The notes under the pieces were generated by a model that saw only the letters and a list, made by a program, of their open reading frames with translations, was not told the DNA's origin and did no database searches. 64,000 bases of DNA, from assembly GCA_025457915.1 (NCBI GenBank), contig JALOTL010000002.1:124001-188000 (forward strand). The letters are read 5' to 3'. Of this stretch, positions 1 through 64,000 are shown piece by piece (position 1 is the first letter of the stretch; each line of letters opens with the position of its first letter). This DNA is from Spirochaetota bacterium (lineage in GTDB: Bacteria; Spirochaetota; UBA4802; UBA5550). The position numbers and the translations under genes were made by a program.

Positions 1-888
1 ATGAACGGGGAGATAATGATTCCCTTCGATATCGCAAGGGACATGATACGGATTTTTTCGCCGGAGTTAGCCATTTCCAGGGATGATTCACGGCTGGTCT
101 ACGCGGATACCGGCGCGCCCGAAAAGCTCGAGCCGCAGGAGGAGAAAAGATATACCGGGAAGGACCGCATCGCTTTCGTGGTAATCGACGCGGGCCACGG
201 GGGAAAGGACCCGGGCGCCATCGGCAAAGGCGGGTCGAGGGAAAAAGACGTTACGCTTTCCGTATCAAGGAACATAGAGGGAATCCTTAAGGAAAAGCTG
301 GGGGGGATAAAGATCCATCTCGTACGGAGGGACGACAGGTTCGTCAATTTATCCGACAGGACGGGATTCGCCAACAGGAGGCTTAAAAAGGGGGTGAACG
401 GTCTCTTTATCAGCGTGCACGTGAACGCGTCCATATCCCCGAAGATTTCCGGATACGAGACCTATTTCCTTTCGCAGAACCCGACAAACGACGAGGCGAG
501 GAGCACAGCCGCTCTCGAAAACGACGTCATAGTTTTCGAGGAAAGGCGCGATTCTGGAAAAAAATACAACGACGTCGACTATATCGAGGCAAGGATGATA
601 ACGACCCAGATACAGAAGGAGAGCTCCCTCCTTGCCGGTTCGGTGCAGAAGGGGATCTCGAAGTCCGTCAGGAAGTATAAATCCAGGGGAGTGAAGAAGG
701 CCGATTTTTACGTGCTCCGCGGCGTCCTTATGCCGGCGGTCCTGGTGGAGGCCGGCTACATTACCAATTTGAAAGAGGGCAGGAGCCTGAAGAGCCGGGA
801 ACACCAGGCGGCCGTCGCCGAGGGGATTTGCGCCGGCATAATGGATTTTATAAAAAAGTACAACCGTATGATCAAGACGAAGAAATAA
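1..888 (+). CDS. N-acetylmuramoyl-L-alanine amidase (Amidase_3), probably 5'-partial
   Basis: Zinc amidase that cuts the amide bond between muramic acid and the stem peptide of peptidoglycan in the periplasm. The catalytic domain runs from about residue 58 to 285. The ligand motifs are visible in order: the histidine of DAGHGGKDPG, the glutamate of SREKDVTL, the histidine of SVHVNAS, and the late catalytic glutamate in LVEAGYITN. The frame is open from the first base of the window, and the 57 residues before the catalytic domain look like the end of an AMIN or stalk domain. The true start and any signal peptide therefore probably lie upstream of the window. A GerMN-like gene follows, a common pairing. 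A hairpin at 891-920 separates them but lacks a T-run. Confidence 0.9.
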   Translation: MNGEIMIPFDIARDMIRIFSPELAISRDDSRLVYADTGAPEKLEPQEEKRYTGKDRIAFVVIDAGHGGKDPGAIGKGGSREKDVTLSVSRNIEGILKEKLGGIKIHLVRRDDRFVNLSDRTGFANRRLKKGVNGLFISVHVNASISPKISGYETYFLSQNPTNDEARSTAALENDVIVFEERRDSGKKYNDVDYIEARMITTQIQKESSLLAGSVQKGISKSVRKYKSRGVKKADFYVLRGVLMPAVLVEAGYITNLKEGRSLKSREHQAAVAEGICAGIMDFIKKYNRMIKTKK

Positions 889-995
889 GTGCCGCATTAC
901 GCAGCTTATATTGATGCGGCATATTATTATCCGAAAAAATCCTTGAAATTAACCATGGGAATTATATTTTTGCACAAAAGCCGGAAAACAATGAT

Positions 996-1679
996 ATGAA
1001 AAGAATAAAAGAGATTATAGGATCCGCGAAAAAGCTGGTCCTGGACATAGCCGGGGTCTTCGAGGAGTTCTTTAAGGAATCCGAAAAGTTTTTCAACAAG
1101 TACCTCGTCATAATGGACGCACTGATAAAAAGCGTCATGGCCCTGGCCGCCTCAAGCGTAAAGGAAAGGAACAGGATCTGGATCCTGTCCCTTTCGGTGC
1201 TTTTTTGCCTTGATTACGCGATGTACAGCTACCTTACGGACAAGAACATCTTCGATATATTTCCTTCATTCCCCAAGCTCGACGACAGGCAGGAGATGGA
1301 TATTTACATCCCTTCCGTGGACTGCAAAACTGTCGTAAAGGAAAAAAGAGAGGTCCCGGTTTTCGATTCAGAGGAAAAGCAGGCGGCCTATCTTTTCAGG
1401 CTTGTCGCAAGGGGTTCGGTATTCGAGAATACATCGATGATGGTCCCGGTGGATCTTTTCGTAAAGAGGGTATGGATTTACAGGTCCGGTGCGGCCGGCA
1501 AGGCATGCATTCTGGATATTGAAGCCGGCCCCATACCTGAAAATGTGCCTGTTTACGCAAACTCGGAAGTACTTTTCAGGAAGGCGATTGAAAAAACCAT
1601 AAAGACGAACATCCCGTCAATAAAGTCAGTGTACCTGCTCGACAAGGGCGTCCCCGACAGGAATCTCTGGGATATCTAG
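996..1679 (+). CDS. Membrane-anchored GerMN-like protein
   Basis: A 227-residue protein with an amphipathic helical N-terminus, one membrane segment at about residues 63-82, and an extracytoplasmic domain from about 110 to 227. The C-terminal domain resembles GerMN: a helix with LFRLVARG, then VPVDLFVKRVWIY, a strand ACILDIEAG, a helix FRKAIEKTIKTN, and the closing SVYLLDKGVP. GerMN domains are found in cell-envelope and spore-germination proteins and often sit beside amidases, as here. Its own enzymatic function is unknown. The stop codon overlaps the stop of the convergent dapF gene. The GerMN call rests on pattern, not on a search. Confidence 0.6.
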   Translation: MKRIKEIIGSAKKLVLDIAGVFEEFFKESEKFFNKYLVIMDALIKSVMALAASSVKERNRIWILSLSVLFCLDYAMYSYLTDKNIFDIFPSFPKLDDRQEMDIYIPSVDCKTVVKEKREVPVFDSEEKQAAYLFRLVARGSVFENTSMMVPVDLFVKRVWIYRSGAAGKACILDIEAGPIPENVPVYANSEVLFRKAIEKTIKTNIPSIKSVYLLDKGVPDRNLWDI

Positions 1680-2515
1680 TCCCGCCAGATTCCTTCAAAG
1701 ACCTCGACTGCCGGTCCCGTGAGGTATATCCTGTTGTCCGATTCGTTCCATTCAGTCTGAAGATCCCCGCCTTTCAGGTGGACCAGCAGGTTTCTGCCGG
1801 TTTTTTTGTTGAGTATGCAGGCCGTTGTCGCGGCCGATGCGCCTGTTCCGCACGACAGGGTTTCCCCGCTCCCCCTTTCCCATGTTCTCTGCACGATTTC
1901 GTTTTCATTTACTATTCTTACAAACTCGACGTTCGTTCTCTGGGGGAAAAGGCTGTGGTTTTCCAGTACGGGACCGTATTTGGATACCGGAAAGTTTTCA
2001 ATGTCCTCGACGAAAATCACGACATGGGGGTTTCCCATGGACAGCGAGGTTATGTTGAATTTTATTCCGTCGTCCAGGGAAAGTATTTCGTCGATCACCA
2101 TGCCCGGTTCTCCTATCATGGGGATCCTCTCCCTCTGGAGAATCGGTTCGCCCATGTCCACCCTTACAGTCGAGACCTTTTTGTTTTTGGTGAACAGCTC
2201 GAGGCGCTTCAGTCCCGACAGGGTTTCGATCGTTATATTTTTTTTATCCGTCATCCCGTGGTCGTAGACGTATTTCGCAAAACACCTTATCCCGTTGCCG
2301 CACATCTCTGCTTCGCTTCCATCGGCATTGAAGATCCTCATGCGGAAGTCGGCCCCGGCGGATTTCATTATAAGAATCAGACCGTCCGCTCCCACTCCGT
2401 AATGCCTGTCGCAGATTTCCCGCGTAAGCTTTTCCGGGTTTTTTACGCCGGCTGCCGCGGCGTTTAAGAAAATATAGTCGTTCCCAGTTCCCTGCATTTT
2501 CGTGAACTTTAACAT
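1676..2515 (-). CDS. dapF: Diaminopimelate epimerase
   Basis: Converts LL-diaminopimelate to the meso form, the penultimate step to lysine and the source of the peptidoglycan cross-linking residue. Both halves of the two-fold DAP epimerase fold are present. The catalytic cysteines are Cys72 in EMCGNGIRC and Cys222 in TLSCGTGASA. The N-terminus MLKFTKMQGTGNDYIF is typical, and 279 residues is the normal family length. The gene is cytoplasmic and lies next to other wall genes. It converges on the GerMN-like gene, and the two stop codons share the palindrome CTAG at 1676-1679. Confidence 0.97.
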   Translation of the reverse strand: MLKFTKMQGTGNDYIFLNAAAAGVKNPEKLTREICDRHYGVGADGLILIMKSAGADFRMRIFNADGSEAEMCGNGIRCFAKYVYDHGMTDKKNITIETLSGLKRLELFTKNKKVSTVRVDMGEPILQRERIPMIGEPGMVIDEILSLDDGIKFNITSLSMGNPHVVIFVEDIENFPVSKYGPVLENHSLFPQRTNVEFVRIVNENEIVQRTWERGSGETLSCGTGASAATTACILNKKTGRNLLVHLKGGDLQTEWNESDNRIYLTGPAVEVFEGIWRD

Positions 2516-2645
2516 ATGCTCCGTCCGGATCGGATTTTAGATTAAATTAGTTTTTTTTTATCAGTCATTTAACGATAAATAACTATGCCTATAATGATAA
2601 TTCCGTTCAGGATTTATCAAGCAATAAATTAAAGTGGAAGATAAA

Positions 2646-3470
2646 ATGACCGCGCCGTTGAGGCAAACTTACATACTTGTTGTTTTTCTATTAATTTCCC
2701 TGGGCATATCCGTCTTTTTGCTTCTCGACAGCCCTGATTATATCAATGAAAGCGGCGCTTCATGGATAATTAAGGAGAAAGAGGCCAGGTCCAGGCTCCT
2801 CTCGATTCCCATACTTCTCTATCATAACATAGACGGAACGGGCCCGTTTTCCATCGATCTTGGAGTCATCAGGGAGCATTTCCAGATACTGAAAAACAAG
2901 GGCATCAGGGTCATCCCGCTGACAGAGCTTATTAACCGGCTTGAGAACCCGGTTCCGTTCGATGACAGGGTTGTCGTGATTACGTTTGACGACGGATACT
3001 ATTCGATGCATACCAAGCTGGTCCCCCTGGTTGAAGAATTCGGTTATCCGGTAACCCTTTTCGTATATGTGGATAATATTAATCAAAAATCGCGGAAAAT
3101 GCTGTCATGGGACCTGCTCAAGCAGCTTGACAGTAAAGGAATCGATATCCAGTGTCATACCATAAGCCATGCTGATCTTACCAGGTATTCCAGGAAAACT
3201 GATTATGCATCAAGGCGAAAGCTTTTCGAAGAACTCTACATGTCCAGAAGGATAATGGAGCGGAATATGGGAAAGGAAATTCAATTTTTCGCTTTTCCGT
3301 ACGGGAAATACGATCTCGAGGTCGTTCATTTTGCGGAATTATCAGGCTACAGGAGGGTTTTTTCGACCGATTACGGGTCAAATATTCTCACCAGGAACAA
3401 TTATTGTTTGAGGCGGCAGCATATAAAGAAAAGCTATACGAATGCATATATTGAAAGCCTTGTTGAATAA
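2646..3470 (+). CDS. Membrane-anchored polysaccharide deacetylase (NodB/CE4)
   Basis: Metal-dependent deacetylase of N-acetylated sugars in peptidoglycan or exopolysaccharide. The N-terminus holds one hydrophobic segment (about residues 8-26) that would anchor it facing out of the cytoplasm. NodB motifs are visible: ITFDDGY with the catalytic and metal aspartates, CHTISHADL with the H-x3-H metal pair, and FAFPYGKYD. The upstream ILLYHNI element is typical of this subfamily. I chose ATG 2646 over GTG 2634 because GGAAG at 2636-2640 is a well-spaced ribosome site for the ATG. The substrate cannot be told from sequence. Confidence 0.9.
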   Translation: MTAPLRQTYILVVFLLISLGISVFLLLDSPDYINESGASWIIKEKEARSRLLSIPILLYHNIDGTGPFSIDLGVIREHFQILKNKGIRVIPLTELINRLENPVPFDDRVVVITFDDGYYSMHTKLVPLVEEFGYPVTLFVYVDNINQKSRKMLSWDLLKQLDSKGIDIQCHTISHADLTRYSRKTDYASRRKLFEELYMSRRIMERNMGKEIQFFAFPYGKYDLEVVHFAELSGYRRVFSTDYGSNILTRNNYCLRRQHIKKSYTNAYIESLVE

Positions 3471-3641
3471 TTCTAATGAAGATTAATATAATTATACATT
3501 ATTAAGCTTATGTATATTATAAGATTAATGGATAAACTCTAAAAAATACTTGACAATCGTTTATATATTTAAAAGATTGATTAAATCTTTCATTTAATGT
3601 GCCGTAGTTATAAATAATATCATCAAACGGGTGTTTTTACG

Positions 3642-4367
3642 ATGAGGAAGCTTATATTTGTCTTTATATTTGTTTTTAACTCTATAATGGTTTTTTCCGC
3701 TGAAAGCATAAACCTCGACAACCAGGACCTACAGGAATACAAGGGAAAAAAAGGCCTCTGGACCATGGTGCAATCAAGCGCGGACCTCAACAATCTGGTA
3801 AAAAAATACAATATCACTCTCAAGGAAGTTAAAGAAATCAACGATAACAATATTTCCTTCGGTGATTACAATTTTCTTCCATATTCTGATGATTATATCA
3901 AGGAGCTTGAATCATCCGGCAAGAAAAGGGAAAACATGGCGAGTTCCGAAAACGAATTCATCTGGCCGATAGGCAATGCCTCGACCATATCTTCGACGTT
4001 TGGATACAGGAACAGGAAGATGCATACTGGTGTAGACCTTCCGGCCCAGAGAGGAACGGCCATAATCGCGGTTATGGACGGAAGGGTCATTTCCAACCAT
4101 TATGAAGGCGGCCACGGAAAGACCATCTACCTGGAGCACAGGAATAATTTTTATTCAAGGTATTCTCATAATTCTGTTAACCTTGTAAAAAAAGGTGATT
4201 TTGTCAAAAAGGGACAGATTATCGGCTATGTTGGAAGTTCCGGAAATTCTACGGGCAACCACCTTCATTTTGAGATAAGGTACAAGGACGTTCCCCTGAA
4301 TCCCCTGGATTTTCTTCCCTTTAAAGAAGAGTTCAAGGAATCGCATTTATTTAAAAACTGGAAATAA
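3642..4367 (+). CDS. Exported M23/LytM-family metallopeptidase
   Basis: Predicted peptidoglycan endopeptidase or LytM-type regulator. A signal peptide covers about residues 1-20. A LysM-like stretch follows (VKKYNITLKEVKEIN, about 53-67), then the LytM domain at about 105-230. The zinc motifs are intact: HTGVD (H-x3-D), RYSH, and HLHFEIR. The domain should therefore be catalytically competent. The 170 bases upstream are AT-rich and hold a TTGACA box at 3550-3555, but no good -10 box at standard spacing. A strong intrinsic terminator follows the gene, so it is probably transcribed alone. Confidence 0.9.
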   Translation: MRKLIFVFIFVFNSIMVFSAESINLDNQDLQEYKGKKGLWTMVQSSADLNNLVKKYNITLKEVKEINDNNISFGDYNFLPYSDDYIKELESSGKKRENMASSENEFIWPIGNASTISSTFGYRNRKMHTGVDLPAQRGTAIIAVMDGRVISNHYEGGHGKTIYLEHRNNFYSRYSHNSVNLVKKGDFVKKGQIIGYVGSSGNSTGNHLHFEIRYKDVPLNPLDFLPFKEEFKESHLFKNWK

Positions 4368-4371
4368 CGAA

Positions 4372-4398
4372 AAACCCGCCTTAACGGCGGGTTTTTTT
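4372..4398 (+). terminator. Intrinsic terminator after the LytM gene
   Basis: Perfect 9-bp stem AAACCCGCC / GGCGGGTTT (4372-4380 and 4386-4394) with a 5-base loop, followed by a T-run. Because the stem begins with A's and ends with T's it could also stop transcription coming from the minus strand. Confidence 0.9.
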
Positions 4399-4439
4399 AT
4401 TCATCCACTTCTTATAGATGCGGGGGGTTGTTTCCGGAA

Positions 4440-5366
4440 TTATTTTGTGTCCGAGGATTTGTTGTCCTGCATAAGTTTCTGCGCATCCGGATCGATCCTG
4501 TATATATCATTGATAAGACCGGAAATTACGTCAGGGGATGGAAAGCTTTTTGAGAACATGCCTTTTTCCTCGGGCGTGCCGTTAATAGCGAAATCAGTGA
4601 GCTTCCCTATCACAGCTTCGATGTCCTTCTGCTTGTTGTTGTATATGAATACGATATTGGGTCCGGATTTGAATCCCCAGCAAAAACCGTCGTAAAGATT
4701 CACGGTAAAGGTCTCAGTGATGCCGTCCCCGTCCGCGTCCTCCGCGTAATAGGTGCTGTCGTCAGGCCCCTTCCCGGTCACGCTTATGCAGTATTTCTGA
4801 TGAATATCCTCGAACCCCTTTCTGGGTATGGGCTTTCTATCCACGGTAAGGCCGTTTTCTATCCTCTGGACCATTATGGATTTGAATATATTTACATGCC
4901 TTGTCAGGAACTCGTTTCTCACTTTTATATAAAAATCCTTGTAGTTTTTTGTAACGTATTCCGGGACCGTGTTTTTGGTAACTTCCACCCTCCTGTCTGT
5001 AATCCTTATGTAATCCGGATTGCCGTCGATCTTGTTTGCCCAGAGATCGCCGAACTGGACATGTGCCAGTTCATAATTCTTTTTTGTCTGCAGCACCTCT
5101 TTCTCATTGTCATAACCGTCTTTGATAAGATAAACCTTTTTTTTCATAATAACCAAGAGGGATGCTATGGAATTGTCAACCGGGCTGAAGGCAAAATCGG
5201 CATGCTGTTTTTCATATTGCTGGTAGGCGATCCTGTCCTCATAATACCTCGTTATTTCCTCGGACTCGAGTATCCTGAAAGGGATAATGCTTGAAACGCC
5301 CGCCGTAATAAACGTGAAAAGCAGGCATAAAATGATAGGCACGGCCCTGGCACTGGTCTTTTTCAT
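4440..5366 (-). CDS. Exported protein with an EF-hand-like calcium loop, unknown function
   Basis: A 308-residue protein of unrecognised family. A signal peptide or anchor covers about residues 5-25. The rest is mixed and soluble. One loop, DADGDGIT followed by E, has the D-x-D-G-D-G-x-x-E layout of an EF-hand or dockerin-type calcium site. Start choice: the frame stays open to 5441, but ATG 5366 has a consensus ribosome site GGAGGA (complement of 5374-5379) seven bases upstream, so the longer version is unlikely. It lies just downstream of the ADP-ribosylglycohydrolase-like gene on the same strand, about 100 bases apart. No function is assigned. Confidence 0.75.
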   Translation of the reverse strand: MKKTSARAVPIILCLLFTFITAGVSSIIPFRILESEEITRYYEDRIAYQQYEKQHADFAFSPVDNSIASLLVIMKKKVYLIKDGYDNEKEVLQTKKNYELAHVQFGDLWANKIDGNPDYIRITDRRVEVTKNTVPEYVTKNYKDFYIKVRNEFLTRHVNIFKSIMVQRIENGLTVDRKPIPRKGFEDIHQKYCISVTGKGPDDSTYYAEDADGDGITETFTVNLYDGFCWGFKSGPNIVFIYNNKQKDIEAVIGKLTDFAINGTPEEKGMFSKSFPSPDVISGLINDIYRIDPDAQKLMQDNKSSDTK

Positions 5367-5468
5367 TAAATTGTCCTCCATTAAGGGGGGATTGTCCCGA
5401 TAATCCGATAAATTATGGATCGGATTAATGCAATTTGTCAAATATTTTTCAGCATGGATTCAATTACG

Positions 5469-6734
5469 CTAATCCCTGCCCTTTTTTTCCCTGTCTTTCT
5501 TCCATTTGGCCTTGTCTATTTTAGTCCAGCTTTCAACGACGTGCTTTGAAAGCTCCCTTTCCCTGTCCACCGGACGTGAAGGTTTCTTTTTTTTGTCTTT
5601 TGCGTGCTTCAGCCTTGATTTCAGCTCATCAAGCTCCTTGATCGTCAACAGCTCCTCGGATTTAATAAAATCCGCCGGAATGATGCCCGGTTCCAGTCTT
5701 TCCGATATGTTTTCGCAGATTGATAAGATCCTTTTTTTGTTTACCAGGTTCCGTACAAGCACGGGCGGCGTATGTTTCCCGGCATGCCTGCAGCCGATGA
5801 TCGCCCCGCAGATTGACGCCAGGCAGGATGCGCAGCCCCCTTCCCCCGCGGCGGCGAAAAGCAGTTCCGAAGGGCCGGTTATGTCCGCCATAAATATGGA
5901 ATATGGAAGGATTGAAAGTGGATGGTTTACCGTGGCCCGTTTAACATGTGTTTTGAGAATGGAATTGAGGACCCTGCAGATTTCGTGTTCGGCTTTGTCC
6001 CGGTCGTCGGCGTTTTTCAGGTTTTCGAAAATTTCGCCGAATTTACGGTGGGCATCGAGAAGCGAATCCGGGTTCACGCCCAGTCTGAATATATCTCCGG
6101 ATGAAGAACTGATTAACGACATGATCCTGTCATTGACCACGCACGAAAAATCAGCAAGGTTACCTGAGGGCGGATCATCATCTGTCAGCTCCTTCAGCAG
6201 GGAGGCCAGGATAAGGGCGCCTGAAACCGTGTGGGAATTTGATGTGAAGGACCTCGCCAGCGGGATGAGTCCGGATATCAGGTCGGTCAGCTCGAATGAA
6301 TTGAATGCGAAGGGGAGGGCGATCAGCATGATTCCGGCTTCCGGCTGGTCGGGTATCTGAAGGTTTATCGCCGACTTCTTGATCCTCCGGATATAAGTTT
6401 TTTCAAGCTGTCCGGGATTTCTGAAGATCCCATGGTCAAGATCTACTATTTCAGGCGACGATATTATGCTTTCAGTGAAAAGCCTTTCATTGAACCTTCT
6501 CCTGGTGAAGCTCATCGAGGCCAGCAGCATGAATTGCGAGATGGATGTATACAGCCCGGGTTTTTTCCATCTCTCGGGGTAATCCCTGATTGCTTCCGCG
6601 GGGTCGGTGAAACCGCTGATTTCCTTGAAAATGGATTTTATATGGGCCTTTCCGAGACCGTCGAATGCCGAGCCAAGCGCGTCTCCGAGAACCGCGTTAA
6701 GCATCATTCCGAATAATTTATCATTTTGCGACAT
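5469..6734 (-). CDS. ADP-ribosylglycohydrolase-like protein, probably catalytically dead
   Basis: The fold signature of the ADP-ribosylglycohydrolase (DraG/ARH) family is present: LGDALGSAFDG near the N-terminus, SNSHTVSGALILASLL in the middle, and a C-terminal glycine-rich helix ending CGAIIGCRHAG. The metal-binding positions, however, are changed. The family motif with two consecutive aspartates followed by threonine reads LYTSISQF here. The C-terminal G-D-x-D-T motif reads EGGCASC. Without these acidic residues the dimagnesium centre cannot form as in known members. A binding or regulatory role is more likely than hydrolysis (inference). The C-terminal 60 residues are lysine- and arginine-rich. 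Confidence 0.75.
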   Translation of the reverse strand: MSQNDKLFGMMLNAVLGDALGSAFDGLGKAHIKSIFKEISGFTDPAEAIRDYPERWKKPGLYTSISQFMLLASMSFTRRRFNERLFTESIISSPEIVDLDHGIFRNPGQLEKTYIRRIKKSAINLQIPDQPEAGIMLIALPFAFNSFELTDLISGLIPLARSFTSNSHTVSGALILASLLKELTDDDPPSGNLADFSCVVNDRIMSLISSSSGDIFRLGVNPDSLLDAHRKFGEIFENLKNADDRDKAEHEICRVLNSILKTHVKRATVNHPLSILPYSIFMADITGPSELLFAAAGEGGCASCLASICGAIIGCRHAGKHTPPVLVRNLVNKKRILSICENISERLEPGIIPADFIKSEELLTIKELDELKSRLKHAKDKKKKPSRPVDRERELSKHVVESWTKIDKAKWKKDREKKGRD

Positions 6735-6810
6735 AATCGGCTTTGATTAATTTTTGGAGTCGTTTGTTGTTCCGCGCTCAAATTTAAAAAATTGTATTTA
6801 CATTTAATAT

Positions 6811-6926
6811 TTTATGGGCATCTGTATAAATTAGATTTTTCATTATTAAAGCAATGAAAAAATCTAATTTATACATTGAAATTGCCCACAAGGGAACATC
6901 AAGATTTGATTATTAGAGTTTCCCTT
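6811..6926. repeat. Structured intergenic repeat, copy 1
   Basis: Two adjacent hairpins in an AT-rich gap of 417 bases. The first pairs 6823-6844 with 6853-6875 (22 of 23 positions, one bulge, 8-base loop) and is closed outside by GGGCA / TGCCC (6816-6820, 6883-6887). The second pairs AAGGGAA at 6890-6896 with TTCCCTT at 6920-6926. A related copy lies at 43809-44036. No open reading frame is contained. The remainder of the gap (6927-7151) shows only AT-rich DNA before the next gene. Confidence 0.75.
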
Positions 6927-7151
6927 ATTATATTAAATAAGTACAAGTATAAAAAGAATTGTTCAGTAATATTTGCCAAAGGTACCGGACTTATACATTA
7001 AAAAAATAATAATTTCCTCATATTATGTGTCATTATGGGGCCTTATCGGGGTATTAATTAAAAAAGCAGTTTATTGCTCAATGAACGATGATAGTAATCA
7101 GTATCAAATAGAAAAACTGTAGAAAACGGCATCAGGTCTGGAGGTATATAA

Positions 7152-8240
7152 ATGAAAAAATTTAGCGTTCTGCTTACGGTCATCCTGCTGGCAATTACAT
7201 TCAGCTGTACAAAGGCCAAAGTCAGTGAATACGCGGCTGTCAGCTTCATGATCGGCTCTGTCACAAAAAACGGCGCGCCTGTCCAGATAGGCACGACGAT
7301 AAGCGAAAAGGATGTCATAGAAACCGGGTCCGAATCGTTTTGCGACGTGACCATCGGCGAATCCATAATCAGGATAAAGCAGAAATCAAAGCTGAATTTT
7401 ACCGTCCTTTTGAAAAAGGACGGCTCTGAAAAGACGGCACTGGCCCTCAATGTCGGAAAAATGCTCTGCAAGCCCAAAAAGCTCATGAAGGAGGACCGCT
7501 TCACGGTCAAGACATCTACGGCCGTGGCCGCCGTCAGGGGAACGCAGTTTACGGTAGAATCCGATCCTGCGAGCACGACGAGGATAAAAGTCTTCGACGG
7601 CAAGGTCCAGGTTGCCAGGAACGTGAAAAGCCTGGAAGGAAAAATTGATAAAATCCTTGAATCCGCGCCGCCGGTGGAGAAGCAGGAGAAGGTCATCGTG
7701 ACGCAGAAGGACGTGATCAAGGCCGAAAAGAAGGTCGACAAATTATTAAGATCCGGAAATATTAAAACCGAGGACGAGATTGTCGCCGCGGTTCTTGACA
7801 AGGCGAAGTTCGATGTTGTCATTGGCGAAAAGGAAATAATGAAATTCGCTATCGGCGATTTTGAAAAGGACAGCAACGAGATGATCGATGTTAAAGAGAA
7901 GCCCAGGGACGTCATAAAGAAAATCGCCAAAATGATCGAGGAGGAAAAGGAGGAGCCCAGGCCGGATGGCAGGATCCTCATAACAAGGTTTGAACTGTAT
8001 TACATCAAGGACGGCAGGGTGGAATGGGAAGGCAAGGTCATAACCGAACCGGTGGAGATAAACGACAGGATATACATAGCCTCCGGGGAATATGTCTTCT
8101 GCGCATCAAAGGATGGCCCGGTAATATGGAAGAAGGAAATTGAGAATGACGGCAAGTTCGAGGTCAGGGAAAACAGGATGACCGTTTATTCAGGCGAATC
8201 CAAGACGACCTTCGATCTTGAAACGGGAAAGGAAATATAA
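7152..8240 (+). CDS. FecR-domain lipoprotein
   Basis: A 362-residue predicted lipoprotein. The signal peptide ends in a lipobox (ITFSC, Cys19). The FecR domain follows at about residues 30-150: a first part with GSVTKNGAPVQIGTTI, then FTVKTSTAVAAVRGTQFTV and IKVFDGKVQV. Family members bind ligands or act as signalling platforms in the envelope, and many occur in spirochaetes. The middle (about 155-260) is charged and probably helical. The C-terminal 100 residues form repeated strand-like elements with short stretches reminiscent of PQQ blades. The start is supported by GGAGGT before ATG 7152. A long perfect terminator follows. Confidence 0.85.
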   Translation: MKKFSVLLTVILLAITFSCTKAKVSEYAAVSFMIGSVTKNGAPVQIGTTISEKDVIETGSESFCDVTIGESIIRIKQKSKLNFTVLLKKDGSEKTALALNVGKMLCKPKKLMKEDRFTVKTSTAVAAVRGTQFTVESDPASTTRIKVFDGKVQVARNVKSLEGKIDKILESAPPVEKQEKVIVTQKDVIKAEKKVDKLLRSGNIKTEDEIVAAVLDKAKFDVVIGEKEIMKFAIGDFEKDSNEMIDVKEKPRDVIKKIAKMIEEEKEEPRPDGRILITRFELYYIKDGRVEWEGKVITEPVEINDRIYIASGEYVFCASKDGPVIWKKEIENDGKFEVRENRMTVYSGESKTTFDLETGKEI

Positions 8241-8248
8241 GGATTTAA

Positions 8249-8290
8249 TAATAAAAAGAAAGGGGCGGAAACGCCCCTTTCTTTTTATTA
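8249..8290 (+). terminator. Long perfect terminator hairpin with GAAA tetraloop
   Basis: A 19-bp perfect stem (8249-8267 with 8272-8290) closed by a GAAA tetraloop. The core is AGGGGCG / CGCCCCT and the descending arm carries T-rich sequence. It should be very stable and could act in both directions. Confidence 0.92.
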
Positions 8291-8400
8291 TCGGTTTCGG
8301 AGATCCTGCTGGAGAAGTGTAATCACACCGCGTAAGTTAATAAATCGGCTGCATTTATTTTTTTCAGGCAGAACATTTTTTAAAAAATAACCATATTATG

Positions 8401-8431
8401 ACGCGGACCTGTATCTGCCGCGTGATTTTTT
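8401..8431 (+). terminator. Second terminator-like hairpin with no gene between it and the previous one
   Basis: Six-base stem ACGCGG / CCGCGT (8401-8406 and 8418-8423) with an 11-base loop, followed by GA and seven T's. It lies 111 bases after the FecR terminator and before the next gene. It could be the end of a short non-coding transcript from about 8291-8431, but no convincing promoter was seen. Confidence 0.5.
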
Positions 8432-8478
8432 TATATGTTTCTTGACTTCGGCAAATGCATCTGCCAGTATTTGGAACC

Positions 8479-8928
8479 ATGAAATTGACCCTCATAATTA
8501 CGCTGATCGTGTGCATGCAGATTTCGGTTCTCATCCACATCCAGAACATGCTCGCATATATACTTACCAAATCAATGAAGTACTTCAGGGGCTTCATGAT
8601 TACCGCGATTTCCAACACCGTCATAGGGCTGCTCACCGCAGTGATCGTCATGGTTGAAAGGGAAGTATTGAAAAAGATAAACGTGGACATTATGCTGATA
8701 ATAGAGTCCGGCATAATTTTTTTCTACATGATTTACATCAAGGGCATGATTACCGTACGGATCATCAAGAGATCGAAGGACCCGGAGTATTACCACCTGT
8801 CGTTTCTCGGCAAGAAGGTATATGACAAGAAAGTCGTGGACCCGAAGGAGCTCATGGCTTTTTTCATTACCCTGCCGTTCACCCTTATTGCCGGCGCCTA
8901 TTTCGTCGTCAAGCTCGTCGGCCTTTAG
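8479..8928 (+). CDS. Small integral membrane protein, unknown function
   Basis: A hydrophobic 149-residue protein with about four membrane segments (roughly residues 3-27, 37-58, 70-92 and 124-145) and a short basic loop before the last. No family was recognised. ATG 8479 gives an N-terminus MKLTLIITLIVCMQ that starts directly with a membrane helix. A longer version from ATG 8455 is possible. Neither start has a strong ribosome site. It converges on the M20 peptidase gene with a 4-base overlap of the ends. Confidence 0.7.
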   Translation: MKLTLIITLIVCMQISVLIHIQNMLAYILTKSMKYFRGFMITAISNTVIGLLTAVIVMVEREVLKKINVDIMLIIESGIIFFYMIYIKGMITVRIIKRSKDPEYYHLSFLGKKVYDKKVVDPKELMAFFITLPFTLIAGAYFVVKLVGL

Positions 8929-10025
8929 GCTGTATCAGCCAGCGAGACAACAAGCCTCGCGCAATTCACGAGGTCCTTTATAAGGATGTATTCCTTCGTT
9001 GAATGGACGTTCCTCATTCCGCTTGAAAGATTTATCGCCCTGATCCCGGACCTGTTGAAAACGTTAGTGTCGCTGCCGCCCCCGGACTTTTCAAGAACGG
9101 GCCTCATGCCCAGTTTCCTCATTGAATCAGTTACGATCCTGATAATGTCTTCGCCGCCGTCGATTGAAAAACCGGAATACTCCAGCGTCCTTTCTATCCT
9201 GCACCTTGTCCCGGTTTTTTTTGATACGGACCGGCAGGTTTCCCTGACTTTTTTTTCGTGCTTCATCATCTTTTTTTTATCGATCGACCTGACCTCGAGC
9301 CTGCAGGAAGCCTTTTCGGGGACTATGTTGGTCGCGATCCCGCCTGTTATGATCCCGACATTCATCGTGGTCTCTTCGTCGAGCCTCCCGGAAGGCAGCC
9401 TGGATATGATTTCCGAAAGGGCCTTTATGGCGTTGATGCCCCTTTCCGGTTCTATGCCCGCATGGGCCGATTTGCCGGTGATGAATATCTCCATCGTCGA
9501 CTGGAATGGCGCGGCCGTTATTATCCTGCCCACCTCGCCGCTTGAATCGAAAACGAAAGCGTATCTGCATTTAAGCAGCGACATATCGAAAAGCTTGATC
9601 CCCTTCAGGCCGATTTCCTCGGCGCAGGAAAAGAGAATCTCTATCCGGCCATGGTCCATTCCGGTTTCCCTGATGACCTGGAGGCCCTCAAGAAAAGCCG
9701 CGATTGCGGACTTGTCGTCGCTGCCAAGTACCGTCGTTCCGTCGGATGTGATTTTTTTACCGGTAACTACGGGAACTACGTTATCGCAAGGCCCTACGGT
9801 GTCCATGTGGCACGAAAACAGGATCGGGGCCTTTCCCGGGTTCCCATCAACGCGGGCAAGCAGATTGCATGAATCTCCGCATTCGAGTTTTTCATGTTTA
9901 ACGCCGAGCTCGTCGAGCCTGGCTGATATGTATCTTGCAACTCCTTCCTCCTTCCAGGAGGGCGAGGATATTGCGGCGAGGTCGGTGAATGTTTTTATGA
10001 GCCTCCGGGCGTTGACCTGATGCAT
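8925..10025 (-). CDS. M20-family metallopeptidase (PepT-like)
   Basis: Cytoplasmic dizinc aminopeptidase or deacylase of the M20 family, closest in pattern to tripeptidase T-like enzymes. The metal and catalytic motifs are complete: CHMDTV (first His and catalytic Asp), LGSDDKSA (bridging Asp), CAEEIG (Glu-Glu pair), VFDSSG, and near the end RNVHSTKE (last His). The lid/dimerisation domain lies between about residues 180 and 290. The length of 366 residues fits the family. The gene stands alone on the minus strand. The start has only a weak GGGGA upstream. The natural substrate is not known. Confidence 0.88.
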   Translation of the reverse strand: MHQVNARRLIKTFTDLAAISSPSWKEEGVARYISARLDELGVKHEKLECGDSCNLLARVDGNPGKAPILFSCHMDTVGPCDNVVPVVTGKKITSDGTTVLGSDDKSAIAAFLEGLQVIRETGMDHGRIEILFSCAEEIGLKGIKLFDMSLLKCRYAFVFDSSGEVGRIITAAPFQSTMEIFITGKSAHAGIEPERGINAIKALSEIISRLPSGRLDEETTMNVGIITGGIATNIVPEKASCRLEVRSIDKKKMMKHEKKVRETCRSVSKKTGTRCRIERTLEYSGFSIDGGEDIIRIVTDSMRKLGMRPVLEKSGGGSDTNVFNRSGIRAINLSSGMRNVHSTKEYILIKDLVNCARLVVSLADTA

Positions 10026-10148
10026 TTTTTAATCCCCATGATTGGTTTACGGATGACCGACATTTGTCATCTTTCCGCGGTTTTTTTCAATTATTTTATT
10101 GAAATTTGCGATGATTCAATTAATACTTATTACAACCGGGGGAAAAAT

Positions 10149-11006
10149 ATGAAGAACATGCTGGCCCTTGTAATGATTATGATCACAATGGACGCGTCTG
10201 CCGGAGCCATAAGCGAATATTTCGGAATGGGGTCATTCGAGGAAGGGGCGGAAGTCAGGGTTTTTTTCGACAGGGTAAATGTCAGGAGCAGGCCCGATAT
10301 TAAAGATGGCGGAGTCATATCGTGCCTGGGCCGTTTCAGCAGGGTGAAAATATTAAAAAAGCATGAAAATACCCATTCGGTCGATGGATTTGTCTCCAGC
10401 TGGTACGAGGTTTCCTTCAGCGCAGGGGGAAAACCGGCAAGGGGATACGTATGGGGAGGATTTTTTTCCATTGTCGAACTTCCTGTAATGATGGAATCAA
10501 AAAAAGGTTTTTTCGCTGCCGGCATGAAAAGCAGGGGGAATGGAAAATCCCTGGCCGTGGAGGCGGTTCTTGTCATCGGTGACAGGGAGACCGCGAGGAT
10601 CGAGTTCGATCCGATTTACATCCCTTCCGCGGCCGGTACATTCGATTATTCAGTCAGTGGAGAGATTTTCGACGGAAGGGGACTGCCCGGGATCAGGAAC
10701 GTCATGGACCTCCGGTTCATGTACCCGGCCTGCGGTTATCCCTTCGGTTCCGTCATCATCCTTTATGACGGCAAAAACCTTGTCCGCGGTTTCAGGACGA
10801 ACAATATGACCGAGGCCGGCGTGTTCCATGAATTTTCCAGGCTGGTATTCCCGGATGAAAAAGACGGCATCAGGGACAGGCTGGTTTACATTGAGACCGG
10901 CGAGGATTTTGACGAGGTAAAAAAAGAATACATTTTAAAGAGATTCAAGAAGACGGTTTACAGATTGAATGGCGGTAAATTCGAGGAGATGACGGAAAAG
11001 AAATGA
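10149..11006 (+). CDS. Exported protein with a bacterial SH3 domain
   Basis: A 285-residue protein with a signal peptide (about residues 1-19) and an N-terminal SH3-type domain at about 25-110. The domain shows VNVRSRPDIKDGGVISCLGR, the turn VKILKKHE, and GYVWGGFF. Such domains bind peptidoglycan or other envelope partners. The C-terminal 170 residues match nothing I recognise. ATG 10149 follows a GGGGG-rich ribosome site and begins a clean signal peptide, so the longer open frame from 10020 is not used. Its stop overlaps the next start by four bases (ATGA), so the two are translationally coupled. Confidence 0.8.
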   Translation: MKNMLALVMIMITMDASAGAISEYFGMGSFEEGAEVRVFFDRVNVRSRPDIKDGGVISCLGRFSRVKILKKHENTHSVDGFVSSWYEVSFSAGGKPARGYVWGGFFSIVELPVMMESKKGFFAAGMKSRGNGKSLAVEAVLVIGDRETARIEFDPIYIPSAAGTFDYSVSGEIFDGRGLPGIRNVMDLRFMYPACGYPFGSVIILYDGKNLVRGFRTNNMTEAGVFHEFSRLVFPDEKDGIRDRLVYIETGEDFDEVKKEYILKRFKKTVYRLNGGKFEEMTEKK

Positions 11007-11797
11007 GAACAAGCGTAAAATTGCTGGCGTTAAATGCCCTGCTGTTATTGCTGTCGTTCCCGGCCCTGGAAGGTGAAGCCGGCAGATGGCCCACCTTCGA
11101 TGACCTGGAGTCCGGCTCCTACGAGGAGAAGATAACCGCGATGTACTTTTACGGTTATTCAAGGAACAAAAGGGCCTTCTGGTACATGGTGAAGAATCTT
11201 GACGCTGAGACCGGCAGCGAGAGGGGAAGGGAGCTTGGAGAAAGGGTGCGGACGTCGGCGGCCGAGTCGCTCGGCAGGCTCGGTGATGAAAGGGCGGTCC
11301 CGTTCCTGGTCGAAAGGTACAGGGTGGAAAAAAGCGATCCGGTCAGGAAGTCCATATTGTCCGCGCTGGGCAGGTTCAAGGGAGCCGGGATTTCACAGAC
11401 TGTCAGTGACGGCCTCTTGTCCGGCAATACAGATGTACAGAATGAGGCGCTCGTCACGGCGGCCATGATCGGCGACAGGGGCCTTGTGCCGCAGATCAGG
11501 GCGATCACTGTAAAAGAAGGAGATTCGAGGACGAAATATTCGATCTGTTTTGCCCTTGTAAAGCTCGGCGATGATCCGGAAAAAAATTCCGGGTTGTTCA
11601 GGTCGGGTTTGAAGGAAAAGGATCCGTCCACCAGGTTCTGGTGCGCCTATTATCTTTCCATGACCGACAGGACTGAATTAATCAGCGATATAATCGCCGC
11701 GGTTGAAATTGAGAATCAAGAGTGGGTGAAAAAGCAGATGGAGACGGCCATCTATGCCCTGTCCGAGATCAAGAAAAAAAGGGAGAAGGACCTGTAG
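11003..11797 (+). CDS. Exported HEAT-repeat protein
   Basis: A signal peptide (about residues 1-25) is followed by alpha-helical HEAT-type repeats from about 40 to 260. The repeats are recognisable as RVRTSAAESLGRLGDERAVPFLVERY, VRKSILSALGRFKG, VQNEALVTAAMIGDRGLVPQIRAI and so on. These form protein-binding superhelices; no enzyme motif is present. The gene overlaps the SH3-domain gene by four bases, so the two probably act together in the periplasm (inference). It converges on lepB with one base between them. Confidence 0.85.
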   Translation: MRTSVKLLALNALLLLLSFPALEGEAGRWPTFDDLESGSYEEKITAMYFYGYSRNKRAFWYMVKNLDAETGSERGRELGERVRTSAAESLGRLGDERAVPFLVERYRVEKSDPVRKSILSALGRFKGAGISQTVSDGLLSGNTDVQNEALVTAAMIGDRGLVPQIRAITVKEGDSRTKYSICFALVKLGDDPEKNSGLFRSGLKEKDPSTRFWCAYYLSMTDRTELISDIIAAVEIENQEWVKKQMETAIYALSEIKKKREKDL

Positions 11798-11798
11798 T

Positions 11799-12329
11799 TT
11801 AATATTTATAAATTACCCTGCCGATCATCCTTTCAGAACCGATTATCCCGAAGGACCTTCCATCAAAGCTGTAATCGAGGTTGTCGCCGATCACGAAGTA
11901 TTCGTTTCTTTTAAGCTTTACCGAAGGCATGCTGTCCCTTTTTGTAAATGTCATGGGAAAAGACCGTCCGTCCAGAGACAGGGGGTTCCACTTGAATTCG
12001 TATTTCTTATTGTTGAGATAAAAAACCTTGTCGCGGATTTCAATGATGTCTCCCTCGGTCGCCGCCACGCGCTTTAAAAGCACCCTGTCGGTTTCCACCG
12101 GGCTTTCCATGAGGACGACGTCGCCTTTTACGGGTGTTGCATGCTTCAGTATTAAAATCCTGTCGCCGGATTTATAAACGGGCCTCATTGAATCGTCGGA
12201 AACGGTATGCGGAGTGATGAAAATCCTGCAGAGAAGAAACCCGAGCACGACCCCGCCGATGACAATGACTGATCTGACGGCTATCAGGTAGAGCTTATTG
12301 GGTTTTCTTTCCTCTGGTAATCCAAGCAT
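11799..12329 (-). CDS. lepB: Signal peptidase I
   Basis: Membrane serine protease that removes signal peptides from exported proteins. One membrane segment at about residues 13-35 is followed by the catalytic domain. The Ser-Lys dyad is visible: Ser47 in SDDSMRP and Lys86 in LLKRVAATEGD. Box E reads GDNLDYSFDGRSFG. I prefer ATG 12329 over the upstream GTG 12380 that overlaps metF. An AGGAGG site (complement of 12336-12341) sits six bases before this ATG, and the 176-residue product has a normal N-terminus. It lies directly downstream of metF and is probably cotranscribed. Confidence 0.93.
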   Translation of the reverse strand: MLGLPEERKPNKLYLIAVRSVIVIGGVVLGFLLCRIFITPHTVSDDSMRPVYKSGDRILILKHATPVKGDVVLMESPVETDRVLLKRVAATEGDIIEIRDKVFYLNNKKYEFKWNPLSLDGRSFPMTFTKRDSMPSVKLKRNEYFVIGDNLDYSFDGRSFGIIGSERMIGRVIYKY

Positions 12330-12376
12330 CGCCTGCCTCCTGTTTTTCCGGTCTCGGGATGCGCCAGTGTAGGTTA

Positions 12377-13231
12377 TCACCGCAGGGAATCAATGATTTT
12401 TTTTACGGCGGCGGACCTGTTCATGGTAAAGAAATGGAGCCCGGGTATGCCCCAGGATTTCAATTCATTGCATTGCCGGATCGTGTATTCTATCCCGGCC
12501 GCGTACGCATCTTCTTCTTCGCCGCAATTATCCAGCACACTCGCGAGGGCTGAAGGGACGGTGGCGCCGCACATGGCCGTGATTTTTTGTATCTGCGCCG
12601 GGTTTGTAATCGGCATTATGCCCGGGATAACGGGAACGGAGATCCCGATTTTCCTGATCCTGTCGATGAAGGCGTAAAAAAAATCATTATCATAGAAGAG
12701 CTGCGTGATAATGTAATCCGCTCCGGCATCGACCTTTTTTTTGAGATTGATGATGTCCGTTTCAAGGTCAGGGGACTCAACGTGTCCCTCGGGATAGCCC
12801 GCGACGCCTATGCTGAATCCGTTGATTTTTTTTATGAAAGACACCAGCTCGTCGGCGTGCGCAAAACCGTCTTCAGAGGGGACAAACTCAGCCTGACCTG
12901 CCGGGGGATCGCCCCTCAGCGCCAGAATATCCGATACACCATTTCCCTTCACCGTATCGATATAATCCCTGATATCGCTCCTTCCGGCTCCGACGCAGGT
13001 AAAGTGAACCAGCGGATCTATAGCGTAATCCTTCCTGATACCCAGGGCGATATCGAGCGTTTTTTCCCTGGTCGAGCCTCCCGCGCCATAGGTTACGGAA
13101 ATGAACGACGGCCCCAGCTCGGCTAAATACGCCGTTTCTTTTTTCAGGTTTTCCTCCCCGGCAGGGGTTTTGGGCGGGAAAATCTCGAATGAAAAAGTCA
13201 GAGCGTTTTTTTTTAAATTATCTATTATCAT
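12377..13231 (-). CDS. metF: Methylenetetrahydrofolate reductase
   Basis: FAD-dependent TIM-barrel enzyme that reduces 5,10-methylene-THF to 5-methyl-THF for methionine synthesis or the Wood-Ljungdahl methyl branch. Hallmarks are FSFEIFPPKTPAGEENL at the N-terminus with the catalytic Glu, SVTYGAGGSTREKTL, HFTCVGAGR, LALRGDPPAG, and IPGIMPI. The 284-residue length is that of bacterial MetF. It is followed by lepB. The 5' side holds a long untranslated-looking region with several small hairpins, described separately. Confidence 0.96.
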   Translation of the reverse strand: MIIDNLKKNALTFSFEIFPPKTPAGEENLKKETAYLAELGPSFISVTYGAGGSTREKTLDIALGIRKDYAIDPLVHFTCVGAGRSDIRDYIDTVKGNGVSDILALRGDPPAGQAEFVPSEDGFAHADELVSFIKKINGFSIGVAGYPEGHVESPDLETDIINLKKKVDAGADYIITQLFYDNDFFYAFIDRIRKIGISVPVIPGIMPITNPAQIQKITAMCGATVPSALASVLDNCGEEEDAYAAGIEYTIRQCNELKSWGIPGLHFFTMNRSAAVKKIIDSLR

Positions 13232-13650
13232 TATGATGTATTTCCCCTGTGATATGTAAGAACCTCATATGAATATATTAAGCTCTTTTGCCCGGACGGA
13301 CGCTGAAAAACAGGGACTGTTCATAAGACAGCCCCCGGCACCCTGCCGGTCTGATAATGCATGGATATTTTTCCGCATGCGAGGGTAAAGCGATTTTTTA
13401 ATCCGTTTGTTAATGTTTTTAGCGGTCGAATTTTAAAAAGTCCCGTTCATTTTGAATGCATGGGGGAGGTTTCATTCATCTGCTTCATCATACAGGATTG
13501 GTTCGGCTTGCTGCTTTATCCGCAGCTATATCCGGAGTAAATCAATATTAAATACTCCTGAATTTGCATTTTTATGTCGCAAAATCGACCGATAACCTTT
13601 ATTTTACATGCCGGACCTTCCTGGCCTCAAACCTGCCGGGGAATATTTTC
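13232..13650. other. Gene-free stretch between metF and the flaA genes
   Basis: About 420 bases with no credible coding frame. On the metF-proximal side there are three short hairpins: GGGACTGT / ACAGCCCC near 13313-13336 with one mismatch, CCGGCA / TGCCGG near 13335-13349, and GCATG / CATGC near 13358-13380. No known riboswitch consensus (SAM, cobalamin, THF, c-di-GMP) could be matched by eye. The rest is AT-rich DNA leading into the flaA promoter. Confidence 0.5.
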
Positions 13651-13678
13651 TTGACATTTGATATAGATCCATTAAAAT
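13651..13678 (+). promoter_or_regulatory. Sigma-70-type promoter for the flaA pair
   Basis: TTGACA at 13651-13656, a 16-base spacer, and TAAAAT at 13673-13678, about 130 bases before the first flaA start. The match is 6/6 and 5/6. No FliA-type flagellar consensus was noticed nearby, which suggests housekeeping transcription. Confidence 0.6.
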
Positions 13679-13807
13679 CTATAAATTATTCATTAAGCCG
13701 TGGGTTTTGTATTAAAAAACAATACTTTATATGCCGATATTTGAATTGTTGAAGAAATCATATATTCATTTTGATTTAGAAATCTGAATTTTGCAAAGGA
13801 GATAAAA

Positions 13808-14602
13808 ATGAACTGTAAGTCCAGGCTGATAACGCTGACCACTGCAATTGGCTTTATCATGCTCCTTTACGGCGCCGGCGGTTATAATCTGAAGGCTCAG
13901 CAGGGAAATGAGGCCAAAGATGAGAAAAAGGCAGCTCCCGCAACCACTACCGATACCAAGAAGAAACAGGACGGGCTGGTTATGGACTGGCTGAACGATT
14001 TCGAATCGTGCGAGGACTGGAGGGCCAATGCCACGTGTCCTATAGGCGATACTAAAATAAGAAAGATACCCGGCAAGCCGAGACCCGTGAACGAGAATGG
14101 TCAGCCCGTCAACGAGAGCGGTCAGCCCGGAGAATTCGCCAATGAAGAAACCGATGAAAACGGCATTTCCCATAAAAACGAATATGTGCTCGGGGTTAAA
14201 ACCTATTTCATGGACAGGGGCTTCGACAGGGTCGAGGCGTTCCCGCCAAACGAATACATAATAAGAGGGAAGGCCAAGGAAATCAAGGTATGGGTTCTGG
14301 GCCGAAAATTCAGGCATACCCTTTTCGTTAAGCTCAGGGATTACAGGGGACAAATTCATAAGATAAAGATTGGAAGGCTTGATTTCTGGGGATGGAAGGA
14401 GCTGTCCGTGATAGTGCCGGGCTGGCTGCCCCAGTCATCGACCTACGCCCTTCTGGATAGGAATCTTCACTTTGTGTCATTTTTCGTCGAGTGCGATACG
14501 TACGAGGTTCCCGGTGTTTTCTATGTTTATCTGGACCAGTTCAGGGTAATAACAGACCTGTCTGAATTCACCGGCGATGAATCCATCAAGGATACATGGT
14601 GA
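13808..14602 (+). CDS. flaA2: Flagellar filament outer-layer protein FlaA-like (FlaA2-type)
   Basis: A 264-residue exported protein of the spirochaetal FlaA sheath family, which coats or shapes the periplasmic flagellar filament. It has a signal peptide (about residues 1-30) and a charged linker. The FlaA core is recognised by FESCEDWRA, KAKEIKVWVLGRKF, TLFVKLRDYRGQIHKI, LDFWGWKELSV and YLDQFRVITDLSEF. Between about residues 95 and 112 a short tandem VNE(N/S)GQP repeat occurs, perhaps a lineage-specific insertion. A consensus AAAGGAG precedes the ATG. The second FlaA gene follows after 20 bases; the flaA2-flaA1 order matches that reported in Leptospira (from memory). Confidence 0.85.
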   Translation: MNCKSRLITLTTAIGFIMLLYGAGGYNLKAQQGNEAKDEKKAAPATTTDTKKKQDGLVMDWLNDFESCEDWRANATCPIGDTKIRKIPGKPRPVNENGQPVNESGQPGEFANEETDENGISHKNEYVLGVKTYFMDRGFDRVEAFPPNEYIIRGKAKEIKVWVLGRKFRHTLFVKLRDYRGQIHKIKIGRLDFWGWKELSVIVPGWLPQSSTYALLDRNLHFVSFFVECDTYEVPGVFYVYLDQFRVITDLSEFTGDESIKDTW

Positions 14603-14622
14603 TAAGGAAGGGAGGCTTTATA

Positions 14623-15543
14623 ATGAAAAAATTCAGCAAAAAAACAGTTATTTTCACGGGTTTCATTGTCGCGCTTGCAATCGGCCTGATTCAGCCCGAG
14701 AGCGCGGATTCCAAGATCAAGACCAATGTCCCTTCTGATCTAAGCTCAGACGAAATGAAGGCGCTCGTAATAGAGGACTTCGAGAACGGCACGGTATCCG
14801 ACAGCCTTGACCAGGACGGATGGCTGGCCCAGACGAAACCGCCCAAGTTCAAGGGAGCGGCGACCGAGGAAAAATTGAAAATGAAGAACCCCGTCCCGGT
14901 TCTGGAATTGAAGTTCATAAGCGGCGGGCCGAACGACCTCGCAATCGAGGAGTGGTCTCTCACGGAACAGGGGAAGAAAAAGGACAAATGCCTGGGAGTG
15001 CATTTCCAGTTCAGGTATCCAGGTACAAACGAGGTCCACATCATACCCCCGAAAGAGGTCGATTGGAGGGAGAAAAAACCGGTATATTCCTATAACCCCA
15101 GCACCAGGAAGGACGAGCAGGAAAGGGCCATCCAGATACCTGGAAGGGCCAAGGGCATTTCGCTCTGGGTGCATGCAAGGGGGAAACCATATGTTCTTGA
15201 CGTATGGGTAAAGGATTACAAGGGACAGACCTACGTGCTGAAAATGGGATCGATGGACTTTGTTGGATGGAGACCCATGTTTGCGAAGATCCCTACCCAT
15301 ATGCCGCAGGCTACGGAGACTTATCCCCAGACAAGGGGCTCCAAGATAACAAGATTCGTCCTCAGGGCAGTTACCACCAGCCCCAGAGAGGAGCTTCTTG
15401 AAGACGTATATGTGTTCTTCGACCAGTTGAAGGTTCTTACCGACACATTCGAGGTCAATTTCGACGGTAATAATCTTCACAAGGTTTTTGAAGGAGGCGC
15501 CAAGAGCACCGGAGGCTCCACTTCAGGAAAGAAAGCTGAATAA
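14623..15543 (+). CDS. flaA1: Flagellar filament outer-layer protein FlaA (FlaA1-type)
   Basis: A 306-residue FlaA sheath protein. It has a signal peptide (about residues 1-29) and the family core with FENGTVSDSLDQDGW, GRAKGISLWVHARGKP, VWVKDYKGQTYVL, MDFVGWRPM and VFFDQLKVLTD. ATG 14623 is chosen over ATG 14596 because GGGAGG (14610-14615) is correctly spaced and the longer form would overlap the previous gene. It is the second gene of the flaA pair and is closed by a perfect terminator. The product would be secreted to the periplasm and assembled on the endoflagellum. Confidence 0.88.
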   Translation: MKKFSKKTVIFTGFIVALAIGLIQPESADSKIKTNVPSDLSSDEMKALVIEDFENGTVSDSLDQDGWLAQTKPPKFKGAATEEKLKMKNPVPVLELKFISGGPNDLAIEEWSLTEQGKKKDKCLGVHFQFRYPGTNEVHIIPPKEVDWREKKPVYSYNPSTRKDEQERAIQIPGRAKGISLWVHARGKPYVLDVWVKDYKGQTYVLKMGSMDFVGWRPMFAKIPTHMPQATETYPQTRGSKITRFVLRAVTTSPREELLEDVYVFFDQLKVLTDTFEVNFDGNNLHKVFEGGAKSTGGSTSGKKAE

Positions 15544-15573
15544 ATAACCAGCTGTCTGGCTTTATACATTGCG

Positions 15574-15612
15574 GAAAATACCCATCGAAAAACTGATGGG
15601 TATTTTCTATTT
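15574..15612 (+). terminator. Intrinsic terminator of the flaA operon
   Basis: Perfect 13-bp stem GAAAATACCCATC / GATGGGTATTTTC (15574-15586, 15595-15607) with an 8-base loop, followed by TATTTTT. Confidence 0.9.
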
Positions 15613-15706
15613 TTCACGAGCGTTTTTTTCCGTAATGCTGTTCCCGGCTCGCTTCCATATTAAGGGAAATACGGTTTAAAGGTAAATATTTTTTAAGGAT
15701 TGGAAT

Positions 15707-18409
15707 ATGGATAAACAGAAAGTAATGGAAAAGCTTGATTCCCTCTTCAAAGAAGAACTTTGGGGCAGGATAGAGCCGAAAGATATAGGGATTTCCAAGT
15801 TCAAGATCCTTGATGATATTTTCAATACTATCGTATCAGAGGACCTTGTAAACGATACAATCGAAGTATGCAAAGCGCATCTGGCCGACCATAATCTGTC
15901 TATAACTGCAATATACCTGACCGGTCTTATAGGCTATCACAGGGACAGCATCGAAGAATCCATACAGCTCAGAAAGCTCATTGACGTATTCACCAACAGC
16001 CACAAGTGGGCCGTCGTCCAGCTGATAGCGGAAAAAATACTCGAGTACGGGGAAAACAGCTTCGCCCTCAGGGCGCTCGCCATCGCGCTTGAGAGGCTGG
16101 GAAGAAACAGGGAGGCCATACCGGTCCTTGAAGACCTTCTCAAGGTCGACAGGTTCGACGCCGACGTTGCCAAAAAGCTCGCCAACGCGATAATGGACGA
16201 TGATCCCCAGAAGAGCGTCCATTACATGAAGCTGTCGATCGAGGGCTTCATAAAGAACGAAAGATTCGACGAGGTCCCGGTCCTGTGGAACAAGCTGGTT
16301 TCGCTTTCATGGGACGATATAGTTTTTTTCGAGCGGATAGAAAGGCTGCTCGTTGAAGCCAAGCAGTCCGTGCTTGCGGCAAACCTTTTGAAGCAGCTCC
16401 TGAACAAGTACAGGGACCCTGAAAATCCGGACCAGACGATAATACTTCTGAAAAAGATCCTGGAATATACCCCCGATGACACGCATGCGAGGAGGGAGCT
16501 GATCAACTTCTACGGCTACAAATACAAGGACCACTCCCAGTTCGAACAGTTCATGAAGCTGTCCAGGCTGGCCAACTTCAAAGTCCCGGTGAAGCTTGCC
16601 ATACAGGATTTTGAAAAAAACATCGTGTTCGACAAGGACAACTATGTTTTTCACAATTCATGGAAGGTCGGCAGGATAATAGAACTCGACAGCGAGAGAA
16701 TAATCATAAAGTTCAGTGACAAGCCGGAGCACGGGATGTCGATCCAGATGGCTCTCCAGTCCCTGACGCCGGTTTCAATGGACCACATATACGTGATGGA
16801 TTTCGAGGATCCCGAAACCCTCAAATCGCTTTTCGAAGAGGATTTTATATCCTTCTTCGAAATACTCATCAAGTCGTATTCAGGCAGGATATCCCTCGCC
16901 GACATCAAGAGGGAAATAGTGCCAAAGTACCTGGAAGAAAAAAACTGGTCCAAATGGTGGAGCAGGGCCAGGACGATGATAAAAAAAGATTCCCGCTATG
17001 GCATATCCGACAAGAAAAAGGACATGTTCGTCATCAGGGACAAGCCGCTGACCTTCGCGGACGAGCTCCTGGGAAATTTCACGAAATCCGGTTCATTCGC
17101 CGAGAAGCTCGATATCGCCATTGAGTTTATAAACAATATAGACAGGACGGAGGGCGAATCGGTAGTCGGTTACTTCATAGACTATTTTTCCGAAGAGGCG
17201 AAGGGCGATTCCCCGACAAGGCAGTTGCTTTCGTTTTTCCTGCTGGACGACCTGTCGAGATACTCGGAATCAAGCAAGCTCAAACTCGATCCGATCAGGG
17301 AAAGGGTGATAGGTTTTATCGGGCAGAGTCAGGACCTTTCGATCATCTCGATGAAAATAAGTTCATATGATTATAAAAAGAACTTTGTGAACCTGATAGA
17401 AAAAACGAGGGAGGACTGGCCCGGCATAGTAAGCGGGTTTCTTTTCGAGACCCCCGTCAGGATCCACAAGTATATTCTCAACAGCCTCATCAGGGCGCAT
17501 TCATACAACGTGATAAACGGATTCATCGACAGGGTCATAACCGGGGCAAAGCAGTACCCGGAAATATTCATCTGGGTTTCGAGAAACATCTTCAACAAGA
17601 CATGGGACTACGACTGGCTCGATTATTCAAGGGAGACGCTGGCCGTGACCTATTTCAGGATGATGAATGAGCTCAAGAAGATCGAGCTGGAGGGAAACAG
17701 GCTCAAGAACCTGGCGATCGAGGTCCTCTTCGCCAACGAGGCTGCCGTTATAAGGGAAATCTGCATGCAGTTCGACAAGGAACTTCTTGGAAGGATATTC
17801 GACCTGTTCAGGAGCATCTCCTACATAGAGCAGTCACAGAGCGACAGGCTGCTTTCCATAATCAGGGAAAAATACCCGGAATTCCAGGCGCCCCAGGCCA
17901 CCGCCGATCTCGAATGGAAGGTGGACGTGGAAAAACACTACGTTTCCAAAGAGGGTTATGAGAAAATGAAGGCCGAGCTTGAAAGGCTGGTCAACGCGGA
18001 GATGGTCAAGGTGACCAGGGAGCTTTCGCTCGTTTCCGACGCGTCGGCCGATCAGCGTGAAAATGTCGAATACAACGCCCTTCTTGAAAAACAGTCGATA
18101 CTGGAGCTTTCCATATCAAAGCTCGACAATGAGATTAAGAAGGCCGTGGTGCTTGACGATTCCGTCATATCCACGGACGCGGTCAATATCGGAACCAGGG
18201 TCGTCCTGGAGGACATTTCCAACGGTGAGCTCCAGACATACACGATACTTGGCCCGTGGGACGCGGATTTCGAGAAAACAATACTTTCTTACCGCTCCCC
18301 GATAGCCGGAACCATTTTAGGGCACAGGCAGGGGGAAGAGGTGGATGTAAGGATAGAAGACGATATAAGGAAGTACCGGATCAAGTCCATCATGAAATAC
18401 AGCCAGTAG
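15707..18409 (+). CDS. Spirochaete-type helical-repeat/GreA fusion protein
   Basis: A 900-residue protein. About 730 residues of TPR-like and other helical repeats precede a C-terminal GreA/GreB transcript-cleavage domain. The GreA part runs from about 745 to 900. It begins YVSKEGYEKMKAELERLV, has the coiled-coil tip ADQRENVEYN that keeps the Asp and Glu needed for cleavage by RNA polymerase, and ends with the globular part (GTRVVLED, SPIAGTILGHRQGEEV). The family rescues backtracked RNA polymerase. The long N-terminal extension is characteristic of spirochaetes and its role is unknown. The gene is single, lying between the flaA terminator and the tRNA. Confidence 0.9.
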   Translation: MDKQKVMEKLDSLFKEELWGRIEPKDIGISKFKILDDIFNTIVSEDLVNDTIEVCKAHLADHNLSITAIYLTGLIGYHRDSIEESIQLRKLIDVFTNSHKWAVVQLIAEKILEYGENSFALRALAIALERLGRNREAIPVLEDLLKVDRFDADVAKKLANAIMDDDPQKSVHYMKLSIEGFIKNERFDEVPVLWNKLVSLSWDDIVFFERIERLLVEAKQSVLAANLLKQLLNKYRDPENPDQTIILLKKILEYTPDDTHARRELINFYGYKYKDHSQFEQFMKLSRLANFKVPVKLAIQDFEKNIVFDKDNYVFHNSWKVGRIIELDSERIIIKFSDKPEHGMSIQMALQSLTPVSMDHIYVMDFEDPETLKSLFEEDFISFFEILIKSYSGRISLADIKREIVPKYLEEKNWSKWWSRARTMIKKDSRYGISDKKKDMFVIRDKPLTFADELLGNFTKSGSFAEKLDIAIEFINNIDRTEGESVVGYFIDYFSEEAKGDSPTRQLLSFFLLDDLSRYSESSKLKLDPIRERVIGFIGQSQDLSIISMKISSYDYKKNFVNLIEKTREDWPGIVSGFLFETPVRIHKYILNSLIRAHSYNVINGFIDRVITGAKQYPEIFIWVSRNIFNKTWDYDWLDYSRETLAVTYFRMMNELKKIELEGNRLKNLAIEVLFANEAAVIREICMQFDKELLGRIFDLFRSISYIEQSQSDRLLSIIREKYPEFQAPQATADLEWKVDVEKHYVSKEGYEKMKAELERLVNAEMVKVTRELSLVSDASADQRENVEYNALLEKQSILELSISKLDNEIKKAVVLDDSVISTDAVNIGTRVVLEDISNGELQTYTILGPWDADFEKTILSYRSPIAGTILGHRQGEEVDVRIEDDIRKYRIKSIMKYSQ

Positions 18410-18451
18410 CCGTGCATGCGGGCAAAGAAGACCGCGGGCTGAAAAAATTGT

Positions 18452-18478
18452 TTGACAAAAACCCTTTTTACTTAGAAT
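18452..18478 (+). promoter_or_regulatory. Promoter of tRNA-Leu
   Basis: TTGACA at 18452-18457 and TAGAAT at 18473-18478, separated by 15 bases, twelve bases before the mature tRNA. The spacing is short, but both boxes match well (6/6 and 5/6). Confidence 0.6.
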
Positions 18479-18489
18479 TGAACAATCAT

Positions 18490-18573
18490 GCCGCGATGGC
18501 GGAATTGGTAGACGCGCTAGGTTCAGGGTCTAGTAGGCGAACGCCTGTGAGGGTTCAAATCCCTCTCGCGGCA
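18490..18573 (+). tRNA. tRNA-Leu (anticodon CAG)
   Basis: An 84-base class II tRNA. The acceptor stem pairs GCCGCGA (18490-18496) with TCGCGGC (18566-18572), with discriminator A at 18573. The D-loop holds TTGGTAGA. The anticodon loop TTCAGGG gives CAG, reading CUG leucine codons. There is a long variable arm with GGCG/CGCC pairing and a T-arm GAGGGTTCAAATCCCTC. CCA is not encoded. Confidence 0.96.
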
Positions 18574-18614
18574 AAATAAACAACTTCAATTCAATTTTAA
18601 TTCAAAATTCCACG

Positions 18615-18648
18615 GCCCGTTCGTAAAATTTTATGAACGGGCTTTTTT
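18615..18648 (+). terminator. Intrinsic terminator after tRNA-Leu
   Basis: Stem GCCCGTTC / GAACGGGC (18615-18622, 18635-18642), extended inward by a few weaker pairs, followed by six T's. Confidence 0.9.
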
Positions 18649-18728
18649 ATGTCTGAAATTCATCAGCCGGCCCTCTGGTTCCATCATTAATGTGAAATGC
18701 ATAAATTATAATTCATGAGGTGTAAGCT

Positions 18729-19586
18729 ATGATATTTCGCCACTTCGAAACAATTTTCATCTTGCTCCTTGCGGCGGGATGTTCATATCCGGACAGGCTG
18801 CATCCCGGGTCCTATCTTCCCTTCGCGGGGCTTTGCGGGATAGAGATAATCCTGCCCCAATCGAGGATTTTTGAGAGCCAGGGCGTCAGGGCCGAGCTGT
18901 ACCTTATATTTTCCAGCGGGGAAAAAATGTTATGCCCCGCCGACGCGGTTTCATGGGGGAGTACCGATGAGTCGATTTTACTGGTGGATGACAGGGGCGG
19001 CGTAAGGGCGGTATCTCACGGCAGAGCTGCTGTCTTGGCGCATTATTCCGGTTTTTCCGCAGGCGCGGACGTGGACGTCTGGAGGGTGCCTGATTATTCA
19101 AGGATCATGATCACGGAGGTTTTTTATGATCCGCCCGGAGCCGATGACGGCAGGGAATTCATCGAGATATCGAACAGGAATGATTTTTCCTGCGACCTGT
19201 CAAACCATGCAATCGTCGACGGGTCAAACGCAAGCGAACCGTTCCTGTTCCCGGATGGATTCATTATCGGTCAGGATCAAACAGTGGTCATAGCGTCATC
19301 TGATAGCGGTTTTTTTGAACAATTCGGGTTCCTCCCTGATCTTTCAGGCTTAAAATTCATGCTGAACAATAACGGCGAGGCGGTTTTTTTTAAAAAACCC
19401 GATGGTTCAACGATTGACCGTGTTTACATAAGGGGCGGTACTGCCGATTGTCCGCCACCCCCGGAATGGGGGTCCGTCTCCCAGCCCTTTTCCGCCCAGG
19501 GAAACTCCGTTCGGAGGAAGGGGGGCTTTAATAATGGAACATTCGAGGACTGGATATCCGGACCGCCCAATCCCGGCGCATTTTAG
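18729..19586 (+). CDS. Lipoprotein with Ig-like and lamin-tail (LTD) domains
   Basis: The signal peptide ends in the lipobox LLAAGC. Residues about 40-115 look like a BIG2-type Ig fold (VSWGSTDESILLVDDRGGVRAVSHGRAAVLA). Residues about 120-270 form a lamin-tail domain, seen in ITEVFYDPPGADDGREFIEISN, DLSNHAIVDG and GQDQTVVIASS. In bacteria LTD domains occur in secreted or surface-attached proteins, often with nucleases or phosphatases, but no such partner domain is present here. The protein probably sits on the outer membrane. A ribosome site GAGGTG precedes ATG 18729. The gene stands alone. Confidence 0.8.
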   Translation: MIFRHFETIFILLLAAGCSYPDRLHPGSYLPFAGLCGIEIILPQSRIFESQGVRAELYLIFSSGEKMLCPADAVSWGSTDESILLVDDRGGVRAVSHGRAAVLAHYSGFSAGADVDVWRVPDYSRIMITEVFYDPPGADDGREFIEISNRNDFSCDLSNHAIVDGSNASEPFLFPDGFIIGQDQTVVIASSDSGFFEQFGFLPDLSGLKFMLNNNGEAVFFKKPDGSTIDRVYIRGGTADCPPPPEWGSVSQPFSAQGNSVRRKGGFNNGTFEDWISGPPNPGAF

Positions 19587-19691
19587 ACCCTCGCCGATGA
19601 TCCGTAGAAAGAGACATAATTTTTTTTATGCAGAAATAAACCGATCCTGCCGATAGATAACTTAAATAAAGTTCCATCATCGGAGGTCGAT

Positions 19692-20120
19692 ATGAACAGG
19701 GCCGTTGCCAATAACAAAGAGATCAGTCCGAGGGAAGAGCTGATATCTTACATAAGAGAGAGGGTGAGCCACCTTACAAACAATGAAACTTTCAAGACAC
19801 TTGATCTTGGCGGATTGTCCGTATCGGACGGCTCCAGGGGTTACATGGGTGGAATGAATACTTTCAGGATATACAACATATTTCTGGACGAGAACGGCAG
19901 TCTCTGCAGCGATTTATCAATGAACGGAGATGAGGATGTTTTTTTCGGCAGGAACATCGAGGACATTTATCTGGATGACCTGGAAAAAATACTGAACAAA
20001 TTATACAGCGGTGAATGGGAATTCCTGGAAAACCGCGAGGATACTGGAGAAAAAAAAGGCGGAGATATATCATTCATCAAACATCTTGCGGGCATAAGAC
20101 TTTTCAAGCGGAGCGCGTGA
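19692..20120 (+). CDS. Hypothetical cytoplasmic protein
   Basis: A 142-residue soluble protein with no signal peptide, no membrane segment and no recognised family. The centre (about residues 45-100) alternates strand-like and acidic turn segments (GGLSVSDGSRGYMGG, FLDENGSLCSDLSMN). The C-terminus is helical and basic. A strong ribosome site (CGGAGG) lies six bases before ATG 19692, and codon use resembles the neighbours, so it is likely a real gene. Nothing in the sequence indicates its function. Confidence 0.65.
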   Translation: MNRAVANNKEISPREELISYIRERVSHLTNNETFKTLDLGGLSVSDGSRGYMGGMNTFRIYNIFLDENGSLCSDLSMNGDEDVFFGRNIEDIYLDDLEKILNKLYSGEWEFLENREDTGEKKGGDISFIKHLAGIRLFKRSA

Positions 20121-20329
20121 TATAAAGATCAATTCAGTCTGCGATTGCATTTAAGAGAGCCTTTTTCAGCAATTTACCGCCGATTCAATATTTATCTCGG
20201 ATAATTTATAATATCCGGCCATGCATGGGACCTTACTTAAACAAAAGGCTTGACATGGCGTTGTTTTTTATGTAATTTATGCCTTTAAGGCAAAAAAGCC
20301 GATATTTTTATTTTCTTGGGGGTTCGAAC

Positions 20330-20866
20330 ATGTTTAAGAAGGGTTTGATAATTGGTTTCGCTGCTGTCATAGCCATGACTATAGCCGCATATGCGATTCA
20401 GGTTGGAGGAGTTCTGCCTAATGTAAAAATAAAGAACACTTCCAAGGCTGACGCATGGATACCTGGTATTGGATCCAAGGTTGTGACAATATTCTACAAT
20501 GACGTCGACGTCAAGGACGTCAACGACGCGCTTTCAAACGCGATAAAGGCTAAAAATTATCCAAAGGCGAAATATCTCGGTGTTGGAATAGCAAACTGCA
20601 AAGATGCTCCATTCAAACCGGACTATTTCATAACAAATGCAGCTGACAGCAAACAGAAGCAGTTTCCTGATTCCGTTATTCTTCTCGATTACGACCTCTC
20701 TATTAAAAACGCTTGGGCTCTTCCCGAGACGAACGAGGTCAGCTGGGTCATCGTTGTCGGCAGGGACAAGAAGATCAAGTTTATGAAGGGTGTTAAAAGC
20801 GCGGCCGAAAGCCAGTCTCTCATCAATGTAATAACACCGATTATCGAGGCTGAACTGAAGAAATAA
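20330..20866 (+). CDS. Exported thioredoxin-fold-like protein without a CXXC site
   Basis: A 178-residue protein with a signal peptide (about residues 1-22). The mature part suggests a thioredoxin-type fold similar to YtfJ or redoxin proteins. It shows SKVVTIFYNDVDVKDVNDAL, a helix, DSVILLDYDLSIKNAWALP, and VSWVIVVGRDKKIKFMKGVKS, where the last corresponds to the cis-Pro/strand region. No CXXC is present, so disulfide chemistry is unlikely. The start ATG 20330 follows a GGGGG ribosome site; the open frame from 20279 is longer but unsupported. A TTGACA box lies at 20250-20255. A perfect terminator follows. The fold assignment is tentative. Confidence 0.6.
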   Translation: MFKKGLIIGFAAVIAMTIAAYAIQVGGVLPNVKIKNTSKADAWIPGIGSKVVTIFYNDVDVKDVNDALSNAIKAKNYPKAKYLGVGIANCKDAPFKPDYFITNAADSKQKQFPDSVILLDYDLSIKNAWALPETNEVSWVIVVGRDKKIKFMKGVKSAAESQSLINVITPIIEAELKK

Positions 20867-20902
20867 TACAGCCAATCGCTGAATATCTCGAAAGAACATC
20901 AT

Positions 20903-20942
20903 AAAGTAGGGTATCTTGTTTTCAGGATACCCTACTTTTTTA
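20903..20942 (+). terminator. Intrinsic terminator after the thioredoxin-like gene
   Basis: Perfect 13-bp stem AAAGTAGGGTATC / GATACCCTACTTT (20903-20915, 20926-20938) with a 10-base loop and a following T-run. Confidence 0.92.
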
Positions 20943-21067
20943 TTAAATGTTTTAATTTTCACAAAATTGAATAGTAATAAAAAAACAAGTATATTAATCT
21001 GTGGATAGATGACGCGATTGCCCTGTTTCCGGCGTCGGCAGTTTATTCTTTGAGTGTGAGGTGCCTT

Positions 21068-22264
21068 ATGATTAAGCCTAAGCATAAAAACGTGGGCATT
21101 CTTTTTTCCGGCGGACCGGCGCCCAGCGCCAATGCCGTTATTTCATCCGTTGCCCTAAATTTGATAGATAAAAACATCCCCGTCATCGGTATCATGAGAG
21201 GGTATGAATTCATACAGGACTTCAATAAGAACTATCCCAAGCTCAGAAAAGACGTGCACTATGGAATCATAACCCAGGAAATTACAAAGGCAAGAAACAG
21301 GAGCGGCGTGTTTCTCAGGACGTCCAGGGCCAATCCCGGAAAGGATATCAAGACGATGGAGGACCTGAATGATCCCATCAAGAACGCGAGGCTGAAAAAC
21401 ATTCTTGATGCCTTCGAGTCCCTCCAGATCGGCGCGCTCATCTCGGTAGGAGGCGATGACACGCTCAAAACCGCGAATTTTCTATGGCTGATGGGGTTTC
21501 CGGTGATACACATCCCGAAAACAATCGACAACGACTATTACGGAATTCCATGGACGTTCGGTTACTGGACGGCGGTGGACGTGGCGCAGAAAATTCTCCT
21601 GAACCTCAAGGCCGACGCCCAGGCCACCGACAGTTTTTTCATCGTGGAGCTGATGGGAAGGAAGGCCGGCTGGATAACATACGCCGCCGGTATTGCCGGC
21701 GAGGTCATACTCATGATTTCGAACGAGGACATCAGGGGAGATATCATCGATCTTGAAGGAATAGTCGAAAAGATTACCGAGGTCATAATAAGCAGGGAAA
21801 ACGACAAGAAGCCTTACGGGGTCATCGCCATATCGGAGGGTCTCGTCGACAAGCTGCCGCAGGAGATGAAGCCGAAGATAACCGACAGGCACGGCAACAT
21901 CATTTACAGCGAAGCGAAAATTTCCACGATGATCGCCGACCTGGTAAAGGAAAAATACAAGGAAAAGACTGGCCTTGGCATAAAGATAACCCCGAAGCAG
22001 ATCGGATATGAAATAAGATCGGCGCATCCGACCGCCTTCGACGTGGTCATGGGCTGCATGCTCGGCTACGGGGCTGCCAAATTTTACGAGGAAAACAATT
22101 TCGGTGTAATGGTTTCCGTCACGGATAATTTCGACGTTAAGACGGTGCCTTTCACGGACCTTATCGACAAGGAAACGATGCTCACCAGACTGAGGGACGT
22201 TCCAAGCGGAAGCGATTTTTTCACTCTGAAGGACAGGATGCAGTACCAGCATCTGTTTGAATAA
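21068..22264 (+). CDS. pfp: Phosphofructokinase, probably PPi-dependent
   Basis: Group of phosphofructokinases that phosphorylate fructose 6-phosphate, here most likely with pyrophosphate. The phosphate-donor loop reads GGPAPSANAV. The next motif is VGGDDTLKTA, where the second Asp replaces the Gly found in ATP enzymes. PKTIDNDYYG has the Lys typical of PPi enzymes. Sugar-phosphate motifs FGYWTAV and MGRKAGWIT are intact. The 398 residues fit the family. ATG 21068 is preferred to the upstream TTG 21050 because GAGGTG lies upstream at the right distance. The gene begins a two-gene unit with a small lipoprotein. PPi use would save ATP in a fermenting cell. Confidence 0.9.
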   Translation: MIKPKHKNVGILFSGGPAPSANAVISSVALNLIDKNIPVIGIMRGYEFIQDFNKNYPKLRKDVHYGIITQEITKARNRSGVFLRTSRANPGKDIKTMEDLNDPIKNARLKNILDAFESLQIGALISVGGDDTLKTANFLWLMGFPVIHIPKTIDNDYYGIPWTFGYWTAVDVAQKILLNLKADAQATDSFFIVELMGRKAGWITYAAGIAGEVILMISNEDIRGDIIDLEGIVEKITEVIISRENDKKPYGVIAISEGLVDKLPQEMKPKITDRHGNIIYSEAKISTMIADLVKEKYKEKTGLGIKITPKQIGYEIRSAHPTAFDVVMGCMLGYGAAKFYEENNFGVMVSVTDNFDVKTVPFTDLIDKETMLTRLRDVPSGSDFFTLKDRMQYQHLFE

Positions 22265-22279
22265 ACGGTCCGGCATGGC

Positions 22280-22732
22280 ATGAAAAAAATCATTTATACA
22301 GTCGCCGCGCTTCTTTTTTATGCGTCATGCTCCAAGCCGCTGCCGTCCGATGACGTAAGCGCGGTTTTTGACGGGCTTTCCAGGGTCAGGAATTTCAGCG
22401 AGGCCGGGAAATATTACACGAAGGATTCGATGGCGCTTGTCGAGGATTCGGTAAAAGGCGGTCTTCTGGATGAAAAGAGCAGGCTTCTTGCGCTCCCGTC
22501 TTTCGGTCCCGGGATCAAATGGAGCGAAATCTCCAAAAATGTCAGGGGCGACAGGGCGACGGTCAAAATAAGATACACGGAGCACCCGGTCGAAAACATG
22601 ACAGGATATGAAATGGTGCTGGAGCTGGTCAAGGAGGACGGCGGATGGAAGATAGACATTTCCGGATCGGGCGGCAAGGGCGGTAATAATAAAGGTCCCC
22701 GGGACTACATCGAAAACCTCAGGGTCCGTTAG
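22280..22732 (+). CDS. Small predicted lipoprotein, DUF4878-like
   Basis: A 150-residue lipoprotein with lipobox YASC (Cys17). The mature domain has the pattern of the NTF2-like/DUF4878 group: an opening helix VSAVFDGLSRVRNFSEAGKYY, then alternating strands ending ELVKEDGGWKIDIS. A protein of similar layout is encoded at 39067-39528. Function is unknown. It starts 15 bases after the phosphofructokinase stop and is likely cotranscribed. It converges on the TPR gene with a 4-base overlap. Confidence 0.65.
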   Translation: MKKIIYTVAALLFYASCSKPLPSDDVSAVFDGLSRVRNFSEAGKYYTKDSMALVEDSVKGGLLDEKSRLLALPSFGPGIKWSEISKNVRGDRATVKIRYTEHPVENMTGYEMVLELVKEDGGWKIDISGSGGKGGNNKGPRDYIENLRVR

Positions 22733-23277
22733 TGCATTGATATCCCGAGTTCAAGTATGATGTCCTTCATCAGGCTTTCGGCCTCCTCGCTTTCCGGGAA
22801 TTTTTTTACAAGCCTGGTGCATATCAACAGGGCCATGTAGAGGTATCCCATCTCCATGTAGAGGTTGATCAGGTTGAGATGTATCTCTTCGATATCGTCG
22901 TTAAGCTCAAGGGACCTGTTGTAGTGGAAAAGCGACTTGTCGTATTCCCCGATCTCCCAGTAGACCCCGGCAAGATTAGCATGGGTGATTGCATCTTCGG
23001 GATTGAGCCGGACGGACCTCTCGAGAACTTTTATTGACATATCGAGCCTTCCCAGCTCGCACAGGGAAATTCCGAGTCCGTTCAATATGTCCGCATCCGA
23101 GCTGTCGATTGAAGCTCCGATGCTGAACAGCTCGAAGGCCTCTTCGTATTTTCCCAGCTCGACGTATTCGTAACCGGTATCAATGAGCAAAGATGGATTT
23201 TTCCTGAATTCCGTCAGTTCATCCGGGTGTGATGTATTGTCCTTGATGTTTCCGTGTCTTCGTTTGTCGTTCATCAT
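22729..23277 (-). CDS. Tetratricopeptide-repeat protein
   Basis: A 182-residue soluble protein with about four TPR units from residue 30 to 170: PSLLIDTGYEYVELGKYEEAFELF, ADILNGLGISLCELGRLDMSIKVL, AITHANLAGVYWEIGEYDKSLFHY and EEIHLNLINLYMEMGYLYMALLI. No signal peptide or other domain is present. It probably acts as a protein-binding scaffold. The start is weakly supported by its ribosome site. It is transcribed away from the rnf operon. Confidence 0.85.
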   Translation of the reverse strand: MMNDKRRHGNIKDNTSHPDELTEFRKNPSLLIDTGYEYVELGKYEEAFELFSIGASIDSSDADILNGLGISLCELGRLDMSIKVLERSVRLNPEDAITHANLAGVYWEIGEYDKSLFHYNRSLELNDDIEEIHLNLINLYMEMGYLYMALLICTRLVKKFPESEEAESLMKDIILELGISMH

Positions 23278-23606
23278 AATGCTTGGTGATAACTTGATTG
23301 ATCCCGTTATGTTTTATTATGCGCAGTCCGGGATTCCATAATCCTTAATCAAGTTCATTTAAAAATAAGCTATTGCCGGAGTTGGATTATGTCAATAAAA
23401 AAATTCAGGCATCAATTCCCGGCGCATTTCAATGATGCCGCATAAAGGAAACAGGATATTTTTTATAACATATCCAACAATACGCGGTTATTATTGCCGC
23501 GGACCTGCAAAAATACACCTTTAAAAAATACTTGACTGATTTGGCAATTATATTTTATGTGCTTTGAGACAATATTTTAACACGCTAATACTGAAGGAGA
23601 TGGCCG
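23278..23606. other. Divergent intergenic region between the TPR gene and the rnf operon
   Basis: About 330 bases with no gene. A weak promoter for the rnf operon may be TTGACT at 23532-23537 with TTATGT at 23555-23560 (17-base spacer). A good ribosome site AAGGAGA precedes ATG 23607. Nothing else stands out. Confidence 0.45.
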
Positions 23607-23888
23607 ATGCCTAAAGAGAAGATTTTCTGCGCCAACTGCCAGAGTTGTATAGTAATAAGGCAATATGAATCCGAACCGGACAGATACGTTCTCAGGGTGA
23701 AATGTCTGAAGAAGAAATGGGTTAAAAGGTCCGGCGAGGAGAAGCTCTATAAATACTTTACCGTGGCACGAAGAATCATGGACGACTGCGAATATTATTT
23801 TGAATCGGGGGAACTCTTTCCATATATCAAAAACCTTCGAAAGGAACTCCCGATTAAAGACGAGATATATTCCACAAGGGATGCATAA
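23607..23888 (+). CDS. Cysteine-rich small protein heading the rnf operon
   Basis: A 93-residue cytoplasmic protein with CANCQSC near the N-terminus (Cys8, Cys11, Cys14), further cysteines at 33 and 61, and a basic middle. The cysteine spacing could bind zinc or an iron-sulfur cluster. It is not RnfB, which is larger and has many more cysteines. I recall similar conserved hypothetical proteins in spirochaetes, but this was not checked. Its stop is two bases before rnfC, so the two are cotranscribed and perhaps translationally coupled. Its position suggests a link with the Rnf complex (inference). Confidence 0.7.
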   Translation: MPKEKIFCANCQSCIVIRQYESEPDRYVLRVKCLKKKWVKRSGEEKLYKYFTVARRIMDDCEYYFESGELFPYIKNLRKELPIKDEIYSTRDA

Positions 23889-23890
23889 TC

Positions 23891-25210
23891 ATGTCTGGTG
23901 GTTTCAGGGGAGGAATCCATCCTCACGATAAAAAAAACGCCACCAATCATAAAGAGTTTTTAAATCTGCCCATACCGCAGAGGTGTTTCATCCCGCTGCA
24001 GCAGCACATCGGAGCGCCTGCAAAAGCCATCGTCAAGGCGGGGGATCATGTCGAAGAGGGTCAGCTGATCGGTTCTTCCGACGGATTCATCAGCGCCGAT
24101 GTTCATTCCTCCATACCGGGGAGGGTGATTGAAATCATCGATCATCTTACCATTTATTACAGGCAGCCTACGGTAGTAATCGAGGCCGAAGGTCAATTTT
24201 CGGCTTCGGCCATGCCGAGGGACCCTGATGACTGGGGCACGCTGTCCGGAAGTGAAATAATATCGCGGATAAAATCTTCCGGCATGGTCGGTCTGGGCGG
24301 GGCCGCATTCCCCACATCGGTCAAGCTGTCACCCCCGCCTGAAAAGAAAATCGATACCCTCCTTGTAAACGGAGCGGAATGCGAACCGTACCTTACGGTA
24401 GATGACGCACTGATGAGAAAATTTTCCCTGGAAATCATAGAGGGTACGAGGATCACGATGAGGGCCCTGGGCGTTAAGAAGGCGGTCATAGGTATCGAGG
24501 ACAACAAACAGGGCGCCATTAATGCCATGAGGAACGAGATCAGGAGCGCGAACCCACCTGAAGACATTACGGTAAAATCACTTAAAACACGCTATCCGCA
24601 GGGAGCTGAAAAACAGCTGATATACAGCATCCTGGGAAGAATTGTTCCTTCAAGGGGCCTTCCGATGGACATCGGCGTGGTGGTTCAGAACGTGGGCACC
24701 GTTTTCGCTATCAGGGAGGCCGTTGTTTTTAAAAAACCGTTGTTTGAAAGGTTTATCACCGTGGGGGGGGACCTCATAGGAAAACCCGGAAACTACAAGG
24801 TCAGGATAGGTTCAAGGATATCTGATATCATCGAGGAATGCGGCGGATTGAAGGGCGCCCCCGTAAAAATAGTGGTCGGGGGCCCGATGTGCGGCCTTAG
24901 CGTTCATTCAATGGACATACCCGTGGTCAAGGGAACTTCGGGCATACTGTTCCTGTCCGATAAGATCGCGAAGGGAGGTCCATATCTTCCCTGCATCAGG
25001 TGCGGGAAGTGCGTGAAGGCGTGCCCGATGGGGCTTCTGCCGTGCGAACTGGGCAACGCCGCGGAAAATGAAAGGTTCGATCTTTCCGGGGAACTCAATC
25101 CGTTTGACTGCATAATGTGCGGTTCATGTTCATACGTTTGTCCATCCCACAGGCCGCTGAGCCATTTCATAAAAGTTTCCCAGCAGAAGATAACAGGAAG
25201 GGCGGTTTGA
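23891..25210 (+). CDS. rnfC: Rnf complex subunit C (NADH-binding, iron-sulfur)
   Basis: Peripheral subunit of the Rnf complex that exchanges electrons with NAD at the cytoplasmic face. The N-terminal barrel starts GGIHPHDKKNAT. The NADH/FMN-binding region is seen in GLGGAAFPTSVKL and LLVNGAECEPYLTVDD. Two C-terminal 4Fe-4S motifs follow: CIRCGKCVKACP and CIMCGSCSYVCP. The length of 439 residues is normal. It is the first standard rnf gene and lies three bases before rnfD. The iron-sulfur motifs distinguish it from NqrA of the sodium-pumping NADH:quinone reductase. Confidence 0.97.
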   Translation: MSGGFRGGIHPHDKKNATNHKEFLNLPIPQRCFIPLQQHIGAPAKAIVKAGDHVEEGQLIGSSDGFISADVHSSIPGRVIEIIDHLTIYYRQPTVVIEAEGQFSASAMPRDPDDWGTLSGSEIISRIKSSGMVGLGGAAFPTSVKLSPPPEKKIDTLLVNGAECEPYLTVDDALMRKFSLEIIEGTRITMRALGVKKAVIGIEDNKQGAINAMRNEIRSANPPEDITVKSLKTRYPQGAEKQLIYSILGRIVPSRGLPMDIGVVVQNVGTVFAIREAVVFKKPLFERFITVGGDLIGKPGNYKVRIGSRISDIIEECGGLKGAPVKIVVGGPMCGLSVHSMDIPVVKGTSGILFLSDKIAKGGPYLPCIRCGKCVKACPMGLLPCELGNAAENERFDLSGELNPFDCIMCGSCSYVCPSHRPLSHFIKVSQQKITGRAV

Positions 25211-25213
25211 TGC

Positions 25214-26302
25214 ATGGATGAAAATAAGAAAAATATTTTTGTGTCAAGCGCGCCTCACATAAGGACCGGTGAATCCGTCAGGACCATGATGTGGACCGTG
25301 GTGCTGGCGCTCGTGCCTTCAACCGGTTACTCGATTTACCTTTTCGGAATTAATCCCGTCATAATTATCGCATCCAGCATTGCCGCGGCGGCTGCAGCAG
25401 AGGCGGTTTACCAGCTTATCATGAAGAAGCCGGTTTCCATCACCGACGGTTCGGCCGTGCTGGCCGGCTTCCTGGTCGCGCTGAATGTACCGCCTGAATC
25501 TCCCGTATGGATGCCGGTGATCGGGTCTTTTTTCGCGATAATAATCGTCAAGCAGTTGTTCGGCGGGCTGGGCTTCAATATCTTCAACCCCGCACTTTCG
25601 GCCAGGGCGTTTCTCATGGCTTCATGGCCCATGCATATGACCACTAAATGGCATAAATTCATGGGCCTGAACGTAATATCGCCTGAACTTGAAAACAGGT
25701 TCGACCTTCCACCGGCGGTCTTTGATGCCATTACCCAGGCCACTCCCCTTACAGTATTGAAGGAAGCGCCGAAAATACTCCAGGAGTATAATATAGATCT
25801 CAACCGGATATACGATGTTGTTTTTTCCGGCGACATGCTCAAGGCGCTGTTTATCGGCAACAGGGGCGGGTGCATAGGCGAAATATCGGCAATGCTTCTT
25901 CTCCTGGGGGGAGTTTTCCTTCTGGCAAGGAAGGTGATCACCTGGCACATACCTGTTTCGTGCATTTTCACTGTAGGAATTTTCGCATATATTTATTACA
26001 GCATCCTGGGTTATCCTGATCCCGCCATGGGTTCCATATTTCATGTTCTGACCGGGGGTCTGATACTTGGAGCCTTTTTCATGGCCACGGATCCGGTAAC
26101 ATCGCCGGTATCCGGAAAGGGCATGATAATTTTCGGGGCGGGCTGCGGAGCCCTGATCTTCATCATCAGGGTCTGGGGAGGGTTCCCCGAGGGAGTTTGC
26201 TACGGGATTCTGCTGATGAACGCGGTTACCCCCTTGATTGACAGGTACACCAAGCCGAAGGTATTCGGGAAGAAGTCATCAACAAAAGAGAAGAAGGGGT
26301 AG
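25214..26302 (+). CDS. rnfD: Rnf complex subunit D (flavinylated membrane subunit)
   Basis: Integral membrane subunit related to NqrB, carrying covalent FMN and probably part of the ion path. It shows several membrane helices, the SAPHIRTGESVRTMMW N-terminus, DGSAVLAGFLVALNVPP, GGLGFNIFNPALSARAF, and the flavinylation-type threonine in ITQATPLTVLKEA at about residue 180. MATDPVTSPVSGKGM near the C-terminus is family-typical. The 362 residues fit. Only a few bases separate it from rnfC and rnfG. Confidence 0.96.
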   Translation: MDENKKNIFVSSAPHIRTGESVRTMMWTVVLALVPSTGYSIYLFGINPVIIIASSIAAAAAAEAVYQLIMKKPVSITDGSAVLAGFLVALNVPPESPVWMPVIGSFFAIIIVKQLFGGLGFNIFNPALSARAFLMASWPMHMTTKWHKFMGLNVISPELENRFDLPPAVFDAITQATPLTVLKEAPKILQEYNIDLNRIYDVVFSGDMLKALFIGNRGGCIGEISAMLLLLGGVFLLARKVITWHIPVSCIFTVGIFAYIYYSILGYPDPAMGSIFHVLTGGLILGAFFMATDPVTSPVSGKGMIIFGAGCGALIFIIRVWGGFPEGVCYGILLMNAVTPLIDRYTKPKVFGKKSSTKEKKG

Positions 26303-26308
26303 TCTGAT

Positions 26309-26992
26309 TTGTTTAACAGCATAATCAAACCGTCGCTGGTGCTATTATTGGTGGCCTTTGCCGCTTCCTTTTCCCTTTCGCACATACAGAAGATTACATA
26401 TCCAAATATAATAAAAATGGAAAAGGAGAAACAGGATCTGGCCCTGAAGCTTGTCCTGCCCGGATACAGAATAACAGGTTCGAAAAAAGCAAAAGTTGAA
26501 GGAAAGGAATTCGAATACTGGACGGCGGAGAAGGAGGAAGGCGGGACCGCGGGATACGCATTCATGGTTGCAGGAAACGGATACAGCGGACCGGTCGAAT
26601 CCATTGTCGGGATCGACGACAGGGGGACGATACTGGGCATGTCGATTCTGAAGCAATCCGAGACGCCCGGCCTCGGCGCAAGGTGCGTTGAAGTTTCTTC
26701 AAAGGAAACTTTATTTGATAAATTGCTAGAGAAAACGGCGAGGAATGAAATATACATGCCCTGGTTCCAGAAGCAATTTTCAGGTCTGAACTCGGGAGAG
26801 AAGATCAGGATTTTAAAAAAGGGGGAGTGGAACGAGGGGTTGATGGAATCCCTTCGGAAGGAAAATGCGGTTCTGGCTATTACCGGCGCTACCGTAACCT
26901 CCGTCACCGTAACTGAAAGCATAAAAAACGGGCACGAGCTCCTTAAAAAGGCCCTTGCATCGGGTGCTGAAAAAAAGGAGGCCGGGAAATGA
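26309..26992 (+). CDS. rnfG: Rnf complex subunit G (covalent FMN protein)
   Basis: Membrane-anchored subunit with covalent FMN on the outer face. It has one N-terminal membrane segment (about residues 8-27) and then the FMN-binding domain. Motifs include GYSGPVESIVGIDDRGTI, KQSETPGLGARC, and the flavinylation site ITGATVTSVTVTESI, where FMN is attached to a Thr by phosphoester. The start is TTG 26309, six bases after rnfD. Its end overlaps rnfE by four bases (ATGA). Confidence 0.96.
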   Translation: MFNSIIKPSLVLLLVAFAASFSLSHIQKITYPNIIKMEKEKQDLALKLVLPGYRITGSKKAKVEGKEFEYWTAEKEEGGTAGYAFMVAGNGYSGPVESIVGIDDRGTILGMSILKQSETPGLGARCVEVSSKETLFDKLLEKTARNEIYMPWFQKQFSGLNSGEKIRILKKGEWNEGLMESLRKENAVLAITGATVTSVTVTESIKNGHELLKKALASGAEKKEAGK

Positions 26993-27576
26993 ATTACTGG
27001 AATGAATTTACGAAAGGCATCTGGAAGAAAAACCCGATCTTGATAATAGGAATCGGGATGTGCCCCACTCTTGCCGTTTCGACCTCGGTGTCGAACGCCC
27101 TCTGGATGACCCTGGCTGCGACATTCGTGCTCGTTTGTTCGAATATCCTGGTATCGCTGGCAAGGGGAATCACTCCGTCGCATATAAGGATCCCCGTCTT
27201 CATAATAATCATCGCGGCTTTCGTCACCATCGTCGAGCTTGTGCTGAAGGCGTACCAGGAGGCCGTGTATGACGCCCTCGGCATTTTCATACCCCTTATC
27301 GTGGTCAACTGCATAATTCTCGGCAGGGCGGAAGAATATGCGTCTAAAAACAACGTGGTCGCATCGACCCTGGACGGTCTGGGGATGGGGCTTGGTTTCG
27401 GATTCACCCTGACAGTGCTGGCTTTTTTCAGGGAGATACTGGGCGCGAACAAGCTTTTCGGTTATACGCTGATTCCCGGGATGGAGCCATCTTCGGCCAT
27501 GATTCTAGCTCCGGGGGCCTTTTTCACTCTCGCGATCATGCTCGGAATGATGAACTGGATCAATTCAAGAAAGTGA
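26989..27576 (+). CDS. rnfE: Rnf complex subunit E (membrane)
   Basis: Integral membrane subunit homologous to NqrD and to RnfA. It starts [18 protein letters not shown], has [18 protein letters not shown] with the conserved cysteine, and [22 protein letters not shown] with the second. These cysteines are thought to hold the membrane iron centre shared between RnfA and RnfE. About six helices, 195 residues. Overlaps rnfG by four bases. Confidence 0.97.
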
Positions 27577-27583
27577 GGGCGGA

Positions 27584-28183
27584 ATGGAAATAAAGGTTTT
27601 ATTCACGATACTTCTCACGACCATACTGATAAACAATTACGTGCTCTCGCAGATCCTGGGGCTCTGCCCGTTTCTCGGCGTTTCAAAAAAACTCGATTCC
27701 GCAATCGGCATGGGACTAGCGGTCATTTTCGTAATGACCCTGGCGTCGTTCATCACGTTTATTATTTATAAATACGTGCTCATCCCGTTTAATATCGAGT
27801 ACCTGAGGACCATAACATTCATACTCGTAATCGCCGCGCTCGTCCAGCTTGTCGAGATGATGATCGAAAAATTCTCCCCGGCCCTGTATAACGCGCTCGG
27901 CATTTTCCTTCCGCTGATTACGACAAACTGCGCCGTTCTGGGCGTTGCAGTGCTTAACATAAATTCAGGGTTTGTAACCGCGGACCTTGGAATTTTAAAA
28001 TCCGTTGTCCAGGGATTCGGAGGGGGGGTGGGCTTCACGCTGGCCCTCCTGTTGATGGCCGGCATCAGGGAAAGGCTCGAACTGGCCCCGATACACAAGA
28101 ACCTTATCGGCCTGCCGATCACATTCATCACGGCAGGATTGATGGCGCTTGCATTCCTGGGTTTTTCAGGAATGAAGATTTAA
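27584..28183 (+). CDS. rnfA: Rnf complex subunit A (membrane)
   Basis: Integral membrane subunit homologous to NqrE, in inverted topology relative to RnfE. Hallmarks are [45 protein letters not shown], and [21 protein letters not shown]. 199 residues with six predicted helices. It is the last rnf gene: the next gene, 13 bases on, is thyX rather than rnfB, which usually precedes or follows in rnf operons. Confidence 0.97.
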
Positions 28184-28196
28184 AGGAAACGGATCA

Positions 28197-28835
28197 ATGG
28201 AATACTCCAGGCCGATTGTAAAACTTCTCGCAGTCACGCCCTTTTCCGAAAAACTGGTGGAGGAGGCCGGAAGGACATGCTATCTTTCGCTGGACAGGAT
28301 AACGGGGGAAAGTGAAAGGAATTTCGTCAGGAGATGCATAAAGAACGGACATCATTCAATCCTCGAGCACGCCTCCGCGACCTTCAGGATCCTCGGCGCA
28401 TCCAGGGCCTTCACGCATCAGCTCGTGAGGCACAGGCTGGCCAGTTTTTCCCAGCAGTCCCAGAGGTACGTGGATGAAAAGGAATTCAACTACATCATAC
28501 CGGACGATATACTGGCAAACGCCGATGCGGCGGCCATATACAGGGAGTTCATGGAGAAATCAAGGGAAACGTACATGAAGCTGAGGTCGCTCGGGATGAG
28601 AAAGGAGGACTCAAGGTTCGTGCTTCCCAACGCCCTTGAAAGCCAGATCGTCTTTTCCGCGAATTTCAGGGAATTCCGGACCATCTTCAATCTCCGGCTC
28701 GACAGGAGCGCCCAGTGGGAAATCAGAAGGGTCTGCATGGAGATGCTCAGGGTTTTACAGAAGGAGGCCCCGGCCGTATTCGGGGATTATGAAATAAACG
28801 AGGAGGACTGCACCGCGAGGTCGGTTTTAATCTGA
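28197..28835 (+). CDS. thyX: Flavin-dependent thymidylate synthase
   Basis: Makes dTMP from dUMP with methylene-THF and reduced FAD. The ThyX signature RHRLASFSQQSQRY is present, with GHHSILEHASATFRI before it and EDSRFVLPNALESQ and NLRLDRSAQWEIR after it. The 212 residues are typical. It appears to end the rnf operon, with 13 bases after rnfA and a terminator behind it. No classical ThyA is seen in this window. Confidence 0.97.
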   Translation: MEYSRPIVKLLAVTPFSEKLVEEAGRTCYLSLDRITGESERNFVRRCIKNGHHSILEHASATFRILGASRAFTHQLVRHRLASFSQQSQRYVDEKEFNYIIPDDILANADAAAIYREFMEKSRETYMKLRSLGMRKEDSRFVLPNALESQIVFSANFREFRTIFNLRLDRSAQWEIRRVCMEMLRVLQKEAPAVFGDYEINEEDCTARSVLI

Positions 28836-28856
28836 TAATACTAAATGCTCAAATAG

Positions 28857-28886
28857 AAAAAGCCTCCGCGTCGCGGGGGCTTTTTT
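28857..28886 (+). terminator. Terminator of the rnf-thyX operon
   Basis: Nine-base stem AGCCTCCGC / GCGGGGGCT (28861-28869, 28873-28881) with one G-T pair and a 3-base loop. It is flanked by A's and followed by six T's, and may also serve the convergent cheX gene. Confidence 0.88.
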
Positions 28887-28907
28887 GTATTCTGCGGAAA
28901 CCGGGCT

Positions 28908-29372
28908 TTACTTGAGCGCAATGTTCATTTCGAGCTGGCCCATGGGGCTGTAAAGGTTGATGCCCAGGGTCGTCTGCTTTATCATCGTGATCGTGAAATC
29001 TTTTCCCTCGACAACGGTCGGAGTGGTAATGTCGATTTTTTTGCCTGTTGACGCGAACAGGTTGAGAGCGTTGCCGGTGATCATGTTTGCCAGCTCGCCG
29101 ATGATGTCCTTGTATTCGGAATAAATCTGTTCCTTGCTGAGGTTGGGCACCAGCGCCTGGCAGACCTTTTCAACCATATTGAAGCCCATGCTGTAAACGA
29201 CTTCGCCCGTGACGCCGCCCGTTATTCCTATGATTATCGCCACGTCCATTGACGGGATGGGGCTTTCCTTGATGACCAGCTTGCCCCTTCTCAGATCAAC
29301 GTTGAGGACGGATTTAAAAACCGCTGAAGCTGCTTCCAGGAAAGGGTTTACGAATTCTGCATTAATATTGAC
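28908..29372 (-). CDS. cheX: CheX-type chemotaxis phosphatase
   Basis: A 154-residue protein of the CheC/CheX/FliY family. It would dephosphorylate CheY-P and so reset flagellar switching. The catalytic helix motif is seen in DIIGELANMITGNALN, where Glu and Asn are the catalytic pair. IIIGITGGVTGEVVYSM forms the preceding strands. The single helix motif fits CheX rather than the doubled CheC. I start it at ATG 29372 because GGGGGA ends five bases before it; longer starts at 29378 or 29399 lack a spaced site. It stands alone, away from other chemotaxis genes. Confidence 0.88.
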   Translation of the reverse strand, partial: VNINAEFVNPFLEAASAVFKSVLNVDLRRGKLVIKESPIPSMDVAIIIGITGGVTGEVVYSMGFNMVEKVCQALVPNLSKEQIYSEYKDIIGELANMITGNALNLFASTGKKIDITTPTVVEGKDFTITMIKQTTLGINLYSPMGQLEMNIALK

Positions 29373-29619
29373 CATCTGCATCCCCCAAATAATAATCAAA
29401 GAGAAGGACCCAAGCGGTTATTGCTGATTTAAGTGCCCGGGCTGTCGTTAGTGGACCGTTCAATCCCGGGTTTTTCGATAATCGCTCCCAAGGGAACATC
29501 CGAATCCTGATTTTACACGGCTTCCGGAGCCAAAAACGAGTTTTTCCCAGTCTGAAGCCGGGGAAATCCGGAAAGCCTTTGCTTTAACTGGATATTTATA
29601 CAATACATTGCGGTTTAGA

Positions 29620-30759
29620 TCAATCAGTTTTTAGATTTTTTATTATTTTTGATTCGCTCTGGATCTTCATCATCAGGGCGTCCGCCATCGTCCTGAAAGA
29701 CTCATATTCCATGTACTTTGACAGGGAATCAATCTCGTTCTGCGGGACCGGGCCCTTCGAGATGTTTTTCTGGATCGGCGTATATATATAGAGCCCGGAC
29801 ATCGATTCAATGACCCTCGAGGTGCTGTTTGTTTCAAGCGAGAGGCAGTCTTCGTAAAAAATCTTCGAGTTGTTTATCGCATCGATCGGCTGTCCCCCGG
29901 GTTTCCCTTCTTTTACAACCTCGCCGATGGTGAAAACACTGGACGCGCCCACGGTCCCCCTCAGCAGGGCGGACGCCTCCGCGAAACTGCCGCCTTTAAG
30001 TGAAATCGCGTTTATCCCGCTGATGATGACCCTCCTGGACTGGTCGAATTTTTTGTCCTCAAGTTTTTTTCTTATCCTCTCCCTGTCCGTCCTCGGGTCC
30101 TTGATTTCACTTTTATTTTTCGCCATCTCCCTGGAAACCTCGTCGTCGCTGACGGCGATTTCACCGGAGAGCCGTTTTCTCAGGTCCGCGTTGCTGATAT
30201 ATGCGTACTGGATCTGTACCCTGGATGACCTGCTCGCTGATTCCTGCCTGACGTCTTCGTGCGATACGGCTATCCCCATTTTCAGGAACCCCAGGAACGT
30301 CTCCTTGATGATGTCGTTCTGCATCAGCCTGTAAAGCTCGGTGATGCTCAGGTGGTTCCTCTCGAGCAGTATCTGGAACCTTTCCCTGTCGAATTTTCCC
30401 GTATTGGGATCGATGAGGCCGGGTATGTTTTTTATGCTCTGGGATATCCTGTCGTCGGACGCGGAAAAACCGGATTTCCTGGCTTTCTGTAGGAGCAGGA
30501 CCTCATAGATATAGTTGTTCAGTATGAGGTCGTCCATTTTTTCCGATTTGACGTCCCTGAACCTGCTGTCCCTGTACCTGTTGTAGTCGAACCTGTGGAT
30601 TTTTTCCCCGTTTACCACGGCAATGGTGTACGGGTCGGTCTTGTAGCCGAAGAACTGCAGTACGTCTGTTCCTATGAAGAACAGGGTCAACAGCACTGAT
30701 ATGAACACGACCCCGGCGTAGGCCGCTATTTTTTTCAGGGTTATCTCGTTTTTTTTCAT
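29620..30759 (-). CDS. Membrane-anchored SurA/PpiD-like chaperone without a recognisable PPIase domain
   Basis: A 379-residue protein with one N-terminal membrane anchor (about residues 10-30), then a SurA_N-type helical chaperone domain at about 40-170: YTIAVVNGEKIHRFDYNRYRD, FDRERFQILLERNHLSITEL and QNDIIKETFLG. The remainder has helical linkers and a degraded segment where a parvulin domain would be expected. I could not see the parvulin active-site histidines. The family assists folding of exported and outer-membrane proteins. It lies 24 bases downstream of the small Trm112-type gene. Confidence 0.72.
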   Translation of the reverse strand: MKKNEITLKKIAAYAGVVFISVLLTLFFIGTDVLQFFGYKTDPYTIAVVNGEKIHRFDYNRYRDSRFRDVKSEKMDDLILNNYIYEVLLLQKARKSGFSASDDRISQSIKNIPGLIDPNTGKFDRERFQILLERNHLSITELYRLMQNDIIKETFLGFLKMGIAVSHEDVRQESASRSSRVQIQYAYISNADLRKRLSGEIAVSDDEVSREMAKNKSEIKDPRTDRERIRKKLEDKKFDQSRRVIISGINAISLKGGSFAEASALLRGTVGASSVFTIGEVVKEGKPGGQPIDAINNSKIFYEDCLSLETNSTSRVIESMSGLYIYTPIQKNISKGPVPQNEIDSLSKYMEYESFRTMADALMMKIQSESKIIKNLKTD

Positions 30760-30783
30760 CGATGAATGTCTCCAGGATGTTTG

Positions 30784-30960
30784 TTATCGTTTTTTATCCG
30801 GCGTTTCAGCTTCGTCCACGAGCATAACGGGGATGCCTTCCTTTACGGGGTATTTCCTCCCGCACTCCAGGCAGACGATTTTTTCGTTTTTCATGTCGTA
30901 TTCGACGTCCCCCCTGCATGCCGGGCAGGCCAGGATTTCCAGTAGTTTCGTATCGATCAT
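30784..30960 (-). CDS. Trm112/YcaR-family zinc-ribbon protein
   Basis: A short gene of 58 codons. The translation starts MIDTKLLEILACPACRGDV and continues with IVCLECGRKYPVKEGIPVML, the classic Trm112 layout: a CPAC knuckle, a CLEC knuckle, then YPVxxGIPVML. Members bind zinc and activate methyltransferases or act as accessory factors. ATG at 30958-30960, TAA at 30784-30786. It leads into the SurA/PpiD-like gene on the same strand. Confidence 0.9.
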   Translation of the reverse strand: MIDTKLLEILACPACRGDVEYDMKNEKIVCLECGRKYPVKEGIPVMLVDEAETPDKKR

Positions 30961-31293
30961 GCTGAACCTCTGAAGTTAAGGGTATTTAAATAAACAAGAT
31001 CACAGAGAGTCGAAGATATCAATAATTGCAAGATAAAATTTGAGCGGCTTCCAAAAACAGCGCCCTTCAGGGCAGGTTATGCGATGAACCTTTTTTATGA
31101 ATTTTATCATTCAAAATTCCGGTTTTCAAAGGCGGGTAAATGGATCAAAGCCTGTGGTTTCGGCGGACTGCATGGAACGGGATTCATTAAAAGGATTGTT
31201 TATGGATTTATTTTCGACGCGTGCGCGCGGCTTTACCCGCGGGCGCAGGACCGGAAACCGCGGGATTTGAGGAAAGAAGGGGAAGCCGCCATT
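30961..31293. other. Gene-poor stretch between two small zinc-ribbon genes
   Basis: About 330 bases. A plus-strand open frame crosses the region, but its second half is only the antisense of the zinc-ribbon gene at 31294-31473 and it has no ribosome site. A hairpin GGGAAGCCG / CGGCTTCCC (31280-31288, 31299-31307) overlaps the end of the minus-strand gene and may terminate it. Nothing else is supported. Confidence 0.45.
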
Positions 31294-31473
31294 TCAAACG
31301 GCTTCCCTGATTTTTTCATTGATGGGGCTCATCCAGTCGCAGCTGGAGCACTTGTACTCGCTGTAATGGATCGCTCCGAAATGGTCCTTCTCGACCCTTG
31401 CCAGGACGAGCGACTGGCAGGCCGGGCACCTTTTCGCTATGAGTTCGTACTCGTCCTTGATTTTATTGCTCAT
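31294..31473 (-). CDS. Small zinc-ribbon protein
   Basis: A 59-residue protein with two zinc knuckles, RCPACQSL and KCSSCDWM, about 25 residues apart. It begins MSNKIKDEYELIAK. ATG 31473 is preferred over the open frame from 31521 because a perfect GGAGGAG site lies just upstream. It may be a nucleic-acid or protein-binding module. No partner can be named. Confidence 0.75.
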   Translation of the reverse strand: MSNKIKDEYELIAKRCPACQSLVLARVEKDHFGAIHYSEYKCSSCDWMSPINEKIREAV

Positions 31474-31605
31474 AATCTCCTCCAAGACATCATGAGAGTG
31501 AAAGTCATCCATGCTTAACATGTCGACGATTGTGTCAAGAAAAATAATGAAAATTTTTTATGTCGCCAGGGGGGAAGGGATGGAATGATCCGGTTTTAAA
31601 ACGGT

Positions 31606-33435
31606 TCATGGCTTGCGATAATAGCTGACCTGGATATTGACGGGTTTGTAATTATTTGTGGAACCATATATGGAATGCATTCCGCCTTCATTGCCGGCTC
31701 CGCCATTGTATTCCCACGCAGGGTATTCGTTGACCACATGGTTCCAGATTTTAAGGTTGTCGATAGCGGTAAATCCCTGGTATGACTGCCTGTGAATAAA
31801 TATATTATCCTGATCAAACGCTAAGTCCGATCCATCTATCCAGTTTCCATCAAGATATATCTTTACAGTCTTCCCAGTCCCCTCATTTGGCAGACTCCCG
31901 CTATTGTCCCATACAATGTATATATGGTGCCATGTGGCTAGGCCTATCAGTCCATCCTTGGGCAGATTCGAAGCCCCGTTGACCGTCAATGAGATACCGT
32001 AATATGAACCATACACCCTTTGTATATAACACTGGGAATTTTTCCCGAACTGAATATACATTGTTCCACCGTTTCCTTTAAAAATATTGTTATTGAAGCT
32101 TACCCATGCGGATATCGTACCTTTACCCATGTCTGTCGGAACGTAGTTTCCGAAGGGATATTCATCCCTTTGGTATAAATCTGTGGTCCATGACTCAAGG
32201 GAAGAACAATTGTTCAATTTGCCCGCTCTCCAGTTACAAGCGTTTCCGGCTACTGTAGGCATATGGCCGTACATGAAAATCATTGGATTCGTAAAGTCGG
32301 AATTGTTTTCGTACTTGCTCCAGAATATCGGCCTGGGCAGAAGGAACTTTCCATTTTCGATATCTATATAGAAATTTGTATTCGGTGGTGATACGAGGCC
32401 ATTCGGTGGACAAGCAGGGGCAAATGTTTCACGATATGGAATGAGATTAAGATCCTGACATGCCCGTTGACCGTTTACCAGCAGGGATAATGAATTTGAA
32501 TAATCTTGAGTACCTGGTGTAAAAGCTCCATACATTGAATTATTAACCCATGGATAATTCGAAAGGGTCACGCCTTCGTTTGTGTTCAGTTGGTAACCCT
32601 GAATCTCACCTCCGGCGCCATCTATATCCCCGAAGGTCCCGAATCCCAGGTCACCGGTTGTATTGCTTGCGTTTTCTGACATATAAAGAGCTTCTGAACT
32701 AAAGTTCCAGCTGTAAGTCGCGGGGTCCATAAGGTTTCCGGCAAGATCGGTTATCCCGGAAACCGAGGCCGTATATATAATACCCGAAGCTATGGCTGAA
32801 GGCGTGCAAAGTATAGTATTGTTCGATGCGCTGTAGTCAAGGATGGGGAGGTTTACGATTCCGGACGGCGAAGTCACGATAATGTTGGTTCTATTTATTG
32901 TGTCCGGGTTTATCGGTTCATTGAATTGTATCGTGATGCCGGTCTTGGGGTTGAAAATTGCATTTGGAACCGCTTCAATTATATTTGGCCGATCACTATC
33001 GGTTGACGTTCCGGTAATGAAACTCCAGGGTGTCCCCGAAAAACTACGGCCCTGAAGGTCTTTCACTGGGTTTGCGAGTGTCACCGTATATGTGGTCAAT
33101 GGGGTGAATGGTGGGGTGGCTGGAGTAAAGATCAGGAACTTGTTCTCTGTCAGCTTCGTGGTTCCAAGAACCGAACCGCTTGAATCAGTAACACTCAGTG
33201 TTGAATTATTGACCGTTGCCGGGTCAATGGTTTTATTAAAGGCCACTAGTATCATCCTGTTGCAGGTGACCCCGCTTGCGCCCGGTGTGGGATATCTGTA
33301 TTCAATGGTCAGGGCCTGGCTGTCAACGGGCGTGCCGAATGGAATAAGCGGAATTGAATTTATTCCGTGGTACAGGTTGTTGCAGCCCGCGGTAAATATT
33401 ATTACTGACAGTATGAATTTGATGTTTTTAAGCAT
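31606..33435 (-). CDS. Large surface lipoprotein with Ig-like (Big_5) repeats and a LamG-type C-terminus
   Basis: A 609-residue lipoprotein with lipobox FTAGC (Cys18). Two SbsA/Big_5 Ig-like domains follow, at about residues 45-145 (ILVAFNKTIDPATV, WSFITGTSTDSD) and 147-250 (ITIQFNEPINPDTI, WNFSSEALY). A cysteine-containing middle follows. The C-terminal half ends in a concanavalin/LamG-like domain: GTISAWVSFNNN, TWHHIYIVWDNSG, KIYLDGNWIDGSD and AIDNLKIWN. Such domains bind sugars or matrix. Arginine codons here are a mixture of AGA, CGT, CGG and AGG, unlike the AGG-rich neighbours, and the gene looks more AT-rich. Transfer or rapid evolution is possible. Confidence 0.85.
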   Translation of the reverse strand: MLKNIKFILSVIIFTAGCNNLYHGINSIPLIPFGTPVDSQALTIEYRYPTPGASGVTCNRMILVAFNKTIDPATVNNSTLSVTDSSGSVLGTTKLTENKFLIFTPATPPFTPLTTYTVTLANPVKDLQGRSFSGTPWSFITGTSTDSDRPNIIEAVPNAIFNPKTGITIQFNEPINPDTINRTNIIVTSPSGIVNLPILDYSASNNTILCTPSAIASGIIYTASVSGITDLAGNLMDPATYSWNFSSEALYMSENASNTTGDLGFGTFGDIDGAGGEIQGYQLNTNEGVTLSNYPWVNNSMYGAFTPGTQDYSNSLSLLVNGQRACQDLNLIPYRETFAPACPPNGLVSPPNTNFYIDIENGKFLLPRPIFWSKYENNSDFTNPMIFMYGHMPTVAGNACNWRAGKLNNCSSLESWTTDLYQRDEYPFGNYVPTDMGKGTISAWVSFNNNIFKGNGGTMYIQFGKNSQCYIQRVYGSYYGISLTVNGASNLPKDGLIGLATWHHIYIVWDNSGSLPNEGTGKTVKIYLDGNWIDGSDLAFDQDNIFIHRQSYQGFTAIDNLKIWNHVVNEYPAWEYNGGAGNEGGMHSIYGSTNNYKPVNIQVSYYRKP

Positions 33436-33824
33436 CTATTATATGAACACTATTCGTTTATTAATATAAAACAATGCTTATATGATAAAAGGGAAATAAA
33501 TTTTTACACTTTTTTAGCATTATTCGTTAATATTGATTTTTTGTCAATTTTTTAATAGCTGCAATATTATTCATTAAAAAAGGCAACCATGGATATTTTG
33601 TATAAAAAATGCTTCGAAAAAGGATAAACTGTTAAATTACAGATTAGCTTCAAATACTTATTTTAAAGAAGAAATACCGTTTAATAATCAATTGTACCCT
33701 GGTTCATGAAGACAAAGGCAATTAAAAATTGTTTTTTCAGCTTATTCACAGATTAATTGCTTGAAATTATGTCCCATAAAATCAAACTCAATATCATCCC
33801 AAATAATTAGAAGATTCTTTAAAC
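33436..33824. other. AT-rich divergent intergenic region before dnaE
   Basis: About 390 bases with no coding frame and a strongly AT-rich composition. It must hold the promoters for dnaE and the divergent lipoprotein, but no pair of boxes stands out. No stem-loop of note. Confidence 0.4.
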
Positions 33825-36800
33825 ATGGATTTCATTCATCTCCACAACCATTCGGATTATTCCATCCTGGACGGCGCAATAACCCTCGACCGGCTCATAG
33901 GCAGGGCCAGGGAGCTCGGCATGCCCGCCATAGCGCTTACCGACCATGGAAACATGTTCGGCGCGATAGAGTTTTACCAGAAGGCCAGGAAGGAGGGGAT
34001 CACGCCGATCATCGGGCAGGAATTCTACATGGCGCCCGGCTCCAGGTTCAAGAAGGAATCATCCAGGGACAACGGGGACGATAACGCCTACCATCTGCTT
34101 CTTCTCGCGGTAAATGAAACCGGATACAAAAACCTCATGAAGCTTTCATCGATCGGCTACACCGAAGGCTTTTATTACAAGCCCAGGATCGACATGGAAA
34201 GCCTCGAGGCGCATTCGGGCGGCCTGGTTTGCTCGACCGCGTGCCTTGCCGGGCAGGTCCCGCAGTTGATCCTGCGGGGAGACCTTAAAGGGGCGGGAAG
34301 GCTTGCCGGGAAATTCAAAGAGATGTTCGGCAGGGAAAATTTTTACCTGGAGCTCCAGTACCACGGCATGAAGGAGCAGGAGACCGTGAACAAAGGTCTC
34401 ATCAGCCTGTCCAACGAGATCGACGTTCCCCTCATAGCCACGAACGACGCCCATTACGTCACGAAGGACGATTCCTACTCCCACGAGGTCATGCTCTGCA
34501 TCCAGACCGGCAAGACCATGAACGATACGGAAAGGATGCGCTTTTCCTCGGACCAGTTCTACCTGAAGTCCGAGGAGGAGATGAGGAGGATCTTCAGCGA
34601 CTACCCGGACGCCATCCTGAACACGGGAAAAATACACGAGATGGTCGACCTGGAGCTCGACCTGGGCAACCCGATCCTGCCGAACTTCGAGGTGCCGGAC
34701 GGTTACAACCTGGACACGTACCTGATGCACCTCGTGAAAGAGGGCGCGGAGAAGCTTTACGGCCGGTCCGTTCCCGCGGAAGTGAAGGCCCGCATAGAGT
34801 ACGAGCTCGGCGTGATTACCGGGATGCATTTTTCCGGTTACTTCCTCATCGTATGGGACTTCATCAACTACGCCAGAAGGACCGGAGTCCCGGTGGGCCC
34901 GGGCAGGGGCTCCGCGGCCGGGTCCATGGTGTCGTACTGCCTGGGGATCACCGCGCTCGACCCATTAAGGTACAACCTTCTCTTCGAGAGGTTCCTCAAC
35001 CCGGACAGGAACGAGATGCCTGACATGGACATAGACTTCTGCGCGGACCGGCGCGACGAGATAATAAGCTACGTGAAGCAGAAGTACGGCGAGGACCGGG
35101 TGACCCAGATAATCACCTTCAACAAGATGAAGGCCAAGGCCGCCATAAAGGACGTGGCGAGGGCCCTGGACATCCCCTTCGCGAAGGCCAACGAGATCAG
35201 CAAGCTGATAGAGGAGGACTCCCTCGACAAGGCCCTCAAGTCGTCGAAGGACTTCAAAAAGCTCTTCGAGGACGGTTCCGTCGACAGGGACCTCATCGAC
35301 ATATCGCTGAAGCTGGAGGGCATGGTCAGGTCCGCGGGCAAGCACGCCGCGGGCGTCGTCATATCAAAGGGGCCGCTCACCGACTACGTCCCACTGTACA
35401 GGGACAAGGACGGCACGATATCTTCCCAGTACGACAAGAACACCCTGGAAAAGGCCGGCCTGGTAAAGATGGACCTGCTCGGCCTTAAAAACCTGAGCAT
35501 CATAGACAAGTGTCTCCGTCTCATAAAGCAGGGAACGGGCCAGGAGCTCGACATCAACACCATACCGCTCGACGACAAAAAGACCTTCAAGCTCCTACAG
35601 CAGGCCGACACCAAGGGCGTTTTCCAGCTTGAGTCGAGCGGCATGCAGAATATCCTGAGGCGGCTCGGGCCCACGGAATTCGAGGACATCATAGCGATAA
35701 ACGCGCTTTTCAGGCCCGGTCCACTCGGCTCGGGAATGACGGACGATTTTATAAAGAGGAAAAGGAGCCCCAGCCTCATCAAGTATCCCCACAAGATACT
35801 CGAGCCCATCCTCGGGGACACACTCGGGGTCGTCGTGTACCAGGAACAGGTCATGCTCATATCCCAGGTGATAGCCGGGTTCACCCTGCCCGAGGCGGAC
35901 AGGCTCAGGAAGGCCATGGGCAAAAAGAAAATGGACATCATAAACGAGCTCGAGGACAAGTTCCTCAGGGGCGCGGAAAAAAACAAGATAGACAGGAACA
36001 TCGCGGAAAGCCTGTACGATATGATCAAGAAGTTCGGCGAATACGGGTTCAATAAATCCCACTCGGCCGCCTACGCGCTCGTCACCTACCAGACCGCCTA
36101 CCTGAAGGCGCATTACCCGATGCAGTACATGACCGCGCTTCTCTCGGCCCAGCCGGACAGGCAGGACGACATCATCCAGTACATCAACGACTGCAAGTCC
36201 TGCGGGATACAGGTGCTGCCGCCGTCCATCAACGAGAGCTTTTACGATTTCACGATCGAGGGCTCTTCGATCAGGTTCGGGCTGAGCGCGATAAAGGGCG
36301 TCGGGGAAAAGGCCATCGAAAGCATAATAGGAACGAGGAACAAATTCGGCAGGTTTTCCTCGCTCAGGGGGTTCCTGGAGCACATCGATCTCCTCACGGT
36401 GAACAAGGGCGTGCTCGAGGCGCTCGTAAAATCCGGATCCTTCGACTGCCTCAACCCGAACAGGGCGCAGCTCTTCGGGGGCATAGAGATTCTGCTGGAC
36501 GCGGCAAGAAGGCTCCAGGAGGACCTCGCATCGGGCCAGGGGAGCCTTTTCGGCATCGGCGGTGGGACCCATGGTCATGACGTCCACATAGATCTTCCGG
36601 GCATGAAGGACTGGAGCGAGATTGAAAAGCTGTCCAGGGAGAAGGAGGTCCTCGGCCTCTACCTTTCCGGCCATCCGCTGGCAAAACACGAGAAAGAGGC
36701 CAGGAGGTATTCATCGGTTTCCCTCGGCGAGATCACGGAGGAGGTAAACGGGAGGAACGTTTCAATCGTCGGCATAATAAACAACATCCAGATCAAGAGG

Positions 36801-37265
36801 TCCCAGAAAAGCGGGCAGAAATACGCCACGGGCCAGCTTGAAGACCTGGACGGCTCCATAGACTCGATATTTTTTTCGAAAATCCTCGGGAAGTCTGAGA
36901 TCCTGATCTGTTCCGGCCAGCCCGTGATGGCGACCGGCACGATCGAATTCGACGGCGAAACGGCGAAAAAACTCATAGTAAACGACGTCAAACCCCTGAG
37001 GGACGTCATGAGGGAATCCATATCGGCCATACACATCAAGCTCGATCCTGTCGGCGTCGACGACGGCCTCCTTCAGACGCTTGAATCGATCTTCGTGAAG
37101 CACAAGGGGAGCTGCCCGATTTATTTCCACGTGAACGAGAAAGGGGGAGAGAAAATAATCAAGGCCCACTCGACGTACAATATCAAGCCTTCGGAGGGGC
37201 TCGTAAAGGACCTGACCGAGCTGGTGGGAAAGGAGGCCGTCGGATATTCCGTTATGTCCCAGTAA
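33825..37265 (+). CDS. dnaE: DNA polymerase III alpha subunit
   Basis: Replicative C-family DNA polymerase of the DnaE type, 1146 residues. The N-terminal PHP domain starts FIHLHNHSDYSILDGA, with metal ligands in DHGNMFG. The catalytic aspartates are in PDMDIDFCADRRDE (Asp402, Asp404), preceded by GPGRGSAAGSMVSYCLG. The thumb and fingers region holds RSAGKHAAGVVIS and LFRPGPLGSG. A helix-hairpin-helix follows (about 830-880), and an OB-fold domain at about 990-1065 (VSIVGIINNIQIKRSQ). All parts are intact. The ribosome site is weak. Confidence 0.98.
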   Translation: MDFIHLHNHSDYSILDGAITLDRLIGRARELGMPAIALTDHGNMFGAIEFYQKARKEGITPIIGQEFYMAPGSRFKKESSRDNGDDNAYHLLLLAVNETGYKNLMKLSSIGYTEGFYYKPRIDMESLEAHSGGLVCSTACLAGQVPQLILRGDLKGAGRLAGKFKEMFGRENFYLELQYHGMKEQETVNKGLISLSNEIDVPLIATNDAHYVTKDDSYSHEVMLCIQTGKTMNDTERMRFSSDQFYLKSEEEMRRIFSDYPDAILNTGKIHEMVDLELDLGNPILPNFEVPDGYNLDTYLMHLVKEGAEKLYGRSVPAEVKARIEYELGVITGMHFSGYFLIVWDFINYARRTGVPVGPGRGSAAGSMVSYCLGITALDPLRYNLLFERFLNPDRNEMPDMDIDFCADRRDEIISYVKQKYGEDRVTQIITFNKMKAKAAIKDVARALDIPFAKANEISKLIEEDSLDKALKSSKDFKKLFEDGSVDRDLIDISLKLEGMVRSAGKHAAGVVISKGPLTDYVPLYRDKDGTISSQYDKNTLEKAGLVKMDLLGLKNLSIIDKCLRLIKQGTGQELDINTIPLDDKKTFKLLQQADTKGVFQLESSGMQNILRRLGPTEFEDIIAINALFRPGPLGSGMTDDFIKRKRSPSLIKYPHKILEPILGDTLGVVVYQEQVMLISQVIAGFTLPEADRLRKAMGKKKMDIINELEDKFLRGAEKNKIDRNIAESLYDMIKKFGEYGFNKSHSAAYALVTYQTAYLKAHYPMQYMTALLSAQPDRQDDIIQYINDCKSCGIQVLPPSINESFYDFTIEGSSIRFGLSAIKGVGEKAIESIIGTRNKFGRFSSLRGFLEHIDLLTVNKGVLEALVKSGSFDCLNPNRAQLFGGIEILLDAARRLQEDLASGQGSLFGIGGGTHGHDVHIDLPGMKDWSEIEKLSREKEVLGLYLSGHPLAKHEKEARRYSSVSLGEITEEVNGRNVSIVGIINNIQIKRSQKSGQKYATGQLEDLDGSIDSIFFSKILGKSEILICSGQPVMATGTIEFDGETAKKLIVNDVKPLRDVMRESISAIHIKLDPVGVDDGLLQTLESIFVKHKGSCPIYFHVNEKGGEKIIKAHSTYNIKPSEGLVKDLTELVGKEAVGYSVMSQ

Positions 37266-37352
37266 ACGGACCGCGATAATATTCAGGCAGCGGTATTTTC
37301 TGCCGCAATGTGCAAGTCCCCCGTCCAAAAAAAATTTATAATCGTCCAGAGA

Positions 37353-38198
37353 ATGAATAACGTCAGGTGTATCATATGCGGCCGGGCCGACCCGGAACCG
37401 CTTTTTACAAAGAAATCCAGGTCCGGGGACCCCTTCGGCCTCGTCAGGTGCGGGGGCTGCGGTCTCGAGTACGTATCGCCGAGGCCGTCGCCTGAAGAGA
37501 TGTCCCGTTATTATGGAATGGATTACTTCGCAACCAGGACCGACAGGGGCTATGATGATTACCTTTCTGAAAAGACAAGAAGGGAGATCGAGAGAGTCAT
37601 TGATCTCAACCTGTCTGACCTCGGCTTTTTCGGATTTGAAAAATCGGCGCCGCCGTGCAGGAGGTCCCTTGATATCGGGTGCGCGGCCGGTTATTTCGTA
37701 TCCTATCTGAAAAAGAGGGGGTGGGATTCGCGGGGCATCGACGTGGCCGGGGGCTGCGTGGATTTCGCCAGGAGGGCGGGGCTGGACGTTACCGAGGGCG
37801 ATTACCTGAAAGCCAGTTTCGGGGAAAGGTTCAGCCTGGTTACAATGTGGGCAACGATCGAGCACCTTCACCGCCCGGACCTTTTCCTGGAAAAAATCCA
37901 TGAAGAGCTCGAGGACGGCGGCCTGCTTTACATTTCGACCTGCAGGACCGGTGGGCTCAATTTCAAGCGCCTTTTCGGGAAGGGCTGGCGGTACTACAAT
38001 TTCCCGGAGCACCTGTATTTTTTTTCTTACGCCAACATTAAAAATCTGCTTGAACAAAAAGGCTTCAGGACCGTTGGATATGCAACGTACGGAAGCGGAT
38101 TCGGAAGCCCCGGGTCCGTTTCAAGAAGGGCCGCCGATTACGCCGCCAAAAGATTCGGTCTGGGCGACATGATGCTGGTTTCGGCCCGCAGGAAATGA
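37353..38198 (+). CDS. Class I SAM methyltransferase with N-terminal zinc ribbon
   Basis: A 281-residue protein. The zinc ribbon CIICG and CGGCG lies at about residues 6-34, followed by VSPRPSPEEMSRYY. A Rossmann methyltransferase domain of Methyltransf_23 type follows: SLDIGCAAGYFVSYLKKRGW (motif I), GIDVAGGCVDFARR and WATIEHLHRPDLFLEKI. The C-terminus has FPEHLYFFSYANIKNLLEQKGF, typical of the family that modifies sugars or small molecules. I chose ATG 37353; an alternative at 37308 adds 15 residues without a better ribosome site. Its stop overlaps an upstream in-frame ATG of panC, so the genes form one unit. The substrate is unknown. Confidence 0.82.
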   Translation: MNNVRCIICGRADPEPLFTKKSRSGDPFGLVRCGGCGLEYVSPRPSPEEMSRYYGMDYFATRTDRGYDDYLSEKTRREIERVIDLNLSDLGFFGFEKSAPPCRRSLDIGCAAGYFVSYLKKRGWDSRGIDVAGGCVDFARRAGLDVTEGDYLKASFGERFSLVTMWATIEHLHRPDLFLEKIHEELEDGGLLYISTCRTGGLNFKRLFGKGWRYYNFPEHLYFFSYANIKNLLEQKGFRTVGYATYGSGFGSPGSVSRRAADYAAKRFGLGDMMLVSARRK

Positions 38199-38209
38199 CG
38201 GAGGGACCC

Positions 38210-39079
38210 ATGAATGTTGTAACTGCGATCGGAGAAGCGAGGGACAGGATACGCGCCGCCAGGGCGGAGGGGAAGAGGATCGGATTCGTGCCGACGATGG
38301 GGTATCTTCACAGGGGCCACCTCGAACTGGTCGAGATATCGAAGCGCCACTCCGAGTACCAGGTAATGAGCATATTCGTCAACAGGATCCAGTTCAACGA
38401 CCCGAAGGACTTCAGCTCGTATCCCAAGGACCTTCAGAGGGACCTCGACCTGGCCCGCGCGGCCGGGGTGGACCTGGTTTTTACGCCCGATGAGGGGGAG
38501 ATGTACCGGAACAACCTCACGACGGTCGATGTTTCCCTGTTGACCGACCATCTGTGCGGCGCTTCCAGGCCGGGTCACTTCAAGGGGGTGTTTACGGTCG
38601 TCAGCAAACTCTTCAACATAATCCAGCCCGACGTGTCCATTTTCGGCCAGAAGGACATACAGCAGGCGGTTTCGATCGAGAAGATGGTTTTTGACCTGAA
38701 CTTCCCGGTGAAGATGATCATCGCCCCCACGGTAAGGGAGCAGGACGGCCTCGCCATGAGTTCGAGGAACAAGCACCTCGACGCGGAGAAAAGGAGGAAT
38801 TCCGTCTGCATATACAGGAGCCTGAAAAGGGCCGAAGAGCTCCTCGTGTCCGGGGAGACGGATTCCGGCAGGATAAGGTCAGCGATGGAAAAGACCGTAC
38901 TTGAAGGTTCCCCGGACAGGATAGATTACATCTCAATCGTCGATTATGCGTCCCTTCAGCCCGTTGAGAGGGTGTCCGGAAAATCCGTGATTGCAGTCGC
39001 GGTTTTTTTCGGCTCCACCAGGCTGATCGATAACATGATAATAGAATTCGAAGGCGGCGGAATAAAATGCGTATATTAA
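38210..39079 (+). CDS. panC: Pantothenate synthetase
   Basis: Joins pantoate and beta-alanine with ATP to make vitamin B5 for coenzyme A. Motifs: FVPTMGYLHRGHLELV with the HxGH nucleotide-binding pair, FVNRIQFN, FGQKDIQQ, and MSSRNKHL (KMSKS-like). Full-length, 289 residues. ATG 38210 follows GGAGGG at 38200-38205. ATG 38195, which overlaps the previous stop, is a possible alternative. No panB or panD is in the window. The 3' end overlaps the following lipoprotein gene by 13 bases. Confidence 0.95.
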   Translation: MNVVTAIGEARDRIRAARAEGKRIGFVPTMGYLHRGHLELVEISKRHSEYQVMSIFVNRIQFNDPKDFSSYPKDLQRDLDLARAAGVDLVFTPDEGEMYRNNLTTVDVSLLTDHLCGASRPGHFKGVFTVVSKLFNIIQPDVSIFGQKDIQQAVSIEKMVFDLNFPVKMIIAPTVREQDGLAMSSRNKHLDAEKRRNSVCIYRSLKRAEELLVSGETDSGRIRSAMEKTVLEGSPDRIDYISIVDYASLQPVERVSGKSVIAVAVFFGSTRLIDNMIIEFEGGGIKCVY

Positions 39080-39528
39080 TAAAAATTTTTCCGGCTCTGA
39101 TCCTCCTGCTCCTGTTCTCGTGCAAGCCGCAGGGGCCGCTGACTCCGATCGAATCGTTCATATCCCTGAAGGAAGCGGTGAAGAACGCCGATCCGGAGGC
39201 GCTTGAATCGCTTGCCACGGCCAAGAGCCTTGAAAAACTCAGGGCCATGATTGGAATGTTTTCAGGCATGAGCCATGGCCAGGCGGAATACGTCGCGGGA
39301 CGTTTAAACGCCGACCAGCAGAGGATCAAGGGCATGACACTGAAGGAATACCTTTATCTTTACCTCAAGAGCCGTGAAATGAGCGGCACCCTGCGGGAAG
39401 CGGTCATGTCAAGGCCCGTTACGGTCGACAAGGGCGACGGCCGGGCCGTAATAAGGGTCGACAACGGCATGGAGCTTCATTTCCTTAAAGAGGGCCCGTA
39501 CTGGAAATTCGACCTCTCAAGATATTGA
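39067..39528 (+). CDS. Small predicted lipoprotein, DUF4878-like
   Basis: A 153-residue lipoprotein with lipobox LLFSC (Cys19). The mature part begins with helices (LTPIESFISLKEAVKNADPEALESLA) and ends with two strands (VIRVDNGMELHFLKEG, WKFDLSRY). This matches the NTF2-like/DUF4878 pattern also seen at 22280-22732. It overlaps panC at its start and the MscS gene at its end (TTGA), so all three are coupled. Function unknown. Confidence 0.65.
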   Translation: MRILIKIFPALILLLLFSCKPQGPLTPIESFISLKEAVKNADPEALESLATAKSLEKLRAMIGMFSGMSHGQAEYVAGRLNADQQRIKGMTLKEYLYLYLKSREMSGTLREAVMSRPVTVDKGDGRAVIRVDNGMELHFLKEGPYWKFDLSRY

Positions 39529-40415
39529 CTGATCGGGAATGCGGCCGTTTAAACATGGAAGACACCAGTAAAACATACCGGGCCAGCCGGTTTATCAACA
39601 GGAGGATTTTTCTTCTCCTGCTGCTGTTCGCGGTGGGCGAGGCCGTGATCATTCTTAAAAAGATCGGCCAGGTGTCCATACCGGACTATATAATAAAATC
39701 CACGGAAACCGTCCTTGTATCCACGGCCGCGCTGCTTGCGGTTACGATCATAATAAAATTCACGGAAAGCAGGGTGTTTCATCTGCTTGAAAACGAGGTC
39801 GAGATCGAGGGGCGGATTTTTTTGACTAAAATATACACCTTTTTCCTGTATGCCCTTGCCGTTGCCGTTGTCCTTTCGCAGCTCGGGGTGTCTGCGCAAA
39901 ACATTACGATATTCCTCGGTTTTCTCGCGACCGGGATGGCCATGGCCGTGCGCGACCTGATCATTTCCTACCTGGTCTGGCTCATCATCCTCGTGAAGAA
40001 GCCTTTCAGGATAGGCGACTACATTTCAGTCGAGGGAATATACGGGAGGGTGGAAAGGATAGGCACATATTTCGTGACTCTCAGCGACGCATACGGCGAC
40101 CCGGGAAACATCAGGCTCCCGGTGAAGATATTCATAGACAGGCCGGTGAGAAACCTTGGCAGGGAAGGAACAGCCAGGGAATCGGTATTCATCAAAGTCA
40201 GACGTCTTCCGGGTGACCTTGAGAAGATGACGGCGAGGTTCGTCGGGATGATGGAGAGAGAATCCGGCGCAGGGTCGCGTCCCGAGGTAGGGCTTTCGCC
40301 GGCCGCCGACGGGATCATGGTTACGGCGGTCATTTCGGCGCCGGTCTCCGCGATCAGAAATGAAAAGACCAGGGCCCTGAGGATCCTGGTCGGGATTTTC
40401 AGGAAATACCTTTAA
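39525..40415 (+). CDS. Small-conductance mechanosensitive channel (MscS family)
   Basis: A 296-residue protein with about four membrane helices in the first 150 residues, the last containing the MscS pore-like sequence FLGFLATGMAMAVRDLI. The beta domain follows with KKPFRIGDYISVEGIYGRVERIGTYFV. The C-terminal domain is at about 200-290. Such channels release solutes on osmotic downshock. The start may be TTG 39525, overlapping the previous stop, or ATG 39555; neither has a strong ribosome site. The pore helix glycine-alanine pattern is weaker than in E. coli MscS. Confidence 0.88.
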   Translation: MTDRECGRLNMEDTSKTYRASRFINRRIFLLLLLFAVGEAVIILKKIGQVSIPDYIIKSTETVLVSTAALLAVTIIIKFTESRVFHLLENEVEIEGRIFLTKIYTFFLYALAVAVVLSQLGVSAQNITIFLGFLATGMAMAVRDLIISYLVWLIILVKKPFRIGDYISVEGIYGRVERIGTYFVTLSDAYGDPGNIRLPVKIFIDRPVRNLGREGTARESVFIKVRRLPGDLEKMTARFVGMMERESGAGSRPEVGLSPAADGIMVTAVISAPVSAIRNEKTRALRILVGIFRKYL

Positions 40416-40428
40416 GCAATCCGCTTCA

Positions 40429-43400
40429 TCAGCCTTTTATTTCCCTGTGATACTGCTGCAGCGACTTTATTACCGAACCGCCTTTCATCGCGGCCTCTAT
40501 CCCCTTGACGGATGCCCTGGCCGCGGCCATGGTAGTGATGTAGGGTATTTTATACTTGATGGCGGATTTTCTGATGTAAGAATCGTCGAAGGTCCCCTGC
40601 TTGCTGTCCGGGGTGTTGACTATCAGCTGTATCTCCTTGTTTTTTATCATGTCCACTATGTCCGGCCTGCCCTGGTAAATCTTGAACACGACCGAAGCCG
40701 TGACGCCGTTTTCCGTAAGATACTGCTGGAGGCCGTCCGTGGCGACCACGTTGAATCCCATCCTGATCAGGTCGCGCGATACCTCTAGCGCGGCGGGCCT
40801 GTCTTTTTTGTGCACGGTAACAAGCACCGTTCCCACAGAGGGGAGCTTCATCTGGGTGGCCTCTTCGGCCTTCATGAACGCGAGTCCGAAGGAATCTGCC
40901 ATTCCAAGCACCTCTCCCGTAGAACGCATCTCGGGCCCGAGAAGTGGGTCAACCTCCGGGAACATGTTGAACGGAAACACTGATTCCTTGACCCCGCAGT
41001 GCTTAATTGGGATGTTTTTCAGGGACAGGTCCTTTATTTTTTTGCCCATCATGACCTGCATGGCTATCCTGGCCATCGGGATGTTGCAGACCTTGGACAC
41101 AAGGGGGACCGTTCTCGACGCCCTCGGGTTCGCCTCCAGGATGTAAACGACATCGTCGGCGATCGCGTACTGTATGTTCATGAGGCCGACCACGTTCAGG
41201 CTTACCGCTATTTTTTTCGTGTATTCGACGATTGTACGAAGGTGCTTTTCGGGAATGTTGACGGAAGGCACCACGCACGCCGAATCGCCGGAATGAACCC
41301 CGGCCAGCTCGATATGCTCCATGACCGCCGGCACGAATGCGTCAGTTCCGTCGCAGATGGCGTCGGCCTCGACCTCGAGCGCGTTAACGAGAAACTTGTC
41401 GATGAGGATGGGCCTTTCCGGGGAAACGTCCACCGCGGCGTCCACGTATTTTTTCAGCATCTCGTCGTCGTATACGATCTCCATCGCCCTTCCGCCCAGG
41501 ACGTATGAAGGCCGCACTATCAGCGGGTAGCCAATACGCCTGGCGATGGTAATGGCCTGTTCGAGCGTGCTGGCCATGTCTGATTCCGGCTGGGGGATGC
41601 CGAGCCCGGTCATCAGTTTCCTGAAGCGGTCGCGGTCCTCCGCCATGTCTATGGATTCCGGGGATGTGCCGATTATCGGCACGCCCGCCTCCTTGAGCTC
41701 GTTCGCTATGTTCAGCGGGGTCTGGCCCCCGAACTGCACCACCACGCCGGCTGGTTTTTCCTTGCCGCAGATTCCCAGCACGTCTTCGACCGTAAGCGGC
41801 TCGAAATACAGCTTGTCCGAGGTATCGTAATCCGTTGATACGGTTTCCGGGTTGCAGTTGATCATGATGGATTCATAACCCTGCTCCTTGATCGCCAGTG
41901 CGGCGTGTACGCAGCAGTAGTCGAATTCGATCCCCTGTCCAATCCTGTTCGGCCCTCCGCCGAGCACCATGATTTTTTTATTTGGAGAAACCGGAACCGT
42001 GTCCTCCCCGTTATAGGTGGAGTAGTAATAGGCCCTGTCGAGGACACCGCTGACCGGAACGGCGTCCCACTTTTCAACTACGCCGAGGCCGGTCCTCTGT
42101 TCGCGGATTTTCTGTTCGGATGACCCTGTAATCTGCGACAGGTACCTGTCGGAAAAACCGTCCTTCTTCGCCCTGGCCAGGAGCTCGTCCGGGATGTTTC
42201 CTTCCCTGAATTTCAGGACCTCCTCTTCCAGGTCCACCAGCTCCTTCATCTGCTTTATGAACCACGCCTTTATATGGGTCCTTTCATGAAGAAGGTCCAG
42301 GTCGGCGCCCTTCCGGAGCGCTTCGTACATTATGAACTGGCGTTCGCTCGTGGGCACGCTCAGGAGCTTCATGAGCTCGTCCAGGTTTTTTTTATTGAAG
42401 TCCCTGGCGAATCCGAGTCCGTACCTTCCGTTCTCCATGGACCTTATCGCCTTCTGGAACGCCTCCTTGTAGTTTTTCCCTATGCTCATCGCCTCGCCCA
42501 CCGCGCGCATCTGCGTTCCGAGTTCGTCCTTCACGCCCTTGAATTTTTCAAATCCCCATCTGGCGAACTTGATGACGACGTAATCCCCGGAGGGCGTGTA
42601 TTTTTCAAGGGTCCCGTCGCGCCAGTAGGGTATTTCGTCCAGCGTGATTCCGGAGGCAAGCATGGATGAAACGAGGGCGATCGGGAAACCCGTGGCCTTT
42701 GACGCCAGCGCGGACGACCTTGAAGTCCTGGGATTGATTTCGATCACTACGACCCTTCCGGTCGCCGGATCGTGGGCGAACTGGATGTTTGTCCCGCCTA
42801 TGACCTCTATGGCCTCGACTATCCTGTAGGAATAATCCTGGAGTTTCTTCTGGAGTTCTTCGGTTATAGTCAGCATCGGCGCGGTGCAGAAGGAGTCGCC
42901 GGTATGCACTCCCATCGCATCGACGTTTTCAATGAAGCAGACGGTGATCATCTGGTTTTTTGCGTCACGGACCACCTCGAGTTCCAGCTCCTCCCAGCCG
43001 AGAACGGACTCTTCCACCAGCACCTGCCCCACGAGGCTGGCCGACAGCCCCCGCGGCACGACCTCGCGCAGTTCCTCCTGGTTGTATACGTGCCCGCTCC
43101 CGGTCCCGCCCATCGTGTAGGCCGGCCTTATCACCAGGGGATATCCGAAACGCTCCGCTATTTCCTCCGCTTCCTTGAGGCTGTGGGCGGGCGCGCTGTT
43201 CGGCATTTCTATGCCGAGCTTTTTCATGGTTTCCTTGAAAGCGATGCGGTCCTCGCCGCGCTCGATCGCATCGGCCTGAACGCCTATGATCTTGACGCCG
43301 TATTTGTCCAGCACGCCTTTCTTGTGGAGCTCGGATGAGAGGTTAAGGCCGGTCTGGCCGCCCAGGTTCGGAAGGAGGGCGTCCGGGCGCTCCTTTTCAA

Positions 43401-43632
43401 TGATTTTTTCCAGCGTTTCGTAATTCAGGGGTTCGATGTAGGTCGCGTCCGCCATTCCCGGGTCGGTCATGATGGTGGCCGGATTTGAATTGACCAGTAC
43501 GATTTCGTAGCCCAGTTTTTTAAGCGCCTTGCAGGCCTGGGTCCCGGAGTAATCGAATTCGCATGCCTGTCCGATGATGATGGGTCCCGAACCGATGATC
43601 AGGACTTTATGGATATCTTTTCTTTTTGGCAT
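40429..43632 (-). CDS. carB: Carbamoyl-phosphate synthase, large subunit
   Basis: Makes carbamoyl phosphate for pyrimidines and arginine. 1067 residues with the two homologous ATP-grasp halves. The first begins KVLIIGSGPIIIGQACEFDYSG, with PAYTMGGTGSG. The second begins KIMVLGGGPNRIGQGIEFDYC, with RPSYVLGGRAMEIVYDD. The C-terminal allosteric domain has GTVLVTVHKKDRPAALEVS. The start is set at ATG 43632, where MPKRKDIHKVLIIGSG aligns with known proteins; the frame continues upstream to 43713 without support. carA is not adjacent, so the glutaminase subunit must lie elsewhere. Confidence 0.97.
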   Translation of the reverse strand: MPKRKDIHKVLIIGSGPIIIGQACEFDYSGTQACKALKKLGYEIVLVNSNPATIMTDPGMADATYIEPLNYETLEKIIEKERPDALLPNLGGQTGLNLSSELHKKGVLDKYGVKIIGVQADAIERGEDRIAFKETMKKLGIEMPNSAPAHSLKEAEEIAERFGYPLVIRPAYTMGGTGSGHVYNQEELREVVPRGLSASLVGQVLVEESVLGWEELELEVVRDAKNQMITVCFIENVDAMGVHTGDSFCTAPMLTITEELQKKLQDYSYRIVEAIEVIGGTNIQFAHDPATGRVVVIEINPRTSRSSALASKATGFPIALVSSMLASGITLDEIPYWRDGTLEKYTPSGDYVVIKFARWGFEKFKGVKDELGTQMRAVGEAMSIGKNYKEAFQKAIRSMENGRYGLGFARDFNKKNLDELMKLLSVPTSERQFIMYEALRKGADLDLLHERTHIKAWFIKQMKELVDLEEEVLKFREGNIPDELLARAKKDGFSDRYLSQITGSSEQKIREQRTGLGVVEKWDAVPVSGVLDRAYYYSTYNGEDTVPVSPNKKIMVLGGGPNRIGQGIEFDYCCVHAALAIKEQGYESIMINCNPETVSTDYDTSDKLYFEPLTVEDVLGICGKEKPAGVVVQFGGQTPLNIANELKEAGVPIIGTSPESIDMAEDRDRFRKLMTGLGIPQPESDMASTLEQAITIARRIGYPLIVRPSYVLGGRAMEIVYDDEMLKKYVDAAVDVSPERPILIDKFLVNALEVEADAICDGTDAFVPAVMEHIELAGVHSGDSACVVPSVNIPEKHLRTIVEYTKKIAVSLNVVGLMNIQYAIADDVVYILEANPRASRTVPLVSKVCNIPMARIAMQVMMGKKIKDLSLKNIPIKHCGVKESVFPFNMFPEVDPLLGPEMRSTGEVLGMADSFGLAFMKAEEATQMKLPSVGTVLVTVHKKDRPAALEVSRDLIRMGFNVVATDGLQQYLTENGVTASVVFKIYQGRPDIVDMIKNKEIQLIVNTPDSKQGTFDDSYIRKSAIKYKIPYITTMAAARASVKGIEAAMKGGSVIKSLQQYHREIKG

Positions 43633-43808
43633 AGAGCGCTCCGAGAGTAAAAAAATCATGAAATAGAAGGAGGAAATCAAAGCAATGGAACGCAAAGTCG
43701 GCGGGGATGTCAAGGAAGATAATTGCTTATATATTGCGCGTAACTTTTTTTTCTAACCTGCGGTTTCCGGGAAGCGGTGCATTTAAGTATATAATGGAAA
43801 TGAATTTA

Positions 43809-44036
43809 TTTATGGGCACCTCTATAAATTAGATCCTTCATTACAAAACCGCTGAAAAAATCTAATGGGTGATCACAAAAACTATCGTTTTTGTGATCAC
43901 CATAGGGCGCCAGTATTGAAAAAACCAGTTTTTTGTTTGTTTTAAAACGAAAAAGCTGGTTTTTGTGACCGCCCTGATTTAAACATTGAAAGTGCCCGTA
44001 AGGGGACATCCTGATTTTTTATTAACGGTTCCCTTT
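43809..44036. repeat. Structured intergenic repeat, copy 2, with nested insertion
   Basis: Related to the repeat at 6811-6926. It begins TTTATGGGCACCTCTATAAA, continues with AAAAAATCTAA, then is interrupted by about 115 bases before resuming with TTTAAACATTGAAAGTGCCC. The insertion holds a perfect 15-bp hairpin (43868-43882 with 43887-43901, loop TATC) and a second long stem around CCAG/CTGG (43925-43928, 43956-43959), framed by AGGGCG / CGCCCT. The distal AAGGGG / CCCTTT hairpin near 44000-44035 is preserved with changed bases. A short minus-strand open frame here is not a credible gene. Confidence 0.75.
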
Positions 44037-44082
44037 TATTGAAGGGAGCGGGTTGATGATGAAAAACATAGAAATGGCGGTT

Positions 44083-44310
44083 TTATTCGTTTTTATCCGT
44101 CTTGTCTTTTATCAACTGTTCGTCCTTGCCTGATTTTGCGAAATAATATCCTGCGCCGAAACCCATGGCAAGAAAAACAATAAGCAGTATGATCAGCCGG
44201 GCCGAGAAATCCCAGAACAGTATGTTCACTGATACAGATGTGTAATTCTGTATTGAAATTATCAGAACCAGCAGGGATCCCGCGGCTATAGATATCGTCT
44301 TCGGACTCAT
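44083..44310 (-). CDS. LapA/DUF1049-family small membrane protein
   Basis: A 75-residue protein with two membrane helices (about residues 6-23 and 37-58), joined by the family motif SVSVNILFWDFSARL. The C-terminus is charged. In enteric bacteria LapA works with LapB in controlling lipopolysaccharide assembly. Here a TPR gene lies 55 bases upstream on the same strand, which loosely recalls the lapA-lapB pairing (LapB is a TPR protein), but the order is reversed and the link is only inferred. Confidence 0.75.
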   Translation of the reverse strand: MSPKTISIAAGSLLVLIISIQNYTSVSVNILFWDFSARLIILLIVFLAMGFGAGYYFAKSGKDEQLIKDKTDKNE

Positions 44311-44365
44311 ATCGTGAAGGATATTTCAACCGGAGCGACTTTGTCCAGCAAAATATGCCTTTTTT

Positions 44366-45220
44366 TCAGGAAGCCATTTTCTGCTTCAGGGACACCAGCA
44401 GTTCCTCGGCCTTCATCGGCTCGCCCTTGAATATGTAAAGCATGCTCAGCCTCGTGGCCTGGGTGAAGTTCGGATCTCCTCCCATTATCTCGCTCTCCAG
44501 GGACTTGATTGCCTTGTCGAGGTTGCCGATCTCCTTCATCCTTGCTTCGTAGGTTATGCTTGCAAGGTATTTCCTGAACTTGGAGTACTCGGGATTGGCC
44601 TTGAGGGCCCTGGTAAGGTATCCGACGGCCTCATCGTATCTGCCCAGATAGTAGCAGCAGAAACCGTAGTATTTGTTTATAAAGGTCTTGTCGTCGGCTA
44701 TGTCCCATATGGTCTCCAGGCAGGCGATGGTCTTTGCGTAATCCTTCCTCTCGTAATAGATATGGGAAAGCAGGTAGTTCGCCTTGAGATGCTTCTTGTC
44801 GACTTTTATGACATTGAGCAGGTGCAGTTCGGCCCCGCTGAAGTCCTTCCTGTTGTAGTAAACCATGCCGGTGTAGAAGTTTCCTTCAATGAAATCAGGC
44901 TCGCATTCAAGCGATTCCATGAAGTATTTGAGCGCCTTCTCGTAGTCCTTTAAGTTATAATGCTCCACTCCTATATTCAGCAGGACCTTGGAGTTTTTTC
45001 CGATCTTCAGGGCGTCAATGTAAGCCGTTATTGCAAGGTCCCTGTTGCCGAGCCTCGACTGTATTTCCCCGATGTTGTTCAGGGCCTCGATGAAAGAGGG
45101 GTAGGTTTCAACCGCCCGCCTGTATTCTAACAGGGCATCATTGAGTTTGCCTTTGTTGGAAAGCTCCAGCGCGCGGTTGTAAATCGCCACTGCTTCTTTT
45201 GGGACGGAATTCGACATCAT
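44366..45220 (-). CDS. Tetratricopeptide-repeat protein
   Basis: A 284-residue cytoplasmic protein made almost wholly of TPR units, about seven. Examples are AVAIYNRALELSNKGKLNDALLEY, IEALNNIGEIQSRLGNRDLAITAY, SKVLLNIGVEHYNLKDYEKALKYF and KHLKANYLLSHIYYERKDYAKTIACL. There is no signal peptide or membrane anchor, so it differs from LapB, which is anchored and has a rubredoxin-like zinc domain. A ribosome site AGAGGA precedes ATG 45220. It probably shares a transcript with the LapA-like gene. Confidence 0.88.
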   Translation of the reverse strand: MMSNSVPKEAVAIYNRALELSNKGKLNDALLEYRRAVETYPSFIEALNNIGEIQSRLGNRDLAITAYIDALKIGKNSKVLLNIGVEHYNLKDYEKALKYFMESLECEPDFIEGNFYTGMVYYNRKDFSGAELHLLNVIKVDKKHLKANYLLSHIYYERKDYAKTIACLETIWDIADDKTFINKYYGFCCYYLGRYDEAVGYLTRALKANPEYSKFRKYLASITYEARMKEIGNLDKAIKSLESEIMGGDPNFTQATRLSMLYIFKGEPMKAEELLVSLKQKMAS

Positions 45221-45617
45221 TTCGGTTCCTCTTTGAAAGTTTATGACGTTTTGTACTATGAACTAGTCCTACCGCGCAAGAAAATTATGGCGGTACATTT
45301 AAAAATATCGGCCTGATTCAGTTATTTTTTTAGCAATAAGAGGCATATTTTAACAAAACAAGGGCAATAATAAGACCTTCAGCAGCATGTTTTCGCCTGC
45401 TTTTGCAAGGGTTGAAGGGGACAGTTTTTAAAAAAATTGACAAAAATATAGATAACGGTTAAATTAAAATCGCATCCGGAAATAAGTTAATTGTTATTTT
45501 TCTGAATTTTTTTTAATAACCAGCGGCATCCCGGCCTGAAAATATGGAATTAAGGGTTGATTGCCGTCATGGATCCGGGCTTCCCATGGATGGTAGAATG
45601 AAACAGATGGAAGGGTT
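45221..45617. other. Divergent intergenic region before xthA, with promoter
   Basis: About 400 bases with no gene. A promoter for xthA or a longer leader is suggested by TTGACA at 45437-45442 and TAAATT at 45460-45465 with a 17-base spacer. Just before it, AAGGGGACAGTTTTTA near 45415-45430 resembles the distal part of the intergenic repeat. The remainder shows nothing. Confidence 0.5.
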
Positions 45618-46391
45618 ATGAAAATCGCGAGCTTCAATGCAAACTCGGTAAGGGCCAGGATGCCGGTAATTCTCCGCTGGCTTGATATAAACAGGCCGGA
45701 TGTGCTTTGCATACAGGAAACGAAAGTTGTCGACGCGGAATTTCCTTCCGGCGAATTCGAATCTGTCGGTTATAATTCAGTTTTCAGGGGTGAAAAGTCC
45801 TATAACGGCGTCGCCGTCCTCAGTCTGCACGATATTAAAAAGGTTTCATACGGATTCGACGGCGCCGGCCTGGACGAGGGGTCCCGGCTCATAGCTGTTA
45901 AAATTGGGAAGCTGGACATAGTCAATACCTATGTTCCTCAGGGCACGTCCCCGGATTCCCCGAAGTTCAAATACAAGCTTGAATGGTTCGGCAGGCTAAG
46001 GGATTTTTTTTCCGGTAAATACAAAAAGAGCGGATTGCTGATATGGACGGGGGATTTCAACGTGGCGCCGGACCCGATGGACGTGCATAATCCAAAGGCC
46101 CTTTTCGGGCACGTGGGATTTCATCCCGACGAGCACAGGGCGCTTGCGGCAGTCAGGGATTGGGGATTCGTCGATATATTCAGAAAGCATAAACCCGGTC
46201 CCGGTCAGTACAGCTTCTGGGATTACAGGGTGAAGGACAGCGTTGCGAGGGGACTGGGGTGGCGAGTCGATCATATCTGGGGGACGAAAGCCGCCGCGGA
46301 AAAATCGACCGACTCCTGGATAGACGGGGACCCCAGGCTCTGGGAAAAACCTTCGGACCATACGCCGGTGGTGGCGGAATTTGAGATTTAA
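45618..46391 (+). CDS. xthA: Exodeoxyribonuclease III / AP endonuclease
   Basis: Base-excision-repair nuclease of the ExoIII family, 257 residues. Motifs: SFNANSVRARMP, CIQETKVVD (catalytic Glu), RLIAVKIGKLDIVNTYVPQG, WTGDFNVAPDPMDVHNP (catalytic Asp and Asn), RVDHIWG, and DHTPVVAEF with the catalytic His. All are intact. A GGAAGGG site precedes ATG 45618. The 3' end lies close to the next signalling gene on the same strand. Confidence 0.95.
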   Translation: MKIASFNANSVRARMPVILRWLDINRPDVLCIQETKVVDAEFPSGEFESVGYNSVFRGEKSYNGVAVLSLHDIKKVSYGFDGAGLDEGSRLIAVKIGKLDIVNTYVPQGTSPDSPKFKYKLEWFGRLRDFFSGKYKKSGLLIWTGDFNVAPDPMDVHNPKALFGHVGFHPDEHRALAAVRDWGFVDIFRKHKPGPGQYSFWDYRVKDSVARGLGWRVDHIWGTKAAAEKSTDSWIDGDPRLWEKPSDHTPVVAEFEI

Positions 46392-46416
46392 AGCCCATGT
46401 TCGCAGAGAATGTAAA

Positions 46417-48912
46417 ATGAAATCAACCAGCCGGAACAGGGTGAATTTTGCCTTCGCGATGATGATTATTATTGGCGCGATTTTTTTCTCCGGCAATGCC
46501 GGCGCGGCGAAGATAGAAGTCGACCATGAGATCAAATCCCTGCCCCTCGGAAGACAGGTGGAATTGTTCGAGGACAAAAGCGGGAAGCTGACTGTCGGAG
46601 AGATTCTTTCCGGCGAGAACTCCGCGAAATTCAAACCGTCCATTAGCAACAATCCGAGTTTCGGATATACGGGTTCCGCGTACTGGGTGAGGTTCGCCGT
46701 CAACAACTGGACCGGCGACCAGATAGACTGGTATCTGGAGGTCGCCTATCCGCATCTTGATCTGATCGAGCTTTACGTTACGGACGGGAAGGGAACGGTC
46801 CTGGATAAAAGAACTGCCGGAGACGGTTTTCCCTTCGCCATGCGGGAGATCAACCACAGGAACTTCGTGTTCAAGCTGAAAGAACCGGCGAGGGGCGGAC
46901 ACGAATACCTGATGAGAATTAAGTCCACCGGCGCCATGAACCTGCACCTCGTCATGTGGAGCCCGGATGAATTCAACGACTGGAAAAGCATCGTGCAGAT
47001 TGTCCTCGGGATGTTCTACGGGGCCATCCTGGTCATGATAATATACAACCTGTTCCTTTTTTTCTCGATAAGGGACACGAGCTTCCTGTACTATGTGCTT
47101 TATTATTCATTTTATTTCATATACCAGATGAGCCTGGTCGGCCTGGCCTTCCAGTATCTATGGCCCGATCAGGTGTGGTGGCACAACAACAACCTGCCTG
47201 TGCTGATATGCGGAACGCTTTTTTTCGCCCTCCTGTTTTCAAGGAAGTTCCTTGATACGCCCGGGCACCTGCCGTTTGCCGACAGGTTTCTTAAAATAAT
47301 CATGGTGGCTGCGCTGGTTATACTCCCCTTTTCATTTTTCGGGAACTACCAGGTCATGATGACCGCCATGATGATACTGTCGGTCATTTCCGCGCTGATT
47401 CTTTTCCCCGTATCGATACGTATCTACATCTCCGGCTATCTGCCGGCGAGGTTTTACGTGATCGCCTGGACCGCGTTCTGGATCGGGACCATAGTGTATT
47501 CTTTGAAAATGTTCTCCCTGATCCCGGACATGTTCGCCACCAGGTGGGTGCAGCAGGCCACCTCGATGATGGAAGTGGTGCTCATCTCGCTCGGTCTCGC
47601 AGACAGGATAAATTACATGAAGAAGGAGCTTGAAGACCTCAACGTCAATCTGGAAAGCATTGTTGAGGCCAGGACCAGGGACCTGGACAAGGCCCTCAAG
47701 GAAAAGGAGAAAAAGGACCTCGAGATCCAGATGGAATACGAGCTTACAGGCAACCTTCAGAAGGGGTTCCTTCCGCCGGTTCCCTATTACTTCGAGGGGA
47801 TCAAGGTGGACGCCTTTTACCGGTCGATGGGGAAGGTCGGCGGCGATTTCTACGACATATTCCACATGAAGGGCGGATATATTGGAATTCTTGTCGCCGA
47901 CGCTTCCGGGCACGGCATGCCGGCCGCCTTCCTCACGGCGCTGGCGAAGATTAGCTTCGACGAGGCGATACAGAGCTGCCTGTTCCCGGCCGACATACTG
48001 AGGCAGGTGAACAACGAGCTCATCACCGCGATAAAAACCGACGATTTCGTGACTGCGTTTTTCGTGGTGATCAGCCCCGCGTTCGAGGTTTTTTACGGCA
48101 ACGCGTCGCACCAGAAGGCCATAGTCCTGAGGAGCGACGGCCGCGCGATCGAGGAATGGGACACGAACGGGCTTTTTCTCGGAGCGCTTGAGGAGGCCAA
48201 TGATATGTACGCCGAGGGCCAGGACGTTCTCCATTACGGCGACAGGCTGGTCATGTATTCAGACGGCATGATCGACGCGAAAAACGGATCAAACGAAAGC
48301 TTCGGGGAAACAAGGTTTAAAAACCTGATAAAGGATACGGCCGATCTTCCGCTCCAGGAGGCCAAGGACGGGATGATCGCAGAGTGGGACCGTTTTACCG
48401 GCCAGATGCCCCAGACGGACGACGCGACCATGGTGATAATAGAAATCGATCCCGCCTACAGCCGGCTTTTTGAATACAGGGACAGGGGATTCAAGCTCCT
48501 TTCCGAGAAGAAGTTCGATGAGGCGATCGTGGAGCTGAAACTGGCCCTCGAGATAAATGGGATGGATGAAAAAACGCACCTGTACCTGGGCGAGTGCTAC
48601 CTTAAAAACGGAAGCTTTGAAAAATCAGTGGAACACCTTCAGCAATACCTGAAAAATAACGAGGTCGACGCCAACGTATGGTTCCACATCGCGGATGCCT
48701 ATTATAAAAACGGCAATTACGCGATGGCCTACAAGTCCGCGCTGATGGCCTCGCAGCTCCGGAACAGCTTCACCGACGCGCTTGCCGTCTGCGGCCATTC
48801 GCTCATGAAGCTCGGCAACGCGGCCGAGGCCGTGAAATTCTGGAACAGGATACTCGCGTATGATCCCGGGAACAAGACCGCGAAAAGCGAGCTTGAAAAA
48901 TGCAATGCTTAA
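46417..48912 (+). CDS. 7TMR-DISM receptor with SpoIIE/PP2C phosphatase and TPR domains
   Basis: An 831-residue signalling protein. It has a signal peptide (about 1-31) and a periplasmic 7TMR-DISM sensor (about 35-185). Seven membrane helices follow (about 195-410), then a short coiled coil with the basic/acidic KALKEKEKKDLEIQ. The PP2C-type SpoIIE phosphatase lies at about 435-680, with metal motifs GGDFYDIF, ADASGHGMPAAF, YSDGMIDAKNG and TDDATMVII. Four or so TPR units (about 690-830) close the protein. Known relatives dephosphorylate anti-sigma-factor antagonists in response to an outside signal. ATG 46417 begins a proper signal peptide; a TTG at 46381 is rejected. The 3' end overlaps the next gene by eight bases. 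Confidence 0.92.
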   Translation: MKSTSRNRVNFAFAMMIIIGAIFFSGNAGAAKIEVDHEIKSLPLGRQVELFEDKSGKLTVGEILSGENSAKFKPSISNNPSFGYTGSAYWVRFAVNNWTGDQIDWYLEVAYPHLDLIELYVTDGKGTVLDKRTAGDGFPFAMREINHRNFVFKLKEPARGGHEYLMRIKSTGAMNLHLVMWSPDEFNDWKSIVQIVLGMFYGAILVMIIYNLFLFFSIRDTSFLYYVLYYSFYFIYQMSLVGLAFQYLWPDQVWWHNNNLPVLICGTLFFALLFSRKFLDTPGHLPFADRFLKIIMVAALVILPFSFFGNYQVMMTAMMILSVISALILFPVSIRIYISGYLPARFYVIAWTAFWIGTIVYSLKMFSLIPDMFATRWVQQATSMMEVVLISLGLADRINYMKKELEDLNVNLESIVEARTRDLDKALKEKEKKDLEIQMEYELTGNLQKGFLPPVPYYFEGIKVDAFYRSMGKVGGDFYDIFHMKGGYIGILVADASGHGMPAAFLTALAKISFDEAIQSCLFPADILRQVNNELITAIKTDDFVTAFFVVISPAFEVFYGNASHQKAIVLRSDGRAIEEWDTNGLFLGALEEANDMYAEGQDVLHYGDRLVMYSDGMIDAKNGSNESFGETRFKNLIKDTADLPLQEAKDGMIAEWDRFTGQMPQTDDATMVIIEIDPAYSRLFEYRDRGFKLLSEKKFDEAIVELKLALEINGMDEKTHLYLGECYLKNGSFEKSVEHLQQYLKNNEVDANVWFHIADAYYKNGNYAMAYKSALMASQLRNSFTDALAVCGHSLMKLGNAAEAVKFWNRILAYDPGNKTAKSELEKCNA

Positions 48913-49477
48913 AAGTCATTCGATGCCGGCTGTTTTAATCATCGCCTTCCTCCTGGCATTTACTGGCGCTTCCGCGCTCAAGGACCCCACGCCCCCGGTC
49001 CCGCCTGAAGTTGTTATGAAGGAAGGGGCCTCCGGTGGGAATTTTTCTTTTTCGGCCTCCATCAGGTTCGCGGACGGAAAAGAGGCATCGGGCATTATTT
49101 ATTTTTCCGCCGGCGTTCTTGAAATTGCCGCAAAGGGCGGCAGCGGCGAAAGGGTTTCCGTCAGGGTCCAGGAAATCGGGACGCTTGACATATTGAGGTG
49201 GAAGGGTGAGAGCCGGGACGGAAAGACATATGTATTCAGGCCCTCCCTTGAAAAAATCACCTTGAAAAACGGGAGATCGATTGAGGGTTCGATCGCGGGC
49301 AGGGTCATTGACGGCTTTATTTTCCAGGAACAGAATGTAAAACGGAGACTTTTCACGGTTTTCTATGATTACCTGAAGAACGGCGCCTGGTCGAACTCGG
49401 GCGAGACGGCCGCTGATTATCCCGAGAAAAATCCTCACCCCGGTGTCGTGGTCAGGATTTCCGCAGGAGAGGATTGA
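48905..49477 (+). CDS. Exported protein of unknown function
   Basis: A 190-residue protein with a signal peptide (about residues 1-25) and a mature part of alternating strands: FSFSASIRFADGKEASGIIYF, RVSVRVQEIGTLDIL, ITLKNGRSIEGSIAGRVIDG. These look like two short beta-barrel or Sm-like halves. No family is recognised. ATG 48905 overlaps the end of the 7TMR-DISM gene by eight bases, so translation is coupled; a longer frame from 48860 overlaps more and lacks a signal peptide at its very start. It may be a partner of the receptor. Confidence 0.65.
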   Translation: MLKSHSMPAVLIIAFLLAFTGASALKDPTPPVPPEVVMKEGASGGNFSFSASIRFADGKEASGIIYFSAGVLEIAAKGGSGERVSVRVQEIGTLDILRWKGESRDGKTYVFRPSLEKITLKNGRSIEGSIAGRVIDGFIFQEQNVKRRLFTVFYDYLKNGAWSNSGETAADYPEKNPHPGVVVRISAGED

Positions 49478-49502
49478 CGCCTTCGCATCCCCGCGGAAGA
49501 AG

Positions 49503-51521
49503 TCACCTGTTAATCGTCAGTTTGATCCTGGACAGGCTTTCTGAAATCTCTTCGAGCCCTTCGGGAAATTTTTCAGTCTGAAGCTGATGGGTCGAAACGA
49601 ACCAGTCCAGTATGTTCTTTACCCTTTCATTGTCTACGCCGCTCGCATCCGCGGCCTTGATGTAATTCAGGGCAAGGTCTATCGTACCGTTCTTTATCCC
49701 GAACCCTATGGAAAGAAGCAGAAGGATTATCGATGAATAGCTGTATTTTTTGTAATAGGATATTATATTTTCAAGGAATTCGATGTTTTCAATAAGTATT
49801 TTCTGTGATTCGTTCGTCCTGCCCGCCAGTTTTTTTAAAAGAGCGTATGCGAAATCAGGATTGTACTGGATGAGAGTCTTCAGTTCGTCGATCCCTGCTA
49901 CGACCAGCATGCTGTTCCTGGAGCAGACCGCGGTGGCGTTCCTCTTGTTGTTGCCGAGTATGGCCATTTCGCCGAGGATCTCGCCGGGTCCCAGCGTGGT
50001 CAGGATTATGACCTCTCCGGATTCCTTTTTTTTCTGGATGTCCACGCTTCCCTTTTTTATGAGATAGAACTCCCTTCCGTAATCGTCCTCGTTGAATATC
50101 ACCGCGCCCTTCGGGTATTCCCTGACCTTCTGGGTTATGATGAACGGCCTTATGAAGTATTTTTTTATATTGTCGAATCCCGGAAGCTTGAGGTTGAAGA
50201 AGAGCCCCTTGCTGACCCTGGAGATGTAGTATTTGATTATGAAGACGATAAACCTGAAAGGCGGTTTTTTGAAGTTTACTATCGTCCCCGTCGGAAGGTC
50301 TTTTTCCGTATGGTTCTCCCATGCCGTCACGCAGGTGGATGCCGGGGATATAGTTTCCTTCGTTCCGAGGTTGATGTAAAATTCCCTGTTGATGCCGAGC
50401 GACTCGTAGGTCCTGAGGAAACATCCGGTGATATTGATGTCGAAGGTGACGAGCGTCTCTTCGTAAAGGTTGTCCTTGTAGAGCATGGCGTCGTACATGA
50501 CCGGTATCTTTATGATGCTGTTTTTTATGTATTCCGGATTGATTGAGCCGACCAGGGTGGCAAGCATCGTTATGGACAGGGGCAATACCCCGGTTATCAG
50601 TATTTTTTCATCCGTCGTTATAAGGATGTTGAAGTATCCCGAGATCTCGTTCCGGTATGGAAGCGCGATCGCGGCCACGACCGCAGAGAGGATTATCAGT
50701 CCCGACTGAAGGAGCCCGAAGTTCCACTTGAATACCGGTATGATCGTCGAGCCCTGGCTTTCCATTGATCTCGATATCCACCTTTCGTATCTCGGCTGCC
50801 TGTACACCAGCATCCAGTCTTCGAAACCCAGGCCGATTTTTTTCAGATCATCGAAGAAGGGAACCGTTTTCGTCTGCGCAAGGATGACCTCGAGGCCGAT
50901 CGCGGAGGCTATGAGAATCGGACCGACCAGGTAAGAATTGGTCTTTCCAGTAATCAGTAGGAAATCGTAGATTCCATGTATCAATATCGAAATTATCAGG
51001 CCCCTGAGGATGTAATGGATTTTATAAATAATGTGCCCGCTGTATTTCATGAGGCCCAGGTAGTAGCCCAGGATACCGCAGGTGACCAGGTGCAGTGGAA
51101 CGGATATGATCGACCTGGCCAGTATTATAGAATAACCGTAACTGGCCGCATAAAGGATGTTTTCTATGAAGGAAAACCCCGCCCCGACCAGTATGCCGCA
51201 GACAATCGCCTCGAGGAGGTTAAAGGACCTGTATTTCCAGTGAATTATCAGGATAAAAAAAGCCGCTCCGGTTTTTTCAATAACCGCAGCCTTGATGAAG
51301 CTGTTGAAGGCAATATCGCCAGAAGGCAACAATTCATCGATGACCACCTTCAGCGATATTAGGACCAGGCCCAGCCCCGCGCCTGAAAGGAAGGAAAACG
51401 TCTGCTCCGGGAATGCCGGCTTGTAATTTATCGTTTTGAAGTACGACCGGAAGTGCCTGAAATATATGAAGTAAAAAACCGGTACCGGCAGAAGTGCGGT
51501 TATAATTTCTCTGGGGGTCAT
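49503..51521 (-). CDS. PrsW-like membrane protease fused to a cyclic-nucleotide-binding domain
   Basis: A 672-residue protein. The first 215 residues form a PrsW-type polytopic domain with the motifs AGFSFIENILYAAS, SVPLHLVTCGILGYYLG and ILIHGIYDFLL; the first PrsW motif (normally E-E-x-x-K) is degenerate and reads VIEKTGAAFF. Two more membrane helices follow (about 258-320). Residues about 335-445 look like a PilZ-type barrel (VTFDINITGCFLRTYESLG), a tentative call. Residues about 460-580 are a cyclic-nucleotide-binding domain: YPKGAVIFNEDD, FYLIKKGSVDIQKK and LGPGEILGEMAIL. The C-terminus is helical. PrsW proteases cleave anti-sigma factors; ligand-controlled proteolysis is a reasonable guess. 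Confidence 0.8.
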   Translation of the reverse strand: MTPREIITALLPVPVFYFIYFRHFRSYFKTINYKPAFPEQTFSFLSGAGLGLVLISLKVVIDELLPSGDIAFNSFIKAAVIEKTGAAFFILIIHWKYRSFNLLEAIVCGILVGAGFSFIENILYAASYGYSIILARSIISVPLHLVTCGILGYYLGLMKYSGHIIYKIHYILRGLIISILIHGIYDFLLITGKTNSYLVGPILIASAIGLEVILAQTKTVPFFDDLKKIGLGFEDWMLVYRQPRYERWISRSMESQGSTIIPVFKWNFGLLQSGLIILSAVVAAIALPYRNEISGYFNILITTDEKILITGVLPLSITMLATLVGSINPEYIKNSIIKIPVMYDAMLYKDNLYEETLVTFDINITGCFLRTYESLGINREFYINLGTKETISPASTCVTAWENHTEKDLPTGTIVNFKKPPFRFIVFIIKYYISRVSKGLFFNLKLPGFDNIKKYFIRPFIITQKVREYPKGAVIFNEDDYGREFYLIKKGSVDIQKKKESGEVIILTTLGPGEILGEMAILGNNKRNATAVCSRNSMLVVAGIDELKTLIQYNPDFAYALLKKLAGRTNESQKILIENIEFLENIISYYKKYSYSSIILLLLSIGFGIKNGTIDLALNYIKAADASGVDNERVKNILDWFVSTHQLQTEKFPEGLEEISESLSRIKLTINR

Positions 51522-51762
51522 GACATCACCTGTTATTAGATCGGTAATTTTCTTCTTGTTTTATACCATAAATTCAGGCCGCACCGGACGCGGATATCAT
51601 TTTTTTGTCCCGGGCAGGGTTAAATACCATGCAGTACGCCTCGAAAAGTTTATTGTGAAGAATAAAAATTCACCGCCGGCTTGGCCCGAAGAATGCGGGG
51701 ATTTTTATTGATTGACTTTTGGCCTTTTTAAAGGAAATTTAAACACTTGTAAACTATATAAT

Positions 51763-51780
51763 GCACCGCGGTGCTTTTTT
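51763..51780 (+). promoter_or_regulatory. Hairpin plus T6 directly abutting the start codon of the LuxR gene
   Basis: A perfect 12-base palindrome GCACCGCGGTGC (51763-51774) followed by six T's (51775-51780), then ATG 51781. The layout is like an intrinsic terminator and occupies the position where a ribosome site should be. The stem is short and the loop would need to open to about four bases. Confidence 0.5.
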
Positions 51781-52737
51781 ATGAACGACAGGTTCTATTT
51801 AAACCATATATACCTATTTTTCGGAATATTGTCCTTCTGCGCCGTGACGGTTACATTCGCGCTTTCGGTGATAGTATTCAAGAAGGGTTACGGTATTTTC
51901 AGGTTTTACATTCCATCACTTTTTTTTTCCATGACAAGGCTCCTCTGCGGGATGATGATTTACTACGCGCTTTATAATTTTCCCAGGACGGAACATGGCG
52001 TCATTTTCACCCTTACGGTCCTGGTGGGGGCGATATACATATTCGAGAAAATTTTTCTGACCATGTTCCTTCACGATCTGGTCCTTAAGAACACCCGCAG
52101 AATCGCCAATGCGGCTCTTTTTGTCTTTGCCGCTGCTTATCTTGCCGCGTATTTTCTCCGGCCGCTGGAATTCAATCCCGCGGAGATGAAATTTTCCCTC
52201 TCCGTAGCAATCCAGATCCTGTTTTTAGGGGTGAATATAATCTGGATCATTTACATGATTTCCCTGGTCATGATAAGATATAAAAAACTGGGCGACCCGA
52301 TAATCAGGAGAATGATCACCGCCTTCATAGTGATCTACGCTGTCTTTACCATCACCCTGATTTACAAGGCCTTGAATTTTTCCTCCTTCAGGCCGGAGGT
52401 CCATATTTCCGAAGAAACCATTTCGAAGAGCCTTACCCTGCCCGGGGCCTTTCTGGCCTGGAGCATCATCATGTCCTATTATCTCGCCAGGTACTTTATT
52501 CCTAAAAAGGTGGCTGATTACGACGATTCATTTGAAAGGTTTGTAAGGGAATATGAAATAACCGGCAGGGAAATGGAGATATCACGTCACCTTATGAACG
52601 GCCTCAGCAATGAAGACATCAGCGACGAGCTTTCAATATCGGTCAATACGGTCAAGTCCCACCTTGTAAATATATTCAAAAAGACCGGCGCGAGAAGCAG
52701 GACGGAGCTGATGAGCATAATTATCCAGAACAAATAA
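51781..52737 (+). CDS. Membrane-bound LuxR-type transcription regulator
   Basis: A 318-residue protein with seven predicted membrane helices in the first 235 residues, followed by a cytoplasmic LuxR-type helix-turn-helix at about 255-318: YEITGREMEISRHLMNGLSN, DISDELSISVNTVKSHL and KTGARSRTELM. Membrane LuxR regulators bind DNA from the membrane and sense an unknown signal through the helices. ATG 51781 gives MNDRFYLNHIYLF, which starts directly at the first helix; the frame is open from TTG 51712. No ribosome site is present; instead a hairpin abuts the ATG. Confidence 0.82.
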   Translation: MNDRFYLNHIYLFFGILSFCAVTVTFALSVIVFKKGYGIFRFYIPSLFFSMTRLLCGMMIYYALYNFPRTEHGVIFTLTVLVGAIYIFEKIFLTMFLHDLVLKNTRRIANAALFVFAAAYLAAYFLRPLEFNPAEMKFSLSVAIQILFLGVNIIWIIYMISLVMIRYKKLGDPIIRRMITAFIVIYAVFTITLIYKALNFSSFRPEVHISEETISKSLTLPGAFLAWSIIMSYYLARYFIPKKVADYDDSFERFVREYEITGREMEISRHLMNGLSNEDISDELSISVNTVKSHLVNIFKKTGARSRTELMSIIIQNK

Positions 52738-52925
52738 CCTCACCCGAAAGTATTAACCGCATATTTTTATCCAGACCAAACTTTTGATGGATTGCCCGAT
52801 CGGCAATTTATTGTTTAACTGTTCCCATGGATAACGGAACAGGCCGACCTGTTGCGGGTTTAATATCCAGGAAGATTGATGATTTAGTGAATACTAAAAT
52901 ATTATAATTTCTCAGGGATAAAAGC

Positions 52926-53420
52926 ATGGGTATAAACGTAGAGGAATATTATAAGAAATACGGCCCTATGGTCCTCAGAAGGTGCCGCCAGATTTTGAAG
53001 GACGAGGACAAGGCGCTGGACGCCATGCAGGAGGTTTTCGTTAAACTAATCCGGAACAGGGACAGGCTCACGGAGGAATACCCCTGCGGTCTTTTATACA
53101 GGATGGCAACGAACGTGTGCATAAACATGATAAGGACCGAGAAAAGAAGACCCCTGTACGGAAACGAGACCATGCTCCAATGTTCCGCATACAGGGACGA
53201 CAGCGAAGAGAGATTCATAGCAAGAAGCATGCTGGACGGGCTTTTCGCGGACGAGAAGGAATCTACGAAAAACATAGCCATGATGAGGTATCTCGATAAA
53301 ATGACCATGGGCGATATATCCAGGGAAACCGGGCTTTCCATATCCGGCATAAGAAAAAGACTGATAGGCTTCAGGGCCAGGGCCAGATCATCAGAGACCT
53401 TTGCCTCGATGAGTTTTTAA
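52926..53420 (+). CDS. ECF-type RNA polymerase sigma factor
   Basis: A 164-residue sigma-70 family member. Region 2 lies at about residues 6-75 (YGPMVLRRCRQIL, DAMQEVFVKLIRN, PCGLLYRMATNVCINMIR). Region 4 is at about 105-160 (IAMMRYLDKMTMGDISRETGLSISGIRKRLI). No anti-sigma gene lies next to it, which is unusual for this class. The following DNA is a decayed transporter gene. It might be controlled by the nearby PrsW-type protein or LuxR regulator, but that is only inferred. Confidence 0.92.
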   Translation: MGINVEEYYKKYGPMVLRRCRQILKDEDKALDAMQEVFVKLIRNRDRLTEEYPCGLLYRMATNVCINMIRTEKRRPLYGNETMLQCSAYRDDSEERFIARSMLDGLFADEKESTKNIAMMRYLDKMTMGDISRETGLSISGIRKRLIGFRARARSSETFASMSF

Positions 53421-53514
53421 TCTTTCGGAACAAACAATTAACCGTAGAGCATGATTTATGGGAATCACCGCCGTCATAAACGCCGGAAGACATTATTCGT
53501 AAATTTAATGCTGA

Positions 53515-53984
53515 GACCTATCGAACGAGGTATATACGATGCTCACCGGGCACTCAATCCCGTCCATCCCGGTTTTCACTCTGTCGGGGTTCAATCTATC
53601 CGAGAGCAAATCCGGGGAGAGGCTTGTCCGTTTTTTCAGGTCATTCCTTGATAGGATTTCCGGGGGAATGGCCGTAATGTCAATCGCCGCATGCGCGTTT
53701 TTCACCACCTTCACCGGCGCTCCCGGGGTCACGATTCTATCCCTCGGGGATCTGCTTTTTTTTATATCCTGACAAGAAGCGGCGGTTTCCCGGGAATTTT
53801 TTCAACCGGCCTGCTTGCCGCGTCGGGCAGTTTTTTCCGCTATCTTGCGTCGTACCGTTTCGAGAAACCCCTCGTGAAGATATATTCAGACGTGCTGCCT
53901 TTCCTTCTGGTCCTCCTTGTCGCGGTCATCATCACTCGCATCTCCTGGATATCGACGGGCCTTCTGCAGTACATTAAATTCTGA
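53515..53984 (+). pseudogene. Remnant of a TRAP-transporter large permease (DctM family)
   Basis: From 53515 the frame reads DLSNEVYTMLTGHSIPSIPV, then FTLSGFNLSESKSGERLVRF, RISGGMAVMSIAACAFFTTF and TGAPGVTILSLGDLL, matching the central part of DctM permeases. It ends after a run of eight T's (53756-53763). In another frame the match resumes with LTRSGGFPGIFSTGLLAASGS, then jumps to a C-terminal-like segment YSDVLPFLLVLLVAVIIT ending at 53984. The start of the gene is missing (stop at 53512-53514), a frameshift occurs at the T-run, and the segment with the PPS motif is deleted. It cannot make a working transporter. Confidence 0.72.
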
Positions 53985-54064
53985 ATCTTCAATTTTTTTC
54001 TTGAAAAAAGTCCTGTTATATTTTAGCAACGATACGACTCCATTATGACGTTCGGACGGTGAAT

Positions 54065-55030
54065 ATGTCATTGAATAAAACACGCAGGGCAGGAATCGGG
54101 CTGTCGATTGCACTGATCGTTCATTTTTTGACGGCTTCTTTTCTTTTTTCCCAGGAGATGAAGCAGGAAAATAAACCGGATGAACAGGCGGAAAAAACCG
54201 GAGGAAAAATCGGTCTGAGCGTCGGATTCAAGACTAATTATTACTGGTGGGCCCCGGATTTTGCGGTAAAAAAGGCAATGGACAGCAATAAATTAAGCAT
54301 ACCTTTTATGATTTCAATATCGCATCCAGATCCGAACATGAAGACAAAGGTGGAAACCGGGTTCCTCTACAATCCCGTGATCAACATTAAACTCAACGAT
54401 AACTGGTCTATATCCGGATCCTTCTCGTACGGTGAATTCAGGGCAGGCAAGTTCATCGCGTTATACCAGATTTTCGCTCCGAACCCTTCTATGTACTTCA
54501 ACAATCTGATCAAGAGTCAAATCAGCCTGAAAAAATATGATGCGGACCTTTTATTTAATTACAGGCTTGGAAAGATTTTTAAGTTTTTTTTCGGACCTAA
54601 ATACAACGGAATCAGCCAGACAAACAAGAGCCTGACCTTGATGCAGATGATGTATGTGCCCGGGCAGTCATTTATACCGCTGCCGTCGAAGGGATATTTA
54701 AAATCGCACAACGGCGGTCTCGGTCTTGGAAGCGGCATAACGATCCCGATGCCTTTTGATTTTTATTTTTTGTCCAACATATCCTTCATCGGGATGCTGG
54801 GCAACAATATCGGAAGCAAGGACGCCACGAGAAATGAAAACAAGACGATGGTGGTTTCCGTAGGCGGAAGCGGATCGGCTTCCATAGCCAGGTACATCAG
54901 CATGCTGAGCACCACGATTGAGGCCGGCTTCAAGTGCCAGTACCTGTCCTACGTTAATGTACGGGTCGGGAACAGGCGGCCGTATGATTTTTATTACGGG
55001 GTGTTTTTCGGGGCAGTATACAATTTATAG
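54065..55030 (+). CDS. Predicted outer-membrane or exported beta-rich protein
   Basis: A 321-residue protein with a signal peptide (about residues 1-29, ending FLFSQ), a charged linker rich in Glu and Lys, and then alternating beta-strand segments (GKIGLSVGFKTNYYWW, INIKLNDNWSISGSFSYGEF, DADLLFNYRLGKIFKFFFGP). The last residues YYGVFFGAVYNL fit an outer-membrane barrel end. No family is recognised. ATG 54065 is preferred over GTG 54059. The 3' end overlaps the convergent membrane gene by 37 bases. Confidence 0.7.
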   Translation: MSLNKTRRAGIGLSIALIVHFLTASFLFSQEMKQENKPDEQAEKTGGKIGLSVGFKTNYYWWAPDFAVKKAMDSNKLSIPFMISISHPDPNMKTKVETGFLYNPVINIKLNDNWSISGSFSYGEFRAGKFIALYQIFAPNPSMYFNNLIKSQISLKKYDADLLFNYRLGKIFKFFFGPKYNGISQTNKSLTLMQMMYVPGQSFIPLPSKGYLKSHNGGLGLGSGITIPMPFDFYFLSNISFIGMLGNNIGSKDATRNENKTMVVSVGGSGSASIARYISMLSTTIEAGFKCQYLSYVNVRVGNRRPYDFYYGVFFGAVYNL

Positions 55031-55560
55031 TCGATCATCCCCCTGCGGGCCCTCCATAATCCGTCCGCGTTCGCGCCGAAAAACCTGAAGCTTCCGACGA
55101 AGGACGCTGCGAGTGAAAGGTTGAAGAACATCCTCCAGAAGAACGAGTCCTCCATCATGACATATCCCGCGTAAAGGCCTGCTGAGGCCGCTAAAAAAAC
55201 AATCGACGAGGCAAAGCAGAAGACCGGCTCAAAGACGCCGAAGGCCTTTGATGCGTCCCCGGACCTCCATCTTTTCAATGACGACATCCCGTAAAAGAAA
55301 CAGGAGACCATGTGCCGGGTGATCATCATGCAGATCCCGAACTCCATAAATTCCATCCGGAGAAGCCCGGGCCTGAAGTGGTTCACCGCGGCAAACCATG
55401 TTACGGGCGACAGTATCATCAGCAGATAATCCGACGTTTTTCCGGAATCATACTTCAGCGCGTCGAACGCCCTGTTCAGGTAGAAGCTGGAAACGGAGAA
55501 GGCGTTGCCGGGGACAGGGAACATGCACGGTATAGATGCCATATGGGCCGCGGACAGCAT
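54994..55560 (-). CDS. Membrane protein, possibly 5'-truncated pseudogene
   Basis: A 188-residue hydrophobic protein with about four membrane segments, no recognised family. Reading upstream in the same frame, a TAA lies at 55603-55605 (15 codons before the ATG). Beyond it the frame continues with membrane-like sequence SIAAAAASVLPVLIAISGF for about 28 codons to the next stop. The intact part may be the remains of a longer gene broken by a stop. A GGCGGA site directly precedes ATG 55560, so expression of the short form is possible. It neighbours another decayed gene. Confidence 0.55.
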   Translation of the reverse strand: MLSAAHMASIPCMFPVPGNAFSVSSFYLNRAFDALKYDSGKTSDYLLMILSPVTWFAAVNHFRPGLLRMEFMEFGICMMITRHMVSCFFYGMSSLKRWRSGDASKAFGVFEPVFCFASSIVFLAASAGLYAGYVMMEDSFFWRMFFNLSLAASFVGSFRFFGANADGLWRARRGMIDYKLYTAPKNTP

Positions 55561-55928
55561 TCCGCCGATTATCGTCCTGGCCCAGGCGCCGTCAGGGCCG
55601 TCTTACTGTCCGGAAATGATCCCCATAAATCCGGATATGGCTATCAGCACAGGCAGGACCGATGCCGCTGCGGCGGCGATTGATTTTCCCGGTGTTTATG
55701 CTGAATCCTTTTCCCGTGTAAAGGTGTCAGCACAATATTTTTTATCAATAATTATTTGCCGTTTCACGGTATCATTGTTATATTTTAATAATTTATTCTG
55801 TGATGTAAACAGCGGTTTTTTGAACAGCTTAAAGGATATTGGCGTTTTACCGCAATTAATTGGAATGGATGACGTAGACAGCATCAAGGAATTATGAAGT
55901 AAATGGAATAAATACTGGGGGTGGCGGG

Positions 55929-56660
55929 ATGTTAAGATTTTCAACAATACTGATGTTATTGATTTTTTCAGCGCCGATATACGCCGGCGTGTTCGTCGAT
56001 GCCGAAACCGGCGCGGTTTTCACCGGTATGAACGACGTCAGGATCCCGGGGAATTACGGGAGCAGGGTTTCCCTGACCGGGGTGCTGAGGACCGGCCCCT
56101 CTTATTTTATCAGGGCAAGGGCGGGCGTGGAATTCATGGAAAGACATACAGTGAGCTTTCTGGCCGCGCCGCTGAGCATCGAGTCCAGGGGGAGGTCTTC
56201 CAAGCCGGTCTTTTTTTACGGCGGTTTCTATCCGCCTGGTCTGCCATTGAAGTCCGTGTTCACATTCAATTCCTACAGGCTTTCTTACAGGTATGATTTA
56301 ATTAATACTAAGGATTTCAGGCTGGGGGCCGGCCTGACCGCCAAGATAAGGGACGCATATATCAGCATGGAGAGCCTGGGAGCGAGAAGGACGAGGAGCA
56401 ACGTGGGATTCGTTCCTCTTATAAACCTGGGCATGGAATGGAGGTTCGCCCCTGGATTTGCGCTGATTATCGACGCGGATGCTCTCGCCGCGCCCCAGGG
56501 CAGGGCGGAGGACATTCTTGCCGCGCTGCAGTTCAGCCCGGTTGAAAACCTGGCTCTGAGGGCGGGTTACAGGATACTGGAGGGTGGCGCGGACAACAAG
56601 TCCGTATATACATTTTCGCTTTTCCACTACGCGGTTGCCGGCGTCACTTACAGGATCTGA
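55929..56660 (+). CDS. Predicted outer-membrane beta-barrel protein
   Basis: A 243-residue protein with a signal peptide (about residues 1-19, cleaved after IYAG or nearby). It has repeated amphipathic strands of the outer-membrane barrel type: RVSLTGVLRTGPSYFIRARAG, YRLSYRYDLINTKDFRLGAG, NLGMEWRFAPGFALIIDADA, ENLALRAGYRIL. The C-terminal YAVAGVTYRI fits an outer-membrane end. No family is recognised. A GGGGGTGGCGGG ribosome site precedes ATG 55929. It is separated from the glycyl radical module by about 250 bases. Confidence 0.7.
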   Translation: MLRFSTILMLLIFSAPIYAGVFVDAETGAVFTGMNDVRIPGNYGSRVSLTGVLRTGPSYFIRARAGVEFMERHTVSFLAAPLSIESRGRSSKPVFFYGGFYPPGLPLKSVFTFNSYRLSYRYDLINTKDFRLGAGLTAKIRDAYISMESLGARRTRSNVGFVPLINLGMEWRFAPGFALIIDADALAAPQGRAEDILAALQFSPVENLALRAGYRILEGGADNKSVYTFSLFHYAVAGVTYRI

Positions 56661-56847
56661 TATTGTGTCCGGGCAGGCATGATAAAAAAAGCCCGCCCGG
56701 GGACCATGGGGAAAGCCAATATTGAGAAAACAGTATTCAATTCCTGTTAGATTTGATATATACTCTGTAATTATTATTTTCCCGAATAAACCGCCCAGAA
56801 TAAAATTTCACGCTTAAAGCTTAACATCCGGCGCAAGTAAAAAGATG

Positions 56848-56875
56848 TTGACATAAATTATATATCTGGTAAATT
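56848..56875 (+). promoter_or_regulatory. Promoter of the glycyl radical module
   Basis: TTGACA at 56848-56853, a 16-base spacer, and TAAATT at 56870-56875 (6/6 and 4/6). It lies 33 bases before the regulator start, and the operator palindrome begins where the -10 box ends. Confidence 0.7.
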
Positions 56876-56885
56876 GGTAATACCA
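56875..56885. promoter_or_regulatory. GntR/FadR-type operator
   Basis: The 11-base perfect palindrome TGGTAATACCA has the TGGT-N3-ACCA form bound by FadR-subfamily (FCD) regulators. It sits between the -10 box and the start of the adjacent GntR gene, where binding would block transcription start. Autoregulation and control of the downstream enzyme are inferred. Confidence 0.7.
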
Positions 56886-56907
56886 CCAGCCACAAAAGGA
56901 AATTGTA

Positions 56908-57630
56908 ATGGAAGCAGCGTTGAAACCCATTAAAACCGACAGCCTTGTGGATATATTCATATCCAGGTTCGAGGCCCTTATTCTCTCGGGACATTTCAAG
57001 ATAGGTGAAAAGCTCCCCCCTGAAAGGGAGCTGGCGCTGAAGCTGGGCGTAAGCAGGCCGGTGGTCCATGAAGGCATGGTCTATCTTGCTTCAAAAGGGC
57101 TGGTTACATTGAAACCCAGGGTTGGGGCGATTGTAAACGATTACAGGAGCAGCGGGTCCCTTGCGCTGCTGAATTCTCTTGTAAACTATCACATGGGGAT
57201 GCTTGATCAGCCGCTTCTTGAAGGACTCCTTGAGATGAGAAAATTATTCGAGACGGAGACCGCCAGACTTGCGGCCATAAAAAGGAAAAAGGAACACCTT
57301 TCACTATTCAGGGAAATCCTTGAACGTGAGGTATCGGCGGGCAAGGGCGATACAGAGTCGATAACCGAAACGGACTTCGCATTTCATCACGCGCTAGCGC
57401 TGGCAAGCGGGAACGTCATATATCCCATGCTCATCAATTCGTTCAGGGAAGTCTACACCAACCTGACGGGTATTTTTTTTTCAGACATCAACCTTGTCAG
57501 GAAGGTTTTCGGATTCCACGCCGATTTGTTCAGCGCAATTGAAAAAAAGGACGCCAGGGCCGCGGTGGAAACCATGGGCAGGATCCTAGATCACGGGGAA
57601 ACCCAGTTGAAAAAAATTTTAAAAAAGTGA
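56908..57630 (+). CDS. GntR-family regulator, FadR/FCD subfamily
   Basis: A 240-residue regulator. The winged helix-turn-helix at about residues 10-78 carries the family signature GEKLPPERELALKLGVSRPVVHEGMVYLASKGL. An FCD effector domain follows, at about 90-235. Its metal-ligand positions can be seen: Asp/His in TDFAFHHAL, His in FGFHADLFSAI and the late His in ILDHGE. FCD domains usually bind small carboxylic acids through a metal, so the inducer may be an organic acid. The gene lies 34 bases before the glycyl radical enzyme and behind a matching operator. Confidence 0.93.
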   Translation: MEAALKPIKTDSLVDIFISRFEALILSGHFKIGEKLPPERELALKLGVSRPVVHEGMVYLASKGLVTLKPRVGAIVNDYRSSGSLALLNSLVNYHMGMLDQPLLEGLLEMRKLFETETARLAAIKRKKEHLSLFREILEREVSAGKGDTESITETDFAFHHALALASGNVIYPMLINSFREVYTNLTGIFFSDINLVRKVFGFHADLFSAIEKKDARAAVETMGRILDHGETQLKKILKK

Positions 57631-57663
57631 TGCCCGGACCATTGTCCGCGGCGCGGAGGGTAA

Positions 57664-60177
57664 ATGGCTAATGCATCGGCTATCGAAAAAAGCCGGAACA
57701 TCAAGGAGCCGAAACATCTTTCAGACAGAATCAAGTGGCTGAGGGATTATTACTTCAAGGGAACCGAAAGGAGATGGAATAACGAACACACCTCCTGGGG
57801 AACCGGCGTGCCATGGGACATACTCCACAACGAGATGACCTTCTACATAGTGCCGGAAACCTACATGCTCATGCAGACCATGAAGTCGTCTTACAAACTC
57901 TCCGCGAGGAAGGTGGAGCTGGATGAAGGATTCTGGAAATGGAGCCTCCCGGAAAGGAGGGCCTGGTTCCTCAAGGAGGTTATGACAAATTATCTGCCTC
58001 AGGAGATCCTGCCTGGAGACCTTATAGCCGGCGCGCGGTTCAACGTGCAGACCTCCCTGTGTCTTGACAAAAATGAAGCGGCGAATTATGAAAAGCTCAC
58101 GTCGGGCAAAAAGGGCGCGCGCAAAAAGGTCAGGTGGTTCCACGACCACGGATACGGCAATTCCGGTGCGACGAGCGGACACCTCGTCCCGGGCCATGAA
58201 AGGGCCCTGAGGCTGGGCTGGGAGGGCATACATGCAGAGCTGATATCATTATACAACGGATTGCCCGAAAGGGAAAAAAAGGGGGAAAGAGGATGCCAGA
58301 TCAGGGCGATGCTGACGGCATCCACAACGGCCAGGGAACTCGCGGCAAAATATTCCGATCTGTGCAGCGGCCTTGCGGAAAAGGAAAGCGACCCGTCAAG
58401 AAAAAGCGAGCTCATGGCAATGTCGGTCAATCTGTCCGCCGTCCCATGGAAACCCGCGAAGACGTTCTGGGAGGCTGTCCAGGCCCTCTGGATCAACCAT
58501 ATGCTCGTGATGAGCGATGAAAATTATCCCGGCCCGGGCGTCTCATTCGGAAGGATCGACCAGTACCTGTATCCATACTGGAAGAATTCCCTGGATCATG
58601 GAATGGAGCGCGAGTTCGGCAAAGAAATCCTGAAATGCTTCTGGATGCATTGCAACACTGCGTATGACGCCATGCTGAGGACCGGCAACCAGGGCATAAC
58701 CTCTGGCTTCGGGCAGCTGATAACCCTGTCGGGACTCGGGGCGGACGGGAAAGACATGACGAACGATCTCACCTTCGCGATGCTGGAAGTCATAGACGAG
58801 ATGTCGCCCATTCTCGAACCCAAACCCAATGTAAGGATACACAGAAACAGCCCCGACATGCTGCTGGACAGGCTGATAGACATGGTATCATCCAGCCAGG
58901 GCGCGCCCTTCATAATTAATTTCGACGAGCGTTCAATGGCCGGGATGATCCTCGAGGCCCGCAATGCCGGAATCGAAGGCCTCATCAATGCCGGAAACGT
59001 GCACGATTACGTGCCGGTCGGGTGCCTTGAAAACACCATGGCGGGCAACGACCGGTCCGGAACCGTGGACAACAACCTGAACCTTCTGAAGGCGGTGGAG
59101 CTTGCGCTGGGTAACGGGAAAGACATGCATCCGGTGACCGATCCCCTGACTGGCCGAACAGAAAAAACCAGGCGGGACGGACCCGCGACGGGAGACCCGA
59201 GAAAATTCAAAAGCTTCGAAGAATTCTGGGTTGCCTATGCCGGGCAGACAAGGCATATTATAAAAAGATGCGTCGATCTCTACGAGGAATCTGAATCCGT
59301 CAGGTCCGGATACTTCCGGACCCCCCTGCTTTCATGCCTGGTAAAGGGCTGCGCCGAAAAGGGCGTGGATATAACCCGGGGTGGCGCTGAAATAAGCTTC
59401 ACGACGATAGAAGCGGTAACATTCGCAACCACGGTCGACTCCCTGCTCGCGGTGAAGCACCTCGTGTTCGATGAAAAAAAGTGCACGATGGACGAGCTGA
59501 TTACGGCCCTGAGGTGGAACTGGAAGGGATATGAGGTTCTTCAGGCGATGGCGAAAAACAGGGCTCCCAAATACGGCAGGGACGACGACGAGGCCGATAA
59601 AATGGGCCGCAGGGTGATGGATCTCTGGACCGGCGAGACATGGAAACATGCCACCAGATCCACAGGGAGAAGGTTCAGGCCGGGGATGCTGAGCTGGAAC
59701 TATTGGGCCGGCGACGGGTTCATACTTCCGGCAAGCCCGGACGGGAGGGCCAAGGGGCAGTTCCTTTCGAACGCGATCTGCCCCTCTAACGGAGCGGACG
59801 TAAACGGCCCGACGTCAAATTCGAATTCCGTGGGCAAGGTCCTCGGCGGAAGGTCCCGTAACGCGGGGACCTGGGAGGATTACGTAAACCTGCTGCCGAA
59901 CGGCGCCAGCCATACGATCACGTTCAACCCATCGTTGTTTAAAAGCCCGGAGCACAGGGAAAAGCTCAAAGCCTTTATCCGCGGCTACGCTGAAAACGGG
60001 GGGACCGCACTGCAGATAAATGTGCTCGACGCGGCGATGCTCAGGGACGCGCAGGAACACCCGCAGGAATACAGGCACCTTCTTGTAAGGATAACCGGAT
60101 ACAACGCTTATTTCACCTGCGTTGGGCGCGAGCTGCAGGACGAGGTGATAGCCCGTATATCGCACAGCAAATGGTGA
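57664..60177 (+). CDS. Glycyl radical enzyme of unassigned function
   Basis: An 837-residue member of the pyruvate formate-lyase-like glycyl radical family. The catalytic cysteine is Cys454 in DYVPVGCLENT, with the G-C-x-E form found in dehydratase, lyase and decarboxylase branches rather than the Cys-Cys of pyruvate formate-lyase. The radical glycine is Gly812 in RITGYNAYF. Family landmarks include GNQGITSGFGQLITL, PFIINFDE, ATTVDSLLAVKHLVFDE and LQINVLD. The N-terminal 200 residues (WFHDHGYGNSGATSGHLVPG) do not match the choline, glycerol, hydroxyproline or isethionate enzymes as I know them. A strong GGAGGG site precedes the ATG. The substrate is unknown. Confidence 0.93.
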   Translation: MANASAIEKSRNIKEPKHLSDRIKWLRDYYFKGTERRWNNEHTSWGTGVPWDILHNEMTFYIVPETYMLMQTMKSSYKLSARKVELDEGFWKWSLPERRAWFLKEVMTNYLPQEILPGDLIAGARFNVQTSLCLDKNEAANYEKLTSGKKGARKKVRWFHDHGYGNSGATSGHLVPGHERALRLGWEGIHAELISLYNGLPEREKKGERGCQIRAMLTASTTARELAAKYSDLCSGLAEKESDPSRKSELMAMSVNLSAVPWKPAKTFWEAVQALWINHMLVMSDENYPGPGVSFGRIDQYLYPYWKNSLDHGMEREFGKEILKCFWMHCNTAYDAMLRTGNQGITSGFGQLITLSGLGADGKDMTNDLTFAMLEVIDEMSPILEPKPNVRIHRNSPDMLLDRLIDMVSSSQGAPFIINFDERSMAGMILEARNAGIEGLINAGNVHDYVPVGCLENTMAGNDRSGTVDNNLNLLKAVELALGNGKDMHPVTDPLTGRTEKTRRDGPATGDPRKFKSFEEFWVAYAGQTRHIIKRCVDLYEESESVRSGYFRTPLLSCLVKGCAEKGVDITRGGAEISFTTIEAVTFATTVDSLLAVKHLVFDEKKCTMDELITALRWNWKGYEVLQAMAKNRAPKYGRDDDEADKMGRRVMDLWTGETWKHATRSTGRRFRPGMLSWNYWAGDGFILPASPDGRAKGQFLSNAICPSNGADVNGPTSNSNSVGKVLGGRSRNAGTWEDYVNLLPNGASHTITFNPSLFKSPEHREKLKAFIRGYAENGGTALQINVLDAAMLRDAQEHPQEYRHLLVRITGYNAYFTCVGRELQDEVIARISHSKW

Positions 60178-60181
60178 TGAG

Positions 60182-61213
60182 ATGAAACAAACCGGTAAAG
60201 GCACCGTTCTTGAAATCCAGAGGATGTCGACCGAAGACGGACCCGGGATAAGGACTACGGTTTTCCTCAAGGGCTGCGGGCTGAAATGCGCCTGGTGCCA
60301 TAACCCGGAAAGCATATCCCCGGAGGTCGACGTTCAATGGTTTGCGGCAAGGTGCATATCATGCGGCCTGTGCGCCGACATCTGCGAATGCGGCGCCATT
60401 TCAAGGACCCCGGACGGCGTTGTCATAGACAGGAAAATCTGCCGGAGGTGCGGCGCCTGCGCGGAAAACTGTCCCTCCACTGCCATGGAAATGATCGGCG
60501 TCGAATGGTCCGCCGATGACCTCGCATGCGAGATAATGAAAGACAGGGCGTATTTCCAGAAGTCCGGCGGCGGGGTCACCCTGTCCGGCGGGGAGGTAGC
60601 CATGCAGGCGGGTTTCGCGGAAGAGGTCCTGAGGATCCTGAAAAAAAACGGGATACATACGGCAATTGACACGTCCGGGCTTTGCGTAAAATCGTCCCTG
60701 GCGAGGCTCCTTCCGCTTGCCGACCTGGTGCTGTTCGACATCAAGGAGATAAGGCCCGACCTTCATAAAAAATTTACCGGGGCCGACAACGGAAGGATAC
60801 TCGAAAACGCCGTGTACGTGGCGGAATCAATCAAAAAGGGCGTTCTGCCCAGGGAGATGTGGATAAGGACGCCGCTGATTCCCGGAGCCACGGACAGGCA
60901 CGACAATATTTCCGGGATAGGAGGGTTTATCGCGGAAAAATTGGGCGGCCAGGTGACCAGGTGGGAGCTATGCGCTTTCAACAACCTTTGCAGGGACAAA
61001 TACGGAAGGTTGGGCCTGGACTGGCAATTTTCCGATACGCGACTTCTTTCAAAGGAAGAGATGGAACATTTTGCGGATACAGCCAGGAAATCCGGGGTGG
61101 ATCCCGGCATTGTTTCCTGGAGCGGACCCGTAAGATTTAAAGATGACGACCTGCTGGGCGGAAAGGCAGTCGAGGAAAACCTGATCGCGGACAAGACCAA
61201 AGACATATGCTGA
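60182..61213 (+). CDS. Glycyl-radical-enzyme activating enzyme (radical SAM)
   Basis: A 343-residue activase that abstracts the hydrogen from the partner enzyme's glycine. The radical-SAM cluster is CX3CX2C: Cys32, Cys36 and Cys39 in KGCGLKCAWCHNPE, after the family N-terminus STEDGPGIRTTVF. Two ferredoxin-type 4Fe-4S motifs are inserted at about residues 58-97 (CISCGLCADIC and CRRCGACAENCP), as in most activases outside the pyruvate formate-lyase type. GGGVTLSGGEVAMQ is present. It starts four bases after its partner, so the pair is cotranslated. The C-terminus is about 30 residues longer than in many relatives. Confidence 0.96.
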   Translation: MKQTGKGTVLEIQRMSTEDGPGIRTTVFLKGCGLKCAWCHNPESISPEVDVQWFAARCISCGLCADICECGAISRTPDGVVIDRKICRRCGACAENCPSTAMEMIGVEWSADDLACEIMKDRAYFQKSGGGVTLSGGEVAMQAGFAEEVLRILKKNGIHTAIDTSGLCVKSSLARLLPLADLVLFDIKEIRPDLHKKFTGADNGRILENAVYVAESIKKGVLPREMWIRTPLIPGATDRHDNISGIGGFIAEKLGGQVTRWELCAFNNLCRDKYGRLGLDWQFSDTRLLSKEEMEHFADTARKSGVDPGIVSWSGPVRFKDDDLLGGKAVEENLIADKTKDIC

Positions 61214-61239
61214 AAAACTTTTATTGAAGGGTTAAGGAT

Positions 61240-62085
61240 ATGACATTTGAAAAAACCATGAATGAAGAGATTATAGCGGCCATGTCGCCGGACGAAAAAA
61301 TAGGGCTTGTGTCCACGATCAGCCCGGAGGGGCTGCCCCACATCACGCTCATAACGACCATAAAACCACTGGGCAATTCCAGAATGGCCCTCGGCGAATT
61401 TTCATACGGACTCAGCAAGCGCTACATGAAAGAAAGGAACAGCATCGGCTTTCTTATCATGACCCTTGACAAGAAGATGATCAGGGGAAAGGCGAAATGG
61501 GCGGAAAGCAGAAACGAGGGCCCGGAGTACGACATGCTCAATAAAATACCGATGTTCAGGTACAATACCTATTTCGGAATCAATACGGTTCATTACCTTG
61601 ATGTGATCGGCGCTGCGGGTCCGGAAAAACTGCCTGTCGCGGGAATTGCCGCTTCATCATTAAAGACTATGCTTGTCAGAGGTGGGGCCGGATCGGGCCT
61701 TTCGGAACCTGCGATGAAACGGTTTGCGATGGACCTCGTGAACGAATTCGGGTCGGTTAAATTCATTTCTTTCATCGGGGGAGACGGCTTCCCGGTTCTC
61801 ATTCCCGTGATACAGGCACTTGCCTCCAGTCAGGGCAGGCTGGTTTTAAACACGGGGCCTTATAGCGGCGAGCTGACAGCCATACCGGAAGGGACTGCTG
61901 TCGCGGTTTACTGCATGAACATGAAGATGGAAAGCGTTCTCGTGAGGGGCTTTTGGAAGGGCGTGAAAAGAATACGCGGCATAAAGGCCGCCACCGTTGA
62001 CGTCAACTGGGTATACAATTCCATGCCGCCCTCGCACGGCCAGGTGTATCCGGAAATACCCATGAATGCCGTTATGAATTTCTGA
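61240..62085 (+). CDS. Duplicated split-barrel protein of the pyridoxamine-phosphate-oxidase (FMN) type
   Basis: A 281-residue protein. Residues about 15-125 resemble a PNPOx-like split barrel: EKIGLVSTISPEGLPHITLI, RMALGEFSYG and SIGFLIMTLDKKMIRGKAKW. Residues about 165-270 seem to repeat the fold: SVKFISFIGGDGFPVLIPVI, LVLNTGPYSGEL, VAVYCMNMKMESVLVRGFWK. Members bind FMN, F420 or haem. No substrate can be named. It lies 26 bases after the activase gene and is probably the last gene of the glycyl radical module; such a partner is not usual. Confidence 0.75.
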   Translation: MTFEKTMNEEIIAAMSPDEKIGLVSTISPEGLPHITLITTIKPLGNSRMALGEFSYGLSKRYMKERNSIGFLIMTLDKKMIRGKAKWAESRNEGPEYDMLNKIPMFRYNTYFGINTVHYLDVIGAAGPEKLPVAGIAASSLKTMLVRGGAGSGLSEPAMKRFAMDLVNEFGSVKFISFIGGDGFPVLIPVIQALASSQGRLVLNTGPYSGELTAIPEGTAVAVYCMNMKMESVLVRGFWKGVKRIRGIKAATVDVNWVYNSMPPSHGQVYPEIPMNAVMNF

Positions 62086-62141
62086 GTATACCCTGTAAAA
62101 AACGCCGCATTGCCCGATCCGATGCCCGGCGGGAGGATTCC

Positions 62142-62663
62142 ATGATGCAAAATGAAGTATTGCCTTCTTCCATATCGCTGTACCTGGGCCTTCTGGAAAA
62201 AATCGATGCCTTTGAGAAGGCGCTTTTGGAAAAATACGGGGAACATATCTCATGCAGAAAGGGATGCAGCGAATGCTGCGTCCTTGAATCGGTTTTTCCA
62301 ATCGAGGCCTTCATGATGCGGCGCGCTGTCACGGATCTTGCGCCAGAAGAGAGAACCGCTGTCAGGGAGAACTCCGAAAACCGCCGGGAACAATGCGTTT
62401 TTCTTGAAGGCGGGAATTGCATGATCTACGGAAGCAGGCCGGTGATCTGCAGAACGCACGGATACCCCATAGAGATGGACGGGGAAGTCGATTTCTGCTT
62501 GAAGAACTTCAAGGGCCTCGCGGGTATCGACGGGGATTCGATACTCGATCTCGAGCTGCTCAACACGATGATCGCGGCGATAAACCTCAGGTTCGTCAAT
62601 GAAACCGATGATGATTTTTTTCGAAGGGACAGGGTGCCTCTTGCCGAGATCCTTTCGGATTAA
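62142..62663 (+). CDS. YkgJ-family cysteine-cluster protein
   Basis: A 173-residue protein of the UPF0153/YkgJ type, with the cysteine pattern CRKGCSECC, then CVFLEGGNCMIYGSRPVICRTHGYP and a late cysteine in VDFCLKN. Such proteins are thought to bind zinc or iron; the function is unproven. The N-terminal segment is helical. A GGGAGGA site precedes ATG 62142. It lies 56 bases after the split-barrel gene and may belong to the same transcript. It converges tightly on the following minus-strand gene. Confidence 0.85.
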   Translation: MMQNEVLPSSISLYLGLLEKIDAFEKALLEKYGEHISCRKGCSECCVLESVFPIEAFMMRRAVTDLAPEERTAVRENSENRREQCVFLEGGNCMIYGSRPVICRTHGYPIEMDGEVDFCLKNFKGLAGIDGDSILDLELLNTMIAAINLRFVNETDDDFFRRDRVPLAEILSD

Positions 62664-63998
62664 TCAGTCTTTTTTTATTACCAGGAAGGTCACATCGTCG
62701 ATCTCCCTGTATTTGACAAGCTCATCCTGTATGAGTTTTTTTATTTCATCAGCGCTGCGGCCACCGTTTTCCTTTAAAAGGTCTATGAGTTTTTTCTTGG
62801 TGAAGGGGGTGTTGCTTTTATCGAGGGCGTCGATGAGTCCGTCGGTATACAGCAGCAGGGCGTCGCCAGGGTTCATCGTCATTGCGGTGTTGACGAGCAT
62901 GCCGCCTATCTCCTCCTTCAGTCCGATCCACATCCCGTTGGGCTTTATGATTTCGATGCTTCCCGACCCGGACCGGAACATGAGCATGTCCTCGTGCATC
63001 CCGGAGTAGATGATCCTGTTGCCGGGTTCGAAGGAAAGGGCGATTATGGTCATGTGCTTGTCTTCCTTCAGCTGCCTGATGCTCGCATATATGCTCCTGT
63101 TGATCCTTTTTAAAAGGTTGGCCGGAGATATCAGGGGATGGTTTGTAACCATTACCCTGACCGCGGTCTGCACCATCATCATGACAAGGCCTGCGGGCAC
63201 CCCGTGTCCGGTAACGTCTCCGATCAGCACCCAGTTCCTCTCGCCGGCATTTATCACGTCGTAGTAGTCGCCGCCGATCTCCGCCGCCGGCTCCATGAAG
63301 GCGGAAATGCTGTAGCCCGGCAGCGTCGGTTCGCCGGGCAGAAGCACGGTCTGGATTTTTTTCGCCAGCTCCATCTCGCCCCACAGGGCGTCCCTTACCT
63401 TTTCAGCCATCCTCTTCGCGAGCTTCAGGTCGTCCCTCTGGTGCCTGAACTGCGATGAGAGGTATGATATGAACACGGTGCAGGGGAGGTAGCACATAAT
63501 GATGAAGGCCTCGAATATGAAATTTCCCTTCTGGTTGTAGTGCTTGATCGCAACATATGAAATGATCAGCTGGATTACTACTGTAGCAAGGGAGATCGCC
63601 AGGGCCTGGTAAATCCTGATATAGCCTGCGAACATGAAAATAAGGCCCAGTATCGCGAAATACATTGCCACTGACCTGATCTCGCCGAGAAAAAACACCC
63701 AGAAAGCGTAAAATAAAAGCCATACGCAGAACTGGGTGAAAAATATAGTATAAGCGAATTTTTTTGTGATTTCCTTTTTGAGCAGTGTAATGGCGCTGAA
63801 AATGATTACGGACAATAGGGAAAAAGACAGTATAAGTATTATATCAAAATAACTGGAGGTGCTGAAGCCCAGCCACTTCGCTATAAGTGTGGCAATCTGG
63901 CTGAAGACATAACAGATGAAAACATAGAAATTGTTTCTGACAATTATTTTTTTTCTTCTTTTGTTCCTGGGTTTATCTTGAAAAATTTTCTCTTCCAT
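62664..63998 (-). CDS. Membrane SpoIIE/PP2C-type serine phosphatase
   Basis: A 444-residue protein with a basic N-terminus and about six membrane helices (roughly residues 25-190), a short linker (RMAEKVRDALWGEMELAKKIQ) and a PP2C/SpoIIE domain at about 205-443. Metal motifs are intact: AAEIGGDYYDVINAG, IGDVTGHGVPAGLVMMM, LLYTDGLIDALDK and IDDVTFLVI. It should dephosphorylate an anti-anti-sigma factor in response to a membrane signal. It has no periplasmic sensor domain, unlike the relative at 46417-48912. The start at 63998 leaves only two bases to the window edge, so an upstream start cannot be excluded. Confidence 0.9.
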   Translation of the reverse strand: MEEKIFQDKPRNKRRKKIIVRNNFYVFICYVFSQIATLIAKWLGFSTSSYFDIILILSFSLLSVIIFSAITLLKKEITKKFAYTIFFTQFCVWLLFYAFWVFFLGEIRSVAMYFAILGLIFMFAGYIRIYQALAISLATVVIQLIISYVAIKHYNQKGNFIFEAFIIMCYLPCTVFISYLSSQFRHQRDDLKLAKRMAEKVRDALWGEMELAKKIQTVLLPGEPTLPGYSISAFMEPAAEIGGDYYDVINAGERNWVLIGDVTGHGVPAGLVMMMVQTAVRVMVTNHPLISPANLLKRINRSIYASIRQLKEDKHMTIIALSFEPGNRIIYSGMHEDMLMFRSGSGSIEIIKPNGMWIGLKEEIGGMLVNTAMTMNPGDALLLYTDGLIDALDKSNTPFTKKKLIDLLKENGGRSADEIKKLIQDELVKYREIDDVTFLVIKKD

Positions 63999-64000
63999 GG

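Follow-up and report, generated by a model that had tools for sequence, protein, structure and literature searches.

The window – the whole 64,000-nucleotide stretch of spirochaetal DNA analysed here – carries at 49503..51521 (-) the gene for a PrsW-PilZ-cNMP membrane protease, which encodes 672 amino acids plus a stop and is free of internal stops. Convergent with it, at 46414-48909 (+), lies a gene whose product has a 7TMR-DISM ectodomain, a membrane module, a SpoIIE phosphatase domain and TPR repeats fused together; beside the protease stop, at 48860-49477 (+), is a gene for a secreted-looking protein of 205 amino acids that has neither a Pfam family nor a C-terminal tail. On the other side, divergent from the protease, a gene at 51712-52737 (+) encodes a membrane protein of several helices that ends in a LuxR-type helix-turn-helix and looks like a membrane-bound transcription factor, and an ECF-type sigma factor is encoded at 52926-53420 (+).

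A scan of genome contigs with the single protein sequence returned no match, one with an alignment as query did. Of the 59 relatives compared, 27-28 carry a full-length homologue, with identities of 28-41%. In a tree of 53 proteins all 38 forms that carry a cyclic-nucleotide-binding (cNMP) domain fall in one clade (support 99/97), with the PilZ-only forms – among them the Leptospira interrogans protein – as a separate group (support 90/84). Other PrsW proteins of the phylum (L097 and L103) have TPR-like regions after the protease domain, most strongly L097.

Domain architecture of the protease

That the protein comprises a PrsW domain, two further helices, a barrel of PilZ fold and a cNMP domain is near certain. 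The PrsW intramembrane protease domain (PF13367), which the first-pass annotation had placed at the N-terminus, is indeed found there: it spans residues 42-195 (50937..51398, (-)), matches Pfam at E=6e-22 and scores 78.6 bits, above the cut-off of 23.5 for the superfamily profile. The NCBIfam equivalog for PrsW as the RsiW site-1 protease (NF033739) gives 63.2 bits, under its cut-off of 225, and no CPBP profile matches the protein at E<=1, PrsW being matched instead. Every one of the 27 proteins first aligned as homologues matches both PF13367 and PF00027 in Pfam.

The AlphaFold2 model (26-sequence alignment, mean pLDDT 80) gives the PrsW part seven helices, followed by two helices, a six-stranded barrel and a cNMP fold. 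The extra membrane helices that had been read from the sequence are thus also present in the model (TM8-TM9, residues 270-323; 50553..50714, (-)), at 270-286 and 303-323. They are preceded by a predicted cytoplasmic loop, residues 218-269 (50715..50870, (-)), in which homologue alignments pick out a conserved FEDW..RQPRYERWI element with E234, W236, R247 and W248 invariant or nearly so, and in which basic residues cluster (8 K/R). Since there are nine helices with the N-terminus outside, the PilZ and cNMP domains are predicted to be cytoplasmic; a nine-helix topology has likewise been predicted for the Leptospira relative (PMC12943098).

The barrel, residues 343-418 (50268..50495, (-)), escapes Pfam: no PilZ match appears at E<=1 in the 672-residue protein or in any of the 27 family members. 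Its likeness to PilZ, at first only a suspicion, is borne out by structure and by homology. Folded alone, the six-stranded barrel reaches a pLDDT of 86, and when it was excised and compared with the PDB by Foldseek the first 33 matches were all PilZ (probability 0.75-1.0, though with E of only 0.009-0.55). Moreover, in a relative that lacks the cNMP domain (L096), and which aligns to the family profile over positions 4 to 429, the homologous region scores above the cut-off of PF07238. As for ligands, RxxxR was not found before the barrel, and DINITG stands in place of [DN]xSxxG/DxSxxG; c-di-GMP binding is therefore unsupported, c-di-GMP sensing by the barrel is set aside for want of the motif, and the cNMP domain is left as the sole credible messenger sensor.

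That domain is as clear as had been supposed (residues 467-553; 49863..50123, (-); PF00027, E=1e-20), with CRP, PKA and PKG among its matches in the PDB. In CRP and PKA a glutamate and an arginine of the phosphate-binding cassette contact the cyclic nucleotide. Both residues of the cassette here, E518 to R527 (GEMAILGNNKR; 49941..49970, (-)), are kept and are invariant in both alignments, and the genome of the window holds 22 matches to class III nucleotidyl cyclases. The domain looks intact and may bind cAMP or cGMP.

Beyond it, residues 575-672 (49506..49799, (-)) are possibly a degenerate CRP-like winged helix. The structural and profile likeness is weak: against spirochaetal CRP-like proteins hhalign finds a weak register (P about 0.001-0.007, probability 5-18%), and the Foldseek alignments take in entire CRP chains, with a high rmsd. 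Because the winged helix is weakly supported, and because the region C-terminal to the cNMP domain is shortened or absent in several orthologues, we make no claim for it, and set aside the idea of a membrane-tethered transcription factor on the same grounds.

The fusion itself is not new. A 2012 paper (PMC3482391) lists fusions of PrsW to PilZ or to cNMP domains and ventures, in general terms, that such proteins are signalling peptidases; a 2026 paper (PMC12943098) reports the Leptospira protein, PrsW followed by two transmembrane helices and PilZ, proposes that it cleaves an anti-sigma factor and leaves LruC unmentioned. The 2012 paper also proposes polymorphic toxin export for other PrsW fusions, some of which carry toxins. 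Such a role is exceedingly improbable here, given that the C-terminus consists of PilZ and cNMP with no toxin domain, and that PMC3482391 itself sets signalling fusions apart from toxin fusions.

Lipoprotein partners and their shared tail

A central issue is the substrate. The neighbouring genes of 25 orthologous loci were clustered to look for a recurrent partner, and a gene that recurs beside many of the protease orthologues has a product with an N-terminal lipoprotein signal. These partners have unrelated ectodomains (CBM60; Laminin_G_3 with DUF5018; DUF4842/LruC; GLUG). What they share is a tail: the motif S-x-L-x-[AG]-[YF]-[LIM], about ten residues, a transmembrane helix and a short basic end, with nearly all partners whose N-terminus is complete beginning with a lipoprotein signal. 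In the partners first identified the motif reads S-x-L-[TA]-A-Y-L; of 36 tails gathered in all, 34 have L at position 4, 35 have A or G at position 6, and 34 have Y or F at position 7. None of the NCBIfam CTERM models reaches its cut-off on these tails, which we take to be a newly recognised C-terminal tag.

The pairing of protease and tail is strong. A profile of 16 tails, run against 59 genomes at E<=1e-3, matched in 26 of the 28 that have the protease and in none of the 31 that lack it; tails encoded away from the protease gene occur in 11 of those 28 genomes against 0/31 (p=8e-5, a value that ignores shared ancestry). Across the phylum, a profile of 24 tails was run against 393 Spirochaetota genomes at the same threshold (E<=1e-3), with the match required to include the motif. 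A tail with the motif was found in 33 of 52 protease-clan genomes and in none of the 341 without the clan; a further four genomes match in the helix only. When genomes that had supplied tails for building the profile are left out, the figures are 10/29 with protease and 0/341, with p=2e-12, which again takes no account of shared ancestry. The same contrast was seen at held-out loci, mostly from new genera and including both PilZ-only and cNMP forms, for which 20 stand-alone PrsW loci of the same phylum served as control: an adjacent tailed gene is present at 10 of 19 held-out loci (and absent from 9) against 0/20 (p=1.5e-4), and some of these pairing and co-occurrence counts are not phylogenetically independent. 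In several genomes of family f34 the tails are divergent or undetected. Co-occurrence and gene pairing with C-termini built of motif, transmembrane helix and basic end, the pattern by which sorting proteases are recognised, are both found.

These partners bear directly on the earlier suggestion that the substrate might be an anti-sigma factor, which is not upheld. Their cytoplasmic part amounts to just about 5-12 residues, so they are not anti-sigma factors, and no conserved sigma/anti-sigma pairing emerges from the 25 loci. The role classically assigned to PrsW, in which it would make the site-1 cut in an anti-sigma factor, here with cAMP or PilZ input, has its precedent in B. subtilis PrsW, which cuts RsiW (PMC4602095, PMC12943098), and draws on the Pfam-identified ECF sigma gene at 52926-53420 (+) and on sigma-70 region-2 genes that adjoin three orthologues (L074, L077 and L079). 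However, L074 and L077 belong to one genus and other loci do not keep the sigma pairing, what recurs beside the protease is a tailed lipoprotein with hardly any cytoplasmic part, and the protein falls short of the PrsW equivalog; we consider this role decidedly improbable.

One of the partners is LruC, an antigen associated with leptospiral uveitis of horses. LruC-domain genes are present in 38 of 52 protease genomes against 5/341 others, and tailed LruC was seen solely in protease genomes, few proteins from protease-free genomes having been read; some LruC proteins of protease genomes are tail-less. No tailed protein is encoded within the window. The genome from which it comes has one, a LruC-domain lipoprotein with a lipobox that ends in SSGLANYIIGVGRSNKMVLIGGLVLVMISIGGVFIVKKIKRK; it is encoded on another contig (G000:C23) and so not adjacent to the protease, and it is the likely substrate in this genome. 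In L. interrogans the two genes are neighbours: on chromosome II (L267:4815-8347) the gene for LruC (LIC20172; PMC8280789) lies 44 bp upstream of that for PrsW-PilZ (LIC_20173; PMC12943098), and this LruC carries the same tail, ending in SELMGFLLRSMKKNAILIAILLIGAGAAVAYILKRRTLSQA. In a passage of PMC8280789 that cites Verma 2012 LruC is given as an outer-membrane protein, against which PMC9901810 calls it an inner-membrane protein. A lipid at the N-terminus together with a helix at the C-terminus would hold LruC at the inner membrane, in conflict with its description as an outer-membrane protein; the conflict would be resolved if the protease encoded next to it cut the tail off.

In a further genome (G188) two tandem genes with LAAYI tails (L244:812-3986) lie ~185 kb from the protease gene; the second encodes a LruC-domain protein (NCBIfam), and both places carry DUF4842.

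The variant active site

Whether the protein can cleave such a tail depends on its catalytic residues. The first PrsW motif had been noted as weakened, with catalysis uncertain. It is true that EExxK, the usual first motif of PrsW, is missing: motif 1 reads AAVIEKTGA, with E82-K83 (51273..51278, (-)) where EExxK/R would be expected, and for this reason we file the protein as a variant clade within the PF13367 superfamily and not as PrsW sensu stricto. By alignment E82 corresponds to the first glutamate of EExxK and K83 to the position of the second. But the apparent weakening is a signature of the clade. E82 and K83 are invariant in all 34 aligned homologues that bear a cNMP domain, whereas the five PilZ-only relatives all read EE and have an R or K at the fourth residue beyond the first glutamate, and the same split between cNMP and PilZ-only forms is repeated in 19 further loci. 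Judged from these alignments the E-K motif is a conserved clade variant; because it is invariant, we reject the reading of the site as decayed.

The remaining motifs are intact. FxxxE (F116xxxE120; 51162..51176, (-)) is invariant in 39/39 proteins compared, motif 3 (H144; 51090..51092, (-)) is invariant, HxxxD (H182xxxD186; 50964..50978, (-)) is invariant in the cNMP forms, and in all 34 of the latter F116, E120, H144, H182 and D186 are each without exception. In Rce1, a related CPBP protease, the first glutamate is the catalytic one. With that residue kept, proteolytic activity of the E-K form is likely, short of proof; for PrsW itself the reported mutant is a double one, in which both glutamates were changed together (PMC12943098).

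The opposing possibility is a pseudoprotease, in which a dead E-K form would bind tails as a nucleotide-controlled anchor or chaperone and would not cut them. It gains from two changes seen in all 34 cNMP forms, lysine in place of the second glutamate and the loss of the K/R that should stand four residues beyond the first, and from the fact that the B. subtilis tests mutated both glutamates at once (PMC12943098). Yet the invariance of E82, E120, H144, H182 and D186 is unlike typical pseudoenzymes, and PilZ-only paralogues with an intact EExxR/K adjoin genes with the very same tails. We regard a pseudoprotease as unlikely.

Proposed function and known systems

Our data lead us to propose, as the probable function, that the PrsW-PilZ-cNMP protein is a sorting or maturation protease that trims the C-terminal anchor from a few surface lipoproteins. 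From gene pairing and predicted structure we infer the course of events, covering cleavage and its site, topology, gating and outer-membrane release. Substrates would enter by their N-terminal lipoprotein signal and be pinned to the inner membrane by the helix of the tag, with its short basic cytoplasmic end. The active site (E82, E120, H144, H182 and D186) is predicted from the topology to lie in that half of TM3-TM6 which faces the periplasm, at the same height as the tag, and a cut at the tag would release the lipoprotein so that it could be carried to the outer membrane. On the cytoplasmic side, binding of cAMP or cGMP may act through the cNMP domain and PilZ fold to switch the protease, speeding or slowing cleavage.

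A link between a nucleotide messenger and membrane proteolysis, as the first-pass annotation had envisaged, is plausible; that a cyclic nucleotide actually gates the protease we put, judging by domain content, at an even chance. A protease that sorts in the same manner, with cNMP and PilZ as structural or dimerisation modules and no gating, would agree with the lack of RxxxR in PilZ, with the pairing of PilZ-only relatives to the same tails and with the variable region C-terminal to the cNMP domain. It is harder to square with the invariance of E518 and R527 across the clade and with the 22 cyclase genes of the genome, and we think it rather unlikely. The full proposal – a sorting system of spirochaetes not described before, in which a PrsW protease with cytoplasmic PilZ and cNMP sensors, switched by cyclic nucleotide, releases doubly anchored LxAYL-tagged lipoproteins to the cell surface, with LruC of Leptospira as a target in the PilZ-only branch – is made tentatively, its chances being slightly less than even.

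Given that the fusions were already in print, any novelty likely lies in the class of substrate, the tailed lipoproteins; among the papers searched there was none joining PrsW with LruC, and none listed joined PrsW with CTERM sorting. Should the proposal be true, the PrsW family would join the CPBP and rhomboid proteases as enzymes that sort by C-terminal tag, and spirochaetes would gain a sorting signal that no NCBIfam model matched here. The placing of LruC would become directly testable, and the orphan PrsW-PilZ of Leptospira would acquire a specific substrate. It would also suggest that intracellular cyclic nucleotide could act directly on the cell surface, bypassing transcription, and, if gating is real, direct control of surface-lipoprotein display by a second messenger.

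A close parallel is the myxosortase MrtX of Myxococcota with its MYXO-CTERM substrates (PMC11980579), a CPBP enzyme from which sorting by a glutamic intramembrane protease is known; the paper leaves PrsW unmentioned. Both pair a glutamic-type intramembrane protease with substrates that end in a motif, a transmembrane helix and basic residues. The protease here is, however, of the PrsW family and carries PilZ and cNMP domains; the motif is SxLxAYL, without the invariant cysteine; the substrates are already lipidated at the N-terminus; and there are one to few targets per genome, not dozens. The arrangement of one protease beside one target recalls MrtJ/JDVT-CTERM (PMC11980579). Rhombosortase and GlyGly-CTERM (PMC3237569, PMC6219818) also combine an intramembrane protease, a tripartite C-terminal signal and surface proteins, but with a rhomboid serine protease, a Gly-rich motif and no nucleotide-binding domain.

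Among homologues, Leptospira LIC_20173 (PMC12943098) has PrsW, two transmembrane helices and a non-canonical PilZ, belongs to the sister group in the tree and lies beside a tailed LruC; it differs in having no cNMP domain and an intact EExxK. B. subtilis PrsW (YpdC) shares the homologous membrane core with its four motifs, but stands alone, has EExxK and takes the anti-sigma factor RsiW as substrate. Finally, the LapD-LapG-LapA system (PMC3032545) follows a comparable logic, in that a cytoplasmic second messenger controls proteolysis of a surface protein. There the receptor is separate, the protease is soluble and periplasmic and the messenger is c-di-GMP; as far as is known the two systems are not homologous, and the likeness is one of logic only.
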